Shown piece after piece: positions 1 through 64,000 of a stretch of 64,000 bases of DNA. The stretch spans positions 1 to 64,000 of the forward strand of contig DVOJ01000013.1 of NCBI GenBank assembly GCA_018713725.1. Direction: 5' to 3'. The notes below the pieces were generated by a model that was not told the origin of the DNA, did not search any database, and saw nothing but the letters and a program-made list of their open reading frames with translations. This stretch comes from Candidatus Caccopulliclostridium gallistercoris (GTDB lineage Bacteria > Bacillota > Clostridia > Christensenellales > UBA1242). The translations under genes were made by a program, and so were the position numbers. Numbering within the stretch: the first letter of the stretch is position 1; each line of letters begins with the position of its first letter.

Positions 1-45
1 TAATAACTCCCAAGCGAAGCTGGAGTTTGCGTTTGGTCGGTATAA

Positions 46-115
46 AGAAAAATTTCAAGCGCTCGTGGCGAGTGTTTGCGTTTAGCAAACCCGCCCTAAG
101 TGCAGAAATTTTTCT
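46..115. repeat. Branched inverted-repeat element 1
   Basis: An 11-bp outer stem (46-56 with 105-115) encloses a 9-bp hairpin (57-65 with 69-77, loop TGG, G.U pairs included) and a weaker hairpin near 78-94. Another hairpin lies just before it (5-10 with 22-27). It sits downstream of the minus-strand dehydrogenase gene, so it may act as a transcription stop or processing site. It resembles the branched elements at 11197, 38392 and 54148 in layout but not in sequence. Confidence 0.5.
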
Positions 116-117
116 AG

Positions 118-135
118 TTGCGGGGGGGGTACAAT
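118..135 (+). promoter_or_regulatory. Poly-G tract abutting a -10-like hexamer
   Basis: TTGC is followed by eight G residues (122-129) and then TACAAT (130-135). No good -35 hexamer is visible 17 bp upstream, so promoter activity is uncertain. The same arrangement, TGC, G7, TAGAAT, occurs at 38651-38666. Runs of eight G are unexpected in such AT-rich sequence and are prone to length change. Confidence 0.35.
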
Positions 136-193
136 CACTACGTGATTTTTACTTAAATTTAAAGAGGTTTTTTATATTAAAAATATTTTTTAT

Positions 194-970
194 TTATTTT
201 CTCCCACCATACAATTTCCCCGTGGCTTTAACTAGCAGGCTAAATGGGAAAATTTTTGTTAGAAAATTTAAAAACTTATATTTCGCTCCTATTATATAAA
301 TAGGCTTAGTTTTTCTTTTTAAACATATTTTTTCTATTTTTTTACTTACTTTATTTGCACTCATGCGCTTGTTTTCGTTTTTATCTATTCTTTTAGTTGC
401 GTTTTCTATGCGGTTTTCGTAGCGCTCGTTTGTGGCAAAATTCTTTTCTCTATTTTTTGTGAAATTGGTCTTAGTGTCGCCCGGGCAAATGCAGGTTATA
501 TCTATTCCAGCGGGAGCTAGCTCCATTCGCATGGAAGAAGAAAGTAAGTTCACGCTTGCTTTGCTAGCAGAATAAAGTGCGCGAAAGGGCAAGGGAAACA
601 TAGCACAAACTGAACTTATGTTCACTATTCTAGCGCCATTTTTCATAAGCGGAAGAGCGTAGCGCGAGCAGTTTAGCACGCCAAAAAAGTTCGTTTCAAA
701 AATTTTGTGCGCATCTTCATTGGAAATTAATTCCGTTGCGCCGGATATACCAAAGCCTGCGTTGTTTATTAAAAGGTCTATTCGCTCAAACCTTTTAGAA
801 ATTTCTTGAAAGGCGCTTTCTATGCTTTCTATATTAGATACGTCGCAAGCTATGTCAGAGCTAGAAGCTACGTTTCTAGAAAGCCCTATAACGTTATGGC
901 CAGCCGCTCTAAAATTTTCAGCTAAGTTTTTTCCAATGCCGCTACTTGCGCCTGTAATTACAATATTCAT
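194..970 (-). CDS. Short-chain dehydrogenase/reductase (SDR), paralogue A
   Basis: Classical SDR of 258 residues, a cytoplasmic NAD(P)-dependent oxidoreductase. The Rossmann motif TGASSGIG is at residues 6-13, NNAG at 69-72, and the catalytic Ser/Tyr/Lys set is about S120, Y133 and K137 (YSASK). The C-terminal 60 residues are Lys-rich. The start has a good ribosome site (GGAG, 8 nt). It is divergent from, and clearly paralogous to, the next gene; both share the layout ISGA, PGDTKT and a basic tail. The substrate cannot be read from sequence. The neighbouring alpha-oxoamine synthase makes reduction of a 3-keto intermediate plausible, but this is inference. Confidence 0.88.
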   Translation of the reverse strand: MNIVITGASSGIGKNLAENFRAAGHNVIGLSRNVASSSDIACDVSNIESIESAFQEISKRFERIDLLINNAGFGISGATELISNEDAHKIFETNFFGVLNCSRYALPLMKNGARIVNISSVCAMFPLPFRALYSASKASVNLLSSSMRMELAPAGIDITCICPGDTKTNFTKNREKNFATNERYENRIENATKRIDKNENKRMSANKVSKKIEKICLKRKTKPIYIIGAKYKFLNFLTKIFPFSLLVKATGKLYGGRK

Positions 971-986
971 ATAAACTCCAATTAAT

Positions 987-1016
987 AGTATACAAAATTT
1001 AAAAAATCATTGTCAA
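987..1016 (-). promoter_or_regulatory. Promoter of SDR paralogue A
   Basis: On the minus strand TTGACA (1011-1016) and TATACT (987-992) are separated by 18 bp, giving a short leader before the GGAG ribosome site. Confidence 0.65.
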
Positions 1017-1023
1017 TTTATGT

Positions 1024-1052
1024 TTGACAAATTTGTAAAAATTTAATAAACT
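1024..1052 (+). promoter_or_regulatory. Promoter of SDR paralogue B and oxoamine synthase
   Basis: TTGACA (1024-1029) and TAAACT (1047-1052) with a 17-bp spacer. It is back to back with the minus-strand promoter, so the two dehydrogenases are transcribed divergently from a 100-bp spacer and could share a regulator. Confidence 0.55.
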
Positions 1053-1071
1053 AAAATCTAGGAGTAAAATT

Positions 1072-1857
1072 GTGGTTATTGTAATAACTGGGGCATCTAG
1101 CGGTATCGGCTTTGAAACGGCAAAACTTTTGGCGAGCAAAGGGCACAAGGTTTACGGGCTATCTAGAAGGGTTTTTACTTGCGACGAGTTTTGTTCTTTG
1201 CCTTGCGACGTTTCGGATTATGCTAGGGTAAAAGAGTGCTTTAAAGAGATTTATGATAAAGAAGGCAAAATAGACGTTTTAATAAACAACGCGGGCATGG
1301 GAATATCGGGAGCTGCGGAGTACACTTCGGAAGAAGATATAAAGAAAATTTTTGATATAAACGTGCTAGCGCTTATTAACGCTTGTAAAGAAATTATTCC
1401 TTACATGAGAGCACAAGGCGGCGGCAAGATTATTAATGTAAGTTCTGTGGCTGCCAGCGTACCTATACCATTTCAAGCGTTCTACTCGTCTACAAAGGCG
1501 GCGGTGCAGCAGTTTTCTTACGCTTTAAGGCTTGAAGTTAAACCGTTTAAAATTGGTGTAAGCGTGGTGTGCCCGGGCGATACAAAAACAGGTTTTACGT
1601 CTGCGCGCATAAAGGATAGGGTAGAAGCCGACGAATTTTATGGTGATAGAATAGTGCGCTCCATTGAAAAAATGGAGCATGACGAGCAAAACGGTATGCC
1701 AGCAAGCGCGGTTAGTAAGGTTATTTACAAAATAATTAAAAAAAAGCGTTCACCTGCTTGCAAAACGGTGGGGTTTTCGTATAAACTAATCATGATGCTT
1801 ATAAAAATTTTACCTACAAAATTTATGCTTTGGGTTGTTAAAAAATTATATGGTTAA
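1072..1857 (+). CDS. Short-chain dehydrogenase/reductase (SDR), paralogue B
   Basis: 261-residue classical SDR starting at GTG, with AGGAG 7 nt upstream. TGASSGIG at residues 6-13, NNAG at 72-75, YxxxK at Y138/K142 with the active-site Ser near 124-125. It is closely similar to the divergent paralogue A, suggesting a duplication followed by inversion. Its 3' end lies 13 bp before the start chosen for the alpha-oxoamine synthase, so the two are probably co-transcribed and may act in one pathway, with the SDR as a 3-ketone reductase. Substrate and cofactor preference are unknown. Confidence 0.88.
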   Translation: MVIVITGASSGIGFETAKLLASKGHKVYGLSRRVFTCDEFCSLPCDVSDYARVKECFKEIYDKEGKIDVLINNAGMGISGAAEYTSEEDIKKIFDINVLALINACKEIIPYMRAQGGGKIINVSSVAASVPIPFQAFYSSTKAAVQQFSYALRLEVKPFKIGVSVVCPGDTKTGFTSARIKDRVEADEFYGDRIVRSIEKMEHDEQNGMPASAVSKVIYKIIKKKRSPACKTVGFSYKLIMMLIKILPTKFMLWVVKKLYG

Positions 1858-1870
1858 AAGGGAATTAAAA

Positions 1871-3058
1871 ATGGATTTATTTAAAAAATGTAAACAATAT
1901 TCAGAATGGCTTAATGGAATGAAAGAAAGTGGGCTTTACCCATATTTCCATGAACTTACAACAGGTCAAGACACTCAGGTTGTTATGAGCGGGCACGACA
2001 CAATTATGATAGGCTCTAATAACTACTTAGGTTTAACTTCTCACCCAGAAGTAATTAAGGCAGGGGTGGAAGCGCTAGAAAAATACGGTTCCGGCTGCTC
2101 TGGTTCTAGATTTTTAAACGGAACGCTAGATATTCACGTAAAACTTGAAGAAGAACTTGCAGAATTTTTACATAAGGAAGCCGTTGTAACGTTTAGCACG
2201 GGCTTTCAAAGCAATCTTGGAATAATTAGCGCGGTTGCTGGACGTAATGATTACATTATTTGTGATAAAGAAAATCACGCCAGCATTTATGACGGTTGCA
2301 GACTAAGTTACGCTAAAATGCTTCGCTATAATCATAGTGATATGGAAGACTTAGAGCGTCAGCTAAAAACTGTTCCAGACACTGCGGGAATTTTAATAGT
2401 AACCGACGGCGTCTTCAGTATGAGCGGAGAAATTTGCAAACTACCAGAAATAGTTAAGCTTGCTAAAAAATATGGTGCTAAGGTTATGGTTGACGACGCT
2501 CACGGCTTGGGCGTGTTAGGCAAACACGGTAGAGGCACAGCAGAACACTTCGGACTTGAAGACGAAGTTGATATCTACATGGGCACGTTTAGTAAGAGCT
2601 TAGCTAGCCTTGGCGGATATATGGCAGCAAAAAAGGAAGTTGTGGACTACGTTAGGCACAACTCTCGTCCGTTTATTTTCAGTGCGTCTATAACGCCAGC
2701 CAGCGTTGCTTGTGCTAGAAAGGCACTTGAAATATTAAAAAATGAACCACAAAGGGTTCAAGCTCTAAGAGATATTTCAGACTATATGCGTGCGGGCTTA
2801 AAGGCGAAGGGCGTTAAGATTATTGAAATAGATAGCACGCCAATTATACCAATTTACACTTACGACGACGAAAAATCCTTTAAAGCGTGTAAGCTTTTAC
2901 TTGAACGCGGCGTGTACGTAAACCCAGTTGTAACACCAGCCACACCACCAGGACAATCTCTTTTAAGAACAAGTTACACGGCAACTCACACAAAAGAGCA
3001 AATGGATAAAGCAATAGATGCAATTGTGGAAGTTTTAAACATTTTGGGAATAAAGTAA
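1871..3058 (+). CDS. Alpha-oxoamine synthase, serine palmitoyltransferase-like
   Basis: PLP enzyme of 395 residues in the family of KBL, BioF and serine palmitoyltransferase, which condense an amino acid with an acyl thioester and release CO2. I chose the start at MDLFKK because AAAAGGGA lies 7 nt upstream; longer frames overlap the preceding gene. His136 (ENHASI) should stack on PLP, D208-H211 lie in VDDAHG, and K242 in GTFSKS is the Schiff-base lysine. The stretch GSRFLNGTLDIHV (residues 78-90) and YPYF near residue 23 match, from memory, bacterial serine palmitoyltransferases better than KBL or BioF. No biotin or threonine-catabolism genes adjoin it; two SDRs do. Substrate unproven. Confidence 0.8.
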   Translation: MDLFKKCKQYSEWLNGMKESGLYPYFHELTTGQDTQVVMSGHDTIMIGSNNYLGLTSHPEVIKAGVEALEKYGSGCSGSRFLNGTLDIHVKLEEELAEFLHKEAVVTFSTGFQSNLGIISAVAGRNDYIICDKENHASIYDGCRLSYAKMLRYNHSDMEDLERQLKTVPDTAGILIVTDGVFSMSGEICKLPEIVKLAKKYGAKVMVDDAHGLGVLGKHGRGTAEHFGLEDEVDIYMGTFSKSLASLGGYMAAKKEVVDYVRHNSRPFIFSASITPASVACARKALEILKNEPQRVQALRDISDYMRAGLKAKGVKIIEIDSTPIIPIYTYDDEKSFKACKLLLERGVYVNPVVTPATPPGQSLLRTSYTATHTKEQMDKAIDAIVEVLNILGIK

Positions 3059-3081
3059 AAATTATTAGAATTAAAAAAATT

Positions 3082-3110
3082 AGGCTACAACAAGTGTTTT
3101 GTTGTAGCCT
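3082..3110. terminator. Bidirectional terminator
   Basis: Perfect 12-bp stem (3082-3093 with 3099-3110), 5-nt loop, with an A tract upstream and T-rich sequence downstream. It sits between the convergent oxoamine synthase gene and the minus-strand hypothetical gene. Confidence 0.85.
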
Positions 3111-3115
3111 TCATT

Positions 3116-3418
3116 TTAAGCCCGTTTTTCTTTAATATACCTATCCTTTAAATCTCTATATTTATTTACTAAACTAAAAAAATATCTTTCCTTTCCAGCT
3201 TGATCTAGCTTTTTATATTTTGTCATGTCCATAAGCCTAGCAATAGGGTCTAGAACTTCTTCTTCCTCGTTCAAAATATTTACAACCTTTTCATAAAGCA
3301 CTTCATCTTCCGTTTTAGAAATAAGTTTAACATTTTCCTTTCTAGGTGCACGTTCTCCGCGTAATCTGCATTTTGCTTGCATAACAAGCATTTTTAGTAA
3401 ATCGTTTTTGTTTTTCAT
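3116..3418 (-). CDS. Conserved-looking hypothetical protein, 100 aa
   Basis: Small, highly charged, Lys/Glu-rich protein with no signal peptide or membrane segment; predicted helical. It has an excellent ribosome site (AAAGGAGG, 5 nt spacing), which supports it as a real gene. I recognise no family. It is monocistronic, convergent with the oxoamine synthase and divergent from tmk. Function unknown. Confidence 0.7.
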   Translation of the reverse strand: MKNKNDLLKMLVMQAKCRLRGERAPRKENVKLISKTEDEVLYEKVVNILNEEEEVLDPIARLMDMTKYKKLDQAGKERYFFSLVNKYRDLKDRYIKEKRA

Positions 3419-3524
3419 AAGTTCCTCCTTTAAATTAATTAAATTATAATTCTTTAATTTTTTTTCACAAAAGAGAAATTTTGGACTTCGTGTCTAATTT
3501 TGTCGAAAATCTTTTCACTTTAAC

Positions 3525-3553
3525 TTGTAAAAAGTTATAATCTATGCTATTCT
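3525..3553 (+). promoter_or_regulatory. Promoter of tmk
   Basis: TTGTAA (3525-3530), 17-bp spacer, then extended -10 TGC-TATTCT (hexamer 3548-3553). Predicted start near 3560, leaving a 14-nt leader containing GGGGT. Confidence 0.5.
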
Positions 3554-3573
3554 AAAACACGGGGTAAAAAATT

Positions 3574-4260
3574 ATGGCAAAAGGTAAAATTATAGTAATC
3601 GAAGGCACGGACGGCTCTGGCAAACAAGTGCAATCTAAACTTTTATGCGAGCGCTTAAATATAGACGGAAAAACCGCAGTGCTTCAAAGTTTTCCAAATT
3701 ACGAAAGTCCGTCGTCTGGGCCAGTTAAAATGTATTTAAACGGCGAACTTAGCGAAAGGGCAGAAGAAATAGATGCTTATCAATCTTCTGTGCTATTTGC
3801 AGTAGATAGATTTTGCACAATGAAAAAGTGGAGAGAAGTTTACGAAAACGGCGGCATAATTGTGCTAGATAGATACGTGCAATCTAATATGATTCACCAA
3901 GCTTGCAAAATTTCAAATTTAGAAGAAAGAGAAAAGTTTTTAAATTGGCTAGATAAGTTTGAATTTGGTCTATTAAAACTTCCAAAACCAGACAAAATAT
4001 TCTTTCTAGACGTTCCACCTAAGGTTAGCCAGGCTTTAAGAGAAACTAGGGCAATTAATAAAAACGGAGAAGCTAAGGATATCCACGAACAAGACGCAAA
4101 ATATTTAGAAAATGCTTACAATGCTGGCAAGTGGGTAAGCGAAAAATACGGCTGGGAAAGAATAGATTGCGTAGATGAAAATGGGAAATTAAAAAGTATA
4201 GAAAATATTCATAATTTAATTTATAATTCTTTAAATAATCATAAAAATAAAGAAAAATAG
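3574..4260 (+). CDS. tmk: Thymidylate kinase
   Basis: 228-residue dTMP kinase, converting dTMP to dTDP with ATP in the cytoplasm. The P-loop GTDGSGK is near residues 10-16, and the DRY motif (DRYVQSN) marks the nucleotide-binding lid region. There is a loop around TRAINKNG-KDIHE where the LID domain is expected. The common family pattern is EGxDGxGKsT; here Q replaces the T after GSGK (GSGKQVQ), a variant also seen in eukaryote-like TMKs. The gene is followed directly by a terminator hairpin that overlaps the start of the next gene. Confidence 0.92.
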   Translation: MAKGKIIVIEGTDGSGKQVQSKLLCERLNIDGKTAVLQSFPNYESPSSGPVKMYLNGELSERAEEIDAYQSSVLFAVDRFCTMKKWREVYENGGIIVLDRYVQSNMIHQACKISNLEEREKFLNWLDKFEFGLLKLPKPDKIFFLDVPPKVSQALRETRAINKNGEAKDIHEQDAKYLENAYNAGKWVSEKYGWERIDCVDENGKLKSIENIHNLIYNSLNNHKNKEK

Positions 4261-4288
4261 TATATTTTTCTAAAAATTTTGACAAAAT

Positions 4289-4323
4289 AAGTGTGAAATG
4301 AGCAAATATTTCACACTTTTTTT
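4289..4323 (+). terminator. tmk terminator overlapping the next gene's start
   Basis: Perfect 11-bp stem (4289-4299 with 4308-4318), 8-nt loop and a T run to 4323. The ATG of the following secreted-protein gene (4298) lies in the upstream arm, so termination and translation initiation occupy the same bases. Confidence 0.8.
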
Positions 4324-4897
4324 AATAGTTGTATTTTTTATTGCTAATTTTTGGGCAAGTATTTTTCCATATCCGTTTTTTTCTGCAAGCACAACGCTAA
4401 CAGTAGGGCAAAATCAGGATATTAACGATAAAAATGAAGGCGAAAACTCTCCAGTTACTGGAAGTTCAGATATAAAGGTAGTAAACTTAGATTGGTTTGA
4501 CGTTGTGGATACATTTTTTGAAAAGTACGTAACGGTTAGAGTGATAGACGTCAACACAAAAAAACAGTACTACGTAAAGCGCACGGGCGGATATAATCAC
4601 GCAGACGTAGAACCCATAGATTCAGCCAACGTAGATATTTTTCATAGCCTATATAACTACGAGTGGAGCTGGGCAAGGCGTCCGGTTTGGGTAGAAATAA
4701 ACGGAGTTTTTGTAGCTGCTTCAATAAACGGCATGCCGCACGGGTACAGTTTAATAGATAACGGTCAGGGCGGGCATACTTGCATACATTTTTTAAACAG
4801 TAAAACGCACGGCACAAAGCGTGTAGACGAAACGCATCAAGCCGCCGTTCAAGAAGCGTATTCAAGGCAAAAGGAAATAAATTTATTGGAGTTATAA
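4298..4897 (+). CDS. Secreted protein with conserved His-rich domain
   Basis: 199 residues. An N-terminal hydrophobic stretch (about residues 5-30) looks like a signal peptide. It is followed by a short acidic linker and a domain of about 130 residues with RTGGYNHADVEP, an SWARRPVWVEING core, MPHG, HTCIHFLNSKTHG and a final DETHQAAV. I recall this pattern as a recurrent domain of unknown function in secreted or cell-wall proteins of Clostridia. The many conserved His plus one Cys suggest a metal site or hydrolase, but I cannot name a reaction. No clear ribosome site: the ATG lies in the tmk terminator hairpin. Confidence 0.75.
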   Translation: MSKYFTLFLIVVFFIANFWASIFPYPFFSASTTLTVGQNQDINDKNEGENSPVTGSSDIKVVNLDWFDVVDTFFEKYVTVRVIDVNTKKQYYVKRTGGYNHADVEPIDSANVDIFHSLYNYEWSWARRPVWVEINGVFVAASINGMPHGYSLIDNGQGGHTCIHFLNSKTHGTKRVDETHQAAVQEAYSRQKEINLLEL

Positions 4898-4928
4898 AAA
4901 TTACACCTAAATACTAGGTGTAATTTTT
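4896..4928. terminator. Bidirectional terminator
   Basis: Perfect 14-bp stem (4896-4909 with 4915-4928), 5-nt loop, ending in T residues on the plus strand and preceded by A residues. It serves the convergent secreted-protein gene and the minus-strand small Cys/Pro-rich gene. Confidence 0.85.
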
Positions 4929-4948
4929 AAATGTTGTTGAAGCTTATT

Positions 4949-5224
4949 TTAACAATCATCAAGTAGTTTGCCTATCATAATTCCGCTAAGTAGCCACATT
5001 AGGTTTGAATTCGCACACGTGGGCTTTGGCGGTGGAAATTTGCAAGATGGCGGCTGCTCCCAAGGGTTACATGGGCGGCTGGACTCGTATAACGGGTTGT
5101 CGCAAAAGTCGCAGCCGGTGTTTGCAGGCATATTATGCCAAGGCGCGCAGGGTGGGGTAAAGCTGGGCTTACAACATGAGTTTCGCCTTGGAGATGTAAA
5201 CGGGTTATAATAATCGTAATTCAT
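4949..5224 (-). CDS. Small Cys/Pro-rich protein, 91 aa
   Basis: Starts MNYDYYNPF behind a strong AGGAGG. About two thirds of the protein is Pro, Cys, Asn and aromatic rich (repeated CxP, PPC and CNPW patterns), followed by a short hydrophobic helix (LMWLLSGIMIGKLL) and a terminal DDC. The composition recalls small spore-coat or cell-surface proteins with disulfide or metal-binding potential, but no family is recognised and no other sporulation gene is visible in the window. The opposite-strand frame here is a shadow. Confidence 0.65.
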   Translation of the reverse strand: MNYDYYNPFTSPRRNSCCKPSFTPPCAPWHNMPANTGCDFCDNPLYESSRPCNPWEQPPSCKFPPPKPTCANSNLMWLLSGIMIGKLLDDC

Positions 5225-5271
5225 TTTTTCCTCCTATCTCATTGTACGCAAATTTTTTTAATTCTGTCCGC

Positions 5272-5300
5272 TTGACAAAACGTTAAAATAGTTTTACACT
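5272..5300 (+). promoter_or_regulatory. Promoter of the TM2 protein-mnmA pair
   Basis: TTGACA (5272-5277), 17-bp spacer, TACACT (5295-5300). The predicted start, about 5307, is one base before the ATG at 5308, so the mRNA would be leaderless unless the internal ATG at 5335 is used. Confidence 0.55.
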
Positions 5301-5307
5301 TTCTTCA

Positions 5308-7067
<1,760 letters not shown>

Positions 7068-7092
7068 AAAATAAATTATATACTATTATTAT

Positions 7093-7121
7093 TTGACAAT
7101 TTGTTATAAAATAACTAAAAT
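7093..7121 (+). promoter_or_regulatory. Promoter of secreted module protein A
   Basis: TTGACA (7093-7098), 17-bp spacer, TAAAAT (7116-7121). It predicts an RNA start near 7128 and a 34-nt leader, which rules out TTG starts upstream of 7162. Confidence 0.65.
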
Positions 7122-7161
7122 AAAAACTAGAAATCTACAAATACTAATAAAAGGGATAAAA

Positions 7162-8175
7162 GTGAAAAAGAAAACAAAAATAGTAGCAATAATGCTTTCG
7201 CTTTGTATGAGTGTGTCAATGCTAACAATAGGTGTGCTTGCTGCAAGCCAAGTTAGTTTAAACGTATCAAGCTCTGTAAGCTTTCAGTCTACGGGTGCGT
7301 ACATAATGGCAACAGGGCAAGTAAAAAGGGGAACAGAAACAAGCCTAGCCAACCTTACGGAAGAAGATAGACCGGCAGGCGATACAGGTACAGGGCTAAG
7401 TTATAGCTATACAGGCTATTCTTACACGCCAATAGGAAGTGGTTCAGACGTAAACGCTCCCGACGGCTCAGGTTCAAAAGATTTAGCCACATGGAACATA
7501 GGCAGTATAGAGTTTTTAGAGAGCGAGTCTGTTGTGCAGTACGAGATAACTTTTAAAAACTATGGCGAAGCCGACGTAGAGATAAGCATCACTGGCATGC
7601 CGGAAAGTATACCAAACGTAGAAATTGTTGGAACGTCACTTCCAATAACAGTAACAAGCGGACAAACGGAAGTATATACATTAACTTTAACGTTAACAAA
7701 GTTTAATGTAAGCATAGACCCAGCCATACAAGTTAACTTAAATACTAGTATGGTAAGTAAAAATGTGGCAGTTACTCCAGAACCGGATACTTATACTGTT
7801 AACTATGAAATAACGGGAAGTGCAGGTACATATTCTTGCATATGTATATATGCTGACAATGAAGAAAAGTTATATATAGAAAGTGGAGGATCTTATTCTC
7901 TAGAAGGCTTAGTTACGGGATCATTTACAATAAAGAAAGGACAACAGTTACAAATTTATGGTTCTAAACCTTCTAATTTAAATATTATGCCAAGAGCCTT
8001 TTTACCGGCAGAATATTATGGATATATATACGAAGTATATAATGATGATCAAGTTTTAGTTGCGACAGCAGATTCTGCTGTAATGCAAATATTATCTTCA
8101 GAAGGCCTTCCATATACAGTTAATGGAAATATAAAAATTATAATTAAGACTTACTATGATTCAATATTCAATTAA
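7162..8175 (+). CDS. Secreted protein with shared N-terminal module (member A)
   Basis: 337 residues from the GTG start, with AAAAGGGA upstream. An N-terminal KKKTK and hydrophobic helix (signal-type, ending GVLAAS) is followed by NVSSSVSFQSTGAY and a region with GYSYTPIG, TWNIGSIEF and ITFKNYGEADVEI. The same order of motifs opens the LRR protein at 38926, and its first 40 residues resemble the start of the one at 46415. The C-terminal third (after EPDTYTVNYEI) is unrelated to LRRs. This looks like an exported surface protein with a beta-rich module; function unknown. It ends at a strong bidirectional terminator. Confidence 0.75.
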   Translation: MKKKTKIVAIMLSLCMSVSMLTIGVLAASQVSLNVSSSVSFQSTGAYIMATGQVKRGTETSLANLTEEDRPAGDTGTGLSYSYTGYSYTPIGSGSDVNAPDGSGSKDLATWNIGSIEFLESESVVQYEITFKNYGEADVEISITGMPESIPNVEIVGTSLPITVTSGQTEVYTLTLTLTKFNVSIDPAIQVNLNTSMVSKNVAVTPEPDTYTVNYEITGSAGTYSCICIYADNEEKLYIESGGSYSLEGLVTGSFTIKKGQQLQIYGSKPSNLNIMPRAFLPAEYYGYIYEVYNDDQVLVATADSAVMQILSSEGLPYTVNGNIKIIIKTYYDSIFN

Positions 8176-8210
8176 AAAACATATAGCAATAATTTTGCTA
8201 TATGTTTTTT
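8174..8210. terminator. Bidirectional terminator
   Basis: Perfect 16-bp stem (8174-8189 with 8195-8210), 5-nt loop, T run on both strands. It separates the secreted module protein from the minus-strand GGGtGRT gene. Confidence 0.85.
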
Positions 8211-8228
8211 CTTTATATTTATTTTATT

Positions 8229-9200
8229 TTATTTTGCCACACACGCCACAGCTAACGCTACCGTTGCGCCAACTATTGGGTTGTTGCCCATGCCTATAAA
8301 GCCCATCATCTCAACGTGCGCAGGAACGGAAGAACTGCCTGCAAATTGTGCGTCGCAATGCATTCTGCCCATGGTGTCCGTGAGCCCGTAACTTGCTGGT
8401 CCACAACCCATGTTGTCTGGGTGAAGCGTTCTGCCGGTGCCGCCACCACTTGCTACGCTGAAATATTTTTTGCCGTGGTCGTAACTCCATTTTTTGTATG
8501 TGCCAGCCACTGGGTGCTGAAAACGCACTGGGTTAGTGGAGTTGCCCGTTATTGAAACGTCTACGTCTTCGTGTATCATTATGGCTACGCCTTCTGGAAC
8601 GTCGTAAGCGCCGTATACTTTAACTTGTCCGCGTTCGCCTTGGCTAAAACTCTTTTCACCTAAAATTTTAAGCTCGCCGGTTTCATGGTCGTAACTTGTG
8701 TTAACAAAAGTAAAGCCGTTAATTCTTGCTATAATATAAGCGGCGTCTTTACCTAAACCGTTCAAAATAACTTTTAGCGGCTCTTTTCTAACTTTGTTTG
8801 CCGTTCTTGCAATGCCCATAGCGCCTTCTGCGGCTGCAAAGCTTTCATGACCTGCTAAAAAGCAGAAGCATTTTGTGTTTTCGTTAAGAAGCATGCTTGC
8901 AAGTTTGCCGTGTCCAAGGCCTATCTTTCTTTCGTCTGCAACAGAGCCCGGCTTGCAGAAAGCTTGAAGACCTTCGCCAATATATTCTGCCGCTTCTTCT
9001 GCTGTTTTAGCGCCTTTTTTAAGTGCAATTGCCACGCCTAAGTTATATGCTTCAACGGCATTGTCAAAGGCAATTGGCTGAATGCTTTTTACTTCTTTGT
9101 CTACGTCTATTCCATTAGATTTTACAAAGCTTATAGCTTCTTCAAGGCTAGAAAAGCCGTATTCTTTTAAACATTTATCTATACTTTCTTTCTTTGTCAT
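8229..9200 (-). CDS. GGGtGRT-family protein
   Basis: 323-residue protein of the family named after its GGGTGRT motif, seen here just before LHPDNMGCGPASYG. The C-terminal half is densely conserved (DTMGRMHCDAQFAG, PAHVEMMGFIGMGNNP). The biochemical role is not established. It lies 2 bp downstream of the NifU-like scaffold gene, a pairing I recall from many strict anaerobes, which suggests an iron-sulfur-related job. Conserved Cys and His residues in the last third could bind a metal. The start is supported by AGGAG upstream. Confidence 0.9.
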   Translation of the reverse strand: MTKKESIDKCLKEYGFSSLEEAISFVKSNGIDVDKEVKSIQPIAFDNAVEAYNLGVAIALKKGAKTAEEAAEYIGEGLQAFCKPGSVADERKIGLGHGKLASMLLNENTKCFCFLAGHESFAAAEGAMGIARTANKVRKEPLKVILNGLGKDAAYIIARINGFTFVNTSYDHETGELKILGEKSFSQGERGQVKVYGAYDVPEGVAIMIHEDVDVSITGNSTNPVRFQHPVAGTYKKWSYDHGKKYFSVASGGGTGRTLHPDNMGCGPASYGLTDTMGRMHCDAQFAGSSSVPAHVEMMGFIGMGNNPIVGATVALAVACVAK

Positions 9201-9202
9201 AA

Positions 9203-9865
9203 TTACTCCTTTGCCCTTGGGCTAATAAATTTTACGCCTTCATTAAATCTGCCGTAAGTTTTTGTAGAGCGTTTAAACGCTTCTTTTACGTCTTCTCCGT
9301 TTTGAACAAAGGTCATAAATGCGCCAAGATTTACATATTCATAGCCAATAATTTCGCCATTTTCGTCAAGAGCCTGTTTTGTGATATAGCCTTCTGCAAG
9401 ATTTAAATATCTAGGGCCTTTTTCCGAGCCGTAGCAGGTGGCAACGTTGCTAGCAAGATTTTTACCTAAATCTTCAAGTGCAGAGCCAACTTCTAAGCCG
9501 TTTTCTGAAAATGCAGACTGGCTTCTGCCATAAACGAGTTGTAAGAAAACTTGCTTCATGGCGTCGTTAATGGCGTCACATACAAGGTCTGTGTTTAACG
9601 CTTCAAGTAGCGTTTTGCCAGTTAAAATTTCTGCTGCCATAGCGGCTGAGTGCGTCATTCCGCTGCAACCAACTGTTTCCACAAGCGCTTCTTTAATAAT
9701 GCCATTTTTTACGTTCAAAGTAAGCTTACAAGCACCTTGTTGTGGGGCGCACTTTCCGCAACCGTGAGAAAAGCCACTTATGTCCTCAATTTTTTTGCTT
9801 TGAATCCATTTGCCCTCTTCTGGAATGGGTGACGGGCCAAACCCTTTTGCGTTTTTACAATCCAT
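9203..9865 (-). CDS. NifU-like iron-sulfur cluster scaffold protein
   Basis: 220 residues resembling the NifU/IscU N-terminal scaffold fold. Visible Cys motifs are HGCGKCAPQQGAC in the first quarter and VGCSGMTHSAAMA, the usual cluster-ligand region, near residues 80-95, with another Cys in ATCYGSEKG. It is the first gene of a two-gene operon with the GGGtGRT protein. Clusters are presumably assembled here and passed on, but whether this is a general scaffold or is dedicated to the GGGtGRT protein cannot be told. Confidence 0.82.
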   Translation of the reverse strand: MDCKNAKGFGPSPIPEEGKWIQSKKIEDISGFSHGCGKCAPQQGACKLTLNVKNGIIKEALVETVGCSGMTHSAAMAAEILTGKTLLEALNTDLVCDAINDAMKQVFLQLVYGRSQSAFSENGLEVGSALEDLGKNLASNVATCYGSEKGPRYLNLAEGYITKQALDENGEIIGYEYVNLGAFMTFVQNGEDVKEAFKRSTKTYGRFNEGVKFISPRAKE

Positions 9866-9920
9866 ATTTTCTCCTTTACCGCAAGTATTTTATCAAACGT
9901 AAAAAAAATTAGCAAATTAA

Positions 9921-9949
9921 TTGACAAAAACTCTGAAAAATTCTATAAA
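9921..9949 (+). promoter_or_regulatory. tyrS promoter, leaderless type
   Basis: Consensus TTGACA (9921-9926), 17-bp spacer and TATAAA (9944-9949). The predicted start at about 9956 is one base before the tyrS ATG. No T-box leader or Shine-Dalgarno is possible between them. Confidence 0.8.
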
Positions 9950-9956
9950 TATTGCT

Positions 9957-11186
9957 ATGAATACGAAATTATACGAGACCCTAGTTGAAAGAGGGTACAT
10001 CTATCAAACAACAAACGAAGAAGAAGTAAGAAAACTTTTGAACGGCGAGCCAACGTGTATGTATGTCGGCGTGGATCCAACCGCAGATAGTTTACACATA
10101 GGCCATTGCTTGCCGTTAATTTTAGCACGCTACTTACAAGAAGCCGGCCATAAAATTATCATAGTTCTAGGCGGAGCTACCGCCATGATTGGCGACCCGT
10201 CTGGAAGAAATGATATGCGTGCCATGGTGCAGAGCGATTTTGTGGAGAAGAATAGGGCAGGCATTGAAAAGTCTATTTCTAAGTTTATCAAGTTAGATGG
10301 AGATAATCCAGCACTAGTACTTAATAACGCAGAGTGGTTCAAGGGCTACGATTATATAGATTTTATGCGTGATATAGGCGTGCATTTTAATGTAAATAAA
10401 ATGCTTTCTTGTGATGCTTACACATCAAGGCTTGCTAGTGGTGGGCTTACTTTCTTTGAAATGGGCTATATGTTAATGCAGGCTTACGACTTCGTATATT
10501 TAAACAAACATTATGGTTGCCGTGTGGAGTTTGGCGGTAGCGACCAATGGGCTAACATTGTAGCTGGCGCGGATTTAGGCAGAAAACTTTCAATATTAGA
10601 GGGAAAAGACCCGGAAACCTTCCAAGCATTCACAAACGTGCTTTTACTTAATGCAGAAGGCAAAAAAATGGGTAAAACTGCCAAAGGCGCTTTATGGGTA
10701 AATAAGGAAAAATGTTCGCCTTACGACTTTTACCAATATTTTTATAACTGCGACGATAGAGACGTAGAAAAACTCTTTAAAATTTTAACGTACCTTCCAC
10801 TTGACGAGATAGCGGAAATTATGAAGGGCGATATTCGCGACGCAAAAAGGCGCCTTGCCTTTGAAATAACAAAGCTTGTACACGGCGAAGAAGAAGCTAA
10901 AAATGCGGAAGAAACAGCAAAAGCGCTATTTTCTGGCGGAATTGATTTAGAAAACGCTCCAACTTTAAAAATATCTGAGTTTTTAAACATGGCGGACTTA
11001 TTAGTTCTAGCAAAGTTTGCTAGCAGTAAAGGGGAAGCAAGAAGGCTTATAGAGCAAGGTGGAATAACGCTAAATAACGAAAAGGTAGATAGCTTTAATA
11101 GAACTTTGACGGCGGAAGATTTTGAAAAGGGATATGCTCTTTTAAAGAAAGGGAAGAAGAGTTTTATTAAAATAGTTAAAGAGTAA
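9957..11186 (+). CDS. tyrS: Tyrosyl-tRNA synthetase
   Basis: 409-residue class I synthetase charging tRNA-Tyr. The HIGH motif (HIGHC) is near residue 48, the tyrosine-binding core YMLMQAYDF and GGSDQW follow, and the KMSKS-type signature reads KKMGKTAKG. The C-terminal S4-like RNA-binding domain holds EARRLIEQGGI. The start is the ATG at 9957; the upstream TTG in frame is the promoter -35. There is no ribosome site, and the promoter places transcription at the start codon. The usual Firmicutes T-box control is absent. Confidence 0.96.
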   Translation: MNTKLYETLVERGYIYQTTNEEEVRKLLNGEPTCMYVGVDPTADSLHIGHCLPLILARYLQEAGHKIIIVLGGATAMIGDPSGRNDMRAMVQSDFVEKNRAGIEKSISKFIKLDGDNPALVLNNAEWFKGYDYIDFMRDIGVHFNVNKMLSCDAYTSRLASGGLTFFEMGYMLMQAYDFVYLNKHYGCRVEFGGSDQWANIVAGADLGRKLSILEGKDPETFQAFTNVLLLNAEGKKMGKTAKGALWVNKEKCSPYDFYQYFYNCDDRDVEKLFKILTYLPLDEIAEIMKGDIRDAKRRLAFEITKLVHGEEEAKNAEETAKALFSGGIDLENAPTLKISEFLNMADLLVLAKFASSKGEARRLIEQGGITLNNEKVDSFNRTLTAEDFEKGYALLKKGKKSFIKIVKE

Positions 11187-11196
11187 GAACGTAAAT

Positions 11197-11287
11197 AAGA
11201 GTTTTTGCAGCAGGCACGATGTGCCTGCTCGGAAAGGGCAAAGCCCTTTCCCGTGCGAATAAATTCGCACGTGCAAAAACTCTTTTT
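11197..11287 (+). terminator. Cloverleaf four-way-junction element / tyrS terminator
   Basis: A perfect 13-bp outer stem (11197-11209 with 11272-11284) encloses three perfect hairpins: 8 bp (11210-11217 with 11221-11228), 9 bp (11231-11239 with 11243-11251) and 8 bp (11252-11259 with 11264-11271). Only two bases (11229-11230) are unpaired at the junction. A T run follows the outer stem, so it can act as a terminator for tyrS. Its G+C content is far above the surrounding sequence. Confidence 0.85.
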
Positions 11288-11293
11288 TCTAAT

Positions 11294-11322
11294 TTGCCTT
11301 TTTTTAGTAAATATTATATAAT
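11294..11322 (+). promoter_or_regulatory. recX promoter, leaderless type
   Basis: TTGCCT (11294-11299), 17-bp spacer, consensus TATAAT (11317-11322). The expected +1 coincides with the A of the recX ATG at 11329. Confidence 0.7.
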
Positions 11323-11328
11323 AAACCC

Positions 11329-11934
11329 ATGCAAATAACGGAAATAAAACAAGTAGGAAAAACAAATAAATATAAAATATATGTAGATGATGAGTTTTTT
11401 GCCACACTCTTAGACGAAGATATTGTTAAAAATCATTTAAAGTCTGGGCTAGAAATAGAAGAAGAAAAACTAAGAACTATTTGCTTTGAAGGGCAGAAGC
11501 GTGTGGCGCTAGACGGTGCTATGAAACTTCTTGGCACCTATCCAAAAACGGAAAAGGAACTAAGAAGGTATTTAAAAGAAAAGGGCTACACTTTGGACAC
11601 AATAGATTATACCTGCGAAAAGCTAAAAGAGTATAAATTTTTAGACGACAGCAGTTTTGCAGATATGTTTATAAAAGCAAATAAAGGAAAAAAGGGCAAA
11701 AGACTTATAAGTTTTGAACTTAAACAAAAAGGTGTGCCCGAGCATATAATTTCTTTGAAACTAGAAAATTTGGAAGAAGAGCCCTGCCTTCCATTAGCTT
11801 TAAAGTTTATGAAGGGTAAACCTAAAGACGAAAAAACAAAACAAAAGCTTTATAGACATTTAGCGTCTAAGGGTTTTGGCAGTGAAAGCATTTTTGATGC
11901 TTTAAGGCAAATATTCAAGGAGGACGAATTTTGA
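11329..11934 (+). CDS. recX: Regulatory protein RecX
   Basis: 201-residue RecX-family protein, a modulator of RecA filaments. The three-helix repeats typical of the family are seen in ALDGAMKLLGTYPKTEKEL, the FLDDSSFADMFI region and the KLYRHLASKGF C-terminal helix bundle. The N-terminal 50 residues form the small beta domain (VDDEFFATLLDEDI). No ribosome site precedes the ATG; the TATAAT six bases upstream predicts a leaderless mRNA. The stop overlaps the TTG of acpS. Confidence 0.9.
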   Translation: MQITEIKQVGKTNKYKIYVDDEFFATLLDEDIVKNHLKSGLEIEEEKLRTICFEGQKRVALDGAMKLLGTYPKTEKELRRYLKEKGYTLDTIDYTCEKLKEYKFLDDSSFADMFIKANKGKKGKRLISFELKQKGVPEHIISLKLENLEEEPCLPLALKFMKGKPKDEKTKQKLYRHLASKGFGSESIFDALRQIFKEDEF

Positions 11935-12284
11935 AAGTTGGAGTAGACGTTGTAGACGTTGAACGTTTTTACGAAGTGGGCGACAAATTTATAGAGCGAG
12001 TCTACACAGATGAAGAAAAAAAATATATACAAAATTTTAATAGCCAAGCAGAGCATTTAGCAGGTTTTTTCTGCGCAAAAGAAGCGTTTTTAAAGGCTCT
12101 TAATTTAAATATAGAAGGTTTAAGTTTAAACGAAATTGAAGTTTTTCACGACGAAAACGGGCAACCAAAAATAAAACTTCACGGAGAAGTAAAAAAACTT
12201 TTTGAAAGCCTTTCTGAAAAAGAAATACTTCTTTCTATCTCTCATTCACAAAAGACAGCTATTGCGGTTGTATTATTAAATTGA
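11931..12284 (+). CDS. acpS: Holo-[acyl-carrier-protein] synthase
   Basis: 117-residue AcpS, transferring 4'-phosphopantetheine from CoA to ACP. The Mg-binding GVDVVDVERF is at residues 4-13 and the second conserved motif GFFCAKEAFLKAL is near 45-57. ISHS near the C-terminus also fits the family. It starts at TTG overlapping the recX stop, with GGAGG about 8 nt upstream inside recX. Length is typical. It is convergent with the MazF module. Confidence 0.95.
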   Translation: MKVGVDVVDVERFYEVGDKFIERVYTDEEKKYIQNFNSQAEHLAGFFCAKEAFLKALNLNIEGLSLNEIEVFHDENGQPKIKLHGEVKKLFESLSEKEILLSISHSQKTAIAVVLLN

Positions 12285-12313
12285 AAAAAAGGACTGAAAG
12301 TCCTTTTTTTCAA
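12281..12313. terminator. Bidirectional terminator between acpS and mazF
   Basis: Perfect 15-bp stem (12281-12295 with 12299-12313) with a 3-nt loop and A7/T7 arms. It overlaps the stop codons of both convergent genes. Confidence 0.9.
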
Positions 12314-12669
12314 TTTTGTGCAAAACCTAAACTTATAAGTATTGCTCTATTTATTTCTTTCATTTTATACGGGTCTAATGTACATATTTTTTGTTTTAAT
12401 CGTCTTTTATCTATCGTTCTAATTTGTTCTAAGAGTACAACGGAATCTTTGGCTAAGTTGTATTTTGTAGCGCTTACTTCTATATGTGTTGGAATTTTAG
12501 CTTTATTTATTTGGCTTGTTATGGCGGCAACTATAACGGTTGGGGAGTATTTATTTCCTACGTCGTTTTGTAAAATCACAATAGGTCTAATGCCGCCCTG
12601 TTCGCTTCCCACAACTGGGCTAAGGTCGGCATAAAATACATCTCCACGTTTAATCTCTGTTTGCTCCAT
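12310..12669 (-). CDS. MazF/EndoA-type mRNA interferase toxin
   Basis: 119 residues of the PemK/MazF fold: [25 protein letters not shown] at the N-terminus, [10 protein letters not shown] in the middle and [17 protein letters not shown], the catalytic Arg-Thr region. These enzymes cleave single-stranded mRNA at short motifs. It overlaps by 20 bp the 3' end of a 76-aa gene in antitoxin position. Firmicutes ndoA is often near acpS-alr; here the toxin is convergent with acpS. Confidence 0.93.
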
Positions 12670-12880
12670 AAAGTTCCTTTTCGTAGTTAATTAGGCTTTT
12701 AAGGTCTGGGTCGCAAAAAACTTCGTCTATAATTCCAGACACTTCCTCCTGTTTCATATTATGCAAATAGGGGGCATAATCGTTCAAAACTTTGTCTTCA
12801 AGCGGAAGTTTTGTTGTTTTTTCAAAGTCTTTTACGTTTTTTTCAAGCTCTTTTTTTAAGTTTTTGAAATCTGTGTTCAT
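12650..12880 (-). CDS. Probable antitoxin partner of MazF, atypical
   Basis: 76 residues, Lys/Glu/Asp-rich and mostly helical by composition, with no AbrB/SpoVT or ribbon-helix-helix signature that I can see. It is first in the operon and overlaps mazF, the normal antitoxin position. Ribosome site GGAG, 8 nt before the ATG. Its own promoter lies at 12935-12962. The role rests on position only; the NMKQEEVSG segment and acidic C-terminus could occupy the toxin groove. Confidence 0.6.
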
Positions 12881-12934
12881 ATAGTTATCTCCAAATTTTT
12901 AATTGTTTAAACTAGGTTATGAAATAAAAAAAAT

Positions 12935-12962
12935 TTTATAAGTAATTTAATAAAATTTTCAA
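12935..12962 (-). promoter_or_regulatory. Promoter of the toxin-antitoxin operon
   Basis: Minus-strand TTGAAA (12957-12962), 16-bp spacer, TATAAA (12935-12940). Predicted start about 12929, giving a leader of about 50 nt. Confidence 0.5.
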
Positions 12963-12965
12963 ATA

Positions 12966-12993
12966 TTGACAAATTTTTTATTTTTGCTATAAT
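12966..12993 (+). promoter_or_regulatory. Promoter of signal-less LRR protein
   Basis: TTGACA (12966-12971), 16-bp spacer, TATAAT preceded by TGC (hexamer 12988-12993). The leader contains GGAGG just before the ATG at 13016. Confidence 0.7.
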
Positions 12994-13015
12994 AGAAAAA
13001 ACTCATGGAGGCATT

Positions 13016-14647
13016 ATGAGCGATAACTACGACAATTACGATGACGACTACTATGACGATGAATATGCTGTAAAATACTATGTAGATCAAAATAACAAGG
13101 TGGTAAAAGCAGACAAAGGCATTGTTAAGCTTATTTTAGCCCCTGAAATTAAAGAGATAGATTCCGAAGTTTTTAAAGATCAAAATGCTTTGGAAAGCGT
13201 TATAATAGGCGGCCAGTGCGTTAAAATTGGGGAAGGGGCGTTCAAAAACTGCTCACAACTTTCAAGAGTAGAACTTTCTAGCGCACTACTTGAAATATCA
13301 AAAGAAACCTTTTCTAATTGTAAATCTTTATCTCATATACTTATTCCAGATTCATGTTTTGCAATAAGGTCTAAGGCTTTTTCCAACTGTTTTAATTTAA
13401 AGTATATAAAAATTCCGTCTACGGTAGGAGAAATTGCTCCCGATGCCTTCTCTGGTTGTAGAAATTTAAGGGTAGTAGAAGGGCCGGAAAAATTTAGAAG
13501 GTATTTTAACGAAATTGGCGTATACTATATTACAACAAAAACAAACTACATAAAAAGAGAAGATGAAAGCGAAGGCTTAAACATTTTTTTACCTGAACAC
13601 ATTTTAGAAATAAAAAGCCATATGTTTGCTTGCGACGAAAGAATAACGTCCTTTGCGGCAGGCGGAAACTTAAAAGTTATAGATGACTCCGCCTTTAAAC
13701 AAGCGCAGCTTTTAGAAGACGTGTATTTAGGAGACTGTGAACTAGAAAGGCTTGGCGCGGAAGCTTTTAACGACTGCCCAAATTTACTAGTGGTAGTTTT
13801 ACCAAAATCTTTAAAGGAAATTAAGCCGCTTACTTTTAGTAACTGTTATAAACTAGAAGACGTGCTATTTCCAGAAAACCTTGAAAAAATAGGAGATTTT
13901 GCTTTTGCATACACAAATGTATACGACGTAGACTTGCCAGACACGCTATACTATTTGGGTAATTCTGCTTTTGAAGGCTGTGAAGGCTTAGAAGAAGTAA
14001 ATTTAAGTGATAAAGTTCGAACGATTCCAAAATTCTGTTTTGAAAGATGTAATAACTTATCAAAGATAAATTTGCAAAATGTTAGGGTTATAGAAGATAA
14101 TGCTTTTAGCAGATGCTACGGCTTAAATATTTTAAAATTAAAAGTTCACAAAATAGGCAAAAAAGCTTTTAAAAATTGTTTTGGCTTAGAAAGTGCGGCT
14201 GTTTATGCAGATGCCTTAATGGAAGAAGCTTTTTCTGGTTGCAAAAATTTAACTACTTTTAAATTAGACGGAAAATTAAAAATAATTCCTAAAAAATGTT
14301 TTGAAAAATGCGAAAACTTAAAAAATATTAGAATTCCAGATAGCGTTACAAAAATTTCTAATATGGCATTTATAAAGTGTAGAAATTTATCTGCCATAGA
14401 AGTTAAAGGCATAGAAGAAGTTGAAGATTATGCTTTTTGGGGTTGTGAAAAGCTAGTTTACTTGCATCTTGGCGAAAATTTAAATAAATTTGCGCCAAAT
14501 GCCATAGATAACTGCCCAAATATCCGTTTTGTTACCGCGCCGGAAAAATTTAGAAAATTCTTTGAAGATAAGGGAATAATTTTCACAAGTACTCAAGAAT
14601 ACGCAAATAATATTAAAAAAATAGATAATAATAATAAAGAGATGTAA
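13016..14647 (+). CDS. BspA-like leucine-rich-repeat protein without signal peptide
   Basis: 543 residues made almost entirely of LRR_5-type repeats (pattern I-x-x-x-A-F-x-x-C-x-x-L-x-x-I-x-I-P), about 18 units of 20-25 residues. The N-terminus is a very acidic Asp/Tyr stretch (residues 1-20), not a signal peptide, so the protein is predicted cytoplasmic, unlike the classical surface BspA. Two GPEKFRRYFxxxGV and APEKFRKFFxxKGI segments near residues 155 and 525 repeat each other and may mark two halves. Function unknown; probably protein binding. Confidence 0.85.
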   Translation: MSDNYDNYDDDYYDDEYAVKYYVDQNNKVVKADKGIVKLILAPEIKEIDSEVFKDQNALESVIIGGQCVKIGEGAFKNCSQLSRVELSSALLEISKETFSNCKSLSHILIPDSCFAIRSKAFSNCFNLKYIKIPSTVGEIAPDAFSGCRNLRVVEGPEKFRRYFNEIGVYYITTKTNYIKREDESEGLNIFLPEHILEIKSHMFACDERITSFAAGGNLKVIDDSAFKQAQLLEDVYLGDCELERLGAEAFNDCPNLLVVVLPKSLKEIKPLTFSNCYKLEDVLFPENLEKIGDFAFAYTNVYDVDLPDTLYYLGNSAFEGCEGLEEVNLSDKVRTIPKFCFERCNNLSKINLQNVRVIEDNAFSRCYGLNILKLKVHKIGKKAFKNCFGLESAAVYADALMEEAFSGCKNLTTFKLDGKLKIIPKKCFEKCENLKNIRIPDSVTKISNMAFIKCRNLSAIEVKGIEEVEDYAFWGCEKLVYLHLGENLNKFAPNAIDNCPNIRFVTAPEKFRKFFEDKGIIFTSTQEYANNIKKIDNNNKEM

Positions 14648-14660
14648 TATCTCTTTTTTA
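14636..14660 (+). terminator. Terminator overlapping the LRR stop codon
   Basis: 8-bp stem (14636-14643 with 14649-14656), 5-nt loop and T run. The stop codon lies in the loop region. Confidence 0.65.
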
Positions 14661-14758
14661 TTTAAATTTTGACAATTTGTTAAATTTGTTGGACAAGTAT
14701 GCTTTCTGATGCTATAATAAACACAGAAATTTATGTTCAATCTTAAAGGGGGATTGTA

Positions 14759-15811
14759 ATGGAAAGGAAAAAAATATTTGATATTTTGGATATCATAAGC
14801 TTAGTTTTAATTATTCCAGTGCTACTTTTAGGCATATTTTGTAGCCTTTTAATGTTTAGTGCTAAGCAAAACAATGGCGTGCCATCTATGTTCGGCTATT
14901 CCGTTGTTACAATAGACGAAGACATTGCGTCTGAAGAGCACCCAGATTTCACAAGCGGCACAAAAGTTTTAACTAGGTCTGTAAATGCTGAAAGTTTAAC
15001 CATAGGAGATTATATTTCCTTCTATGAATACGTTCCTACGGTAGACGGCGAAGAAGCTGAACCTTCAGATATCAAATTCAGAAGAATTATAGAAGTTTAC
15101 GAACAAGTAGACGAAGAGACAAACGCAGTTACATATTTTTATTCTACTGGCGACGTTGAAGGCAATAGAGATGAATACACAGACTCAGAAGGTGCAACAA
15201 GAATTGCATATATTAGCTCAGATTACGTAATAGGAATTTATTCCCAAACGGGTGGATTTTTAGTTAACTTATATTCTTTCTGTGCATCAACCACAGGTGT
15301 AATTTGTTTAGTAGTTCTTCCAGCGGCAGTAGTTTTAGCACTTGCAGCCGTAAGCCTAGTAGAGCAGATAGTAAGGTCTAGTAAAGAAAAGAAAGAAAAT
15401 AGAAAGAGACTTATTGAATCAGAAAAACTTCTTCAAGGCGAAGCTTTAGCTACTGCTGGCAACATGAATTTAAATTCAAATGTTCCGCCAAAAGCTCCAG
15501 CCGGAGCAGTTCCACCAAAAGCGCCACAGGCAGCATCTACAAATGCCGTACCACCTAAGGCACCACCACCTACTCCGCCAAAGGCCCCAGAAAATAAAGC
15601 TGCTACGCCATCAAAACCAGCCGCTGCACCAAAAGCGGCACCACCAGTAAAGGCGGAAGCACCAAAAGCAGCTAAAACAACAGCAAAGGCAGAAGCACCA
15701 AAAGCAGCTAAAACAACAGCAAAGGCTGCACCAGCTAAGCCAGCTGCTGCGCCAAAGGCAGCTCCAGCAAAGCCAGCCACACCACCGCCAAAACCAACGG
15801 ATAAAAAGTAG
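14759..15811 (+). CDS. S26B signal-peptidase-like membrane protein, catalytic residues replaced
   Basis: 350 residues. N-terminal membrane helix (about 12-35), FGYS (45-48), an extracytoplasmic domain with the S26B landmarks GDYISF (83-88), RRIIEV (108-113) and STGD (129-132), a second helix (178-205) and a 130-residue Pro/Ala/Lys tail. In active S26B/SipW enzymes a SGSM motif follows FGY and an HRI motif supplies the base. Here residues 53-64 read DEDIASEEHPDF and the His is Arg108, so both catalytic residues appear lost. It is probably a non-proteolytic homologue. AAAGGGGG precedes the ATG. Confidence 0.72.
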   Translation: MERKKIFDILDIISLVLIIPVLLLGIFCSLLMFSAKQNNGVPSMFGYSVVTIDEDIASEEHPDFTSGTKVLTRSVNAESLTIGDYISFYEYVPTVDGEEAEPSDIKFRRIIEVYEQVDEETNAVTYFYSTGDVEGNRDEYTDSEGATRIAYISSDYVIGIYSQTGGFLVNLYSFCASTTGVICLVVLPAAVVLALAAVSLVEQIVRSSKEKKENRKRLIESEKLLQGEALATAGNMNLNSNVPPKAPAGAVPPKAPQAASTNAVPPKAPPPTPPKAPENKAATPSKPAAAPKAAPPVKAEAPKAAKTTAKAEAPKAAKTTAKAAPAKPAAAPKAAPAKPATPPPKPTDKK

Positions 15812-15823
15812 AAATAAAAATTT

Positions 15824-15858
15824 AAAACGTCAAGAAAATTTTCTTGGCGTTTTTTTTG
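15824..15858 (+). terminator. Terminator
   Basis: 12-bp stem (15827-15838 with 15839-15850, loop formed from the AAAATTTT centre, one T.G pair) followed by eight T residues. Confidence 0.8.
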
Positions 15859-15905
15859 TGAAATACTCCTTCTAAATTAAATATTATTAATTTTCAAAAA
15901 AACAC

Positions 15906-15934
15906 TTGCAAAGTATTTTCATATCGCGTATAAT
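15906..15934 (+). promoter_or_regulatory. Promoter of yqzL-like-recO
   Basis: TTGCAA (15906-15911), exact 17-bp spacer, consensus TATAAT (15929-15934). Predicted start near 15941, leaving a 35-nt leader ending in AAGGAGGG. Confidence 0.8.
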
Positions 15935-15975
15935 ATTTATGTAAACAACATAAACTACTTCTAAGGAGGGTAATC

Positions 15976-16122
15976 TTGAAAGCACAAACCTTTGCAAGTC
16001 CAGCTTCTGAAATTGCGTTCAAACTCTTCGCTGCAACTGGAGAGCCAAGGTATATTATGCTTTTTAGAGCCATTGAAGACCCAAGCCTAGATAAAGTTCA
16101 AGCAGACGACAGAGAAATGTAA
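15976..16122 (+). CDS. YqzL-like small protein upstream of recO
   Basis: 48-residue protein starting at TTG, 5 nt after a very strong AAGGAGGG. The segment FKLFAATGEPRYIMLFRAIE resembles the short conserved core of YqzL, the small Firmicutes protein encoded just before recO (W/F-K-x-F-xx-TG-xx-xx-Y-LL). The stop TAA shares a base with the recO ATG (TAATG), so recO translation is coupled to it. Function unknown. Too short for most gene finders, but promoter, ribosome site and coupling make it credible. Confidence 0.8.
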   Translation: MKAQTFASPASEIAFKLFAATGEPRYIMLFRAIEDPSLDKVQADDREM

Positions 16123-16835
16123 TGGAAGAAAAAATTAGAGCTATTGTTATTAAAAATATAGATTTTAAAGAAAAGGACAAGCAAATTGTCCTTTTTTCAC
16201 TTGAAAAAGGTAAAATAACTGCATTTTTAAGGGGAGTTAAAGCGCCAAAAGCCAAACTAAAATACGCAAAAGAGCTTTTTTGCTTTGCAGACTACGTTTT
16301 AGTAGAAGGTAAGGCGGGAAGTGTTATAACGTCCTGTGAAGTTATAGATACCTTTTTTGATATAACTAAAAAATATGAAAATTATGCTTGCGGAGCTATG
16401 ATTTTAGAAGTTGTAAATAGCGTTATAGGATATAACGAGCCAAATCCTGCGCTTTTTTTAGAGTGTTTAAGGGCTTTAAAAGTGCTTGCCTACGAAGACG
16501 TTAAGCCGGAATATGTTGCAGTGAAATTTTTAATTAGCATATTTGAAGGCTTAGGTTACCAACTTTCCTTAAATAAATGTAGCTCGTGTGGCGGACCGTT
16601 TATACATAAAAGATTTTTAAACCTAGATAGTGGAGAGATAACTTGCCTTGGCTGTAAAGCACCTAATTCTATAGAGATATCAAGCACTGTGCATAGCGCA
16701 TTAAGAGTGCTTTTTGGAACTGACTACGAAAAACTTTCTAGCTTAAAACTTGCGGAAAATTCAGAAAAAGAAACTTTAAGCATCTTAGCGCAAAATTTTG
16801 AACAAAGATTTTCAAAAAAACTTAAAATATTTTAA
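16122..16835 (+). CDS. recO: DNA repair protein RecO
   Basis: 237 residues. An N-terminal OB fold (IVIKNIDFKEKDKQIVLFSLEKGKITAFLRG) and a C-terminal zinc module with CSSC near residues 155-158 and CLGC near 177-180. RecO anneals SSB-coated DNA and helps load RecA together with RecR. It has no ribosome site of its own; it overlaps the YqzL-like stop by one base. Length is typical for Firmicutes. Confidence 0.93.
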   Translation: MEEKIRAIVIKNIDFKEKDKQIVLFSLEKGKITAFLRGVKAPKAKLKYAKELFCFADYVLVEGKAGSVITSCEVIDTFFDITKKYENYACGAMILEVVNSVIGYNEPNPALFLECLRALKVLAYEDVKPEYVAVKFLISIFEGLGYQLSLNKCSSCGGPFIHKRFLNLDSGEITCLGCKAPNSIEISSTVHSALRVLFGTDYEKLSSLKLAENSEKETLSILAQNFEQRFSKKLKIF

Positions 16836-16932
16836 ATTTGACCCTTTATTTGCTTGCCTTTTTATAGCCTTTTTTGATAATATTTACTTTGTCGAGTGAA
16901 TAAGAAAATAAATTAAAAAGCAGGAGAAAATT

Positions 16933-19560
16933 ATGACAAAGTATGTTTATTTGTTCAATGAAGGCAAGGCAGATATGCGTAACCTTCTTGGCGGAAAAGG
17001 TGCAAACCTTGCAGAAATGACAAATCTTGGTCTTCCAGTTCCACAAGGCTTTACCGTTACTACGGAAGCTTGTACAAGGTACTATGATGATGGAAGAAAG
17101 ATTGCCGATGAAATTCAAAAGGAAATAGAGGAAAACCTTGTAAAACTTGAAGCTAAAACAGGCAAAAAGTTTGGCGATGTAGCTAATCCTCTTCTTGTTT
17201 CCGTTCGTTCAGGCGCTAGAGCATCTATGCCTGGTATGATGGACACAATTTTAAACCTTGGCCTTAATGACCAAGTAGTAGAAGGGCTTGCTAAACTTAC
17301 AAACAACCCTCGTTTTGCTTACGACAGTTATAGAAGATTTATTCAAATGTTCTCTGACGTTGTTATGGGCTTAGAAAAGTCTAGATTTGAAAGAATAATC
17401 GACGACATGAAAGAAAAGAAAGGTGTTAAAATGGACACCGAACTTGACGTTAACGACCTTAAAGAAATGGTTGTTAAATTTAAAGAGTTCTATAAAGAAG
17501 AACTTGGAAAAGACTTCCCACAACAGCCAAAAGAACAACTTATGGAAGCTGTTAAAGCTGTGTTTAGGTCATGGGATAACCCAAGAGCTCAAGTTTATAG
17601 AAGAATGAACGACATTCCATATAGCTGGGGAACAGCAGTAAACGTTCAGAGCATGGTGTTTGGTAACATGGGCGACACAAGCGGTACAGGTGTTGCTTTC
17701 ACAAGAAACCCATCTACTGGCGAAAAGAAACTTTATGGCGAATACTTAATGAACGCTCAGGGCGAAGACGTTGTTGCAGGAATTAGAACTCCTATGCCAA
17801 TTTCTGAGCTTGCTAACCAAAATCCAGCAATCTACGAGCAGTTTGTAAACATTGCAAACACTCTTGAAAACCACTACAACGATATGCAAGATATGGAGTT
17901 CACAATTGAAAATGGTAAACTCTATATGCTTCAAACAAGAAATGGTAAAAGAACAGCTAAGGCTGCACTTAAAATTGCCGTTGACCTTGTAAATGAAGGT
18001 AAAATTACAGAACAAGAAGCTTTAATGAAGATAGAGCCAAAACAATTAGATAGCCTTCTTCACCCAGGCTTCGACCCAGCTGCATTAAAGAAAGCAGAAG
18101 TTATAGGAAAAGGTCTTCCAGCTTCTCCAGGCGCAGCTTGCGGAAAGGTTGTGTTCACAGCAGAGCGTGCTTCTGAACTTGCAGGCGAAGGCAACAAGGT
18201 TGTTCTTGTTCGTCTTGAAACATCTCCAGAAGACATTGAAGGTATGGCAGCATCTGAGGGTATTTTAACAGCTCGTGGCGGTATGACATCACACGCAGCC
18301 GTTGTTGCTCGTGGTATGGGAACTTGCTGCGTAGCAGGTTGCTCCGACCTTAAAGTAAACGAAGAAGAAAAATATTTCGAACTTGGCGGAAAGAAGTATC
18401 ATGAAGGCGACTATATCTCATTAGACGGCTCTACTGGTAACATTTACGGCGAGCAGGTTAAAACAGAACCAGCTTCACTTTCTGGCGACTTTGGAACTAT
18501 CATGGAGTGGGCAGACAAATATCGTGCACTTCAAGTTAGAACAAACGCAGATACGCCAAACGACGCTAAAAATGCTTTCCACTTTGGTGCAGAAGGTATA
18601 GGCCTATGCAGAACAGAGCATATGTTCTTTGATGCAGATAGAATTCCAGCAGTTCGTGAAATGATTGTTTCTTCAACTGTTGAAGAGAGAAAGAAGGCAC
18701 TTGCTAAACTTCTTCCAATGCAGAGAAAAGACTTTATTGGTCTTTATAAAGCAATGCAGGGCAAGCCTGTTACAATACGTTTCTTAGACCCACCACTACA
18801 CGAGTTCCTTCCTCACACCGACGAGGAAATAGCAGCTCTTGCTAAGGATATGGGCTTAACCTTTGAAAGTTTAAAGGCAACAGTTGAAAGCCTTCACGAA
18901 TTCAACCCAATGATGGGGCACCGTGGACTTCGTCTTGCTGTAACATATCCAGAAATTGCAGAAATGCAAACACAAGCTGTTATTGAAGCGGCTATTACAG
19001 TTAAGAAAGAAGACGGCTACGACATTGTTCCAGAAATTATGATTCCGCTCTCCTGCGATGCAAAGGAATTCAACTATGTTCGTGATATAGTTAAAAATAA
19101 AGCAGATGAAATCATAGCTAAGGAAGGCGTAAAACTTACGTACAAGATTGGTACTATGATTGAAATCCCTCGTGCAGCATTGACCGCTGACGAAATTGCA
19201 AAAACAGCAGAATTCTTCAGCTTTGGTACTAACGACTTAACACAGATGACTTATGGTTTCAGCCGTGACGATGCTGGTAAGTTCTTAGACGTATACTACG
19301 AGAAGAAGATTTTTGAATCTGACCCATTTGCACGTCTTGACCAAGTTGGCGTAGGCAAACTTGTTAAGATGGCAGCAGACCTTGGAAAGAGCACACGCCC
19401 AGACATCAAACTTGGAATCTGTGGCGAGCATGGTGGAGACCCATCCTCAATCGAGTTCTGCCACAATGCTGGGCTCACATATGTAAGCTGTTCACCATAT
19501 CGTGTGCCAATTGCACGCCTTGCAGCAGCTCAAGCTAACATTAAGAATCCAAGAAAATAG
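16933..19560 (+). CDS. ppdK: Pyruvate, phosphate dikinase
   Basis: 875 residues, the normal PPDK length, interconverting pyruvate + ATP + Pi and PEP + AMP + PPi; in fermenting anaerobes it often works glycolytically with PPi. N-terminal ATP-grasp domain (GGKGANLAEM; SVRSGARASMPGMMDT), phosphohistidine domain with the catalytic His in GGMTSHAAVVARGMG near residue 455, and a C-terminal TIM barrel with GLCRTEHMFF and the active-site Cys in GICGEHGGDP. GCAGGAG precedes the ATG. Codon use is more uniform than in neighbours (many CTT, GTT and GCA codons), as in highly expressed genes. Confidence 0.97.
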   Translation: MTKYVYLFNEGKADMRNLLGGKGANLAEMTNLGLPVPQGFTVTTEACTRYYDDGRKIADEIQKEIEENLVKLEAKTGKKFGDVANPLLVSVRSGARASMPGMMDTILNLGLNDQVVEGLAKLTNNPRFAYDSYRRFIQMFSDVVMGLEKSRFERIIDDMKEKKGVKMDTELDVNDLKEMVVKFKEFYKEELGKDFPQQPKEQLMEAVKAVFRSWDNPRAQVYRRMNDIPYSWGTAVNVQSMVFGNMGDTSGTGVAFTRNPSTGEKKLYGEYLMNAQGEDVVAGIRTPMPISELANQNPAIYEQFVNIANTLENHYNDMQDMEFTIENGKLYMLQTRNGKRTAKAALKIAVDLVNEGKITEQEALMKIEPKQLDSLLHPGFDPAALKKAEVIGKGLPASPGAACGKVVFTAERASELAGEGNKVVLVRLETSPEDIEGMAASEGILTARGGMTSHAAVVARGMGTCCVAGCSDLKVNEEEKYFELGGKKYHEGDYISLDGSTGNIYGEQVKTEPASLSGDFGTIMEWADKYRALQVRTNADTPNDAKNAFHFGAEGIGLCRTEHMFFDADRIPAVREMIVSSTVEERKKALAKLLPMQRKDFIGLYKAMQGKPVTIRFLDPPLHEFLPHTDEEIAALAKDMGLTFESLKATVESLHEFNPMMGHRGLRLAVTYPEIAEMQTQAVIEAAITVKKEDGYDIVPEIMIPLSCDAKEFNYVRDIVKNKADEIIAKEGVKLTYKIGTMIEIPRAALTADEIAKTAEFFSFGTNDLTQMTYGFSRDDAGKFLDVYYEKKIFESDPFARLDQVGVGKLVKMAADLGKSTRPDIKLGICGEHGGDPSSIEFCHNAGLTYVSCSPYRVPIARLAAAQANIKNPRK

Positions 19561-19572
19561 TTTAAAAAAGAT

Positions 19573-19609
19573 AAAAATAGCAAAAGTTTAGCCTTTTGCT
19601 ATTTTTTTT
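19573..19609 (+). terminator. ppdK terminator
   Basis: 14-bp stem (19573-19586 with 19593-19606), 6-nt loop, T run. Confidence 0.85.
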
Positions 19610-19640
19610 GTCTATTTTAAAATTTTGCCTATTCAAGCAT

Positions 19641-19676
19641 AAATAAAAGCATAACAAAATTGTTATGCTTTTATTT
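19641..19676 (-). terminator. Terminator of the minus-strand hypothetical gene
   Basis: 16-bp stem (19641-19656 with 19661-19676), loop AAAT. It abuts the stop codon of the minus-strand gene. Confidence 0.75.
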
Positions 19677-19975
19677 TACATTCCTAATTCTTTTTCTTTT
19701 TCTTCTGCAAGCTGTACTATTTGGGATTTTTTCCTTTGCCTGCCTTCAATTTTCATTCTTTTAGCTAAGTTTTTTGTAAGCGTGAATACGTTTCTCCTAA
19801 TTTTAAAGGGTAAATGAACGTTTGGTACATGATAGTATGACGGTGGAAGGGGAGAATATTCAACTGGAATTTTCTTTACAATTTCTCTAACATAATTTTT
19901 TACGCCTTCATCTTGTTCGTTTTCAGCTAAAAACCATAGGCATCTAGTTGTTTTATTAAACCTAAAATTATACAT
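19676..19975 (-). CDS. Hypothetical protein, 99 aa, possibly 5'-damaged
   Basis: Basic protein with no recognised domain. The ATG at 19975 has no ribosome site. Protein-like sequence (LEKDFEDYLDFFAYACSDY) continues upstream in frame without a start codon. An ATG at 20045 in another frame (MRKEFRK) would join it if one base were skipped at the A5 run of the minus strand (20024-20028). So the gene may be frameshifted, or the shorter form may be used. AAAGGAG lies at the upstream end. It lies 111 bp downstream of the GNAT gene on the same strand. Confidence 0.45.
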   Translation of the reverse strand: MYNFRFNKTTRCLWFLAENEQDEGVKNYVREIVKKIPVEYSPLPPSYYHVPNVHLPFKIRRNVFTLTKNLAKRMKIEGRQRKKSQIVQLAEEKEKELGM

Positions 19976-20086
19976 ATAGTCAGAACAAGCATAAGCAAAA
20001 AAATCTAAATAGTCTTCAAAATCTTTTTCTAAACTCCTTTCTCATATTCTATATTAATTTGCTTTTGTCAATATTTAAGCTATATA

Positions 20087-21229
20087 TTAATCTTTCTTTG
20101 CATTTTCATTTAGGTATTTTATATAACATCTTCTGCGCTTGTGTTGAACGTGGTCGAAGTTTTTCCATTGGTTTTGTATTGGAATGTTATATTCAAGGTT
20201 TAAATTCGTTTCGCAATACTCTACGCCGAATTCGTCTAGGTGTTTCATTATGTAATTTAATACTATTGCAGGTAGACCTTTATTTAAATAGCTTTTTCTT
20301 ATCCCAATTAATGCAAAGTCTAAAATTTTTGGATGGTTTACAGCATACAATAGCCTTGCTATTCCACAAGGGGTAAGCCTTCCTTTACATTTTTGAACAG
20401 CTCTTGAAAGGGAAGGAATTGCAAAGCCAAAAGCTACAACTTCGTCCTTTTCATTAACTATTGTTACCATGTATTTTAGGCTAATAAACATTTTGAACTG
20501 GTTTATAATTTGGTCACGTAGCTTATCTGTGTAGGGAACAACACCGTGCAAGTCACCATACGCTTCGTCTATAACTTCAAAAACACCTTTTTTGTACTTT
20601 TCAATAAACTTTTTCTTGCTCTTTTCTTTTACCATTCTAAGATTGTATCTTTTAAGCACTTTTTCAGCAAGTTCTTCCACACGTTTTTCGCGCTCGCCAT
20701 AGGTTGGAAAAATTTTATATTCTAGCCAGTCTACTTCCTTTCCGTATCCGCATTTTTCCATAAGCTCAGGGTAGTATGGGTAGTTATACTGCTCTTCAAA
20801 AGTGGCAAGCTCGTCGAAACCTTCAATAAGCATACCTTCGCGGTCTAGGTCGTTAAAGCCAAGTGGACCGTGCACAATATCCATATCTTTACTTTTAGCC
20901 CATTCTTCAATAGCGTTAAAAAGCGCCTTTGCTACTTCTACGTCGTTAATACAATCAAAACGCGTAAAACGAATGCGTTTTTCGTGAACTTTTTCGTTAT
21001 ATATTCTCTGTTCAATGCCTGCAATTCTTCCAGCAAGTTTTCCGTCTTTATATGCTAAAAAGCCAATAGTGTCGCAATCTTCATAGGAAACATTTTTAGG
21101 ACTAAACAAATTTAGCTCATCTATTCTAAGTGGGTGAACATATTGGTCGCAGCCCTTATATAATTTTGTAGGAAAATCTACAAATTTTCTTTTATCAGAT
21201 TTTGTTTTTACCTCTTTAATTTCTATCAT
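20087..21229 (-). CDS. GNAT-superfamily acyltransferase, YghO-like
   Basis: 380 residues. It has the layout I associate with large YghO-like GNAT proteins: an N-terminal FVDFPTKLYKGCDQYVHPL, TIGFLAYKDGKLAGRIAGI, the HGPLGFNDLDREGMLIEGF core and a C-terminal acetyl-CoA-fold half ending IGIRKSYLNKGLPAIVLNY and ETNLNLEYNIPIQNQWKNF. GNAT enzymes transfer acyl groups from acyl-CoA or acyl-ACP to amines. Bacterial ceramide synthases belong to the GNAT superfamily, which is of interest given the oxoamine synthase at 1871, but they are 17 kb apart. GAGGG precedes the ATG. Substrate unknown. Confidence 0.75.
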   Translation of the reverse strand: MIEIKEVKTKSDKRKFVDFPTKLYKGCDQYVHPLRIDELNLFSPKNVSYEDCDTIGFLAYKDGKLAGRIAGIEQRIYNEKVHEKRIRFTRFDCINDVEVAKALFNAIEEWAKSKDMDIVHGPLGFNDLDREGMLIEGFDELATFEEQYNYPYYPELMEKCGYGKEVDWLEYKIFPTYGEREKRVEELAEKVLKRYNLRMVKEKSKKKFIEKYKKGVFEVIDEAYGDLHGVVPYTDKLRDQIINQFKMFISLKYMVTIVNEKDEVVAFGFAIPSLSRAVQKCKGRLTPCGIARLLYAVNHPKILDFALIGIRKSYLNKGLPAIVLNYIMKHLDEFGVEYCETNLNLEYNIPIQNQWKNFDHVQHKRRRCYIKYLNENAKKD

Positions 21230-21340
21230 TTTTATACCCTCTAAAACTAGTCTATTTTAACAAATGCTAATTAAAAAATCAAATAAAAATTACACTTTTC
21301 GACAATATGTGGAATTTACACATAAATTTTAAAAAAATCC

Positions 21341-21369
21341 TTGCAAATTAAATAAAAGTTGTGTATACT
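21341..21369 (+). promoter_or_regulatory. Promoter of tRNA-Glu
   Basis: TTGCAA (21341-21346), 17-bp spacer, TATACT (21364-21369); predicted start about 10 bases before the mature tRNA. Confidence 0.75.
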
Positions 21370-21386
21370 AAAAAAGTCTTAAATTT

Positions 21387-21461
21387 GCCCCTATGGTCAA
21401 GCGGTCAAGACGTCGCCCTCTCACGGCGGAATCAAGGGTTCGATTCCCTTTAGGGGTACCA
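21387..21461 (+). tRNA. tRNA-Glu (anticodon CTC)
   Basis: 75 nt with encoded CCA. Acceptor arm GCCCCTA pairs with TAGGGGT (one G.T), D stem GTC/GAC, anticodon stem TCGCC/GGCGG with loop CTCTCAC, T arm AAGGG-TTCGATT-CCCTT. The anticodon loop sequence matches other bacterial tRNA-Glu. Single gene with its own promoter and terminator. Confidence 0.95.
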
Positions 21462-21467
21462 AATTTT

Positions 21468-21497
21468 GCGCTTTAAATAAAGCGCCTTTTTTATTTT
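21468..21497 (+). terminator. tRNA-Glu terminator
   Basis: GCGCTTTA and TAAAGCGC form an 8-bp hairpin followed by T-rich sequence. Confidence 0.75.
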
Positions 21498-21555
21498 AAT
21501 TAATTTGACATAGTCATATATTTTGTAATATATTATTTAATAATAAGGGGATAAT

Positions 21556-22569
21556 ATGAAAAAATTTAAAATTTTTAGTGCATTAGCATTATCTACATTG
21601 GCTTTAACAACTGGGGCTTTTCTAACAGCGTGCGGCGGTGTGGCGGACGGCATGTATACGGAAAACGGCTTAATTTTTAAGGTTGAAAATCAAAGCGTTT
21701 ATATTACTGGCGCGGAAGAAGGCGCTACGGAAGTTACAATACCAGCAGAATTCAGAGATTTAACGGTATATGCAATTGAAGAAGAAGCTTTTAAAGATAG
21801 CACTGTAACTAAAATTTCTTTTGAAGAAAAAGATTATCGCTTATTTTCAATAGGTGTTCATGCTTTTAATAACTCTGCCGTTAAAGAAATTATAAATTTA
21901 CCCGCAAACGTAACTATGGGAGACAAAGTTTTATCTGGGCTTAAAAACCTAGAAAAAATTACAGTTTACGGAACAGGTGAGTATTATATAGAAAATGGAA
22001 ATTTAATTAAGGATGATACGGATTTATTTACAAACGAAGAAATTAAAATTTTAGTTTTAGCGCCAGCTAACATGCAGCCAACTGCAAATTTTGATAATGG
22101 TACATATACTATAACTGGCGTAGATGAAGTTTACGACTATGCGTTCGATTCAAATAGGTTTATTACAGACATTATTATAGAAGAAGACGTGAAAAGAATT
22201 GAAAGCTATGCCTTCCAAAACGTTACTTTAAATAGCATTACAATTAAAAATACAGATAGATTTGACATATTTATAGATGGTACGGCTTTTGACGCTCATA
22301 AAGATTTAAAAATATACGTTCCAGCCACAACAGATTATGAAATGAATTCTTGGCTAGGAAACACTAATTATCTTCAAAGTCATAATTGGCTCATTCACCC
22401 TGAAAGCTGTACAAGAGATGATATGCATATGCATGGTTTAAGAAATACATTGGCCGATGGTACTATTTGGGGTTACGATTATTCACTTAACGACGAAGGT
22501 ACTATGGCAAATATTAAAATCAATTCTTCTACATCAGCTATGCAATCATATCCAGATTATATGAGATAA
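21556..22569 (+). CDS. Lipoprotein with LRR_5 repeats
   Basis: 337 residues. Type II signal peptide with lipobox LTAC (Cys at residue 26), so anchored to the outer face of the membrane. Mature part contains degenerate BspA-like repeats (YAIEEEAFKDSTV, IGVHAFNNSAV, VYDYAFDSNRF, IESYAFQNVTL) and a C-terminal stretch with HP, DDMHMHGL and WGYDYS. The final 50 residues lack the repeats. AAGGGGAT precedes the ATG; a TTGACA with TAATAT-like -10 lies at 21505-21533. Probably a binding protein; ligand unknown. Confidence 0.82.
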   Translation: MKKFKIFSALALSTLALTTGAFLTACGGVADGMYTENGLIFKVENQSVYITGAEEGATEVTIPAEFRDLTVYAIEEEAFKDSTVTKISFEEKDYRLFSIGVHAFNNSAVKEIINLPANVTMGDKVLSGLKNLEKITVYGTGEYYIENGNLIKDDTDLFTNEEIKILVLAPANMQPTANFDNGTYTITGVDEVYDYAFDSNRFITDIIIEEDVKRIESYAFQNVTLNSITIKNTDRFDIFIDGTAFDAHKDLKIYVPATTDYEMNSWLGNTNYLQSHNWLIHPESCTRDDMHMHGLRNTLADGTIWGYDYSLNDEGTMANIKINSSTSAMQSYPDYMR

Positions 22570-22573
22570 TTTA

Positions 22574-22593
22574 AGCCCTTAGGGGCTTTTTTA
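22574..22593 (+). terminator. Terminator of LRR lipoprotein
   Basis: AAGCCC-tta-GGGGCTT hairpin followed by a T run, immediately before the next promoter. Confidence 0.75.
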
Positions 22594-22594
22594 T

Positions 22595-22623
22595 TTGCAA
22601 AAAAATTTTTTTAGTGCAATAAT
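22595..22623 (+). promoter_or_regulatory. Promoter of YwaF-like gene, leaderless type
   Basis: TTGCAA (22595-22600), 17-bp spacer ending in TGC, then AATAAT (22618-22623). The expected +1 is the A of the ATG at 22630, and no ribosome site is present. Confidence 0.65.
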
Positions 22624-22629
22624 AAGCAT

Positions 22630-23598
22630 ATGTTTGGATATAACACCTATAACGAACAAAGTGTAAGTTATATTTTTAATTTAAATCACTTATGGCTAGT
22701 TTTAGCGGTAGGTGGCTTTATTGCTATCCTTCTTTTGCTTTTAAAAGGCAAAACGGAAAAGCGTAGAAAAATTACAATGTTTATTGTAGCAATTGTGCTA
22801 TTAGTGCTAGAAGTAGGGCGCATTGTTTGGAGATTTGAATATTACTTATACGTAGGAATGGAGCTAAGTGAAATAGATTGGTGGTGGAATATATCCTTCC
22901 AAATGTGCGCCATAATGACGTGGTTTACAATAATAACCTTGCTTTTAAATGTGTTTGTTAAAAAACAAGGCTATGTTTTAAATATAATGAATAATATTTT
23001 GTTTGGTTGCGCAATGATAGGCGGAATTTTAACATACGTTTATCCTTATTTTATTAGCGGGTCAAGACCTATTTGGCATTTTACAAACTGGCAGACAATT
23101 CTCACTCACGCGCTTTTAATTTTTGCTCCAATTTACGTGGTAAGAACAAAAATAATAAAGCCAAAATTAACAGACCTTTGGAAGCCTATGCTTGGCTATG
23201 TTTTAATAGGCTCTATTGCTGGCATGGCGTCGGAGTTTAGCGGCAATAATTTTGCTTATTATTTTGAAAACGGCTTATTTGTATATCTTGGCATTCGTGT
23301 TCCGTTTGAACTAAGTTTTTTTACAACGTTTATTGCGGTTTTTATCTGTGCAATAATTGCGTACTTAATTGCAAAGCTTATCTATAAGTATAAAGAAGAT
23401 AGTTTTAAAAACGTATATCCATATTTTTTAATGAGTTTTGCAGGAATTATTTTAATAGTGTTAATTCCGCTTTGCTATCCTACGCATCCAGTGAAAAACT
23501 TTTTAGCCTTATTTAGCTTGCTTCCAATTTTTATAACTATTGGCATGATAGCAATATATGAATATTATAAAAAATCTAGAATAAAAGCTTTACTATAA
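22630..23598 (+). CDS. YwaF/TMEM164-like integral membrane protein
   Basis: 322 residues with about eight membrane helices. The charged/aromatic pattern (WWWNISFQMCAIMTWF, GSRPIWHFTNWQTILTHALLIFAP) resembles the YwaF (TMEM164-type) family, in which conserved His residues sit between helices. Molecular function is not established for bacterial members; the eukaryotic relative is a phospholipid acyltransferase. No ribosome site; the promoter predicts a leaderless transcript. The 3' end is followed by a hairpin before comEC. Confidence 0.65.
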   Translation: MFGYNTYNEQSVSYIFNLNHLWLVLAVGGFIAILLLLLKGKTEKRRKITMFIVAIVLLVLEVGRIVWRFEYYLYVGMELSEIDWWWNISFQMCAIMTWFTIITLLLNVFVKKQGYVLNIMNNILFGCAMIGGILTYVYPYFISGSRPIWHFTNWQTILTHALLIFAPIYVVRTKIIKPKLTDLWKPMLGYVLIGSIAGMASEFSGNNFAYYFENGLFVYLGIRVPFELSFFTTFIAVFICAIIAYLIAKLIYKYKEDSFKNVYPYFLMSFAGIILIVLIPLCYPTHPVKNFLALFSLLPIFITIGMIAIYEYYKKSRIKALL

Positions 23599-23610
23599 GC
23601 TTTTATTTAT
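23582..23610 (+). terminator. Terminator overlapping the YwaF-like stop
   Basis: TAAAAGCTT (23582-23590) and AAGCTTTTA (23597-23605), 6-nt loop, followed by T-rich sequence. Confidence 0.65.
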
Positions 23611-23620
23611 TATAATTTTA

Positions 23621-23629
23621 TGCTATAAT
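23621..23629 (+). promoter_or_regulatory. Extended -10 of comEC operon
   Basis: TGC-TATAAT, a consensus extended -10. The predicted start (about 23636) leaves only about five bases before the comEC ATG and no ribosome site. No convincing -35. Confidence 0.6.
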
Positions 23630-23640
23630 TTTTTAAACAT

Positions 23641-25677
23641 ATGAAGAGCGTTTTGAATTTTAGACCTATTTTTTTTGCTTTTATTTCGCTTGCCCTAGGA
23701 ACCCGATTCGCTAGGGATATTTTTGACGGCAACGCTATTACCATTTCATTTTTTGCACTTTTTTTATGTTTAATTATCTTTTTTAGCATTTATAAGAAAA
23801 AGTTTATATCACTAATTATAGTTTGCGTATGTTTTTCGCTTGGGCTTGGGCTGTTTGCAATAGATTATAATAAATTTAGCCCAAATTCATACGATTCAAA
23901 AGTTACCGTTGTAGGTAGAGTTTCCGATGAAGTTTATGGCTCGGGCGGTACGCTTTTAACAGATGTTTCTATAAACGGCGAAAAAACTGGCAATATGTAC
24001 GTTTACATAACGAGCACGGAAGAAAATTTAAGCATTGGCGATTATATAACTTTTAGTAGCTACGTTGAAACAAACAAATTAAGCGAGTTTGGCGAGATTA
24101 ATACTTATTATTATAACAACAATCAGTACTATTTTGCTTATGCGTCGCTCTCTAAGGAAGACGTTACGGAAGGGAATCCGTCGCTTTCTGAAAGTTTTAT
24201 GCTTGCAGTAAAAAATGGACTAGAAGAAAATATGTCTGAAGAAGGGGCTAAACTTGCTTTTTCTGTGCTTTTTGGAGATAGAAGCGAACTTAGCGATGAA
24301 ACTACGGAAAACTTCTCGGCAAGTGGACTTACTCATTTGCTTGCTGTAAGTGGTATGAATGTAGGTTTTCTAGCTGGAATTTTATATCTATTTTTTACTA
24401 AGTTAAAGTTTAAACCTTGGCTTAAATTTTTATTAACTGCAATTATCTTAATACTATACTGCTATCTTTGTGGGTTCGGAGCTTCCATAACTAGAGCCAC
24501 GCTTATGAGTTTGGTGTTTTTAAGTGCCGGGCTATTTGGAAAACGTTACGACATTTTAAACTCTCTTTCCATTGCCGGCATAATTATTTTATTTTTGAGG
24601 CCGTTAATGGTATTTGACCTAGGCTTTCTTTTAAGTTTCTTTTGCGTATTTTCAATAGCACTTTTTGCAAATCCTTTAACAAGAGTCTTCCAAAGAATTA
24701 AAATTCCAAGAACGCTAGCTACTGCCATGGCGCTTACTATTTGCGCGCAAATTGGCATTTTACCATTTATGGCAAATTACTTTGGCTCTATTACAATTTT
24801 TTCGCTCCTTGCCAATTTAATTTGCATACCTATCTTTGAAATAGCGTATTGCATAATATTTTCTTGTTTAATTTTGCTTCCAATTCCTTATGTAAATATA
24901 ATACTTTTTATACCAGACGTAATGCTAACTTTCATCATAATAGTTGCAAACTTAGTAGCAAGTTTAAATATAGGTATTATTAGTTTATTTGAAATAGATT
25001 ATATTTCTGTTATCGTTTTTTACCTTGCATTCTTTGTGTTATCTGGGTTTGTCATGTTAAACTTTAAAGCAAAACTATCTGTTTGTGTAACACTTTTGTG
25101 TCTTTCCTTTTGTTATACCGCAATTATTAATCAACCTACAATAGTTAACACTTTAAGTTTTACTTTACTTGAAGGTCGCTATGAAAACTCCGCCGTTGTC
25201 ACGCTTCCAAACAATACGGTTTTATATCTAGGTGCTTTAACAAATGAAGGGGAGAAGTTTTTAAAATACAAAAAATATAATTTAGATTATTTTATTTATA
25301 ACGAAGATTTAGCGTTAAACGATAGCTTTAACATAACGGCTGATACAAGTTTTAATGATATAGATATAAAACTATTTAAATATGACGGAGTAACCTATGC
25401 GGCACTAATAAGCTACAATGGGCTTAGCATTTTTTATGCCTACGACCAAACGCCAGAGCAAAATCAAATTTTAGATATCGCTTACGAACTTTTACCTAAT
25501 AACGTTTTAGTTTTATGTGACACGGAAGGCTATGGCTATGCGGAAAATATTGATAGTGCGTATTATGCTTGCGAGTATGGCGTAGATTTAGAAAATTCGT
25601 ATTCAACAGGGGAATATGGTAGTTTTACTATGACCTTTGATGGAAATAAATTAAGTGAAATAAGGAGTTTAATTTGA
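23641..25677 (+). CDS. comEC: ComEC/Rec2-family DNA uptake channel protein
   Basis: 678-residue polytopic membrane protein. N-terminal DUF4131 region (helices plus an OB-like stretch, VTVVGRVSDEVYGSGG), then the Competence domain starting GDRSELSDETTENFSASGL-HLLAVSGMN and about ten helices. The last 190 residues take the place of the metallo-beta-lactamase domain, but I see no HxHxDH motif, so the nuclease site appears lost. It is followed by holA, as in many Firmicutes. No comEA or pilus genes are in view, so a role in transformation is uncertain. Confidence 0.9.
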   Translation: MKSVLNFRPIFFAFISLALGTRFARDIFDGNAITISFFALFLCLIIFFSIYKKKFISLIIVCVCFSLGLGLFAIDYNKFSPNSYDSKVTVVGRVSDEVYGSGGTLLTDVSINGEKTGNMYVYITSTEENLSIGDYITFSSYVETNKLSEFGEINTYYYNNNQYYFAYASLSKEDVTEGNPSLSESFMLAVKNGLEENMSEEGAKLAFSVLFGDRSELSDETTENFSASGLTHLLAVSGMNVGFLAGILYLFFTKLKFKPWLKFLLTAIILILYCYLCGFGASITRATLMSLVFLSAGLFGKRYDILNSLSIAGIIILFLRPLMVFDLGFLLSFFCVFSIALFANPLTRVFQRIKIPRTLATAMALTICAQIGILPFMANYFGSITIFSLLANLICIPIFEIAYCIIFSCLILLPIPYVNIILFIPDVMLTFIIIVANLVASLNIGIISLFEIDYISVIVFYLAFFVLSGFVMLNFKAKLSVCVTLLCLSFCYTAIINQPTIVNTLSFTLLEGRYENSAVVTLPNNTVLYLGALTNEGEKFLKYKKYNLDYFIYNEDLALNDSFNITADTSFNDIDIKLFKYDGVTYAALISYNGLSIFYAYDQTPEQNQILDIAYELLPNNVLVLCDTEGYGYAENIDSAYYACEYGVDLENSYSTGEYGSFTMTFDGNKLSEIRSLI

Positions 25678-26612
25678 AAAAGTTTATTAGTTTACCATTA
25701 AAAAATGTATATAGAATAGTGGGAGAAGACTACTATTTAATAGACCAAGTTTTAAAAGAATTAAAAGATGCGTGTGGCGGAGAGATGTCTGACTTAAACC
25801 AGTCTTATTTCGACGATGAAAATTTTTCTGCGGACAAGCTTTTAGATTCTTGCAATCAAATGCCGTTTATAGCGGAAAAAAGATTAGTTATTTTAAAAGA
25901 ACTATCCAAAGTTAGCGAGGTGGACAAGAAAAAAATTGTAGAATATTCCAAAAGTCCATCGCCGTTTAGCGTGCTTGCTATTATAGATAACAATAAGAAT
26001 TTTGTTAGCGTTCAGGGCGGAGTTATAGATTGTAAATCTCTTAACTTTAATGAATTAAGCACATTTATAAAGGAAAAATTTTCTAGCTTAGGTGCTAGCA
26101 TTAGTCAAGACGGGCTGAAAGAACTTATAGAGTCCTGTTCATACAATCTAACAAAAATTGTGGCAGAAATAGAAAAGCTTGCTAGCTATGCGGGAGACAA
26201 AGAAGTAAGTAAAGCCGACGTAGATAACTTAGTTACAAAAACGGACGATTTTACAATTTTCGAGCTTTCAGATGCTTTATCCAAAAAAGAGTCTGTTAGA
26301 GCTGTAAAACTTCTTGAATTAATGCTTGCAAGTTTAGAGCCAACTATGATATTATCATTACTAGCAGGGCATTTTAGAAGATTGTTTCATGCAAAAATTT
26401 CTTCACTTAGCACGCAGGAACTTGCTAAACTTCTTGGCGTAAAGGAATTTGCTGTAACCCGAGCCAAAGAGCAAGCTAAAAATTTCTCTGCCGTTAACTT
26501 AAAGAAAATTATAGAGCTAATTTTAAACACGGACTATATGATTAAGTCTGGTCAAATGAATGCAGAAAATGCAATTCACTATTTAGTATTTTCAATATTG
26601 GAGCTTAAATGA
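25674..26612 (+). CDS. holA: DNA polymerase III delta subunit
   Basis: 312-residue HolA, the clamp-loader subunit that opens the beta clamp. VYRIVGEDYYLIDQVLKEL at the N-terminus, LDSCNQMPFIAEKRLVILKE, DDFTIFELSDAL and the C-terminal collar helices (NYxMKSGQMN-type region) fit the family. It starts at TTG overlapping the comEC stop, with AAGGAG upstream, so it is translationally coupled. Length is slightly below the usual 330-340. Confidence 0.93.
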   Translation: MKKFISLPLKNVYRIVGEDYYLIDQVLKELKDACGGEMSDLNQSYFDDENFSADKLLDSCNQMPFIAEKRLVILKELSKVSEVDKKKIVEYSKSPSPFSVLAIIDNNKNFVSVQGGVIDCKSLNFNELSTFIKEKFSSLGASISQDGLKELIESCSYNLTKIVAEIEKLASYAGDKEVSKADVDNLVTKTDDFTIFELSDALSKKESVRAVKLLELMLASLEPTMILSLLAGHFRRLFHAKISSLSTQELAKLLGVKEFAVTRAKEQAKNFSAVNLKKIIELILNTDYMIKSGQMNAENAIHYLVFSILELK

Positions 26613-27106
26613 AAAGAGTAGCAGAAGCCACAGGGCTTAAAATGTGGATATTAATTTTAACCGCATATTTTACATTTTGCGTTGCAAATTACGATAACGT
26701 AAACGCACTTTTATCTGTAAATAATTTATTTTTATGTATATTAATTGTGCTAGGTTATAGCCTAATGTATTACATAATTTTTGAAGCGCTTATTGGCATA
26801 TTTTACGCTGCACAAAAATCTAAAATAGAAAATTATATTACCTTAAAACAATTTTCAAATATTTTTAGATATTTAATTATTTTTGTAAATATTATTTTAT
26901 ATATTTTAACAAAAATATTTGTAGCAATTAATTTTTATACCGTTTATTTTTTACTTTTCTTTACAATTTGTGCCTATTTTATAATGTTTATTTTAGGATA
27001 TTTTATTTTAAAAAAGCATTACATTCAAATTAATTTTGCGCTTGTTTATTTTGAATACGCATTTATATTTTTAGCACTATTTGTAATTTTGTGGGGTGTG
27101 TTATGA
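26609..27106 (+). CDS. Integral membrane protein, 165 aa, unknown
   Basis: Four to five hydrophobic helices with short loops and an N-terminal basic segment; no family recognised. ATGA overlap with holA at the start and with the M28 peptidase at the end puts it in the comEC-holA operon by translational coupling. No functional residues stand out. Confidence 0.7.
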   Translation: MKRVAEATGLKMWILILTAYFTFCVANYDNVNALLSVNNLFLCILIVLGYSLMYYIIFEALIGIFYAAQKSKIENYITLKQFSNIFRYLIIFVNIILYILTKIFVAINFYTVYFLLFFTICAYFIMFILGYFILKKHYIQINFALVYFEYAFIFLALFVILWGVL

Positions 27107-28236
27107 GAAAAGTTTTAGCATGTTTTTTAATTGCATTTTCATTTATTTTAGCATTTTCAGCCAATTTTAGTTTAACAAATCTTTCGTTCTGTGAAGAAGA
27201 ACTAAACGAATTTGTAGAAAACAGCGCCAATAGAACGGCGGGTTCGGAAGGGGAAAAGGAGAGTGCAAATTTCATTCAAACAAAGCTTGAAGAAATAAAC
27301 ATTCAGCCACTATACGAAAGCTATCAACAAACGTTTGATTATAACGATTCTACTTCACAAAACGTTTTAGGGCTAATAGATAATGCTGCGGAAAAATATG
27401 TAGTAATAGGCGCGCATTATGATAATGTTCATAGATTAGGCGAAAGTGATGGCGTAAACGATAACGCTAGCGGTGTTATAACAAGTTTAAATCTTGCATC
27501 ATATTTTTCAAATAGCGCACTTGATTTTAATATAATTTTTGCATATTTTGGCGCAGAAGAAGTAGGGCTTGTTGGCTCGCAGTATTTTCTAAATAATTTA
27601 GATGAAAATATATTAGATAATATTATTTTATACATTAATCTAGATTCAATAGGTGCAGGCGACTATTTATATTATTATACCTACGACGCTCCAACTATTT
27701 ATGGAAATTTTATAGACGATTTTGCTGAAAATCAAGCTATAACCAAGCTTGGCAATAAAAGATTATATTCAAACAGAACAACCTTTGGAATCAATTATAA
27801 TCATATAGGTTTAAATTCCGACAACGCGGTTTTTATAAAACGTGGAATAAATTCAATAAACTTCTTTGCTGGCAACCTAGACGTAGCGCGCCTAGGCTTT
27901 CATGAAACGGAAGGCCATGATAAAATAATGCACGTATCCGACAGTTTACAAACAAACGAAGAGATTTTCGGAGAAAAATTTTATATAAACATGGCAAGCG
28001 TAAACAACTTTGTAACAGAGCTTTTACTTAGTGAAAACTTTGTAGAAAGCATGCCTCTTAGAGAGATAAATCCAATGCTTCTTTCCGATTGGTTTTTAAA
28101 GATAATAGCCATAATATTTGTAGCCGTGCTTGCCCTTGGAACTTTCCTATTCTTTAAATTTAAAGGAAAGAAAGTGCAGCTCCAAGCGGTAGTTAACAAA
28201 GAAGTAAAAGCAGTTCAAAATAGTAAAAAGAAATAG
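27103..28236 (+). CDS. M28-family metallopeptidase, membrane anchored
   Basis: 377 residues from ATG in an ATGA overlap (GGGGTG upstream). Signal peptide or anchor (residues 1-25), then an M28 peptidase domain: VIGAHYDNV and GVNDNASGV carry first zinc ligands, FGAEEVGLVGS the catalytic Glu and ligand pair, NLDSIGAGD a further ligand, and HVSDSL a late His. One C-terminal helix (about 330-355) with a basic tail. Predicted outside the membrane as an aminopeptidase-like enzyme with unknown substrate. A terminator follows directly. Confidence 0.9.
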   Translation: MRKVLACFLIAFSFILAFSANFSLTNLSFCEEELNEFVENSANRTAGSEGEKESANFIQTKLEEINIQPLYESYQQTFDYNDSTSQNVLGLIDNAAEKYVVIGAHYDNVHRLGESDGVNDNASGVITSLNLASYFSNSALDFNIIFAYFGAEEVGLVGSQYFLNNLDENILDNIILYINLDSIGAGDYLYYYTYDAPTIYGNFIDDFAENQAITKLGNKRLYSNRTTFGINYNHIGLNSDNAVFIKRGINSINFFAGNLDVARLGFHETEGHDKIMHVSDSLQTNEEIFGEKFYINMASVNNFVTELLLSENFVESMPLREINPMLLSDWFLKIIAIIFVAVLALGTFLFFKFKGKKVQLQAVVNKEVKAVQNSKKK

Positions 28237-28264
28237 CGGAAAAAATAATTTCCGTTATTTTTTA
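28235..28264 (+). terminator. Terminator of the comEC-M28 operon
   Basis: CGGAAA (28237-28242) and TTTCCG (28249-28254) with a T-rich tail. Confidence 0.65.
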
Positions 28265-28308
28265 TTGTACCATAAAATCCTCAGACTATCTGGGGTTTTA
28301 TGGTACAA
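28265..28308. repeat. Long intergenic hairpin
   Basis: TTGTACCATAAAA and TTTTATGGTACAA arms (28265-28277 with 28296-28308), continued by further pairs including CAG/CTG, give about 18 base pairs around a 5-nt loop (28285-28289). It lies between two ordinary terminators and is not needed for either gene. Confidence 0.6.
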
Positions 28309-28310
28309 AA

Positions 28311-28340
28311 AATTCGCCTTGAAATAATTTCAAGGCGAAT
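28311..28340 (-). terminator. rnpB terminator
   Basis: 13-bp stem (28312-28324 with 28328-28340) followed on the minus strand by six T residues. Confidence 0.8.
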
Positions 28341-28352
28341 ATCTTTTTATTT

Positions 28353-28696
28353 AAGGCTGGTCTGTAAGCCGAGTTCTGTATTAAACGGTCATCTATCTAG
28401 CTATTATGTCTCCATAATAGTCAAGCGGTGCTTTTAAAAGGCGCGAGAGAACAAGCGCTATTGCCTTTTTTAACCTTGCTTCAGGTGGGGTTTACATGGC
28501 ACCCTTTGTTACCAAAGGGTCGGTGGTCTCTTACACACACCTTTTCAACCTTACCCACATAAGCGGGCGGTAATTTTCTGTTGCACTTTCCTTAAAGTTA
28601 CCTTCACCGGCAGTTAACCGGCACCCAGTTCTCTTGAAGCTCGGACTTTCCTCGGTAATGCCACCACAGCATTAACGCGACCGTCTGGCCAACCTT
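28353..28696 (-). ncRNA. rnpB: RNase P RNA
   Basis: About 344 nt read on the minus strand. It contains the nearly invariant GAGGAAAGTCCGAGCT core and ends with ACAGAA-CTCGGCTTA-AGACC sequences typical of the P4 region and 3' end; AAGG and CCTT ends close helix P1. It is the catalytic RNA that matures tRNA 5' ends. Promoter and terminator are both visible. Confidence 0.95.
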
Positions 28697-28702
28697 AAAA
28701 TT

Positions 28703-28731
28703 AATATAGCATGTTTCATAAATTTTGTCAA
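28703..28731 (-). promoter_or_regulatory. rnpB promoter
   Basis: Minus-strand TTGACA (28726-28731), 17-bp spacer, TATATT (28703-28708). Confidence 0.85.
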
Positions 28732-28762
28732 GTTTGCCTGCTTAAAACTTTAAATTAAAGGC

Positions 28763-28768
28763 AATAAT
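28763..28768 (+). promoter_or_regulatory. Candidate -10 of 462-aa gene, leaderless type
   Basis: AATAAT placed so that +1 falls on the ATG at 28775; no ribosome site is present. The -35 is weak, so this is the least certain of the leaderless set. Confidence 0.4.
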
Positions 28769-28774
28769 TTAGCT

Positions 28775-30163
28775 ATGATTTATGTTTGGAGCATAGCTAT
28801 AACTTTAATACTACTTTTATTGCCACTTTTAAAAAAGCGTGGCATATTAAAGTGTAGGTTACATTTTAAAAGGGTGGCCTTAAATAAAAAAACTTTTACA
28901 AGTAAGCCATTAAAACTTACTTTTAATTTAAACGTTCCCTTTAAAGATAAAGCTCTTTACGACCACGTTTTAAAGGCGATAACTTACCATGCTCCTATTC
29001 CTTATTCAAAAGTAAATATAGGGCTTTTAAAAAACTCTGGCATAGATATAACTTTGCCGGTTTATATAGAAATAAACCCTAGTTATAAATTATTAAAAAA
29101 ATTATTGGAAATTAATAAAAAATATGCTTTTAATTTAATTATTTTTACAAATTCAAATAAATATAATAAATATTTAAAACAAAATAAAAATTTAAGAGTG
29201 TTATATTTAAATGATATATCTAAGGAATTAAAGGAAAACTTATATAAATTAAATATTAATTATAATTCAGGTAAACTTTTTGAAAAAACATACAATTTTG
29301 GCTTTAATTTTGAAAATTTTACTTTAAAAGAGCATTTTGATGATATAAATTTAGTTCAAACGTATACAAATGAAAATTTTGAAATTGAATTATTAAAAAA
29401 TAAATATAAATCTTCAGCTTATGTGTTAAAAATTAAAAATATTTCAAATAAAAATGCAAAAATAAGTTTTAATTTTAATTATAAATTTAGTGGATATTAT
29501 CTTTTTAATAAAAAAGGAAAAATTCTTTCAGCATTAAATTTGCTTACAGAAAATAAAACAAATTTTTACTCTTCAATTTTGCCAAAGGAAGTTTGCTTTT
29601 CAAGTGTATATGGTTTAAAAAATTCCAAAGACCCGCTTTTAGCTTTTAACTATAATCTTAGTTTAAAAGCAGGCGAGATTAGAAAACTAAATTTTGCTTA
29701 CGGCAGTGAAGAGAATTTGGTAAATGAGTTTGAAAACAATAATAGTGAATTAAAGAAACTATTCAATATAAAAATTCAAACGGACGATAATAAACTAAAT
29801 ACACTTTTTAATATAACATTGCCAAGAAAGATAGCACTTTCCGGCGTACAAAACTTTAATGGCGGAGATTATTCTTTGAATGAAATTTTAACTAAGTATA
29901 AAGAAGGCGCTTTAACGGATTATGCTTGCTATAATTTACTAAAACAAAAGTTTATTATAGAGAAAAAGGAAAGCTTTGAACTTCAACCTTTTTTAATGAA
30001 TTACAAGTTAAAAATCTTCTTCGAAGATAAAATTAAAACTATTGAAGCGCGTCACGGAGAAAAAACTTGTTTGAGTATAGACGACGTTCTTTATTATAAC
30101 GCAAGAAGCCTTTCTAAATCTGCGCTAAAAAAGAGTAAGGGCGAGGTTAAAATTGTTTTTTAA
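28775..30163 (+). CDS. Membrane-anchored protein, 462 aa, unknown
   Basis: One N-terminal helix (residues 3-20) and then a long, strongly AT-biased coding sequence rich in Asn, Lys and Phe. The central part (KIKNISNKNAKISFNF-YKFSGYYLFN) reads as beta-sandwich-like strands; the C-terminal part is helical. I recognise no family. It is monocistronic, divergent from rnpB and 180 bp before the rpsB promoter region. Codon use is more A/T-extreme than that of the ribosomal genes that follow, consistent with low expression. Confidence 0.7.
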   Translation: MIYVWSIAITLILLLLPLLKKRGILKCRLHFKRVALNKKTFTSKPLKLTFNLNVPFKDKALYDHVLKAITYHAPIPYSKVNIGLLKNSGIDITLPVYIEINPSYKLLKKLLEINKKYAFNLIIFTNSNKYNKYLKQNKNLRVLYLNDISKELKENLYKLNINYNSGKLFEKTYNFGFNFENFTLKEHFDDINLVQTYTNENFEIELLKNKYKSSAYVLKIKNISNKNAKISFNFNYKFSGYYLFNKKGKILSALNLLTENKTNFYSSILPKEVCFSSVYGLKNSKDPLLAFNYNLSLKAGEIRKLNFAYGSEENLVNEFENNNSELKKLFNIKIQTDDNKLNTLFNITLPRKIALSGVQNFNGGDYSLNEILTKYKEGALTDYACYNLLKQKFIIEKKESFELQPFLMNYKLKIFFEDKIKTIEARHGEKTCLSIDDVLYYNARSLSKSALKKSKGEVKIVF

Positions 30164-30179
30164 AATTTTATAAAAATAC

Positions 30180-30208
30180 TTGCAATGTGGGCTACATTAT
30201 GCTACAAT
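30180..30208 (+). promoter_or_regulatory. rpsB promoter
   Basis: TTGCAA (30180-30185), 17-bp spacer ending TGC? preceded by TATGC, TACAAT at 30203-30208; predicted start about 30215. Confidence 0.8.
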
Positions 30209-30214
30209 ATTGCG

Positions 30215-30347
30215 GTCTTGGGGAAGGTTTCCAAGGCAAAGAAATAAACACCTTCGGCAAATTTATCCGCTGTTGCCAAAAATTTTGGTGGCGAGATAGA
30301 GTTTTAAAGCCGTTGGGACGACTAAAAACAAGGAGGATAAAAAATTT
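30215..30347 (+). promoter_or_regulatory. Structured leader of rpsB-tsf, candidate S2 autoregulatory site
   Basis: The 133-nt 5' UTR can fold: CTTGGGGAA with TTTCCAAG, GCGG with CCGC, GCCAAAAA with TTTTGGTGGC-type pairing, and a CGT-TGGG-ACG hairpin before AAGGAGG. Ribosomal-protein operons in Firmicutes often carry such leaders. No T-box signature or terminator-like T run is visible, so control would be translational. Assignment to S2 binding is inference. Confidence 0.45.
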
Positions 30348-31313
30348 ATGTCAGTTATTTCAATGAAACAACTTTTAGAGGCTGGCGTACACTTCGGTCA
30401 CCAAACAAAGAAGTGGAACCCAAAGATGAAGAAATACATTTTCACCGCTAGAAATGACATTCACATCATCAATCTAGAAGACACATCAAACCTTATAGAC
30501 GAAGCGTACAACTTTGTTCGCGACGTAGTAGCTAGCGGAAAGAGCGTACTATTTGTTGGTACAAAAAAGCAGGCACAAGAAGCCGTTAAAGAAGAAGCTG
30601 AAAGATGCGGAATGTTCTATGTTAACACGCGTTGGCTTGGCGGAACGCTTACAAATTTTAGAACAATTAGAACTAGAATAGAGCGTTTAAACAAGCTTAA
30701 CCAAATGGAAAAGGTAGGCGAATTTAGCCTTCTTCCAAAGAAAGAAGTTGCAATTTTAAAGGCAGAACGCGACAAGCTTGAAAAGACTCTTGGTGGAATT
30801 AAGGACATGAGAGAATTCCCAGGCGTTATTTTCGTAGTAGACCCATCCAAAGAGCACATCTGCGTTAGAGAAGCTATCAGCCTTAAAATACCTATGGTTG
30901 GCCTTGTAGACACTAACTGCGACCCAACAGGTATCGACTACGTTATTCCAGGCAACGACGATGCAATCCGCTCTGTAAAACTTATTGCAAGCGCAATTGC
31001 AGATGCTGTAATTGAAGCAAGAGAAGGCGTTTCACTTAAAGATAAAAACGCTGATGAAGACGAAAAGATAGACTTAAAAGAAGCACTTGAACAAGTTAAG
31101 CCTACAAAGGAACTTGCCGAAGACGAAGAAGAAAAACCAGCTAAGAAGAAAAAGCCAGCTAAGAAAGTTGAAGAAAAGAAAGAAGAGATAAAAGAAGAAA
31201 AAGTAGAAGCTGAAGAAGTAAAGGTTGAAGAAAAAGAAGAAAAGAAAGAAGAAAAGCCAGCTAAGAAAGCTCCTGCTAAGAAAACAACAAAGAAAGAAGA
31301 AAAAGGGGAATAA
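30348..31313 (+). CDS. rpsB: 30S ribosomal protein S2 with charged C-terminal tail
   Basis: 321 residues. The S2 core ([52 protein letters not shown]) ends near residue 235. About 80 extra residues follow: Lys/Glu/Ala-rich with PAKK repeats, predicted disordered. S2 binds the 30S platform and S1 region. AAGGAGG precedes the ATG. tsf follows after 2 bp. Confidence 0.96.
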
Positions 31314-31315
31314 TT

Positions 31316-31963
31316 ATGGTAACACCAAGTGACGTAGCAAAACTCCGCGCTATGACAGGCGTTGGAATGATGGATTGCAAAAAAGCTTTAATGGAAACAA
31401 ACGGCGATATGGATAAGGCCGTAGATTATCTTCGTGAAAAGGGCATGGCTGCCGCTGCAAAGAAGGCAGATAGAATAGCTGCCGAAGGCGTTGTAGGCTC
31501 TTACATTCACATGGGTGGAAAAATTGGCGTTTTAGTAGAAGTTAACTGCGAAACAGACTTCGTTGCTAAAAGCGATAAATTCCAAGCTTTAGTAAAGGAT
31601 ATAGCTATGCAGATAGCTGCAGCTAAACCACTTTACGTTAGCGAAGCAGACGTTCCAAGCGAAGAACTTGATAAAGAAAGAGAAATTTTAACAGTTCAAG
31701 CTAAAAACGAAGGAAAACCAGAAGCAATTATAGCTAAAATGGTGGAAGGAAGACTTAAAAAGTACTATGCAGATTTCTGCCTATTAGACCAACCATTTGT
31801 TAAGGATTCAGACAAGACCGTTCAACAAATAATCAACGAAGCTATTCTTTCTATTGGAGAAAAAATTTCTGTTAGAAGATTTACTCGTTACGAAATGGGT
31901 GAAGGTCTTGAAAAGAGAAAGGATAACTTAGCTGAAGAAATTGCTAAAATGTCAAATAAATAA
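31316..31963 (+). CDS. tsf: Elongation factor Ts
   Basis: 215-residue EF-Ts, the exchange factor for EF-Tu. N-terminal UBA-like domain ([19 protein letters not shown]) and the core motif [19 protein letters not shown] are present; only one of the two core subdomains is full-length, as in short Firmicutes forms. GGGGAA lies upstream in the rpsB 3' end. The operon ends here at a terminator: pyrH, the usual next gene, is absent. Confidence 0.96.
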
Positions 31964-31982
31964 TTTTTAGAATATAATATAT

Positions 31983-32012
31983 AAAGCTCCTATTATTTAT
32001 AGGGGCTTTTAT
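31983..32012 (+). terminator. rpsB-tsf terminator
   Basis: 11-bp stem (31983-31993 with 31999-32009, one T.G), 5-nt loop, T-rich tail. The 100 bases after it hold only AT-rich sequence and the frr promoter. Confidence 0.8.
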
Positions 32013-32116
32013 TTTAAAAGTAAACTTTTTAGGCAATACTTTAATATATAAACGGCTTTTGCAGGCGCAAATTTTACAAAAGTTTATATAAATTTAAATT
32101 TTGTTTGCTTTTTTAT

Positions 32117-32145
32117 TTGCAAAAAGCGCGAGTTTATAGTAAAAT
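32117..32145 (+). promoter_or_regulatory. frr operon promoter
   Basis: TTGCAA (32117-32122), 17-bp spacer, TAAAAT (32140-32145); start about 32152, then AAGGAG. Confidence 0.7.
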
Positions 32146-32171
32146 CTTCTAGTATTTAAGGAGATTAATTC

Positions 32172-32741
32172 ATGGATAACGTTATGTTGCAAGAAATACT
32201 AGATTCGTTTAAGCAAGATTTAGATAAGTCTGTAAATCACTTAAAAAGTGAATACCAAATTCTTCGTGCAGGCAGGGCAAACCCACATATTCTAGATAGA
32301 ATTACGGTGGATTACTATGGAACGCCAACGCCGCTTAATCAGATGTCTAACATAGCCGTTGCAGAAGCTAGAATGATAACGGTAAGTATGTGGGATATAT
32401 CTATGTTAAAGGAAGCCAAAAAGGCAATAGAAGTTGCCGACCTTGGCGTGTCTGTTAGCGACGACGGAAGAATTATTAGGCTTATTTTCCCAGTGCTTAC
32501 GGAAGAGAGAAGAAGAGAGATAGCAAAGCAAGTTAAATCTCTTTTAGAAAACTGCAAAATCTCTATGCGCTCGGCAAGACGTGACGCACTTGATATGTTT
32601 AAAACATTAAAGAAGGACGGCGAGATGTCAGAAGACGAATACGCAGGTGCGGAAAAGGATATTCAAAAGATAATAGATTCTTACGTAGAAAAAGTAGATG
32701 AAATGTGCGCAGCCAAAGAAAAAGAAATTATGGAAGTCTAA
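32172..32741 (+). CDS. frr: Ribosome recycling factor
   Basis: 189-residue RRF, which with EF-G splits post-termination ribosomes. The coiled-coil domain starts LKSEYQILRAGRANPHILDRITVDYYGTPTP-type signature (residues 24-54) and ends RRDALDMFKTLKKDGEMSED. AAGGAG precedes the ATG. First gene of frr-uppS-cdsA-rseP and probably the polC-like gene. Confidence 0.97.
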   Translation: MDNVMLQEILDSFKQDLDKSVNHLKSEYQILRAGRANPHILDRITVDYYGTPTPLNQMSNIAVAEARMITVSMWDISMLKEAKKAIEVADLGVSVSDDGRIIRLIFPVLTEERRREIAKQVKSLLENCKISMRSARRDALDMFKTLKKDGEMSEDEYAGAEKDIQKIIDSYVEKVDEMCAAKEKEIMEV

Positions 32742-32754
32742 GTAGGAGAAAACT

Positions 32755-33456
32755 TTGAATTTAAAAATTCCTAAACATGTGGCTATTATTCTAGATGGCA
32801 ACGGAAGGTGGGCAACAAGAAAAGGTCTTCCTAGAACAGTTGGGCATAAGGCTGGAATAGAGGCTGTAAAAAGAACGGTAGAAGCGGCAAAAGAGCTAAA
32901 CATTGAAGTTTTAAGTTTTTTTGCGTTTTCAACTGAAAATTGGAAGAGAGATAAATCTGAAATAGACGCCATTTTTGAAATACTTAGAAATTATCTTAAA
33001 GAAAACGAAGAAGAATATTTAAACAAAAATATAAAGCTTGAAACTATGGGGGATATTACAAAACTGCCAGAGGATTTATGTTTAAAGTTTGAAGAGTTTA
33101 AAGAAAAAACTAAAAACAACACTGGCATGATTGTAAACATCGGTTTAAACTATGGTGGAAGAGATGAAATAGTTCGTGCCTTTAACCTTTTAAGCAAAGA
33201 AGGCGTGAAAGAAATTAAAGAAGAAGATATTAAAAAACATCTTTACACCTGTAATTTACCAGACCCAGATTTTATTATCAGAACAAGCGGAGAGCAAAGG
33301 CTCAGCAATTTTATGCTGTTCCAGTGTGCGTATTCCGAACTATATTTTCCAAAAGTGCTTTGGCCAGATTTTGATAAAAAGCATTTAGTTAAAGCACTTA
33401 AAGCTTATTCCAAAAGAGACAGACGTTTTGGCGCTATTACAAAGGAGAAAAAATGA
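32755..33456 (+). CDS. uppS: Undecaprenyl diphosphate synthase
   Basis: 233-residue cis-prenyltransferase making the C55 lipid carrier for cell-wall polymers. Catalytic Asp in ILDGNGRWA (about residue 14), GHKAG, LNYGGRDEIVRAF, and the C-terminal RTSGEQRLSNF signature are all present. It starts at TTG with AGGAG 7-8 nt upstream. The stop overlaps cdsA by 4 bp. Confidence 0.97.
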   Translation: MNLKIPKHVAIILDGNGRWATRKGLPRTVGHKAGIEAVKRTVEAAKELNIEVLSFFAFSTENWKRDKSEIDAIFEILRNYLKENEEEYLNKNIKLETMGDITKLPEDLCLKFEEFKEKTKNNTGMIVNIGLNYGGRDEIVRAFNLLSKEGVKEIKEEDIKKHLYTCNLPDPDFIIRTSGEQRLSNFMLFQCAYSELYFPKVLWPDFDKKHLVKALKAYSKRDRRFGAITKEKK

Positions 33457-34403
33457 AACAACGACTGCTTACAGGCGTGGCAATAATTGCAGCATTAATA
33501 CTAGTGTTCTTTTCAAGAACGTTAACGCTCTATGTATTCGATGCCTTTATTGGCATAATTGCAATATTAGCTAGCCTTGAATTTTCAAGATTATTAACTA
33601 GGACAGGCTATTATAACTTTGCCGTAATTATCGGCATATTTCCAACGCTATTTTACGTAGCTTTTATGCTTTGTACGCATTTTAAATTGCCGCTATATTT
33701 AACTATGGTTATAATTGTTGCAATAGCGCTAGTTTTAATGCTTGGGCTATTCCTATATTCTTTAATTTTTAAAAAGAGAACACTTAATGAAATGAATTTA
33801 AGGGGAGTTAAAACATCACTTTCAACTTATTCATTTCAAAAAGCTGTACAAACCTTGTTTGGAATGTTCTATCCATCATTCTTTTTAATGTTGCTTGTAA
33901 TTTTAAATAGATGCGAAGAACTTACTTACATTTTTACAAAGGCATCTGGCTTTAATGGAACGTTAAGTTTCTTTATACTACTTCTTGCCTTCTTAATTCC
34001 TATTATCACGGACACCTTTGCTTATCTAATGGGCAGCGTGATAAAGGGCAAAAAACTTTGCCCAAACATAAGTCCAAATAAAACTATTTCCGGTGCAATA
34101 GGCGGCGTGGTTTGGACGGTTATAGTAACAGCAGTTTTATATTTAATTTTCGACACAATTGGTGCGTATAACACCATGTTTACTAGTTTACACCTAGAAA
34201 TATGGCATATTATAATATTATCTGTTGTGGCGTCTGTGGCTTGCCAATGCGGAGATATTTTTGAAAGCTTTTTAAAGCGTAAAGCTGGCGTTAAAGATGC
34301 TGGAAATCTACTTCCAGGCCATGGTGGAGTTCTAGATAGAGTGGACAGCCATATATTTAATGCAGTAATAATTTTTGCATTTTTCTTAATATTCTTACTA
34401 TAA
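33453..34403 (+). CDS. cdsA: Phosphatidate cytidylyltransferase
   Basis: 316 residues, about eight membrane helices, producing CDP-diacylglycerol. The CDP-alcohol signature is in the C-terminal part: CGDIFESFLKRKAGVKDAG followed by PGHGGVLDRVDS. It overlaps uppS (ATGA) with AAAGGAG upstream. dxr, commonly the next gene in Firmicutes, is missing; rseP follows directly. Confidence 0.95.
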   Translation: MKQRLLTGVAIIAALILVFFSRTLTLYVFDAFIGIIAILASLEFSRLLTRTGYYNFAVIIGIFPTLFYVAFMLCTHFKLPLYLTMVIIVAIALVLMLGLFLYSLIFKKRTLNEMNLRGVKTSLSTYSFQKAVQTLFGMFYPSFFLMLLVILNRCEELTYIFTKASGFNGTLSFFILLLAFLIPIITDTFAYLMGSVIKGKKLCPNISPNKTISGAIGGVVWTVIVTAVLYLIFDTIGAYNTMFTSLHLEIWHIIILSVVASVACQCGDIFESFLKRKAGVKDAGNLLPGHGGVLDRVDSHIFNAVIIFAFFLIFLL

Positions 34404-34412
34404 AGGAGTTTT

Positions 34413-35501
34413 ATGATAGTTCTATATATAATTTTAGCAATAGTAATTTTGCTAGTAATGGTGCTAATTCACGAGTTTGGGCACTATGTTGTAGGTAGGG
34501 TGCTTGGCTTTAAAATAACGGAATTTTCCGTAGGTTTTGGTAAGGCGATAGCGCAGAAAACGAACAAACGTGGTGAAAAAATTTCACTTAGAATTTTCCC
34601 GCTTGGCGGTTACTGTGCTTTCTTTGGCGAAGATACGGAAGACGATAAGGAAGACACAAACCCAGATTCTTTCGTAAATCAAAAGCCGTGGAAGAGAATT
34701 TTGGTGTACATTGCAGGACCACTATTTAATATAATTTCAGCTGTACTATTTTCTTTCATACTATTAGTATCACTTGGCTATGGTAATATTTATAGAGTAA
34801 CTTACGTAAACCCTAACTTTTCTCAAACTGCTTCCGTTATAGAAGAAGGCGACGTAATCTATAAAATAAATGGTAAAAAAGTTGATTACGTTTGGGAATC
34901 CACCATAGAAAATATTTTACCAAATATGCAAGATGGTGACAGTGTTACGCTAGAATATCGCGACGCAGAAACGGGCGAAATAGTAACGGAAACGCTTGTA
35001 GTTTCAACAAATCAGCAGGTTGACCCAGAAACAGGTGAAGGGGTTATTGAAAACGGCGTTCCAATTTATCAAACAGGGCTAGGGCTTAGTTTACAACTTT
35101 CTAGTGAAAGGCTTTCATTTATAGATGCGCTTGCTCAGTGTGTTCCGTTCACAATTGGGCTTGTGTGGATGGTTTTAAAATCTCTATGGCTACTTATAAC
35201 CTTCCAGTTGCCAATAAGTGCAATAGGCGGGCCTATAACAACAGTTACAACGGTGGCAAACACCTTAGGGCAAAGTTTTGCAAGTATCTTGCTATTTATG
35301 CCATTAATTGCAGCAAACTTAGGTGTGTTTAACCTGTTGCCGTTCCCGGCACTAGATGGCGCACACGTAGTGTTTACTAGCATAGAATGGATTAGAAAGA
35401 AGCCAATAAAGCGAAGCATAGAAACTTGGATTCATTTTATAGGCTTGATTGTTCTGTTTGCATTTGTTATAATAATAGATATAATTCATTTCTTTGTTTA
35501 A
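34413..35501 (+). CDS. rseP: RIP site-2 metalloprotease
   Basis: 362 residues. Zinc site HEFGH in the first helix (about residues 20-24), FGYG-type RIFPLGGYCAFFGED loop, one PDZ domain (about 120-215, GDVIYKINGKKVDYVWE) and the second active-site motif NLLPFPALDG near residue 310. It cleaves membrane-embedded substrates such as anti-sigma factors or signal-peptide remnants. AAAGGAG precedes the ATG. The next gene starts 3 bp after its stop. Confidence 0.95.
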   Translation: MIVLYIILAIVILLVMVLIHEFGHYVVGRVLGFKITEFSVGFGKAIAQKTNKRGEKISLRIFPLGGYCAFFGEDTEDDKEDTNPDSFVNQKPWKRILVYIAGPLFNIISAVLFSFILLVSLGYGNIYRVTYVNPNFSQTASVIEEGDVIYKINGKKVDYVWESTIENILPNMQDGDSVTLEYRDAETGEIVTETLVVSTNQQVDPETGEGVIENGVPIYQTGLGLSLQLSSERLSFIDALAQCVPFTIGLVWMVLKSLWLLITFQLPISAIGGPITTVTTVANTLGQSFASILLFMPLIAANLGVFNLLPFPALDGAHVVFTSIEWIRKKPIKRSIETWIHFIGLIVLFAFVIIIDIIHFFV

Positions 35502-35504
35502 ACT

Positions 35505-37052
35505 ATGGAAAAATTAATTGCAGAACTAAATAAAAATTTTAATAATAATTTCACATTTTTAAAAATTTATGATGTGGAATATACTCTTTCTGCCAAAACG
35601 TGTACGTTTACTTTAATGTATCCGGAAACTGTTGGCGAAATTTCTAATGAAGATAGAAAAAAAATATATGAATTTATTAAAAACTATTTAAATTTAAACG
35701 GAAAATTATTTTTAAAATTTAGAAAATCCTATTTAGATAAAGAATTTATTTTAAAGGAAATTCTTCAATTTGTTAAAAATAATTATTTTTCCGTTTTTTC
35801 CTATGTAAAAAATGAAAACTTTTTAATTGAGAACAATAATTGTTATATAAACATAACTATTAAACTTGCAAAAAACATTTTTGAAAATATAGACGACGCG
35901 AAATTCGAAAAAGAATTAACGGACTATTTAAATTCACGTTTTTGTGCGGAATTTTCAGTTAATATTTTAAAAACAGAAGAAGTTGAATTCACAGGCGTCA
36001 TTGAAAAACGTTTAGAAAAGGTGCTTGAAGATAATAGAGTAGAAAAAACTCCGCGCTATAAAGTTTTAGAGTCAGTTATGCTTGTAGGCAAAGAGTTTTA
36101 TTTTGAACCGGAATACATAGGGAATATTAAAGGGGAAAAGACTTCTGTAATCTTAGCCGGAAGAGTGCAAAATATAAATAAAAAGACCTTTACCAAAAAA
36201 GGTAAAACTCCAATTGAAAAAGCATACTACACTTTCATATTAAACGAAGGCAAGGAAAGTATTAACGTTGTATATTTCTGCCCAAAGTCTAATGAAGACA
36301 AAATGGACAAGCTTATAAACGGCGACACAATTGTGCTTATGGGTGACATTAAAAATGGTTACAGCGGTTCACTTACAATGTATGCAAGAAGTATAGCCTT
36401 GTGCGAAATGCCTGCTAACATTTACGAAAAGGAAGCGGATAAGCCTGTTAAAGTAATGCAACATGGGTATAAGGTAGTAAGTCCTGAAAAAGTTCTCTCA
36501 TTAGAACAAGGCAACCTTTTTGCTATTGGACCAGTTTATAATAAGCATATCTACGACAATAACTTTGTTGTATTCGACGTAGAAACTACTGGGCTAGATG
36601 CCGATACATGTGAAATTATAGAGATAGGCGCAGCAAAAATTGAAAATGGTAAAATAACGGAAAAATTCCAAACTTTAATTAAGCCAAGCAAACCTATAAG
36701 CGACTTAATTACAAACTTAACCGGCATAGATAACAGTATGATTGAAGACGCGCCGAACATAGAAGATGTAATAAAAGATTTCCATTATTTTTGTGAAAAT
36801 ACAATTTTAGTGGGCTACAACGTGAGCTTTGATATAAAGTTCGTTCAAAACGCGGGTAGACCAGTGGATTGTCCGTTCAATAATGAAATAGAAGACGCCA
36901 TGGCGCTTGCAAGAGAAAAGTTAAGGCTTGGTAACTATAAATTAAAGACTGTTGTAAATGAGCTTGATATTAAGCTCGACAACGCGCACCGTGCTTACAA
37001 CGACGCATTGGCCACAGCAAAAGCATATTTAAAATTAAATGAAATTGGTTAA
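35505..37052 (+). CDS. PolC-derived OB-fold/3'-5' exonuclease protein without polymerase domain
   Basis: 515 residues colinear with the N-terminal part of Gram-positive PolC: an N-terminal region (1-190), an OB-fold region (about 195-310, TSVILAGRVQNI to GSLTMYARSIAL) and a DnaQ-type exonuclease (about 350-515) with D358/E360 (FDVETTGLD), a middle NVSFD Asp and H495/D500 (HRAYND). The PHP and polymerase domains, some 900 residues, are absent, and the frame ends cleanly with an ordinary terminator. It occupies the usual polC position after rseP. Predicted as a stand-alone proofreading subunit. No ribosome site; probably coupled to rseP. Confidence 0.82.
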   Translation: MEKLIAELNKNFNNNFTFLKIYDVEYTLSAKTCTFTLMYPETVGEISNEDRKKIYEFIKNYLNLNGKLFLKFRKSYLDKEFILKEILQFVKNNYFSVFSYVKNENFLIENNNCYINITIKLAKNIFENIDDAKFEKELTDYLNSRFCAEFSVNILKTEEVEFTGVIEKRLEKVLEDNRVEKTPRYKVLESVMLVGKEFYFEPEYIGNIKGEKTSVILAGRVQNINKKTFTKKGKTPIEKAYYTFILNEGKESINVVYFCPKSNEDKMDKLINGDTIVLMGDIKNGYSGSLTMYARSIALCEMPANIYEKEADKPVKVMQHGYKVVSPEKVLSLEQGNLFAIGPVYNKHIYDNNFVVFDVETTGLDADTCEIIEIGAAKIENGKITEKFQTLIKPSKPISDLITNLTGIDNSMIEDAPNIEDVIKDFHYFCENTILVGYNVSFDIKFVQNAGRPVDCPFNNEIEDAMALAREKLRLGNYKLKTVVNELDIKLDNAHRAYNDALATAKAYLKLNEIG

Positions 37053-37059
37053 AATGTAT

Positions 37060-37104
37060 AAAAATCTTTTCTTTTTATCAAAATAAAAGGGGAAGATTTT
37101 TTTT
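37060..37104 (+). terminator. Terminator hairpin embedding the next ribosome site
   Basis: 19-bp stem with G.U pairs (37060-37078 with 37083-37101), loop CAAA, then T residues. The downstream arm contains AAAGGGGAAG, the ribosome site of the next gene, and the T run leads into its TTG start at 37103. Confidence 0.8.
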
Positions 37105-37591
37105 GAAACGTACTATAATTTTAAGATATTTTAATATTATAACTTTTCTATGCTACTTAGGCACGTTAGCATATTTCTTTATTATTGGAAAACCGCTTGA
37201 AATATGGTTTTCAGTAGGTGTAATAATTCTTGGGTTTAATAGTTTACTTAAAAGCTGGTTTTTTCAGCTGGATTCTAGTTTATACATTGGCAGTATGCTA
37301 ATTTTTATAGGTATTGCTTCGCTTATTCAAAATTTTTTTATGATAGATTTAAGCCTTTTCTATCCGTGGTATATTTTTTCGCTTGCTTTTGCGTCACTTA
37401 TGGTTTTTTCAATATTTCGTCAAAAAATTCACTTTAAACTATTTGTTATTGTGTGCTTAGAAGTGATAATATTACTTATATATAAGTTAAGATTGTTGCC
37501 AAAAGTTTTATTTTATGTTATAAATACATTGTACCTAATTTTTATATTATTTTTACTTATAAGGTCAATTAGAAAGAACACAAGGAGCTAG
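37103..37591 (+). CDS. Integral membrane protein, 162 aa, unknown
   Basis: Five hydrophobic helices, basic N- and C-termini, no recognised family. It starts at TTG; the ribosome site is sequestered in the preceding hairpin, so translation could depend on that hairpin opening. The stop is 2 bp before the DivIVA-like gene (AAGGAG in the overlap region), suggesting the two act together at the membrane. Confidence 0.7.
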   Translation: MKRTIILRYFNIITFLCYLGTLAYFFIIGKPLEIWFSVGVIILGFNSLLKSWFFQLDSSLYIGSMLIFIGIASLIQNFFMIDLSLFYPWYIFSLAFASLMVFSIFRQKIHFKLFVIVCLEVIILLIYKLRLLPKVLFYVINTLYLIFILFLLIRSIRKNTRS

Positions 37592-37593
37592 TT

Positions 37594-38388
37594 ATGTTTA
37601 AAACTGAAAAGAATGGCTACGCAAGGCAAGAAGTAGATGCGTATATTAAAAAACTTGTAACCGATCACGATAAAGAAGTGATGGAATATAAGATGAAAAA
37701 TCTAGAACTTGAAAAGAAACTTCTAGAAGAAAAGCCTGGAAAAAACGACGAATTTGCTATAACACTTGCTAGCGCGCTAGAAAAGGCAAAACAAATAGAA
37801 ATGAGCTGGCGAAACATATACAAGCTTAAAATTCAGCAGCTAGATTTGCTCTACAATAGGTTTCAATCGCTTTTTACGGAAGCACTAGAAAAGTATCCAC
37901 AGCTTGAAAATATAGGTAATATTAAGAACGTTATAGACGAGTTCAAAAGTGCTGTAAAACTTGCCATGCAGGAAGATTTTAACACCGAGATTACAGCTCC
38001 GGTTCAAACGGATAACGACACAATTAGGCGTCTGCTTTCTAAAATGGCTACATATGGCAAAGACCAAGACGAAGTGCGTACAGTAAAGGTTAGACGTAGG
38101 AGAAATTTGCGAGATGGCAAAAAAGACGTTTTTTATGAGGAGAAGAGCAACATTAAGCCAATAGCCAACGTAGAAGTAGAAAATAATGAAGATTATGATA
38201 GTCCAGTAGAAAAGTTCTTACAAGAAGATAGTAGCGACGCAACATATACGAACTTTTTATCTAAAAATCCAAAGTCTAATGGCTTAGAGCCAAACGAAAG
38301 CGGTTTCGACTTAAAGGAAGCGGTAAACCCTACGGAAGACTTAGAAGAGATAATGAAAGCATTTAATTTCTATCCAGGTAAAAAGTAG
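37594..38388 (+). CDS. DivIVA-like coiled-coil protein
   Basis: 264 residues. The start FKTEKNGYARQEVDAYIKKL is the typical DivIVA/GpsB lipid-binding N-domain, followed by a coiled coil (about 25-70 and 85-130) and a long acidic, low-complexity C-terminus with a basic VRRRRN patch. DivIVA proteins sense membrane curvature and organise division or wall growth. The C-terminal half is not conserved in the family. It follows a small membrane protein, as some DivIVA operons do. Branched element 3 starts 4 bp after the stop. Confidence 0.8.
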   Translation: MFKTEKNGYARQEVDAYIKKLVTDHDKEVMEYKMKNLELEKKLLEEKPGKNDEFAITLASALEKAKQIEMSWRNIYKLKIQQLDLLYNRFQSLFTEALEKYPQLENIGNIKNVIDEFKSAVKLAMQEDFNTEITAPVQTDNDTIRRLLSKMATYGKDQDEVRTVKVRRRRNLRDGKKDVFYEEKSNIKPIANVEVENNEDYDSPVEKFLQEDSSDATYTNFLSKNPKSNGLEPNESGFDLKEAVNPTEDLEEIMKAFNFYPGKK

Positions 38389-38391
38389 CTC

Positions 38392-38471
38392 GAAAGCCAA
38401 ATTTTAAACAGGTTTAAAATTTTAAAATTGCTATCGCAATTTTCGCGCGCTTACCAGCGCGCCCGGCTTTC
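38392..38471. repeat. Branched inverted-repeat element 3 (four-way junction)
   Basis: 7-bp outer stem (38392-38398 with 38465-38471) enclosing three hairpins: 11 bp (38399-38409 with 38412-38422), 8 bp (38424-38431 with 38436-38443) and 6 bp of GCGCGC (38445-38450 with 38457-38462). Same layout as the cloverleaf at 11197 with unrelated sequence. Confidence 0.75.
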
Positions 38472-38476
38472 TCGCC

Positions 38477-38507
38477 AAAACTAAGGTTTAAAAGCCTTAG
38501 TTTTTTT
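38477..38507 (+). terminator. Terminator after branched element 3
   Basis: 10-bp stem (38477-38486 with 38495-38504) and T run. From here to 38925 there is no gene I can support; the stretch holds a poly-G promoter-like site and the surface-protein promoter. Confidence 0.8.
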
Positions 38508-38640
38508 ATGATTATTAGAATTACTATTTTAACGATAGTAGTACTAGCCTATCAAAAAAATCTTCTAATCCCTGCATTTTTGTTCAAACTATAGTATGGA
38601 AAGAAAGGAGAGTAAAAAAAACAAAAGTGTTTAATTTCGC

Positions 38641-38666
38641 TTGACAAAAATGCGGGGGGGTAGAAT
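38641..38666 (+). promoter_or_regulatory. Promoter-like site with poly-G spacer
   Basis: Consensus TTGACA (38641-38646), spacer of only 14 bp ending in TGC and seven G, then TAGAAT (38661-38666). Three more G would give the optimal 17-bp spacer. It points toward the surface-protein gene 260 bp downstream. Slippage of the G tract could switch it on or off; this is inference. Confidence 0.45.
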
Positions 38667-38831
38667 TTATTAGCATAAAAAATTTATGTTATTTATTGCA
38701 CTATTTATAAATATTTTTGTCTATATAAAAGTGATGAGAATATTTATTGAATATAGGTCAATTATTTGTAAGTAATAATATAAAAAACAATACATTTGCT
38801 TATAGCTTATTAGAAATTTGTTAAATTTGCT

Positions 38832-38860
38832 TTGATATGTTTGATTTTATGTGCTATATT
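38832..38860 (+). promoter_or_regulatory. Promoter of LRR surface protein B
   Basis: TTGATA (38832-38837), 17-bp spacer ending TGC, TATATT (38855-38860). Start near 38867; the leader ends in AAAGGAG. Confidence 0.7.
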
Positions 38861-38925
38861 AATAGTAAATTAATGGTTATGAATATTAAAGGGCAAATTT
38901 AACAAAATAAACAAAGGAGTAAAAT

Positions 38926-41166
38926 ATGAAGAAAAGAGCAAAAATAATTGCAATAGTAAGTACTTTATGTTTATGCCTATCCTTGTTTGTTGTAGGCGTG
39001 CTTTCTGTATCTACAACATCACTAAGCGTAACAAGCTCACTTAGCTTTAAGTCTAACGGTGCATTTGTTATGGTAGATGGGGAGCTTAGGCAAGGTGCAA
39101 CAAAGGAAAGTGCAACCTTGCAAAGCGGAGCGCCAGCAACTTATACATATAAAGGTTATTCCTATAACTGTATAGGTGGAGCAGGAGCAGATAAAGATAA
39201 GCCAAACGGCACAGCTTCATTAGAAAACTTCGTAGATGCAAGTGGTGCAACAAATGCTACATGGGCAGTAGGGGAAATAACTTTTTCTGAAACATTACCT
39301 GTAGCAGTGTATCATTTTACATTTACAAATTATTCCGAAATGATGGTTGTTGTATCAGTAACTTCTAACATCCAAGAATTAAACACAGACCTAGCAGGAA
39401 AGGTTAGCATAACAGAAAGCTTTGAAAGTGGTAGCACCATAGATGCTTACGATGGCACAACCGCCAAAACAACAGTTTACACAATAACAGTGGAAATAAC
39501 AGACTATACAACAAGTTTTGAGAATAAACAATTAGATTTAACAATTCAGTTTGACACAGCAGTATTTAATAGAGAATACTTTACATATAACACAGATGGC
39601 ACAGAAATAACAGGCTTATCTGATAAATATTTTGAAGATAATTTAAGTGTATTAATAGTTCCAGGCAAGACGGAAAGTGGTCAAAATTTAACAATTGCGA
39701 GGGGTAGTTCTTCAAGCCCAACATTTAATGGCTTAGTATCACCAACAGTAATATTGCAGGAAGGGTTAACAAGTATAGGTATTTATGCCTTTTCTGGTTG
39801 CAGTAGTTTAAGTAGCATAAGTTTGCCAGAAAGTGTAAAAAGTATAGGTAATCAAGCCTTTAATGGTTGCAGTAGTTTAAGTAGCATAAATATACCAGAA
39901 GGAGTAACAAGTATAGGTTCTTCTGCCTTTAGGGATTGCAGTAGTTTAAGTAGCATAAGCTTGCCAGAAAGTTTAACAAGTATAGGTATTTATGCCTTTA
40001 GGGATTGCAGTAGTTTAAGTAGCATAAACATACCTGATGGTGTAACAAGTATAGGTGAGCATACCTTTTCTGGTTGCAGTAGTTTAAGTAGCATAAGCTT
40101 GCCAGAAAGTGTAACAAGTATAGGTGGTTCTGCATTTTATGGTTGCAGTAGATTAAGTAGCATAAATATACCAGAAGGAGTAACAAGTATAGATGATTGG
40201 ACCTTTGATGGTTGCAGTAGTTTAAGTAGCATAACAATACCAGAAAGTGTAACAAGTATAGGTATGGATACCTTTTATAATTGCAGTAGTTTAAGTAGCA
40301 TAAATATACCAGAAGGAGTAACAAGTATAGGTTCTGGTGCCTTTTCTTGTTGCTATGCACTAGTAGAAATATATAACTATTCACAGTTAACTTTAGATGG
40401 TTCTTCTAGTGTTGGATATTTAGGGCAATATGCATTATATGTATACAATGCTAATGATGGAACAGAGCCAGAACATACTAAAATATCAGTAGATGGCAAT
40501 GTGCAATATTATACAGATGGCACAGATATAATAGCAATAGGCACATTCGGCAACAGAAATGCAATAAATGAAATAACCTTTAAAGATGGTACAACTAAGA
40601 TTAACACTCGTGCCTTTAGTAGTCTCTATGCTTTAACTAGCGTGACTTTGCCTAGCAGTGTAACAGAGATAGGAGATTCTGCTTTTAGGGATTGTAGTAG
40701 TTTAAATAGCATAAGCTTGCCAAGCAGTGTAACAAGTATAGGTTCTTCTACCTTTTCTAGTTGCAGTAGTTTAAGTAGCGTGACTTTTGGTGAAAATAGC
40801 CAGTTAGAAAGTATAGGTTCTTATGCTTTTTCTGATTGCGAGAGTTTAAGTAGCATAAATATTCCAAGTACTGTAACAAGTATAGGTTCTTATGCCTTTG
40901 ATGGTTGCAGAAGTTTAAGTAGCATAGATATGACAAATGTAGTAGACTGGAATAATTTAACCTTAGGGTCTTATTCATTTAAAACAAATGCTTCAACAAA
41001 TGCTCCAACTGTTATAACAATTTCAAGTAATGCAAATATTCAAACAGTTACATCAAAACTTACTTCAAGTGTTATTGGCAGTTCAATGACAAATAAAATT
41101 AAATTTACTAATGGCTCTACAACCTATGTTTGGAATGGTTCTGCTTGGGATTTACAAACCGCTTAA
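38926..41166 (+). CDS. Large BspA-like LRR surface protein (module member B)
   Basis: 746 residues. Basic N-terminus and signal-type helix (about 5-28), then the roughly 200-residue module shared with the protein at 7162 (SSLSFKSNGAF, GYSYNCIGG, ATWAVGEITF, FTNYSEMMVV). A linker leads into LRR_5 repeats (about 280-490), then a repeat-poor spacer (500-550) and four more repeats. The first block is nearly identical at DNA level with a 69-bp period. No LPxTG or membrane anchor at the C-terminus. Probably exported adhesin or binding protein; partner unknown. Confidence 0.88.
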   Translation: MKKRAKIIAIVSTLCLCLSLFVVGVLSVSTTSLSVTSSLSFKSNGAFVMVDGELRQGATKESATLQSGAPATYTYKGYSYNCIGGAGADKDKPNGTASLENFVDASGATNATWAVGEITFSETLPVAVYHFTFTNYSEMMVVVSVTSNIQELNTDLAGKVSITESFESGSTIDAYDGTTAKTTVYTITVEITDYTTSFENKQLDLTIQFDTAVFNREYFTYNTDGTEITGLSDKYFEDNLSVLIVPGKTESGQNLTIARGSSSSPTFNGLVSPTVILQEGLTSIGIYAFSGCSSLSSISLPESVKSIGNQAFNGCSSLSSINIPEGVTSIGSSAFRDCSSLSSISLPESLTSIGIYAFRDCSSLSSINIPDGVTSIGEHTFSGCSSLSSISLPESVTSIGGSAFYGCSRLSSINIPEGVTSIDDWTFDGCSSLSSITIPESVTSIGMDTFYNCSSLSSINIPEGVTSIGSGAFSCCYALVEIYNYSQLTLDGSSSVGYLGQYALYVYNANDGTEPEHTKISVDGNVQYYTDGTDIIAIGTFGNRNAINEITFKDGTTKINTRAFSSLYALTSVTLPSSVTEIGDSAFRDCSSLNSISLPSSVTSIGSSTFSSCSSLSSVTFGENSQLESIGSYAFSDCESLSSINIPSTVTSIGSYAFDGCRSLSSIDMTNVVDWNNLTLGSYSFKTNASTNAPTVITISSNANIQTVTSKLTSSVIGSSMTNKIKFTNGSTTYVWNGSAWDLQTA
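39769..40389 (+). repeat. Tandem 69-bp coding repeats
   Basis: Nine consecutive units, each 69 bp and encoding 23 residues (pattern TSIGxxAFxxCSSLSSIxxPEGV). Stretches such as GCAGTAGTTTAAGTAGCATA are unchanged from unit to unit. The period is a multiple of three, so gain or loss of units keeps the frame. Related units recur near 40670-40935. Confidence 0.9.
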
Positions 41167-41273
41167 AATGGTTGATAAATATTCTAAAATAAATAAGTTA
41201 GATGAAAGTGTAAAACAATAATGTACAACAAAACTCTTTTATAATTTAACTTATAAAATTTAATTTCATAATT

Positions 41274-41352
41274 AAAAACACCACATGGGTATAAGTAATT
41301 TAATAGCTAAATTATTGAATGTTCGCTTAAAACCTTATGTGGTGTTTTTTTA
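41274..41352 (+). terminator. Large bipartite terminator
   Basis: 13-bp outer stem (41274-41286 with 41337-41349) followed by T residues; inside are GGT/ACC, TAAG/CTTA and a 7-bp hairpin (41296-41302 with 41308-41314). The 145 bases between it and the hrcA promoter contain nothing I can assign. Confidence 0.7.
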
Positions 41353-41497
41353 TAACTTATGTAATTTTAATTTAACTTTGTATAAAAATTTTAGCACATT
41401 AAAACTTTGCTAAGATTATCATTTTTCTCATTATTTCAAATCGTTTTGGCTTTTCTTTTAACTTTTTAAAAATTTTTTAAAATTTGGCATAAAATGC

Positions 41498-41526
41498 TTG
41501 ACTTTTGGATATATTAGGTATAAAAT
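41498..41526 (+). promoter_or_regulatory. hrcA operon promoter
   Basis: TTGACT (41498-41503), 17-bp spacer, TAAAAT (41521-41526). The CIRCE operator begins two bases downstream of the -10. Confidence 0.8.
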
Positions 41527-41527
41527 G

Positions 41528-41554
41528 CTAGCAGTCGAGTGAAAAGAGTGCTAG
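41528..41554. promoter_or_regulatory. CIRCE operator (HrcA binding site), one-base variant
   Basis: CTAGCAGTC, nine bases, GAGTGCTAG. This is the CIRCE inverted repeat with one mismatch in the left arm (G instead of C) and C/G flanks that extend the palindrome. Position over the transcription start fits HrcA repression of hrcA-grpE-dnaK-dnaJ. Confidence 0.88.
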
Positions 41555-41599
41555 CAAAGCGTAATAAATTCGCATATAATCTAAAAGGAGGTAAGGCTT

Positions 41600-42616
41600 T
41601 TGAAAGAAGATAAGCTAAAAGGCAGAAAACATGAGCTTATGATTGCAGTAGTGGAAGACTACATAAACGATGCAAGTCCTATAACAAGCGGCGGCGTGCA
41701 GAAAAACCACCTAACAAGCGTAAGCACGGCAACGCTTAGAAATGAACTTAGCGCGCTAGAAGCAATGGGACTTTTAAAGCAACTTCATACGTCTGGCGGT
41801 AGAGTTCCTACGGTGCTCGGTTATAAGTATTATGTAAACCATCTTCTTCAAGGCTTAACACTTAACTACGACCAACTTGACGGCGTTAAAAGTCTTCTAG
41901 ACGAACGCTCTAAAAGCCTTTCTGAAATAGTTTCCGGCGTGGCTAAAATTATCAATAAGGCGGTTAAATATCCAACGGTAATTTACGTAAACGGCTACGA
42001 TAAGCTAGTGGTGGAAAACATAAAAATAATTCCACTTGTTGGCGATAGCGCGCTTGCATTAATTCAAACGTCTAGCGGATATTTAACAAACGCTTTAGAT
42101 GCCAAGGCTTCAAGTGAAGCGTATGAAGATGCGTCTAAATATCTAACAAAGAAGTTTGCAGGTAAAACTCTTGGCGAAATGATGCACGACATGGAAAAAC
42201 TTGAAAACGATATGCTAGAAGAAATTTCAGGCTTTAAGGAGATTTTAGATACATTAATTGAAGGCATAAAGAAGTTTGTTGAAGAAAACCATTTAAACAT
42301 ACGTCAAGATAAGGCAATAGATGTGTTAGACGAAAGTGCGGACGACGAACAGACCAAAAAGATGATGAAGCTTCTCGGAGACCAAGAAGAACTTGAACGT
42401 ACACTTGAAACTAGTGGGGAAGAGCTTAGCGTAGAAATGGTTGATGACGATGAAGAATATTCAGGTTTAGCCGTAATTAAAGCGCCGCTTTGCATAGATG
42501 GCACGCCCGTTGCGTCCATTGGGGTATTTGGCCCCCAGAGAATGGACTATAAGGGCATAGCTTCAGCACTTAAAGTAATTACAAGCCAGTTAAAAGGAGA
42601 GAATGATGAAACATAG
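41600..42616 (+). CDS. hrcA: Heat-inducible transcription repressor HrcA
   Basis: 338 residues. N-terminal winged helix (KHELMIAVVEDYINDASPITSG; STATLRNELSALEAMGLL-QLHTSGGRVPT) and C-terminal dimer/GAF-like domain. It represses the operon at the CIRCE site and depends on chaperonin for activity. It starts at TTG, 7 nt after AAGGAGGT. The region around residues 200-300 is longer and more acidic than usual. The end overlaps grpE by 11 bp. Confidence 0.95.
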   Translation: MKEDKLKGRKHELMIAVVEDYINDASPITSGGVQKNHLTSVSTATLRNELSALEAMGLLKQLHTSGGRVPTVLGYKYYVNHLLQGLTLNYDQLDGVKSLLDERSKSLSEIVSGVAKIINKAVKYPTVIYVNGYDKLVVENIKIIPLVGDSALALIQTSSGYLTNALDAKASSEAYEDASKYLTKKFAGKTLGEMMHDMEKLENDMLEEISGFKEILDTLIEGIKKFVEENHLNIRQDKAIDVLDESADDEQTKKMMKLLGDQEELERTLETSGEELSVEMVDDDEEYSGLAVIKAPLCIDGTPVASIGVFGPQRMDYKGIASALKVITSQLKGENDET

Positions 42617-43277
42617 AATAAAGCCGTTAAAAGATGAAGAAAAAAGCTTAGAAGAAAGTGAAGCCGCATGCGAATGCGAAGAAGAAAGCTCTGATACTTG
42701 TACTTGCGAAAAGGAAAATCATGAAAATTGCGGTTGCAATAAAGAATATTCAGATTGCAAGCACGAGCATGAACACGAGTGCTCTAAAAATGGCGAGCAC
42801 GAGCATGGCGAACATTGTAAACACAATCATGAGAATTCTCATCACAACACTTCTAAGGAAGAAGAATACTTAAACATGGCGCGTGTGATTCAAGCCGACT
42901 TCGACAATTTTAGAAAAAAGAGTTACGAGCAAATTCTTCAAGCAAGGCAAGAAGGGGAGATCGAAGCAATAGAAGCGTTTTTGCCAGCACTTGATTCTTT
43001 TAACGAAGCTAAAAAGATGATTACAGACGAAAAGATTTTGCAGGGCGTGGAGATGATTGAAAAGAAGATTTTAGAAGCTCTAAAAATGCTTGGAGTAGAA
43101 AAAATTGAGGCGGAAGGCAAGCCGTTTAATCATAATCTTCATAATGCAATTGCGATTACTCACGACAATTCTCTTGATAACGACGTGGTTCAAGCGGAGT
43201 ATCAAGCGGGTTATAAATTCAAGGATAAAGTTATAAGATATTCTCAGGTTATTGTAAATAAAAAGGAGGAAAAATAA
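42606..43277 (+). CDS. grpE: GrpE with Cys/His-rich N-terminal tail
   Basis: 223 residues from the second of two adjacent ATGs (AAGGAGA, 5 nt). The C-terminal 140 residues are a normal GrpE nucleotide-exchange factor for DnaK: coiled coil ([15 protein letters not shown]), [10 protein letters not shown] and the beta domain ending [10 protein letters not shown]. In front is a tail of about 60 residues holding nine Cys and eleven His, with three CxC motifs and [19 protein letters not shown] clusters. GrpE N-termini are usually acidic and disordered; this one looks able to bind metal ions. Confidence 0.93.
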
Positions 43278-43278
43278 T

Positions 43279-45087
43279 ATGGGAAAAATTATAGGAATTG
43301 ACTTAGGAACGACAAACTCTTGCGTAGCCGTTATGGAAGGCGGCAAGGCAACAGTTATACCAAACGCTGAAGGGGATAGAACAACACCTTCCGTTGTGGG
43401 CTTTACAAAAGATGGAGAAAGACTTGTAGGTAAAGTTGCAAAGCGTCAAGCTATAGCAAACCACGAAAACACGGTTACGTCCATTAAAAGAGAAATGGGA
43501 ACAGACCATAAAGTAAAATTAAATGGCAAAGAATACACAGCACCAGAAATTTCTGCTATGATTCTTTCAAAGTTAAAGCAAGATGCAGAAAGCTATCTTG
43601 GCTCTAAGGTAACACAAGCTGTTATCACTGTTCCAGCATACTTTAACGACAGCCAACGTCAAGCTACAAAAGATGCAGGCAGAATTGCAGGACTTGAAGT
43701 TTTAAGAATTATCAACGAACCAACAGCAGCAGCTCTTGCATATGGTCTAGATAAAGGGGAAAACAAAAATCAAAAGATTTTAGTTTACGACCTTGGCGGT
43801 GGTACGTTCGATGTCTCCATTCTAGAAATTGGTGACGGCGTGTTTGAAGTTTTATCTACAAATGGTAATACCCATCTTGGCGGCGACGACTTCGACCAAA
43901 GAATTATAGACCTATTAGTAGACGAATTTAAGAAATCTAACGACATAGACCTTTCAAAAGATAAACTTGCTATGCAAAGATTAAAGGAAGCAGCAGAGAA
44001 AGCTAAAATCGACCTTTCTGCTACGCCAAAAACAACAATAAGCCTTCCATTCATTACAGCTGATGCAAGTGGTCCAAAGCATCTTGAATACGATTTAACA
44101 AGGGCTAAATTCGATAGCATTACAGAAGACCTTGTAAAACAAACATTAACTTGCGTAGAAAATGCTTTAAAAGACGCAAAACTTACTATGAGCGACATAA
44201 ATAAGGTTATCATGGTTGGTGGTTCTACACGTATTCCAGCAGTTTACGACGCAGTTCAAAAACTTACAGGAAAAGAGCCATTTAAAGGTATCAACCCAGA
44301 TGAATGTGTTGCAATTGGTGCAGCAATTCAAGGTGGCGTACTTGGCGGCGAAGTAAAGGACGTTCTTCTTCTAGATGTTACTCCACTTTCACTTGGTATT
44401 GAAACATTAGGCGGCGTATTTACAAAGCTTATTGAAAGAAATACAACTATTCCTACAAAGAAATCTCAAGTGTTCTCAACAGCTCAAGATAACCAACCGG
44501 GCGTAGACATTCACGTACTACAAGGCGAAAGAGAGTTTGCAGCTCAAAACAAAACTCTTGGCAGATTTAGTTTAACAGATATTCCACCAGCTCCAAGAGG
44601 CGTTCCACAAATTGAAGTTACTTTTGATATTGATGCTAACGGCATTGTTCACGTATCTGCAAAAGACCTTGGCACAAATAAGGAGCAATCTATTACAATT
44701 ACGTCTTCTTCAAATATGAGCGAAGCAGACATTGAAAAGGCTGTAAAAGAAGCAGAAGCTCACGCTGAAGAAGATAAGAAACAAAGAGAGCTTATAGATA
44801 CCAAAAACCAAGCTGACAACATGGTATATCAACTAGAAAAGATGCTTAAAGAAAATGGCGACAAGCTTTCACCAGACGACAAAAAGAAACTTGAAGACGC
44901 AATAGCTAAAGCTAAGAAGGACTTTGAAAGCAACGATATTGAAGTTATAAGAAAAGCGCTAGAAGAACTTACAACGTCTTCAAACGAAGTTGTTACAAAA
45001 ATGTATCAAAGTGCACAAAACGCTCAAGGTGCTAACCCAGAACAACCTAAAAAAGACGACGGCGACCCAGAAGTTGTTGTAGACTAA
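43279..45087 (+). CDS. dnaK: Chaperone DnaK (Hsp70)
   Basis: 602 residues. ATPase domain with [13 protein letters not shown] (residues 4-16), [35 protein letters not shown] and [13 protein letters not shown]; linker [19 protein letters not shown]; substrate-binding domain and a helical lid ending in a short acidic tail ([10 protein letters not shown]). AGGAGG precedes the ATG; it follows grpE by 1 bp. Like other Gram-positive DnaKs it lacks the proteobacterial insertion after residue 80. Confidence 0.98.
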
Positions 45088-45121
45088 TTTTTAAGGCTGG
45101 GCTAGCGCCTAGCTTTAAAAA
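45088..45121 (+). other. Intercistronic hairpin between dnaK and dnaJ
   Basis: 15-bp stem with two G.U pairs (45088-45102 with 45107-45121), 4-nt loop, without a T run. It could be a processing or stability element that sets the dnaK to dnaJ ratio. Confidence 0.6.
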
Positions 45122-45142
45122 ATTAGAAAAAAGGAAATAGTT

Positions 45143-46261
45143 ATGGCTGAAAAAGATTATTATAAAGTTTTAGGTGTGGATAAAAAGGCAACGCAAGACG
45201 AGATAAAAAGTGCATACAGAAAGCTTGCCAAACAGTATCACCCCGATATAAACAAAACGCCGGAAGCCCAAGAAAAGTTTAAAGAAATAAACCAGGCTTA
45301 CGAAGTGTTAGGCGACGAAAAGAAAAGGGCGAACTACGACCAATTCGGTTCAGCCGATGGCTTCCAAGGTTTTAATGGCGGCAATGCTGGCGGCGGTTTT
45401 AGTGGCTTTGGTGGTTTTGGCGGCTTTGACGATATATTTGGAGATATTTTCTCAGCCTTTGGCGGCGGCAGAAGAACAAATGTTATGGAACAGGGCGAAG
45501 ACATAAATCTTCAAATGACAATTTCCTTTGAAGAAGCGGTGTTTGGCTGCAAAAAGGATATAAGCATTTCTAGAATAGAGAAATGTGAAGATTGTCATGG
45601 CACAGGCGCTAAAAACGGCACGGAATACACCACGTGTCCAGATTGTAACGGCACTGGTAGAGTTCGTTACACTCAAAACACGCTTTTTGGCACAACTATT
45701 CGAGAAGGCGGCTGTAAAAGATGCGATGCAACGGGCAAAATTATTAAAGAAAAGTGTACGTCTTGTTTAGGAAAAGGCTATAAAAAGGTAAATAAAATAG
45801 TAACCGTTAAAGTACCTGCCGGAATAGACGACGGTCAAGTGCTAAGAATGGCTGGCTATGGTAACGCGCCATACAAAATGGGAGAGAACGGCGACTTAAA
45901 TTTAAAAATTAAAGTTCAGCCACACAAAATATTCACGCGTAACGGCTTCGACGTATCCTTTGACCTATGGCTTCCATTCACCACACTTCTTCTTGGCGGA
46001 AAGGTGGAAATTCCAACCCTAGACGGCAAGAAGACCACGCTAGATATAAAGGAACTCACGCAAACCGGCACGGTTATGAGATTAAAAAATAAGGGTATAA
46101 AGTATTTAAATCGTGACGTATACGGCGATATGTTAGTAACCTTAAAAGCGGAGTTTCCAAAAAGCTTAGATAAAGCCACAAAGGAAGCTTTAAAGTCCAT
46201 ATCAGCGCAGCCAACAAATTCCTATCCAAAGTTTAAAAAGTTTACGGATAGTATAAAGTAA
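45143..46261 (+). CDS. dnaJ: Chaperone DnaJ (Hsp40)
   Basis: 372 residues, type I DnaJ. J domain (residues 4-70) with HPD in KQYHPDINK, Gly/Phe-rich region (about 75-110), four CxxCxGxG zinc-binding repeats ([32 protein letters not shown]) and the C-terminal substrate domains. The third repeat reads CDATG instead of CxGxG. It delivers substrates to DnaK and stimulates its ATPase. AAAGGAA upstream; last gene of the CIRCE operon. Confidence 0.97.
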
Positions 46262-46290
46262 AAAAGTTTGAATTTCTTAAAAATATAGAT

Positions 46291-46323
46291 AAAACTAAAT
46301 GGAAAATCTATTTAGTTTTTTTA
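46291..46323 (+). terminator. Terminator of the hrcA operon
   Basis: 10-bp stem (46291-46300 with 46310-46319), 9-nt loop, T run. Confidence 0.8.
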
Positions 46324-46414
46324 AAATATTGTATAAGATATTTAAAATTTTTGATAAATTAATTTGTTTTTTTTTCAAAAAAAGGTTATAATTTAAATTA
46401 AGGATAAATAATTT

Positions 46415-47860
46415 ATGGAAAAAAGATTTAAATTAATTTTTTTAGCTATATTTATTTGTTTTTCTTTTAGCTTACTTATAGTAGGTGTTTTTTCAGTTAC
46501 TAATTTAACCTTTTCTGTATCAAGTAGTTTAAATTATGAACAGCCTAAACCTGAAGATTATTTTACTTATTCCAATGGTGTTATCACTGGATTATCAGAT
46601 ATTTATAAAAGTTTAGATAATAAGCCGGAAACACTTGTTATTCCTTCAACGCTTTCGGATGGTACAAAAATTACTAGTATTTCAGGTGTAACTAGCTCAG
46701 AATCTCTTTTTGAAGGGTTATCTTCTACTAATATTGAAATCGAAGAAGGTATTACATCCATAGGGGATAATGCTTTTATGGGTTGTGATAGTATTGTTAG
46801 TGTAACTTTACCAGAAAGTTTAACTTACCTAGGTAGCTCTGCATTTAAGTTGTGTTCTTCTTTAACAAATATAAATATTCCATTTAAAATTCAAAATTTA
46901 GAAAGTACATTTAGAGAATGTTCCAATTTATCTTCTGTTAGTCTTACTAATAACAGTGAATTAAACACAATAGGAGATTACACATTTTATAAATGTGCTA
47001 TAACATCAATAACCATTCCAAGTTCTGTTACTTCAATTGGCAGTTATGCTTTTAGAGAATGTGAAAGTTTAACCAATCTTCAGTTTCAAGAAAATTCAAA
47101 ATTGAAAACATTAGGTGAATATTCATTTGCTCATACTTCTTTTTCTAATATTGATTTACCTAACAGTATTATTTCAATTGGTGAAAGTGCATTTCGAGCT
47201 TGTGAAAACTTAACATCTATTATAATTCCAGATGGTATAGAAACTATTGAAAGTTCAGTTTTTTATTATTGCAAAGCATTAAAATCGGTCGAATTGCCTA
47301 ATAGTTTACAATCTATAGGTGACCATGCTTTTGGATATTGTGATTCACTTAATACTATAGATTTACCCAATTCTTTAACTTTTATAGATTATCAAGCTTT
47401 TGAAAAATGTGCAACATTAATTGCTATTACTATTCCAAAATCAGTAACACAAATGAGTAATTTTGTGTTTACGGATTGTACTGCTTTAGAAAGTGTAAAT
47501 TTTGAAAATGGCAGTCTTTTAGAAACTTTAGGAAATGCTGTTTTTTCTGATTGTAAAATTTTAGCAAAAATAAATTTTGAAGATTTGAGGAACTTAGAAA
47601 GTATTGGACATTCAGTTTTTATGAGATGTAGTGCACTTATTTCTATAACATTACCATCCAATTTACAAAGTATAGGTAATAATGCATTTTTTGGTTGCAC
47701 TAAGCTTGTAGATATATATTTTGAAGATCCATTAAATTGGCAGATCTCAGAAACAGAAGAGTTTTCCGGCAAAGTTCCAGATGTTGACCTCACAGATTCT
47801 AAAGCTACAGCGCAATATCTAAGATATCAATATGACTATAATTGGAAAAAGATAGTGTAA
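46415..47860 (+). CDS. BspA-like LRR surface protein (module member C)
   Basis: 481 residues. Signal-type N-terminus (FKLIFLAIFICFSFSLLIVGVFSVT) followed by SVSSSLNY, matching the openings of the proteins at 7162 and 38926, but without their 200-residue module. From residue 50 on it is LRR_5 repeats, about 16 units, more diverged at DNA level than those at 39769. AAGGA precedes the ATG, and a TATAAT lies about 25 bp upstream. No C-terminal anchor. Exported, function unknown. Confidence 0.85.
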   Translation: MEKRFKLIFLAIFICFSFSLLIVGVFSVTNLTFSVSSSLNYEQPKPEDYFTYSNGVITGLSDIYKSLDNKPETLVIPSTLSDGTKITSISGVTSSESLFEGLSSTNIEIEEGITSIGDNAFMGCDSIVSVTLPESLTYLGSSAFKLCSSLTNINIPFKIQNLESTFRECSNLSSVSLTNNSELNTIGDYTFYKCAITSITIPSSVTSIGSYAFRECESLTNLQFQENSKLKTLGEYSFAHTSFSNIDLPNSIISIGESAFRACENLTSIIIPDGIETIESSVFYYCKALKSVELPNSLQSIGDHAFGYCDSLNTIDLPNSLTFIDYQAFEKCATLIAITIPKSVTQMSNFVFTDCTALESVNFENGSLLETLGNAVFSDCKILAKINFEDLRNLESIGHSVFMRCSALISITLPSNLQSIGNNAFFGCTKLVDIYFEDPLNWQISETEEFSGKVPDVDLTDSKATAQYLRYQYDYNWKKIV

Positions 47861-47868
47861 GATTAATT

Positions 47869-47895
47869 AAGAACTTTACTACATAAAGTTCTTTT
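47869..47895 (+). terminator. Terminator of LRR protein C
   Basis: 10-bp stem (47869-47878 with 47884-47893), 5-nt loop, T run. Confidence 0.8.
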
Positions 47896-47920
47896 TTTAC
47901 TTTTAAATTTTTTTAATTTA

Positions 47921-47929
47921 TGCTAAAAT
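47921..47929 (+). promoter_or_regulatory. engB extended -10, leaderless type
   Basis: TGC-TAAAAT; the expected +1 (47936) is the A of the ATG. No ribosome site exists upstream and the -35 is poor, as usual with extended -10 promoters. Confidence 0.65.
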
Positions 47930-47935
47930 ATTTTC

Positions 47936-48511
47936 ATGATTATTAAAAATGCAAAATATGTTACAAGCGCGGTAAAGGAAAGTGATTTTTTAATGGACTT
48001 TCCTGAAATTTGTTTTGTTGGTAGAAGTAACGTGGGTAAAAGCTCACTTATTAATATGTTAGTAGGAAGTAAAGGGCTTGCTAAATCTTCAAGCACGCCC
48101 GGGCTTACTAAAATGGTAAATTATTTTTTAATTAATAACGAGCTTTATTTTGTAGACCTTCCGGGCTACGGCTATTCTAAAACGGGCAAAAAACATACCG
48201 AGCTTTGGAGTACACTACTTGAAAACTATCTTTTAAGTTCTGAAAATTTAAAAATGGTGTTCATGCTTGTGGATATCAGGCACGAGCCAACTGAGCTAGA
48301 TAAACTTATGCATAGGTTTTTATTTTACCATAACATTCCGCATAAAGTTATTGCAACAAAGGCGGATAAAATAGCTAAAAGTAAAATTTTTAATGCTAGA
48401 AATGAAATAGCCAAAGCGCTTTCTTTGGGCGTTGCCGACGTGCTCGCGGTGTCAAATTTAGGTTACGGCAAGGAAAACGTGCTAGATATCGTTGAAAACA
48501 TAATAAAATAA
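47936..48511 (+). CDS. engB: Ribosome-biogenesis GTPase EngB (YsxC)
   Basis: 191 residues, TrmE-Era-like GTPase for 50S assembly. G1 GRSNVGKSS (about residues 31-39), G2 region SSSTPGLTK, G3 DLPGYGYSK, G4 TKAD and a G5-like AVSN. It has no ribosome site and likely initiates on a leaderless transcript. nth and obgE follow on the same strand. Confidence 0.95.
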   Translation: MIIKNAKYVTSAVKESDFLMDFPEICFVGRSNVGKSSLINMLVGSKGLAKSSSTPGLTKMVNYFLINNELYFVDLPGYGYSKTGKKHTELWSTLLENYLLSSENLKMVFMLVDIRHEPTELDKLMHRFLFYHNIPHKVIATKADKIAKSKIFNARNEIAKALSLGVADVLAVSNLGYGKENVLDIVENIIK

Positions 48512-48540
48512 TTGAATAAATTTTAAAGTTATGTTAAAAT
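48512..48540 (+). promoter_or_regulatory. nth promoter, leaderless type
   Basis: TTGAAT (48512-48517), 17-bp spacer with TGT before TAAAAT (48535-48540). Expected +1 is 48547, exactly the ATG. Confidence 0.75.
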
Positions 48541-48546
48541 GCTAAC

Positions 48547-49167
48547 ATGGATACAGAAAAGGTTTTAAATTATTTAGAAGAGTTATTTTCAGAACCGGCT
48601 TGCGAGCTAAAATTCAATTCTAGGTTTGAACTTTTGGTATCGGTAATACTTTCCGCGCAGTGCACAGATAAGCGTGTGAATATGGTTACAAAAGAGCTTT
48701 TTAAAAAATATAGCACCCCCAAAGATTTTGCTAATTTAAAGCAAGAAGAACTTGAAAAAGAAATAAAATCTTGTGGATTTTACCATAATAAAGCAAAGAA
48801 TATTATCTCTTGTAGCAAGGATATTTTAGAGCGCTTTAACGGCAAAGTTCCGGGGAATATAGACGACCTAATGACGCTAGCAGGCGTGGGGAAAAAGACG
48901 GCAAATGTTGTGTATTCCGTTGGTTTTGGCGGCGATGCAATAGCTGTGGATACTCATGTTTTTAGAGTGTCAAACAGGCTTGGCGTACATAGTAAAAACC
49001 CGCTCGATTGCGAAAAAAAGCTTGAAGAAATTATTCCAAAGGATAAGTGGTCTAAGGTTCATCATCAACTTGTGTTATTTGGAAGGTATATGTGTAAGGC
49101 AATAAAACCCAATTGCAAGGAGTGTGAACTTACAGGCATTTGTGAATACTATAACGAAAGGAAGTAA
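48547..49167 (+). CDS. nth: Endonuclease III
   Basis: 206-residue DNA glycosylase/AP lyase for oxidised pyrimidines. Helix-hairpin-helix LAGVGKKTANVV with the catalytic Lys in it, the catalytic Asp in VDTHVFRVSNR, and the C-terminal 4Fe-4S loop C-x6-C-x2-C-x5-C. No Shine-Dalgarno; leaderless transcript predicted. obgE starts 2 bp after its stop, using AAAGGAAG inside the nth 3' end. Confidence 0.96.
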   Translation: MDTEKVLNYLEELFSEPACELKFNSRFELLVSVILSAQCTDKRVNMVTKELFKKYSTPKDFANLKQEELEKEIKSCGFYHNKAKNIISCSKDILERFNGKVPGNIDDLMTLAGVGKKTANVVYSVGFGGDAIAVDTHVFRVSNRLGVHSKNPLDCEKKLEEIIPKDKWSKVHHQLVLFGRYMCKAIKPNCKECELTGICEYYNERK

Positions 49168-49169
49168 AT

Positions 49170-50453
49170 ATGTTTTTAGATAAGGTTACTATTACTATAA
49201 AGGCAGGCGACGGCGGCAAAGGTGCGGTGTCGTTTTATCGCAGTGCGTTAACGGCAAAAGGTGGGCCGGACGGTGGCGATGGCGGCAAGGGCGGCGATGT
49301 TGTTTTTAAAGTGGATTCCGGAATGAACACGCTTTACTCTTTCAGCTTTAAAAAGAAGTTCGTTGCAGAAAACGGCACAGACGGCGGCAAAACTAACAAA
49401 ACAGGAAAAGACGGCAATGACGTTGTTATTTTAGTTCCTGCCGGCACGGTTATTTACGACGCGGAGTCGGGCAAAGTTATAGCAGATTTAAGAGATGAAA
49501 ATCAAACTTTTATAGCCTTAAAAGGCGGTAAGGGCGGCAAAGGTAACGCATTTTTTGCAACGCCTACAAGGCAAGCGCCACATTTTTCTCAGGAAGGGGA
49601 AAAGTGTAAGTTTAGGAAGGTGGTTTTAGAGTTAAAAACAATAGCTGACGTTGGGCTTATAGGCTATCCAAATGTTGGAAAATCTACGCTTTTATCTGTA
49701 ATATCTAATGCAAAGCCCAAAATTGCAGACTATGCTTTTACAACGCTGTTTCCAAATTTAGGCGTAGTGGATTACTACGGCAACACCTTTGTTGTGGCAG
49801 ATATCCCGGGGCTTATTGAAGGCGCGAGCGAAGGCGTAGGGCTTGGTCATGAGTTTTTAAAACACGCTGAGCGCGTAAGATTAATTCTTCATTTAATTGA
49901 TATATCTGAAAGTGAAGGGAGAAGTGCGTTTAAAGACTTTATTACCATAAATGAAGAACTTAAAAAATATAGCCAAAAACTTTACGCTGTACCGCAGATT
50001 ATAGTGTTATCTAAATGCGACCTTTTAAGTGAAGAGAGTTTAGCTGAAAAGGTAAAAGCTTTTGAAAATGAGTGCAAAAAGAATAATATAAACTATCCAA
50101 TTATAAAAATATCGTCCGTTACAAATTCCGGTTTAGACGAGCTTAAAAAACAAGTTTACGAAAAGTTAAAAACTCTTCCAAAATCTGAGCCAATAGACAT
50201 TGAAGAATACGAGTTTGATAAGCGCGATAAAACTAGCCTTATAATTTCGCGTAACGACGACGGCAGCTTTAACGTAACCGGCGGGCTTATAGATAACATG
50301 ATTAGGGGAGTTGTGCTTTCCGACGAAGTTAGCTTTGCGTATTTCCAAAAACGTTTAAAAGAAGACGGAATAATAGATAAGCTTAAAGAGCGCGGTTTAA
50401 AAGAAGGCGACACCGTTCATATTAAAGATATCACCTTTGAATATTTAGATTAA
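49170..50453 (+). CDS. obgE: GTPase Obg
   Basis: 427 residues. Gly-rich Obg domain (residues 1-155, GGDGGKGGDV and GGKGGKGNAFF), G domain with GYPNVGKST, DIPGLIEGA and LSKCD, and a C-terminal OCT domain (about 340-427). It acts in 50S assembly and stress control. The 3' end overlaps the minus-strand gene by 4 bp; no terminator is visible between the convergent pair. Confidence 0.97.
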   Translation: MFLDKVTITIKAGDGGKGAVSFYRSALTAKGGPDGGDGGKGGDVVFKVDSGMNTLYSFSFKKKFVAENGTDGGKTNKTGKDGNDVVILVPAGTVIYDAESGKVIADLRDENQTFIALKGGKGGKGNAFFATPTRQAPHFSQEGEKCKFRKVVLELKTIADVGLIGYPNVGKSTLLSVISNAKPKIADYAFTTLFPNLGVVDYYGNTFVVADIPGLIEGASEGVGLGHEFLKHAERVRLILHLIDISESEGRSAFKDFITINEELKKYSQKLYAVPQIIVLSKCDLLSEESLAEKVKAFENECKKNNINYPIIKISSVTNSGLDELKKQVYEKLKTLPKSEPIDIEEYEFDKRDKTSLIISRNDDGSFNVTGGLIDNMIRGVVLSDEVSFAYFQKRLKEDGIIDKLKERGLKEGDTVHIKDITFEYLD

Positions 50454-51247
50454 TCTAAAATATTATCTTCAATTTTTTTATTAAATTTTGGGTTAATAAA
50501 TGAAAATAGTGATAAAATTAGTAAAATTGAACTAAAAATTAAATAATAAATATTATATTTTACAATAAAACTAGAAAATAAAAGAATTATTGAGGCTATA
50601 AAATAGCCCTTAGTTCTTTTTTTATTTAAGCTATATTCTACAAGGCTTTTAAAGGAATTTTTAGACGTTTTTATAATAAATTCTTGTGGAAAATAATTAT
50701 ATTCTTTAAATAATTTTTCATAAGTTTGATATTTATCTAAAATAATTATTTTTATATCTAATTTATCCTTAATTTTAAGTACATTTGCGTTTATTTTATT
50801 TACACATATAACTAGTTTATTTGCATTTAATTTTTTCGCGCTATTATAGGTTAAAATTAAATCTTCTGTGTTAAATTCTTCAAATTTGTAATAAGGATAT
50901 AATAGCACTTTATTTTCATGTAAGTAAATGTAGTTTGCATATTTTTTTGCTTTATGTCTTTTACTAGCTAGGTTATAAAAAAAGTTAACAGTGTAGGCTT
51001 TATTTGAAAAAATAAACTTATTGCAGTAGTTATCTGCCTTTTCAAGTTCGCTGTTTTTAAGGTTTAGCTTTTTATTTTTGTTATAAAAAATTAAGCTAAT
51101 AAGCGCGTCTACTAAAAGTGTAATAAACGCAGTAACTACAAGAGAAATGGTTAAGTCTTCAATAAAATATCTACACCAAATAAGTGCTATAATAAAAATT
51201 AAAAACAGCCTAAATAGTTTACTTAAAGCTTTAAAAAACGTTCTCAT
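50450..51247 (-). CDS. Membrane protein with cytoplasmic central domain, 265 aa, unknown
   Basis: Two N-terminal helices (about 10-55), a soluble middle (about 70-205) and two C-terminal helices (about 215-255). The middle has YIYLHENKVLLYPYYKF, TYNSAKKLNANKLVICVN and KIIILDKYQTYEKLF, an alternating helix-strand pattern faintly like a restriction-endonuclease fold, but catalytic residues cannot be assigned. No ribosome site of note. Strong A/T codon bias. Function unknown. Confidence 0.6.
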   Translation of the reverse strand: MRTFFKALSKLFRLFLIFIIALIWCRYFIEDLTISLVVTAFITLLVDALISLIFYNKNKKLNLKNSELEKADNYCNKFIFSNKAYTVNFFYNLASKRHKAKKYANYIYLHENKVLLYPYYKFEEFNTEDLILTYNSAKKLNANKLVICVNKINANVLKIKDKLDIKIIILDKYQTYEKLFKEYNYFPQEFIIKTSKNSFKSLVEYSLNKKRTKGYFIASIILLFSSFIVKYNIYYLIFSSILLILSLFSFINPKFNKKIEDNILD

Positions 51248-51330
51248 GTGTAAATTATAGACACTATTTTATTTGTTTATTCTGTTGACTATACGCATAT
51301 AAAATGGTAAAATAATAAAAGAGGTGTAAT

Positions 51331-51717
51331 TTGGAAAACTTAGAGATTGTTAAAAATTTAGTTGATATTTTAGAGGGGCTAAAAGCAAAAAACGTAGAAG
51401 CTCTTGATATAAGCCAAAAAAGTAGAGATATAAAGGTTTTAATTATAGCTTCGTTTAAAACAGAAGACGAAGTAAAGCTTGCAGCTAGCAGTTTTATAGA
51501 GCAAGCAAAAGCGCTAAATTTAGAACTTGTTCATAAGGATGGGCTCACAAAAGGGCAGTGGGTTGTTTTAGACTATGGCGAGATTTTAATTGAAATTTTC
51601 CACGAACCGCTAAGGGAAAAATATAACTTAGAAAAGCTTTGGAAAGATGGGAAAAATAAGCTTTTTGAACAGGTTAAAGTTAAAGCTAAAAAGCTGGCAA
51701 AATCTGCTAAAAAGTGA
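51331..51717 (+). CDS. rsfS: Ribosome silencing factor RsfS
   Basis: 128 residues, Iojap/RsfS family. DISQKSRDIKVLIIASFKTEDEVKLAASSFIEQ, GQWVVLDYGEILIEIFHEPLREKYNLEKLW is the C-terminal signature. It binds uL14 and blocks subunit joining in starvation. It starts at TTG behind AGAGGTG. It is here without its usual neighbour nadD. The basic C-terminus (KVKAKKLAKSAKK) is longer than usual. Confidence 0.93.
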   Translation: MENLEIVKNLVDILEGLKAKNVEALDISQKSRDIKVLIIASFKTEDEVKLAASSFIEQAKALNLELVHKDGLTKGQWVVLDYGEILIEIFHEPLREKYNLEKLWKDGKNKLFEQVKVKAKKLAKSAKK

Positions 51718-51737
51718 TAATAATTTCGTAAAGGCTA

Positions 51738-51765
51738 TTGACAAAATCTGAATTTATGGTATTAT
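51738..51765 (+). promoter_or_regulatory. Promoter of 324-aa membrane-anchored gene
   Basis: TTGACA (51738-51743), 16-bp spacer, TATTAT (51760-51765); the leader ends in GGAGGG. Confidence 0.6.
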
Positions 51766-51787
51766 ATAGATAAAGATTGGAGGGAAT

Positions 51788-52762
51788 ATGACAACAACCA
51801 TATTACTAATATTAAACTTAGCTGTATATTTTAGTATAGTTGGCATTGTAACTGCGGAAGAAGTTATCAGGCGTAAAGTTGTTAGAAATAAGGGGCTTTC
51901 TAATAAACAGAAAAAAGATATTGAAGCAATAGAAGGCTATGATAAAGCTAAGCAACAAAATAAAAATAAGGCAATGCTTAAAAACCAAAAGAAGCTTAAT
52001 AGCAGAAAGTTTAGATATAAGTTTGCAAAGCATATTTTAAAAGCTGCTAAGAAAAAGCGTTTTGTTTTCAACAGGCATTACACAATTTCAGATTTAACTA
52101 CAAAAGATTCAAGAAAAGTTAAAGACCTTAGAAAGATATCTTTAAACGAAGCTTACGCTAACTACTTTGAATTAAAGTCTGAACTAAAAGAAGGCAGGAA
52201 GTCAAAAAAATATTCTAAAAAAGCAACGCAATATAAAGAAAAAGCTCAGGAAATATCTTCAAAGTATCCAAAAGAGCAAAAGAACATTGGCTTCTATGAA
52301 AGGACAATAGAGCTTCCAGATGGCGAAACACACATAGACCATAGAACACAAATAAACTGCCATAGCCAAGTTGGTATGGATAAGTTCAAAGGATATGTTC
52401 AAGAAAACTATTCCGAGCCAAAACATCACAGACCTACAATAGTTGAAATGAACTTTAATGGCGTTAATAAAACTTCTGTTGCAAGCCCAAGCGAAGAGTG
52501 CTTAGAATATGGTAAAATAATGCTTATGAAAGAAGCGTTAGAACTTGCAAGTTCTAGCGACTACGCAGCTTCCGTATTTCCAATAAGGGTTATGCAAGCA
52601 GATACAAAAGCCGGCAAAACAAATGAAGGTAGAATTAAGGCAGTTGAAATAGCAAGATATGAAGATGCTAGCCAATTAGAAATGGCAATCAACGACGCAC
52701 AAATGGCTTTTTACAATAAATATTTAAAAAATAAAGAAACTGAAACAACACAAGATATGTAA
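51788..52762 (+). CDS. Membrane-anchored basic protein, 324 aa, unknown
   Basis: N-terminal helix (residues 3-22), then a very basic stretch (about 28-100), a possible coiled coil (about 120-160) and a C-terminal domain with FYERTIELPDGETHIDHRTQINCHSQ, HHRPTIVEMNF and a helical end. Strong GGAGGG ribosome site. No family recognised. The cluster of His/Asp/Cys near residues 185-198 could bind metal. Monocistronic with its own promoter and terminator. Confidence 0.7.
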   Translation: MTTTILLILNLAVYFSIVGIVTAEEVIRRKVVRNKGLSNKQKKDIEAIEGYDKAKQQNKNKAMLKNQKKLNSRKFRYKFAKHILKAAKKKRFVFNRHYTISDLTTKDSRKVKDLRKISLNEAYANYFELKSELKEGRKSKKYSKKATQYKEKAQEISSKYPKEQKNIGFYERTIELPDGETHIDHRTQINCHSQVGMDKFKGYVQENYSEPKHHRPTIVEMNFNGVNKTSVASPSEECLEYGKIMLMKEALELASSSDYAASVFPIRVMQADTKAGKTNEGRIKAVEIARYEDASQLEMAINDAQMAFYNKYLKNKETETTQDM

Positions 52763-52772
52763 TAAATTTAGT

Positions 52773-52810
52773 TAAAAGCAAAGGAAATTTACCTTTGCTT
52801 TTATTTTTTA
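52773..52810 (+). terminator. Terminator
   Basis: 12-bp stem (52773-52784 with 52792-52803), 7-nt loop, T run. Confidence 0.8.
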
Positions 52811-52868
52811 AACATAAAAAACGTTTTGAGCATAAAAGAATGTGTGATATTATATTTTTGGAGTTGTT

Positions 52869-53723
52869 ATGAAAGGTATAATTTTAACAGCAGGAAATGC
52901 TAAAAGGCTCAGGCCTATTACAGATTGTTTTGGAAAAGTTTTAGTGCCAATTTACGATAAACCTATGATTTTTTATGGGCTATCTATAATGGCAAAACTT
53001 GGAATTAGAGAAGTGGCCATTGTTTGTAATGAAAGAGATATAGATAGTTATAAAAATTTACTTGTTAATAAGTTTTCTAATTTTAAAATAGAACTTTTTA
53101 TTCAAAAAGAAGCTCTTGGCACTGCGCACGCAATAAGTTATGCAAAGGATTTTATCGGTTCCGACGATTTCACACTACTGTTTGGCGATAATATTTTTAT
53201 AATGCCAGATTTAAAAGAATATTTATTAGAAGCAAAAAATAATAATAAAGAAATTACATTATTTGCAAAAGAAGTTTCAGATCCAGAGCGCTTTGGCGTT
53301 ATTGAAAGTGATAAAAATAATAACATAATTTCAATAGAAGAAAAACCTAAAAATCCAAAAACAAATCTTGCTTCAACAGGGCTATATATTTGTGCAAATA
53401 GCGTAAAAGAAAAACTAGAAAACGTAAAGCTATCCGCGCGCGGCGAGTACGAATTTACAGACGTAATTACTGAATGTGTTAAGAATAAAACGGCAAAAGT
53501 TTGCGTCTTGCCAAGTGAGTGCGAGTGGCTAGATACTGGCACTTTTGACTCTCTTTTAGATTGTAGCACGTTAGTTAAAGATTACGAGAAAAAACGCGGC
53601 CTATATGCCTGTTTAGAACTAGACCTTCTTAATGAAAACATTATAAGTAAAACAGAGTTTGAAAAACTTATTGAGCATTATTCAGAAGACTATAAAAATA
53701 GAATTTTAAGCACCTTAAAATAA
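52869..53723 (+). CDS. Sugar-1-phosphate nucleotidyltransferase, RmlA-like
   Basis: 284 residues of the RmlA/GalU type, joining NTP and hexose-1-phosphate. LLFGDNIF carries the metal-binding Asp, followed by ERFGVIE, EEKPKNP, STGLY, ARGEYEFTDV and EWLDTGT, as in glucose-1-phosphate thymidylyltransferases. The nucleotide loop, normally GGxGTRLxP, reads AGNAKRLRP here, an unusual version. GGAG precedes the ATG. No sugar-pathway genes adjoin it, so the product sugar is unknown. Confidence 0.85.
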   Translation: MKGIILTAGNAKRLRPITDCFGKVLVPIYDKPMIFYGLSIMAKLGIREVAIVCNERDIDSYKNLLVNKFSNFKIELFIQKEALGTAHAISYAKDFIGSDDFTLLFGDNIFIMPDLKEYLLEAKNNNKEITLFAKEVSDPERFGVIESDKNNNIISIEEKPKNPKTNLASTGLYICANSVKEKLENVKLSARGEYEFTDVITECVKNKTAKVCVLPSECEWLDTGTFDSLLDCSTLVKDYEKKRGLYACLELDLLNENIISKTEFEKLIEHYSEDYKNRILSTLK

Positions 53724-53781
53724 ATTTTGACTATTGACAAAATGCTAATTTTATTATATCCTATACCTAGGAGATAGGTTT

Positions 53782-54126
53782 ATGAAAATATATAAAGAAA
53801 TTAAAAATTTAGCAGGTGTTGGGCAATTTAACGACATAGAAATTTGCGAAGACGTTAATGGCAATTTTAGCCCAGTATTTATTAAAAATACGGAAAAGGT
53901 TGTTTATAGATATGCTCCAAAGGAATTTGTTCCATTTTTACTTGCAATAAATTCCTTAGATGAAAACTTTTTTGAAAAAATCAACGATAACTATAAAAAA
54001 TTTAGTTATGCATGTTCTTTAATGGCTGAAAATAGCGGAGAGAACCATTTAAAGCAAAAAGAATTTTTAGACCACTGTAAAAAAATACTTTTAAGAAAGC
54101 AAATTAACGCCGTTTGCAAAGAGTAG
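53782..54126 (+). CDS. Hypothetical protein, 114 aa
   Basis: Soluble, mixed composition, two Cys near the C-terminus, no recognised domain. AGGAGATAGG directly upstream supports it, as does a TTGACA at 53734. The branched element 4 follows 21 bp after its stop. Function unknown. Confidence 0.65.
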   Translation: MKIYKEIKNLAGVGQFNDIEICEDVNGNFSPVFIKNTEKVVYRYAPKEFVPFLLAINSLDENFFEKINDNYKKFSYACSLMAENSGENHLKQKEFLDHCKKILLRKQINAVCKE

Positions 54127-54147
54127 TATTAATATAATTAAGTATTG

Positions 54148-54277
54148 TTAGGCTGTACATTTAGCCGAGCGAGACAAGGCTCGTAAAATACCCCAAAGCA
54201 GGAGTTTAGTGACCTAAATGACTGTTTTGGGGTGTTTTACAGTAAACGAAATATCGCGTAGTTTTTCTACAGCCTAA
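54148..54277. repeat. Branched inverted-repeat element 4
   Basis: 10-bp outer stem (54148-54157 with 54268-54277) encloses a 5-bp hairpin (54166-54170 with 54179-54183), a 19-bp hairpin with two G.U pairs (54183-54201 with 54222-54240) capped by a 5-bp stem (54205-54209 with 54214-54218), and a weak third arm. It fills almost the whole spacer before rsmE. Confidence 0.75.
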
Positions 54278-54293
54278 AATTAGGGATTTTTTC

Positions 54294-54322
54294 TTGTGTT
54301 TTTTACTAATATATTGTAAAAT
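54294..54322 (+). promoter_or_regulatory. rsmE promoter, leaderless type
   Basis: TTGTGT (54294-54299), 17-bp spacer, TAAAAT (54317-54322). Expected +1 is the A of the ATG at 54329. Confidence 0.7.
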
Positions 54323-54328
54323 AATTTC

Positions 54329-55030
54329 ATGAAAAGATTTTACGAAAAAGACGTTTTTAAAACGAATAAAATTACAGGGGAAGAGTTCAAACATTTAAAA
54401 AATGTACTAAGATGTGACGTAGGAGAAGAAATAATTTGTTTGAATGGCGACGGCAACGAATATATTTCAGAAATAACTAGAATTGCCGACGGCTTTGCAG
54501 AAATAAAGATTAAAGAAGTAAAAAAATGTATGCGCGACCCTAAAATTAATATTACAGTTTTTATGGGGCTTCCTAAGGGTGATAAATTTGAATTTTTAAT
54601 TCAAAAACTATCTGAACTTGGCGTAAGTAATTTAATTCCTTTTGAAAGCTCTTTTACTATTGCAAAACCAAAGGATAAAAAACTAGACCGTTATAAAAAA
54701 CTTGCAGTAGAAGCTTGCAAACAGTGCGGAAGAAGTAAACCTTTAAACGTTAAGGAGTGTATAACGTTTAAAAATTTACTTGAAAACGTTAAAAATTATG
54801 AGACGTGTTATTTTGCTTATGAAAATTCTTTAGAAGGGAATTTTGACGACGTAAAAGGGCAGCAGAACGTTGCAGTAATTATTGGCGCAGAAGGCGGCTT
54901 TTCAGAAGAAGAGGCTAAAAAGCTAATTTTGGCAGGAGTAAAAGAAGTAAGTTTAGGAAGAAGGATACTTAGGTGTGAGACGGCTCCAATTTTTGCCGTT
55001 TCAGTAATAAATTATTTAACCAACAATTAA
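54329..55030 (+). CDS. rsmE: 16S rRNA m3U1498 methyltransferase
   Basis: 233-residue SPOUT-class methyltransferase. N-terminal PUA-like domain (LKNVLRCDVGEEIICLNGDG), AVEACKQCGRSKPL, and the SAM knot IIGAEGGFSEEE with SLGRRILRCETAPI. No ribosome site; leaderless transcript predicted. mtaB follows after 11 bp with its own AAAGGAA, as often in Firmicutes. Confidence 0.96.
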   Translation: MKRFYEKDVFKTNKITGEEFKHLKNVLRCDVGEEIICLNGDGNEYISEITRIADGFAEIKIKEVKKCMRDPKINITVFMGLPKGDKFEFLIQKLSELGVSNLIPFESSFTIAKPKDKKLDRYKKLAVEACKQCGRSKPLNVKECITFKNLLENVKNYETCYFAYENSLEGNFDDVKGQQNVAVIIGAEGGFSEEEAKKLILAGVKEVSLGRRILRCETAPIFAVSVINYLTNN

Positions 55031-55041
55031 AGGAAAAAATT

Positions 55042-56331
55042 ATGAAAATTTGTATTCACACACTTGGCTGCAAAGTAAACCAATATGAAAGCGACGTGCT
55101 TGCCGAGTGCCTTAGAAAACTTGGGCATGAAGTTAGCACAGAGTTAGAAATTGCAGACGTATATATTTTAAATTCTTGCGCCGTAACAAATGAAGCGGAA
55201 AGAAAGAGTAGGCAGGCTATATCTAAATTTTACGCCCTAAACCCTAACGCCAGAGTGCTTGTTTGCGGCTGCGCTAGTGAGAAGGACGATTCTCAGTTTT
55301 CCGCACTTAAAAATGTGAACTACGTTTCCGGCGTTGCTAACAAAATGAAACTGATAGAAAAGTTAGAAGAAGACGGTGCGGAAATAGACCCGCTTCCAAC
55401 GGCTTACGAAAACTTTGGGCTTTCTACGTCTTCAAACACTCGCGCATATGTCAAAATTCAAGATGGTTGCAATAACTTTTGTTCATATTGCATAATTCCG
55501 TATTTAAGGGGAAGAAGTAGAAGCCGAGATATTGTAAGCATATTAAACGAAGTTGAAGGGCTTGTATCCGGCGCTGTAAACGAAGATAAACCATACATTA
55601 ATGAGATAGTTCTTACAGGAATAAACCTTTCCGATTTTAAAATAGACGGTAAAAGTGGTCTTATTACACTACTGAAAGAACTTGACAAATTTAGTGTTAG
55701 AATAAGACTCGGAAGTTTAGAACAAGGGCTTATTTCGGACGAGTTTTTAAAGGAAGCAAAAAGCCTTCAAAATTTTTGCCCGCACTTTCACTTATCCATG
55801 CAGAGCGGTAGCAACACCGTGCTAAAACGCATGAACAGGAAGTATACAAAGCGCGAATACTTAAAATCCGTAAAAAAAATTAGAAAGTATTTTGAAAATC
55901 CTGCAATTACCACAGACGTTATAGTCGGCTTTTTAGGAGAAACGAACAAGGAGTTTAAGGAAACTTTAAAAACAATAAAAAAAGCAAAATTTGCTAGTAT
56001 GCACATTTTTCCATACTCTCTTAGAACTGGCACAGTTGCGGAAAAAATGCTTTTAAACGGTAAATATTCCTTAGTAGCTGGCGAAATAGTTAAAAAGCGT
56101 GTAAAAAAGCTTGAAAAGTTAAATAGAAAGCTAAAAAAGAGATATCTTTTAAGCATATCGGGAAAAACTTTTCAAATGCTTGTGGAAACTGTGCACGACG
56201 GATATCTTGTAGGGCATACGGAAAATTTTGTAAAGTGCTATCTTCCTGCGGACAACGTAGAACTAAATACTTTGCAAAGCGTGGAAATTGTGGAGCCTTA
56301 TAAAGACGGCGCGTTAGTTAAACTAAATTAA
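55042..56331 (+). CDS. mtaB: tRNA t6A37 methylthiotransferase MtaB
   Basis: 429 residues. UPF0004 domain with cluster Cys in HTLGCKVNQYESD, SCAVTNEAE and VCGCASE; radical-SAM core with the CxxxCxxC motif CNNFCSYC and PYLRGRSRSR; C-terminal TRAM-like domain. It adds a methylthio group to t6A37 to give ms2t6A in ANN-decoding tRNAs. Coupled to rsmE. Confidence 0.95.
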   Translation: MKICIHTLGCKVNQYESDVLAECLRKLGHEVSTELEIADVYILNSCAVTNEAERKSRQAISKFYALNPNARVLVCGCASEKDDSQFSALKNVNYVSGVANKMKLIEKLEEDGAEIDPLPTAYENFGLSTSSNTRAYVKIQDGCNNFCSYCIIPYLRGRSRSRDIVSILNEVEGLVSGAVNEDKPYINEIVLTGINLSDFKIDGKSGLITLLKELDKFSVRIRLGSLEQGLISDEFLKEAKSLQNFCPHFHLSMQSGSNTVLKRMNRKYTKREYLKSVKKIRKYFENPAITTDVIVGFLGETNKEFKETLKTIKKAKFASMHIFPYSLRTGTVAEKMLLNGKYSLVAGEIVKKRVKKLEKLNRKLKKRYLLSISGKTFQMLVETVHDGYLVGHTENFVKCYLPADNVELNTLQSVEIVEPYKDGALVKLN

Positions 56332-56355
56332 TCGACAAAATAAGCGTGAATAAAC

Positions 56356-56385
56356 TTGCGTTTTATAATAAAATTTTGGTATACT
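56356..56385 (+). promoter_or_regulatory. plsX operon promoter
   Basis: TTGCGT (56356-56361), 18-bp spacer ending TGG, TATACT (56380-56385); start near 56392, leader ends in GGGGGAAAG. No FapR palindrome was recognised. Confidence 0.6.
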
Positions 56386-56423
56386 AATTAAGTTAATTAT
56401 TTTAAGTTTTTTTTGGGGGAAAG

Positions 56424-57437
56424 ATGAAAATTGTAATAGATGCCTTTGGGGGAGATTATTCTCCGGGGGAAATTATAGAAGGTGCAGTTTTATCCGTTAA
56501 AAAATATAGCGATTTAACAATAATTTTAACGGGTAAATTGGGCGAAATAGATAAATATTTTACCACACACAAACTAAGCCGTGAAAGGATTGAAATTGTG
56601 GACGCGCCTGACGTTATAGATGCTAACGAAGCTCCAACAACGGCAATTAAGCGCGAAGGCACGTCGCTTGGCGAAGCGTTTAATATTTTGAAAGTTGATA
56701 GCAGTGTAGACGCACTTATTTCTTGTGGAAATACAGGTGCAATTCTAGCCGGCGGTTTTTTAAAGATTGGTAGAATTAAAGGAATATCTCGCCCAGCGCT
56801 CGCGCCGTTTTTGCCAACTAAAAAGGGAACTAACGTTCTTTTAATAGACTGTGGTGCTAACGCCGATTGCAAACCTATAAACCTTGCGCACTTTGCAGTT
56901 ATGGGGTCTATATACTACTCAGAAATAAAGGGTGTTGAAAGACCAAAAGTAGCACTTTTAAGTAACGGCACAGAAGAGCATAAGGGAAACGAGCTTGTTA
57001 AGGAAGCGTATAAACTATTAGAAAAACTACCAATAAACTTTGTAGGCAACATTGAAGCAAGGGACATAATTTCCGGCGATGTGGACGTTGTGGTTACAGA
57101 CGGTTTTACTGGAAACGTTGCATTAAAGAGCATAGAAGGCGCAGTAAAACTTGCCATGAACGAAATTAAAACAGCAATAAAGTCTAGTGCTGTATCAATG
57201 TTTGGCGCGCTATTTTTAAAGGGTGCGTTTAAAAAAGTTAAAAGCACTATGGATTATAAAAAGTATGGTGGTTCGCCATTTTTAGGAACAAAAAAGTTAA
57301 TCATAAAATCTCATGGCGACACCAAACGTGAAACGCTCTGCTTCGCCGTAGACCTTGCGTATGACTCTGCAAAACTAAACATAAATTCAAAATTTCAAGA
57401 AGCGTTTTCTAAATTAGAAATTAGCGAGGAAACATGA
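56424..57437 (+). CDS. plsX: Phosphate acyltransferase PlsX
   Basis: 337 residues, converting acyl-ACP to acyl-phosphate for phospholipid synthesis. IDAFGGDYSPGEII at the start (usual DxMGGD), AIKREGTSLGEAF, SCGNTGAILAG, DCGANADCKP and the VVTDGFTGNVALKSIEG signature. The acpP gene usually found between plsX and rnc is missing; rnc overlaps the stop by 4 bp. Confidence 0.96.
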   Translation: MKIVIDAFGGDYSPGEIIEGAVLSVKKYSDLTIILTGKLGEIDKYFTTHKLSRERIEIVDAPDVIDANEAPTTAIKREGTSLGEAFNILKVDSSVDALISCGNTGAILAGGFLKIGRIKGISRPALAPFLPTKKGTNVLLIDCGANADCKPINLAHFAVMGSIYYSEIKGVERPKVALLSNGTEEHKGNELVKEAYKLLEKLPINFVGNIEARDIISGDVDVVVTDGFTGNVALKSIEGAVKLAMNEIKTAIKSSAVSMFGALFLKGAFKKVKSTMDYKKYGGSPFLGTKKLIIKSHGDTKRETLCFAVDLAYDSAKLNINSKFQEAFSKLEISEET

Positions 57438-58084
57438 AAGAGAATTTGAATAGAGTTAAGGATTATACTTTTAAAAATCCAAAGCTTTTAGAGCGCGCTT
57501 TAACACATAGTTCATATTCCAAGGAAAACTACGAGCGCTTAGAGTTCTTAGGGGATAGTATTCTAGATTTTATTGTAGGAGACTTTCTTTACGAGCGTGT
57601 GGAAGACGGCGAAGGCAAGCTCTCTAAGCTAAGGGCAAGCTTTGTTTCAGAACAATATCTTCATAAAATTTTTGACGAGCTTAATATTTCTAAATACGTT
57701 AAGCTTGGCAAAAGTTACAAAACTGAATTAACTAAGGCGGTTAAGGCAGACATTTTTGAAGCTATTGTTGCTAGCATCTACTTAGATGGTGGGCTAGACG
57801 AAGCTAAAAAGTTTATAGTTTCTACTTTAAAGCTTGGAAATTATAAAACTATAAAAAATTTAGATTATAAATCTCAAATTCAAGAGTACTATCAAAGCCT
57901 AGATAAGAAGAACAAAATTACATATAAGCTTTTGTCGCAGGAAGGTTCGCCGCATAAGCCAACGTTTAATGTTGGGGTGTTTTTGAATAAAGAGCAGATT
58001 GGCTCAGGCACAGGCACGTCTAAACACGAAGCAGAACAAAAGGGTGCGGAAAGCATTATAAAGAAAATAAGAAAGGCTAAATAA
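57434..58084 (+). CDS. rnc: Ribonuclease III
   Basis: 216 residues. RNase III domain with ERLEFLGDSILDFIV (about residues 33-47) and a second acidic Mg-ligand stretch KADIFEAIVASIYLD; C-terminal dsRNA-binding domain (SQIQEYYQSL to KHEAEQKGAESII). Processes rRNA and structured mRNAs. ATGA overlap with plsX; smc follows after 10 bp. Confidence 0.96.
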   Translation: MKENLNRVKDYTFKNPKLLERALTHSSYSKENYERLEFLGDSILDFIVGDFLYERVEDGEGKLSKLRASFVSEQYLHKIFDELNISKYVKLGKSYKTELTKAVKADIFEAIVASIYLDGGLDEAKKFIVSTLKLGNYKTIKNLDYKSQIQEYYQSLDKKNKITYKLLSQEGSPHKPTFNVGVFLNKEQIGSGTGTSKHEAEQKGAESIIKKIRKAK

Positions 58085-58094
58085 AGGGGAAAAT

Positions 58095-61000
58095 ATGTAT
58101 TTCAAACAGATACAAATTGCGGGGTTTAAATCCTTTGCAGATAAAACGGAAATTAAGTTTGATGACGGTGTAACCGCCATAGTTGGTCCTAACGGTTGCG
58201 GAAAAAGTAACGTTTCCGATGCTATTCGTTGGGTGCTTGGTGAGCAAAGTTCTAAAATGCTTCGTGGTACAACCATGCAAGACGTTATTTTTAACGGAAC
58301 GGAAAAGAGAAAAAGCCTTTCTTACTGCGAAGTAACGCTTACTTTTAACAACCAAGATAGGTTCTTTAATTTTGATTACGACGAACTTGCAATAACAAGA
58401 AAACTCTACCGCTCGGGCGAAAGTGAATACTTATTAAACAGAAACCCATGTAGGTTAAAAGATATTGTAAACATTCTTTACGATTCAGGTATTGGTAAAG
58501 ACGGTTATTCTATTATCGGACAAGGTAAAGTTGAAGAGATTATCTCATCGAAACCAGAAAACAGACGTGCAATATTTGAAGAAGCTGCCGGCATTGCGGG
58601 ATATAAATCTAGAAAGGTTGAGGCAGAAAGAAAACTTGATAGAACGCGTGAAAACCTAACTCGTCTTCGCGATATTATAGGAGAAATAGATAGGCAGCTT
58701 GGGCCGCTTAGAAAGCAAGCAGAAGTGGCTAAAAAATTCCTAGAACTTAAAGGCGTGTTAAAGGATTTAGAAGTAAACGCCTACCTTTATCAGTTCGACC
58801 ATGCTAGCGCCACAAAGGAGCAAATTAACGTAAAATTAAACGCAATACTAGAAGAGCTTTCTTTAAGGCAAACAGAGCTTGTTACGTTAAATGCTAAGTA
58901 TTCCGACAACATGGAGCAAGTGGCAAATTTAGATAAAAAGATGAACGAACTTCACGAAGAGATTTTAGCACTTACTGTAAACATAGAAAAGCAGGCAGGG
59001 GAAACAAAACTTATTCGTGAAAGAATAAACCATATAAACGAGCAAAACGATAAAATAGAACTTGAAATTTTAAATTCAGAAAACACCATTAAAAAGCTAA
59101 CTGCGGAAAAAGAATATAAAGAAAACAGAACGCAGGAGCTAAAAGAAAACTTAAAAGCGCTAAATTTAACTCAGGAAGAAATTAGCAGAGACTATTTAAA
59201 GATAGTAGACGAAATTACAAAAACGGAAAATGAAGCGGAAGAAAGCCAGCAAAGTATTATAAATGAGCTAGATAAGCTTTCCGATATAAAGAGCGACATC
59301 TCACGTTTTGAAGCGCAAAGAGACTTATTAAAAACAAACCTTAGTCAAAATAAAGAAAAACTTTCTAGCCTAGAAGTAAGAAGAAAAGAACAAGAAACTA
59401 GCTACAATTCTAGCAAAGAAGCTTATGAAAAGTTAAATAAAACAAAACAAGAAGTAAGCAAAGCTTATGCTGAAAAGAAGTTCAGGGTAGATAGCCTTAT
59501 TTCTGAAATATCCGACGAAGAGCAGGAAAAGCATAACATTAGTGCTAGAATTCAGGTGTATGAGAATAGAAGAAAACTTCTTTCTGATATGCAGGCGGAA
59601 TACGAAGGCTATGCGTATGCCGTTAAAAAACTTTTAAAGGAAGCTGAGAAAAATTCTGGAATAAAATCTAGAATGGTGGGCGTGCTTGCGTCGCAAATTA
59701 AAGTGCCGGAAAAGTTTGAAACAGCAATAGAAGTAGCTCTTGGCAACGCCGTTCAAAACATCATCACCTTTGATGAAAACGGCGCTAAGGATTTAATTAA
59801 TTTCTTAAAGCAAAATAGTTTTGGTAGGGCAACTTTCCTTCCAATTTCTTCTATGAAGCCAAGAAGAATTAGTCCGGAAGATAGAAGAGCAATACTTTCT
59901 CAGGGTTCTTTCGGCGTGGCTAGTGAAATTATTAGTTTTAGTCCTGAGATTCAAAACGTTATAGAAAACTTACTTGGTGCTACCGTAATTGTAGACACGT
60001 TAGAAACTGCGGTAAAACTTGCTAAAAACACCAGATTTTCATTTAAAATTGTAACGCTTGACGGCGATATTGTTAATCCAACCGGTTCTATGACTGGTGG
60101 TTCTAAAAAGGCGGAAGCTTCTAACCTTATAAGCCGTGAAAGAGAGATAGGTACGCTTGGAACAGAAATAGAAAAGTGTAAACAAGAGCTTGTTAAAAAG
60201 GCTGAATACATTAAAAATCTTACGGAAGAGCTATTTAATACTAAAAAACTTGTAGGCGAACTTGAAACGAAGAAATCTGACGTAGAAGTTGAAGAAGCAA
60301 AAGAGAGAGAAAAGGCGGAAGCACTAGGTTTAATTTTAACGCAGTTAAACAATGAAAAATTAAGCCTTGAAAGCGATATAGAAAAGCTTACTTCTCAAAT
60401 AGACTATTTAGAAAGCGAGCTTTCTGGAAAGAGCATAGACACGAACTTTAAAGGCAAGGTAAGCGAAAATCAACAAGAGAGCAAAAACAAGGCAAACGCA
60501 CTAAAAGAGCAGAGGGAAAAATTAAATTCTGATTTAACAACTGTTCGCGTTAAAATTGCTTCAATAGAAGCAGAAATCACGTCACTTGAAAGCGATTTAA
60601 ATAGAATTAAACTTCAAATTTCAGAAACGCTTCAAGCGGAAAATACAAATAGAGCAGAGCTTGAAAAGAACAAAACGCTGGTGGAAGAAGCGGAAGCCAT
60701 GATAAAGGCTCAAATTGAAGCAAACACATCAGTTGAAGCTAAGGCAAAACTAGATTCAATAAAGCAGGAGCAGGAAGATATTGAAAATAGAAAAACAAAT
60801 CTTCAATCAGAGCTAAAAGTGTTTGAAGAAAAGAGAACTGTGCTTCTAGACGAATTAAGCAAGATAAACGAAAAGAAATATAATCAAGAAATGCTTTTAA
60901 GTAAAGTGGATTCCGACTTAGAGCAGATGCAAGAACGCATCTTTGAAGAATACTCCTTAACTTATCAAACGTGCCTTGAATTTAAAAGACCAGATTTCAA

Positions 61001-61697
61001 CATTGAAGAAGGCATGCCAGAAATTAGCAGAATAAAGAAGGAAATTCAAAAACTTGGCTACGTTAACGTGAACGCCATTGAAGATAGCAAAACACTTCTT
61101 GAAAGATATGAAGAACTTTCAACGCAGGAAGCGGATTTAAGTAAGGCAGAAGAAGATTTGAATCAAATAATCTCCGAGCTTTCCACAGAAATGGCAACGC
61201 GTTTTGAAACTCAGTTCAATAAAATTAATGAAAACTTTAAAACCACATTCCGCGAACTTTTTGGCGGTGGAAATGCAAGGCTTGAACTTACAGAAGCGGA
61301 CAACCTTTTAGAAGCAGGTGTAGATATAGTAGCTGAGCCGCCAGGCAAAAAGCTTCAAAACATAACGCTACTTAGCGGTGGTGAAAAGGCTTTAACTGCT
61401 ATTGCAATACTGTTTGCAATACTAAAATTAAAGCCAATGCCATTCTGTTTACTAGACGAAATAGAAGCGGCGCTAGACGAAGCAAACGTAGAAAGGTTTG
61501 CTCAGTATTTAAAGCGTTTCTCTAAGGTTACGCAATTTATAGTTATCACGCACAGAAAGCCAACCATGGAACTAGCCGATAGCCTATACGGCGTTACAAT
61601 GGAAGAAAAGGGCGTTTCTAAAATGGTATCTGTTAAGCTTAGCGAAGCGGTTAAGAATGTTAAAGGTCAGGAGGAATTAAGTAGTGGGGCTGTTTAA
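58095..61697 (+). CDS. smc: Chromosome segregation protein SMC
   Basis: 1200 residues. Walker A GPNGCGKSN (about residues 31-39), long coiled coils (about 165-500 and 680-1010), hinge (about 515-660, SRMVGVLASQI to GSMTGGSKK), and C-terminal ABC signature LLSGGEKALTA with Walker B PFCLLDEIEAALDE. It compacts and separates origins with ScpAB. AAGGGGAAAAT precedes the ATG. The ftsY start and ribosome site lie inside its 3' end. Confidence 0.97.
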   Translation: MYFKQIQIAGFKSFADKTEIKFDDGVTAIVGPNGCGKSNVSDAIRWVLGEQSSKMLRGTTMQDVIFNGTEKRKSLSYCEVTLTFNNQDRFFNFDYDELAITRKLYRSGESEYLLNRNPCRLKDIVNILYDSGIGKDGYSIIGQGKVEEIISSKPENRRAIFEEAAGIAGYKSRKVEAERKLDRTRENLTRLRDIIGEIDRQLGPLRKQAEVAKKFLELKGVLKDLEVNAYLYQFDHASATKEQINVKLNAILEELSLRQTELVTLNAKYSDNMEQVANLDKKMNELHEEILALTVNIEKQAGETKLIRERINHINEQNDKIELEILNSENTIKKLTAEKEYKENRTQELKENLKALNLTQEEISRDYLKIVDEITKTENEAEESQQSIINELDKLSDIKSDISRFEAQRDLLKTNLSQNKEKLSSLEVRRKEQETSYNSSKEAYEKLNKTKQEVSKAYAEKKFRVDSLISEISDEEQEKHNISARIQVYENRRKLLSDMQAEYEGYAYAVKKLLKEAEKNSGIKSRMVGVLASQIKVPEKFETAIEVALGNAVQNIITFDENGAKDLINFLKQNSFGRATFLPISSMKPRRISPEDRRAILSQGSFGVASEIISFSPEIQNVIENLLGATVIVDTLETAVKLAKNTRFSFKIVTLDGDIVNPTGSMTGGSKKAEASNLISREREIGTLGTEIEKCKQELVKKAEYIKNLTEELFNTKKLVGELETKKSDVEVEEAKEREKAEALGLILTQLNNEKLSLESDIEKLTSQIDYLESELSGKSIDTNFKGKVSENQQESKNKANALKEQREKLNSDLTTVRVKIASIEAEITSLESDLNRIKLQISETLQAENTNRAELEKNKTLVEEAEAMIKAQIEANTSVEAKAKLDSIKQEQEDIENRKTNLQSELKVFEEKRTVLLDELSKINEKKYNQEMLLSKVDSDLEQMQERIFEEYSLTYQTCLEFKRPDFNIEEGMPEISRIKKEIQKLGYVNVNAIEDSKTLLERYEELSTQEADLSKAEEDLNQIISELSTEMATRFETQFNKINENFKTTFRELFGGGNARLELTEADNLLEAGVDIVAEPPGKKLQNITLLSGGEKALTAIAILFAILKLKPMPFCLLDEIEAALDEANVERFAQYLKRFSKVTQFIVITHRKPTMELADSLYGVTMEEKGVSKMVSVKLSEAVKNVKGQEELSSGAV

Positions 61698-62580
61698 AAA
61701 AATAGCTGAAGCGTTAAGAAAAACACGTGAAGCTTTTAGAAGAAAATTGGACGCCTTGTTTAGCCATGGCGAATTAAACGACGAATTCTATGAAGAACTA
61801 GAAGATATATTAATTTCTTCTGACGTTGGAGTAGAGTCTGCTATGGAAATTTGCGAAGAGTTAAGAACTAGGGCTAGAAAGGAAAAGTTAAGAACGGCAG
61901 AAGATGTTCGCGGGCTTTTAAAAGAAATTATAGAAGAAGATATGCAGGCTGAAAATGATTTTAAAATTGAATATCCTGCTGTAATTACCATTGTTGGTGT
62001 AAATGGCGTGGGTAAAACCACAAGCATAGGAAAGCTTGCAAACTACTTTAAAAATCAAAAAAAGGACGTATGCCTTGTTGCAGGCGACACTTTCCGTGCT
62101 GCTGCAAGCGAGCAACTTTCCGAGTGGGCGGCTAGAAATAAGGTGAGAGTAATTAAGCACGAAGAAGGCGCAGACGCTGCCGCCGTTGTGTTTGACGGAA
62201 TTACAAGCGCCAAGGCTCGTAAAACAGACGTTTTGATAGTGGACACAGCAGGTAGGCTTCACACCAAAACAAATTTAATGGAAGAACTTGGGAAAATTAA
62301 CCGTGTTATAGAGCGTGAATATCCAGAGGCAAATAAATATACATTTATAGTTTTAGATGCTACCACTGGTCAAAACGCGTTATCTCAAATAGAACACTTT
62401 AATGAATACGTAGACCTAGACGGTATAATTCTTACCAAACTAGACGGCACAGCCAAGGGCGGCGTTGTAATTACTATTTCTCGAGAATATAATCTTCCAG
62501 TTGTATTTATTGGTGTGGGTGAAGGAATAAACGATTTAGAAGAATTTAATGCCAAAGATTTTGCAGATAATTTATTTTAA
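61684..62580 (+). CDS. ftsY: Signal recognition particle receptor FtsY
   Basis: 298 residues, N and G domains only; the acidic A domain is reduced to a short basic start. GVNGVGKTTSIGKLA, DTFRAAASEQL, DTAGRLHTKTNLMEEL and TKLDGTAKGG are the SRP-GTPase motifs. GTG start 9 nt after AGGAGG in the smc coding region, with a 14-bp overlap, so it is coupled to smc. ffh is not adjacent. Confidence 0.96.
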   Translation: MGLFKKIAEALRKTREAFRRKLDALFSHGELNDEFYEELEDILISSDVGVESAMEICEELRTRARKEKLRTAEDVRGLLKEIIEEDMQAENDFKIEYPAVITIVGVNGVGKTTSIGKLANYFKNQKKDVCLVAGDTFRAAASEQLSEWAARNKVRVIKHEEGADAAAVVFDGITSAKARKTDVLIVDTAGRLHTKTNLMEELGKINRVIEREYPEANKYTFIVLDATTGQNALSQIEHFNEYVDLDGIILTKLDGTAKGGVVITISREYNLPVVFIGVGEGINDLEEFNAKDFADNLF

Positions 62581-62606
62581 TAATTAATTAATAATTAAAT
62601 TTAATA

Positions 62607-62644
62607 AAAAAATAAGCGAAAATTCATTTTTTCGCTTATTTTTT
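62607..62644. terminator. Terminator after ftsY
   Basis: 16-bp A/T-rich stem with a GCG/CGC core (62607-62622 with 62629-62644), 6-nt loop; works on both strands and also follows the minus-strand LRR gene. Confidence 0.8.
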
Positions 62645-62649
62645 ATAAA

Positions 62650-62678
62650 TTTTTATTTATTTATTTATTTATTTATTT
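62650..62678. repeat. TTTA tetranucleotide repeat
   Basis: About six TTTA units. The minus-strand LRR stop codon (TAA) is the first unit, so copy-number change would not alter the protein. Confidence 0.8.
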
Positions 62679-63167
62679 TTGAATTTCGTTTTCAAATTCT
62701 ATTTTTGCGTCAGGATTTTCAAAACTTAATAAATTTTTTAAATTTAAATTTTTATAAAGCACTATTTTTTGAATAGAAGGGCATTCTTTAAAGGCTGTTT
62801 TACTAATTTCTGGCGTGCCTTTAATTTCTATTTTATTTAAGCTAGAACAGCCCCAAAAAGCTCCGTCGCCAATTTTTAAAACACTTTTTGGAATAGAAAT
62901 TTCTCTTAAATTAGTGCAATTATTAAAAGCAAAATTTCCTATATATTTAATGTTCTTTGAAAGCACTATTTTTGTTAAAAATGCATTATTTGTAATTGCA
63001 AAGTCGTCTATTTTTTCTACACTAGAAGAAAGTACTAGCGTATTTAAATTATTTAAAAAACTAATTGCCAAAGTTGATATTTCACTAACGCCTTCGGGTA
63101 CAAAAAGCGTACCTTCGTTTATATCTTCCTTAAAAACCTTTTTTAAAACACCATTAACTATTTCCAT
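62673..63167 (-). CDS. Short LRR_5 protein without signal peptide
   Basis: 164 residues, about five BspA-like repeats (IDDFAITNNAFL, IGNFAFNNCTNL, IGDGAFWGCSSL, ISKTAFKECPSI). N-terminus MEIVNGVLKKVFKED is neither signal nor anchor, so the protein is predicted cytoplasmic like the larger one at 13016. AAGGGG precedes the ATG. Function unknown. Confidence 0.82.
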   Translation of the reverse strand: MEIVNGVLKKVFKEDINEGTLFVPEGVSEISTLAISFLNNLNTLVLSSSVEKIDDFAITNNAFLTKIVLSKNIKYIGNFAFNNCTNLREISIPKSVLKIGDGAFWGCSSLNKIEIKGTPEISKTAFKECPSIQKIVLYKNLNLKNLLSFENPDAKIEFENEIQK

Positions 63168-63229
63168 ACTTACCCCTTTTCTATCGTTATTCTAGCATAG
63201 TAAGTATTAGGTGTCAATAGGGAAAAGTA

Positions 63230-63667
63230 TTATAAGAAATTCTTTAAATTTTGATAGTTATTTTCTTCAAGCTCACTTAGCTTTGTGCATAAATCTGTAA
63301 GTTCGTCGGAAACGCTTGAATAGTCCTTTAAATCTTTTAAACATTGAACAATTCCCATAACAGTTCCAAGTAAAAACATTTGGGCAATGTTTCGCGTACT
63401 TTTATCCATCATTGTACCCATGTTTATAGAACCCCAAAGTTTAAGCTTTTCAAACCAGTTGTTATCTTTTAAATTTATGCCTTCGCTTTTAGCTAGCATT
63501 TCACATTCACGGCTTAAAAGGTCGTATTTAGAATACTCTTCGCTAAGTTCCTTTTTAAAATCTTCGTCCACCACTTTTGGCAGCATATCTTCAATGGACT
63601 GAAGTGCTGTGGATAAATTTTGAAATATTGAATTAATAAATTTTATGTAATTTTCATTTTGTTCCAT
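63230..63667 (-). CDS. Helical hypothetical protein, 145 aa
   Basis: Predicted four-helix bundle (acidic, regular heptad-like spacing), one mildly hydrophobic helix (NIAQMFLLGTVMGIVQCL) about residues 92-109. GGAGG lies upstream of the ATG. No family recognised; composition recalls ferritin-like or DUF2383-type bundles, but metal ligands are not evident. Confidence 0.65.
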   Translation of the reverse strand: MEQNENYIKFINSIFQNLSTALQSIEDMLPKVVDEDFKKELSEEYSKYDLLSRECEMLAKSEGINLKDNNWFEKLKLWGSINMGTMMDKSTRNIAQMFLLGTVMGIVQCLKDLKDYSSVSDELTDLCTKLSELEENNYQNLKNFL

Positions 63668-63750
63668 TTTTAAACCTCCAAATTTAGTATCTCCGCCAAA
63701 TTATTTAATATTCTTAGAATACTAAAAAAACTTTTGAACAAACTAAAAGC

Positions 63751-64000
63751 ATGAAAAAGAGTACTAAAATTTGGCTAATAATTTTTATAATCAGCTTTGT
63801 TGGCAGTTTGCTTCTTTTTTCCGTGGTGTCAAATAGTATTATTATAGGGGAGAGCGTATATTTTAATTTTGACGCTGTGGGCTATATTGGGCTTGCCTTT
63901 ATGGCTATAAGTTTAGTAAGCGGCGGTGTGCTATATTTTAAATTTATTAAAGCACAAAATTTCAGCAGAATGCTATTTTTCTTAACCGTTCCACTAACGC
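63751..64000 (+). CDS. Partial membrane-protein gene, cut by the window end
   Basis: 83 codons are visible: MKKSTKIWLIIFIISFVGS and at least two further hydrophobic helices, no stop before the edge. Likely a small polytopic membrane protein of unknown function. No ribosome site precedes the ATG; a TAGAAT at 63715-63720 would give a leader of about 24 nt. Confidence 0.55.
   Translation, partial: MKKSTKIWLIIFIISFVGSLLLFSVVSNSIIIGESVYFNFDAVGYIGLAFMAISLVSGGVLYFKFIKAQNFSRMLFFLTVPLT

Follow-up and report, generated by a model that had tools for sequence, protein, structure and literature searches.

The gene that follows rseP in the window, which is the whole stretch of 64,000 nucleotides analysed here, is polC itself shortened in place and no duplicate of it. 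Its product, called the solo protein below, has kept the N-terminal domain (NTD), the OB fold and the DEDDh exonuclease of PolC. We favour, with moderate confidence, the reading that it now acts in trans as a PolC-derived, clamp-tethered proofreading or accessory subunit of DnaE1. Origin, architecture, conservation, a short linker motif and the genome context of the solo protein were determined by computation, and the features of the locus are collected in Table 1.

Table 1 Features of the solo gene and its surroundings, in positions of the window
Feature	Position	Strand	Remarks
rseP	34413..35501	+	conserved upstream neighbour of the solo gene and of full polC in relatives
Solo PolC-derived gene (NTD-OB-linker-Exo)	35505..37052	+	515 aa; stop at 37050-37052
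N-terminal domain, residues 1-160	35505..35984	+	two alpha-beta (type II KH-like) subdomains; homologue of the PolC NTD
OB-fold domain, residues 183-301	36051..36407	+	PF01336, 2.9e-5; hhalign probability 99.1 against the PolC OB fold
QGNLF, residues 335-339	36507..36521	+	candidate sliding-clamp-binding motif in the flexible linker 5' of the exonuclease
DEDDh 3'-5' exonuclease domain, residues 353-513	36561..37043	+	PF00929, 2p1j; invariant catalytic residues
AT-rich 19-bp hairpin, then Ts	37060..37101	+	terminator-like; -15.8 kcal/mol, z -4.4

Domain architecture and homology to PolC

A preliminary description of this DNA had recognised the N-terminal region, OB fold and exonuclease of PolC and had noted that PHP and polymerase domains are absent, which Pfam searches, profile comparison and structure modelling all bear out. 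The Pfam match to the exonuclease covers residues 355-508 (PF00929, 5e-34) and the weak match to the OB fold residues 215-297, and the same search gave no PHP or Pol3 match; the PHP domain interrupted by the exonuclease, the Pol3 core (PF07733) and the HhH region that characterise PolC are missing. The best full-family NCBIfam model is PolC NF001688 (1.2e-52), whose score of 178.8 of 873 bits lies far under the family cut-off because most of PolC is missing. The DnaQ/epsilon exonuclease subfamily model TIGR00573 is passed with 108.1 bits against a cut-off of 71.5, and the closest solved relative is the Thermotoga PolC exonuclease 2p1j (3.6e-32). D443 joins the previously named D358, E360, H495 and D500 to complete the DEDDh set, and all five residues are invariant in 27 relatives. 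The protein stops 2 residues past the exonuclease domain, and neither the sequence nor the AlphaFold model has an epsilon-like DnaE-binding tail after it.

The first 300 residues, on which the preliminary description had staked its reading, are homologous to PolC. Pfam alone was insufficient for this part, with PF11490 (PolC N-terminus II) reached by only 1 of 27 members, and the OB fold PF01336 was matched in 26 of 27 relatives. Profile-profile comparison of NTD and OB together with their PolC counterparts gave a probability of 99.9 (E 3.5e-32) over 302 columns; with hhalign, the NTD alone matched the PolC NTD at 96.7 (E 4e-10), as against about 1% or less in controls that paired the NTD with unrelated regions of DnaE. 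In the AlphaFold model (pLDDT 86) the NTD folds into two alpha-beta subdomains, an OB barrel follows, and a flexible linker leads to the exonuclease; the top Foldseek match of the model is full-length PolC (9qpc). The NTD, modelled with a pLDDT of 90, has NusA2 as its best Foldseek match, which is weak (E 8e-4). The solo protein thus shares with PolC the two KH-like NTD subdomains, the N-terminal OB fold and a DEDDh exonuclease of the PolC kind.

The stop codon is genuine: its position is conserved in congeners (513-515 aa), and an assembly error is therefore excluded. At the clean end noted earlier, the gene is followed by a terminator-like hairpin and a run of Ts; a strict terminator scan called no terminator after the gene. 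The 3' arm of the hairpin includes GGGGAAG, a possible Shine-Dalgarno sequence for the next ORF (37103).

Genomic position, distribution and origin

The expectation that the gene occupies the place where polC normally follows rseP was confirmed in relatives, in which the solo gene comes after frr-uppS-cdsA-rseP, the very place of full polC in other families of the order; several families have one gene of about 350 aa between rseP and full polC. The short gene recurs in six sampled congeners, in one of them broken up by contig ends, and all 40 genomes searched gave a match of solo or PolC type. Counted by hand, an order-wide draw of 151 genomes contained 64 solos, of which two are fragments at the edge of a contig, and 14 further proteins whose exonuclease is degenerate; together they come from 15 families. 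Elsewhere in this draw, most families have PolC-length frames of ~1430 aa, and no surveyed family holds both a solo and a full PolC. The best matches among GTDB species genomes are uncultured Clostridia, including Candidatus Coproplasma.

A duplicated domain kept beside a full PolC, the second option of the preliminary description, is contradicted by these genomes, as neither the window's genome nor any other sampled solo-bearing genome contains a full PolC. The idea of a PolC in two pieces, with the polymerase half at another locus, was likewise rejected, since genomes of family f1 have one PF07733 match each, located in DnaE.

A single branch of the exonuclease tree divides 63 solos from 44 PolCs (99/100), independently of the drawn midpoint root; one PolC in this tree (L190) sits on a very long branch, and the bootstrap of the tree had not converged. 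In the DnaE tree, too, genomes with a solo and genomes with PolC fall on either side of a single branch (100). The polymerase half of PolC was therefore lost once, which is the simplest history because PolC is widespread in Firmicutes and beyond (PMC3919608). The exonuclease is under purifying selection (dN 0.05-0.13, dS 1.0 or more), and in most families no other domain is as well conserved; in congener pairs the NTD has accepted more changes than the exonuclease.

Elsewhere in the window, positions 38926-41166 encode a secreted-type protein with leucine-rich (BspA-like) repeats, whose signal region is near-identical to that of another secreted-type protein at L257:12233-14314 (MKKR(A/S)KIIA.V.TLCLCLSLFVVGVL). 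The L257 copy adjoins a gene of the 369-aa type, which in congeners neighbours the recR-dnaX or the pfkA-dnaE region.

A candidate sliding-clamp motif

In the linker between OB fold and exonuclease, at the position where the PHP domain begins in PolC, 58 of 63 solos carry a Qxx pattern followed by two hydrophobic residues (QGNLF in the window protein); the other five are active solos without it. None of 44 PolCs has the pattern in the corresponding segment, and it arises in 9.9% of shuffled sequences. As in known clamp ligands, the conserved Qxx[L/M/I]F-type peptide lies in an exposed linker, a part of lower confidence in the AlphaFold model. The solo lineage thus appears, by its sequences, to have gained a clamp-binding motif. 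Only two of 15 homologues that have lost catalytic residues show the pattern, one of them off the aligned place; the association of motif loss with catalytic loss (Fisher p 3.5e-9) is computed from rows that are not independent, the losses falling in families f17, f20 and f32.

Replicase complement of solo-bearing genomes

The replicase of solo genomes is a single DnaE1 with an intact PHP site. A C-family polymerase was found in 39 of 40 genomes, and relatives in family f1 encode PF07733 once per genome, in a DnaE of about 1200 aa and without PolC. All eight scored PHP metal ligands are present in the DnaE of solo genomes (HHDHEH.DH; the ninth, C/H, was not scored), and most of these DnaEs keep an internal QxSLF-type clamp motif. 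An inactive DnaE PHP site as the reason for keeping the exonuclease was therefore rejected. Since the ligands are intact, DnaE may proofread by itself, and the solo protein would be a second proofreader and not the only one. The DnaE of one genome (G008, L098) has a low-complexity N-terminal extension of about 250 residues ahead of its PHP domain.

This complement also bears on the idea that the solo protein serves DNA repair, or acts as a general 3'-5' exonuclease, and uses the clamp outside the replicase. Clamp motifs are present in many repair proteins, the DnaE already has its own PHP site, and the solo is the only PF00929 exonuclease in the window's genome and in nearly all family f1 genomes, so that it could cover several tasks in these small genomes. 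However, it is most closely related to the proofreading domains of PolC replicases and still has the OB fold and NTD of PolC attached, and we regard such a role as improbable.

The exception among the 40 genomes is that of the window, whose assembly has no dnaE or polC match (no PF07733). It also lacks whiA, dnaX and recR, which neighbour dnaE or dnaX in congeners, and of an 8-kb dnaE region from a relative (G006) only the edge gene was matched, which, contrary to what a gap would suggest, does not lie at a contig end. An assembly gap is the likely cause because these genes are missing along with dnaE, and their joint loss disfavours a true lack of a replicative polymerase. The missing polymerase genes could also be taken as a sign that the solo gene is a decaying remnant or an assembly or annotation artefact of polC, but their absence coincides with that of whiA, dnaX and recR, as a gap predicts. 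Moreover, congeners share length and stop, 64 intact copies occur in 15 families, the active site is invariant with dN much below dS, and a single old origin and a gained motif do not fit decay; we consider this explanation hardly credible.

A separate observation concerns dnaX, which in ten genomes (G001-G006, G008, G016, G020 and G022; L211-L214, L216, L217, L219, L226, L228 and L229) ends after the gamma part at 365-374 aa. The gamma stop sits a few bases past a conserved stretch of roughly nine A (e.g. GTAAAAAAAAACGATTGA), and a tau C-terminal-like domain lies in the -1 frame, open from before this stop; in clear cases it matches the C-terminus of full-length DnaX of relatives with an hhalign probability of 99.1. 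Tau in these genomes probably needs frameshifting or slippage, as reported at 7-10 A for other bacteria (PMC3711429).

Lineages without a working exonuclease

Three genomes of family f1 have the protein reduced to NTD-OB only, with 214 aa (G009, L086), 338 aa (G012, L084) and 312 aa (G019, L085), and PF00929 exonucleases are altogether missing from the latter two genomes. In the DnaE tree, the three genomes fall into one clade. The proteins of f17, f20 and part of f32 (L088, L259-L272; 15 proteins) still have the exonuclease region, but all or most of its DEDDh positions carry other residues; such pseudo-exonucleases seem to have evolved on several occasions. As NTD-OB persists where the exonuclease is lost or dead, proofreading is not the whole function, and the repeated loss of the exonuclease alone indicates that NTD-OB has a function of its own. 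For proofreading in such lineages, DnaE with its PHP site may be enough.

These proteins are also the main ground for supposing that the core function is structural. NTD-OB would then serve the replisome as an accessory subunit, touching clamp loader or primase, binding ssDNA or handing off primers, and the exonuclease would be optional. The PolC NTD resembles the tau C-terminal domain (probability 90, E 1.6e-6, within the same clostridial order), a likeness reported in a 2011 paper that is cited in PMC12926913. The solo NTD itself, however, shows no clear similarity to tau in direct comparison (probabilities 25 and 0.9), so that the link runs only through PolC. The exonuclease is better conserved than the NTD, as described above, and the clamp motif travels with the exonuclease, which makes a purely structural role rather unlikely in our view. 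More tentatively than the DnaE1-subunit reading, we put forward as possible that PolC was turned into a non-polymerising replisome subunit in which NTD-OB is indispensable, bridging clamp, DnaE1 and clamp loader, and in which the clamp-tethered exonuclease served DnaE1 and was later discarded several times independently.

Discussion

A PolC remnant, a gained clamp-like motif and DnaE1 as the only replicase together fit a trans-acting proofreading or accessory subunit. From the sequences we infer clamp binding, contact with DnaE1 and proofreading. The ancestor shared by about 15 families within one clostridial order lost PHP, polymerase and HhH from its PolC; NTD-OB-Exo persisted as a separate protein of about 515 aa, and DnaE1 became the only replicative polymerase. 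The QxxLF peptide of the solo protein may fill one pocket of the dimeric sliding clamp and the internal QFSLF-type motif of DnaE1 the other; the OB fold and the KH-like NTD may touch single-stranded DNA and/or DnaE1 or the clamp loader, and the DEDDh exonuclease would clear mispaired 3' ends. Proofreading in trans has a precedent in B. subtilis, where the PolC exonuclease corrects DnaE errors in a stable ternary DNA-DnaE-PolC complex (PMC5627055). In E. coli epsilon, the QTSMAF peptide adjoining the catalytic domain binds the second clamp pocket, and its mutation abolishes clamp binding and stimulation (PMC3642679).

The first option of the preliminary description, a separate proofreading subunit for a DnaE-type replicase, gains support from genome content, the single origin, purifying selection on the exonuclease and the acquired clamp-like motif. 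That description did not cover how widely the clade carries the gene, the clamp motif, the finding that DnaE1 has an intact PHP site, or the NTD-OB proteins whose exonuclease is dead or missing.

Replicase surveys distinguish three bacterial sets, namely DnaE1 only, PolC with DnaE1, and PolC with DnaE3, and assign DnaE1 only to some Clostridia; the solo protein is not described in the excerpted text of these surveys (PMC3919608, PMC12926913). It is a separate candidate DEDDh proofreader that, by its sequence, derives from PolC. It represents an intermediate in which the PolC polymerase is gone and proofreading and N-terminal modules are retained, and thereby a natural experiment on the roles of the little-understood NTD and OB fold of PolC. 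It would also show that separate proofreaders can arise by a second route, in convergence with epsilon, and it makes the role of PolC in Clostridia with PolC and DnaE1 testable. Since the polymerase domain of PolC is missing from this large group of gut Clostridia, inhibitors directed at the PolC polymerase site should be without effect on them.

Among known systems, PolC (B. subtilis, Enterococcus faecium 9QPC, Clostridia) has a homologous NTD, OB fold and DEDDh exonuclease in the same order as the solo protein, and it shares the genomic place after rseP. The solo protein differs in lacking the PHP domain, which houses the exonuclease of PolC, as well as palm, thumb, fingers and HhH, in having a clamp-like motif between OB fold and exonuclease, and in its length of about 515 instead of about 1430 aa. 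Exonuclease-less PolC, known in Clostridia and Negativicutes (PMC3919608), also shows PolC domains dropped in Clostridia that have DnaE1; it keeps the polymerase and loses the exonuclease, the reverse of the solo protein. Mycobacterial and putative Treponema DnaQ (PMC12926913) are likewise additional DEDDh proofreader candidates beside an apparently active PHP site, but unlike the solo protein they are not derived from PolC. DnaQ/epsilon of E. coli Pol III resembles the solo protein as a separate DEDDh exonuclease beside DnaE1 with a clamp-binding pentapeptide adjoining the catalytic domain, a clamp-binding-like one in the solo as judged from its residues. The motif precedes the exonuclease in the solo protein and directly follows it in epsilon, and the solo protein lacks the C-terminal DnaE-(PHP-)binding tail, has an extra NTD and OB fold and descends from PolC. 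The best reading is that the solo protein would work like epsilon but differ from it in descent.
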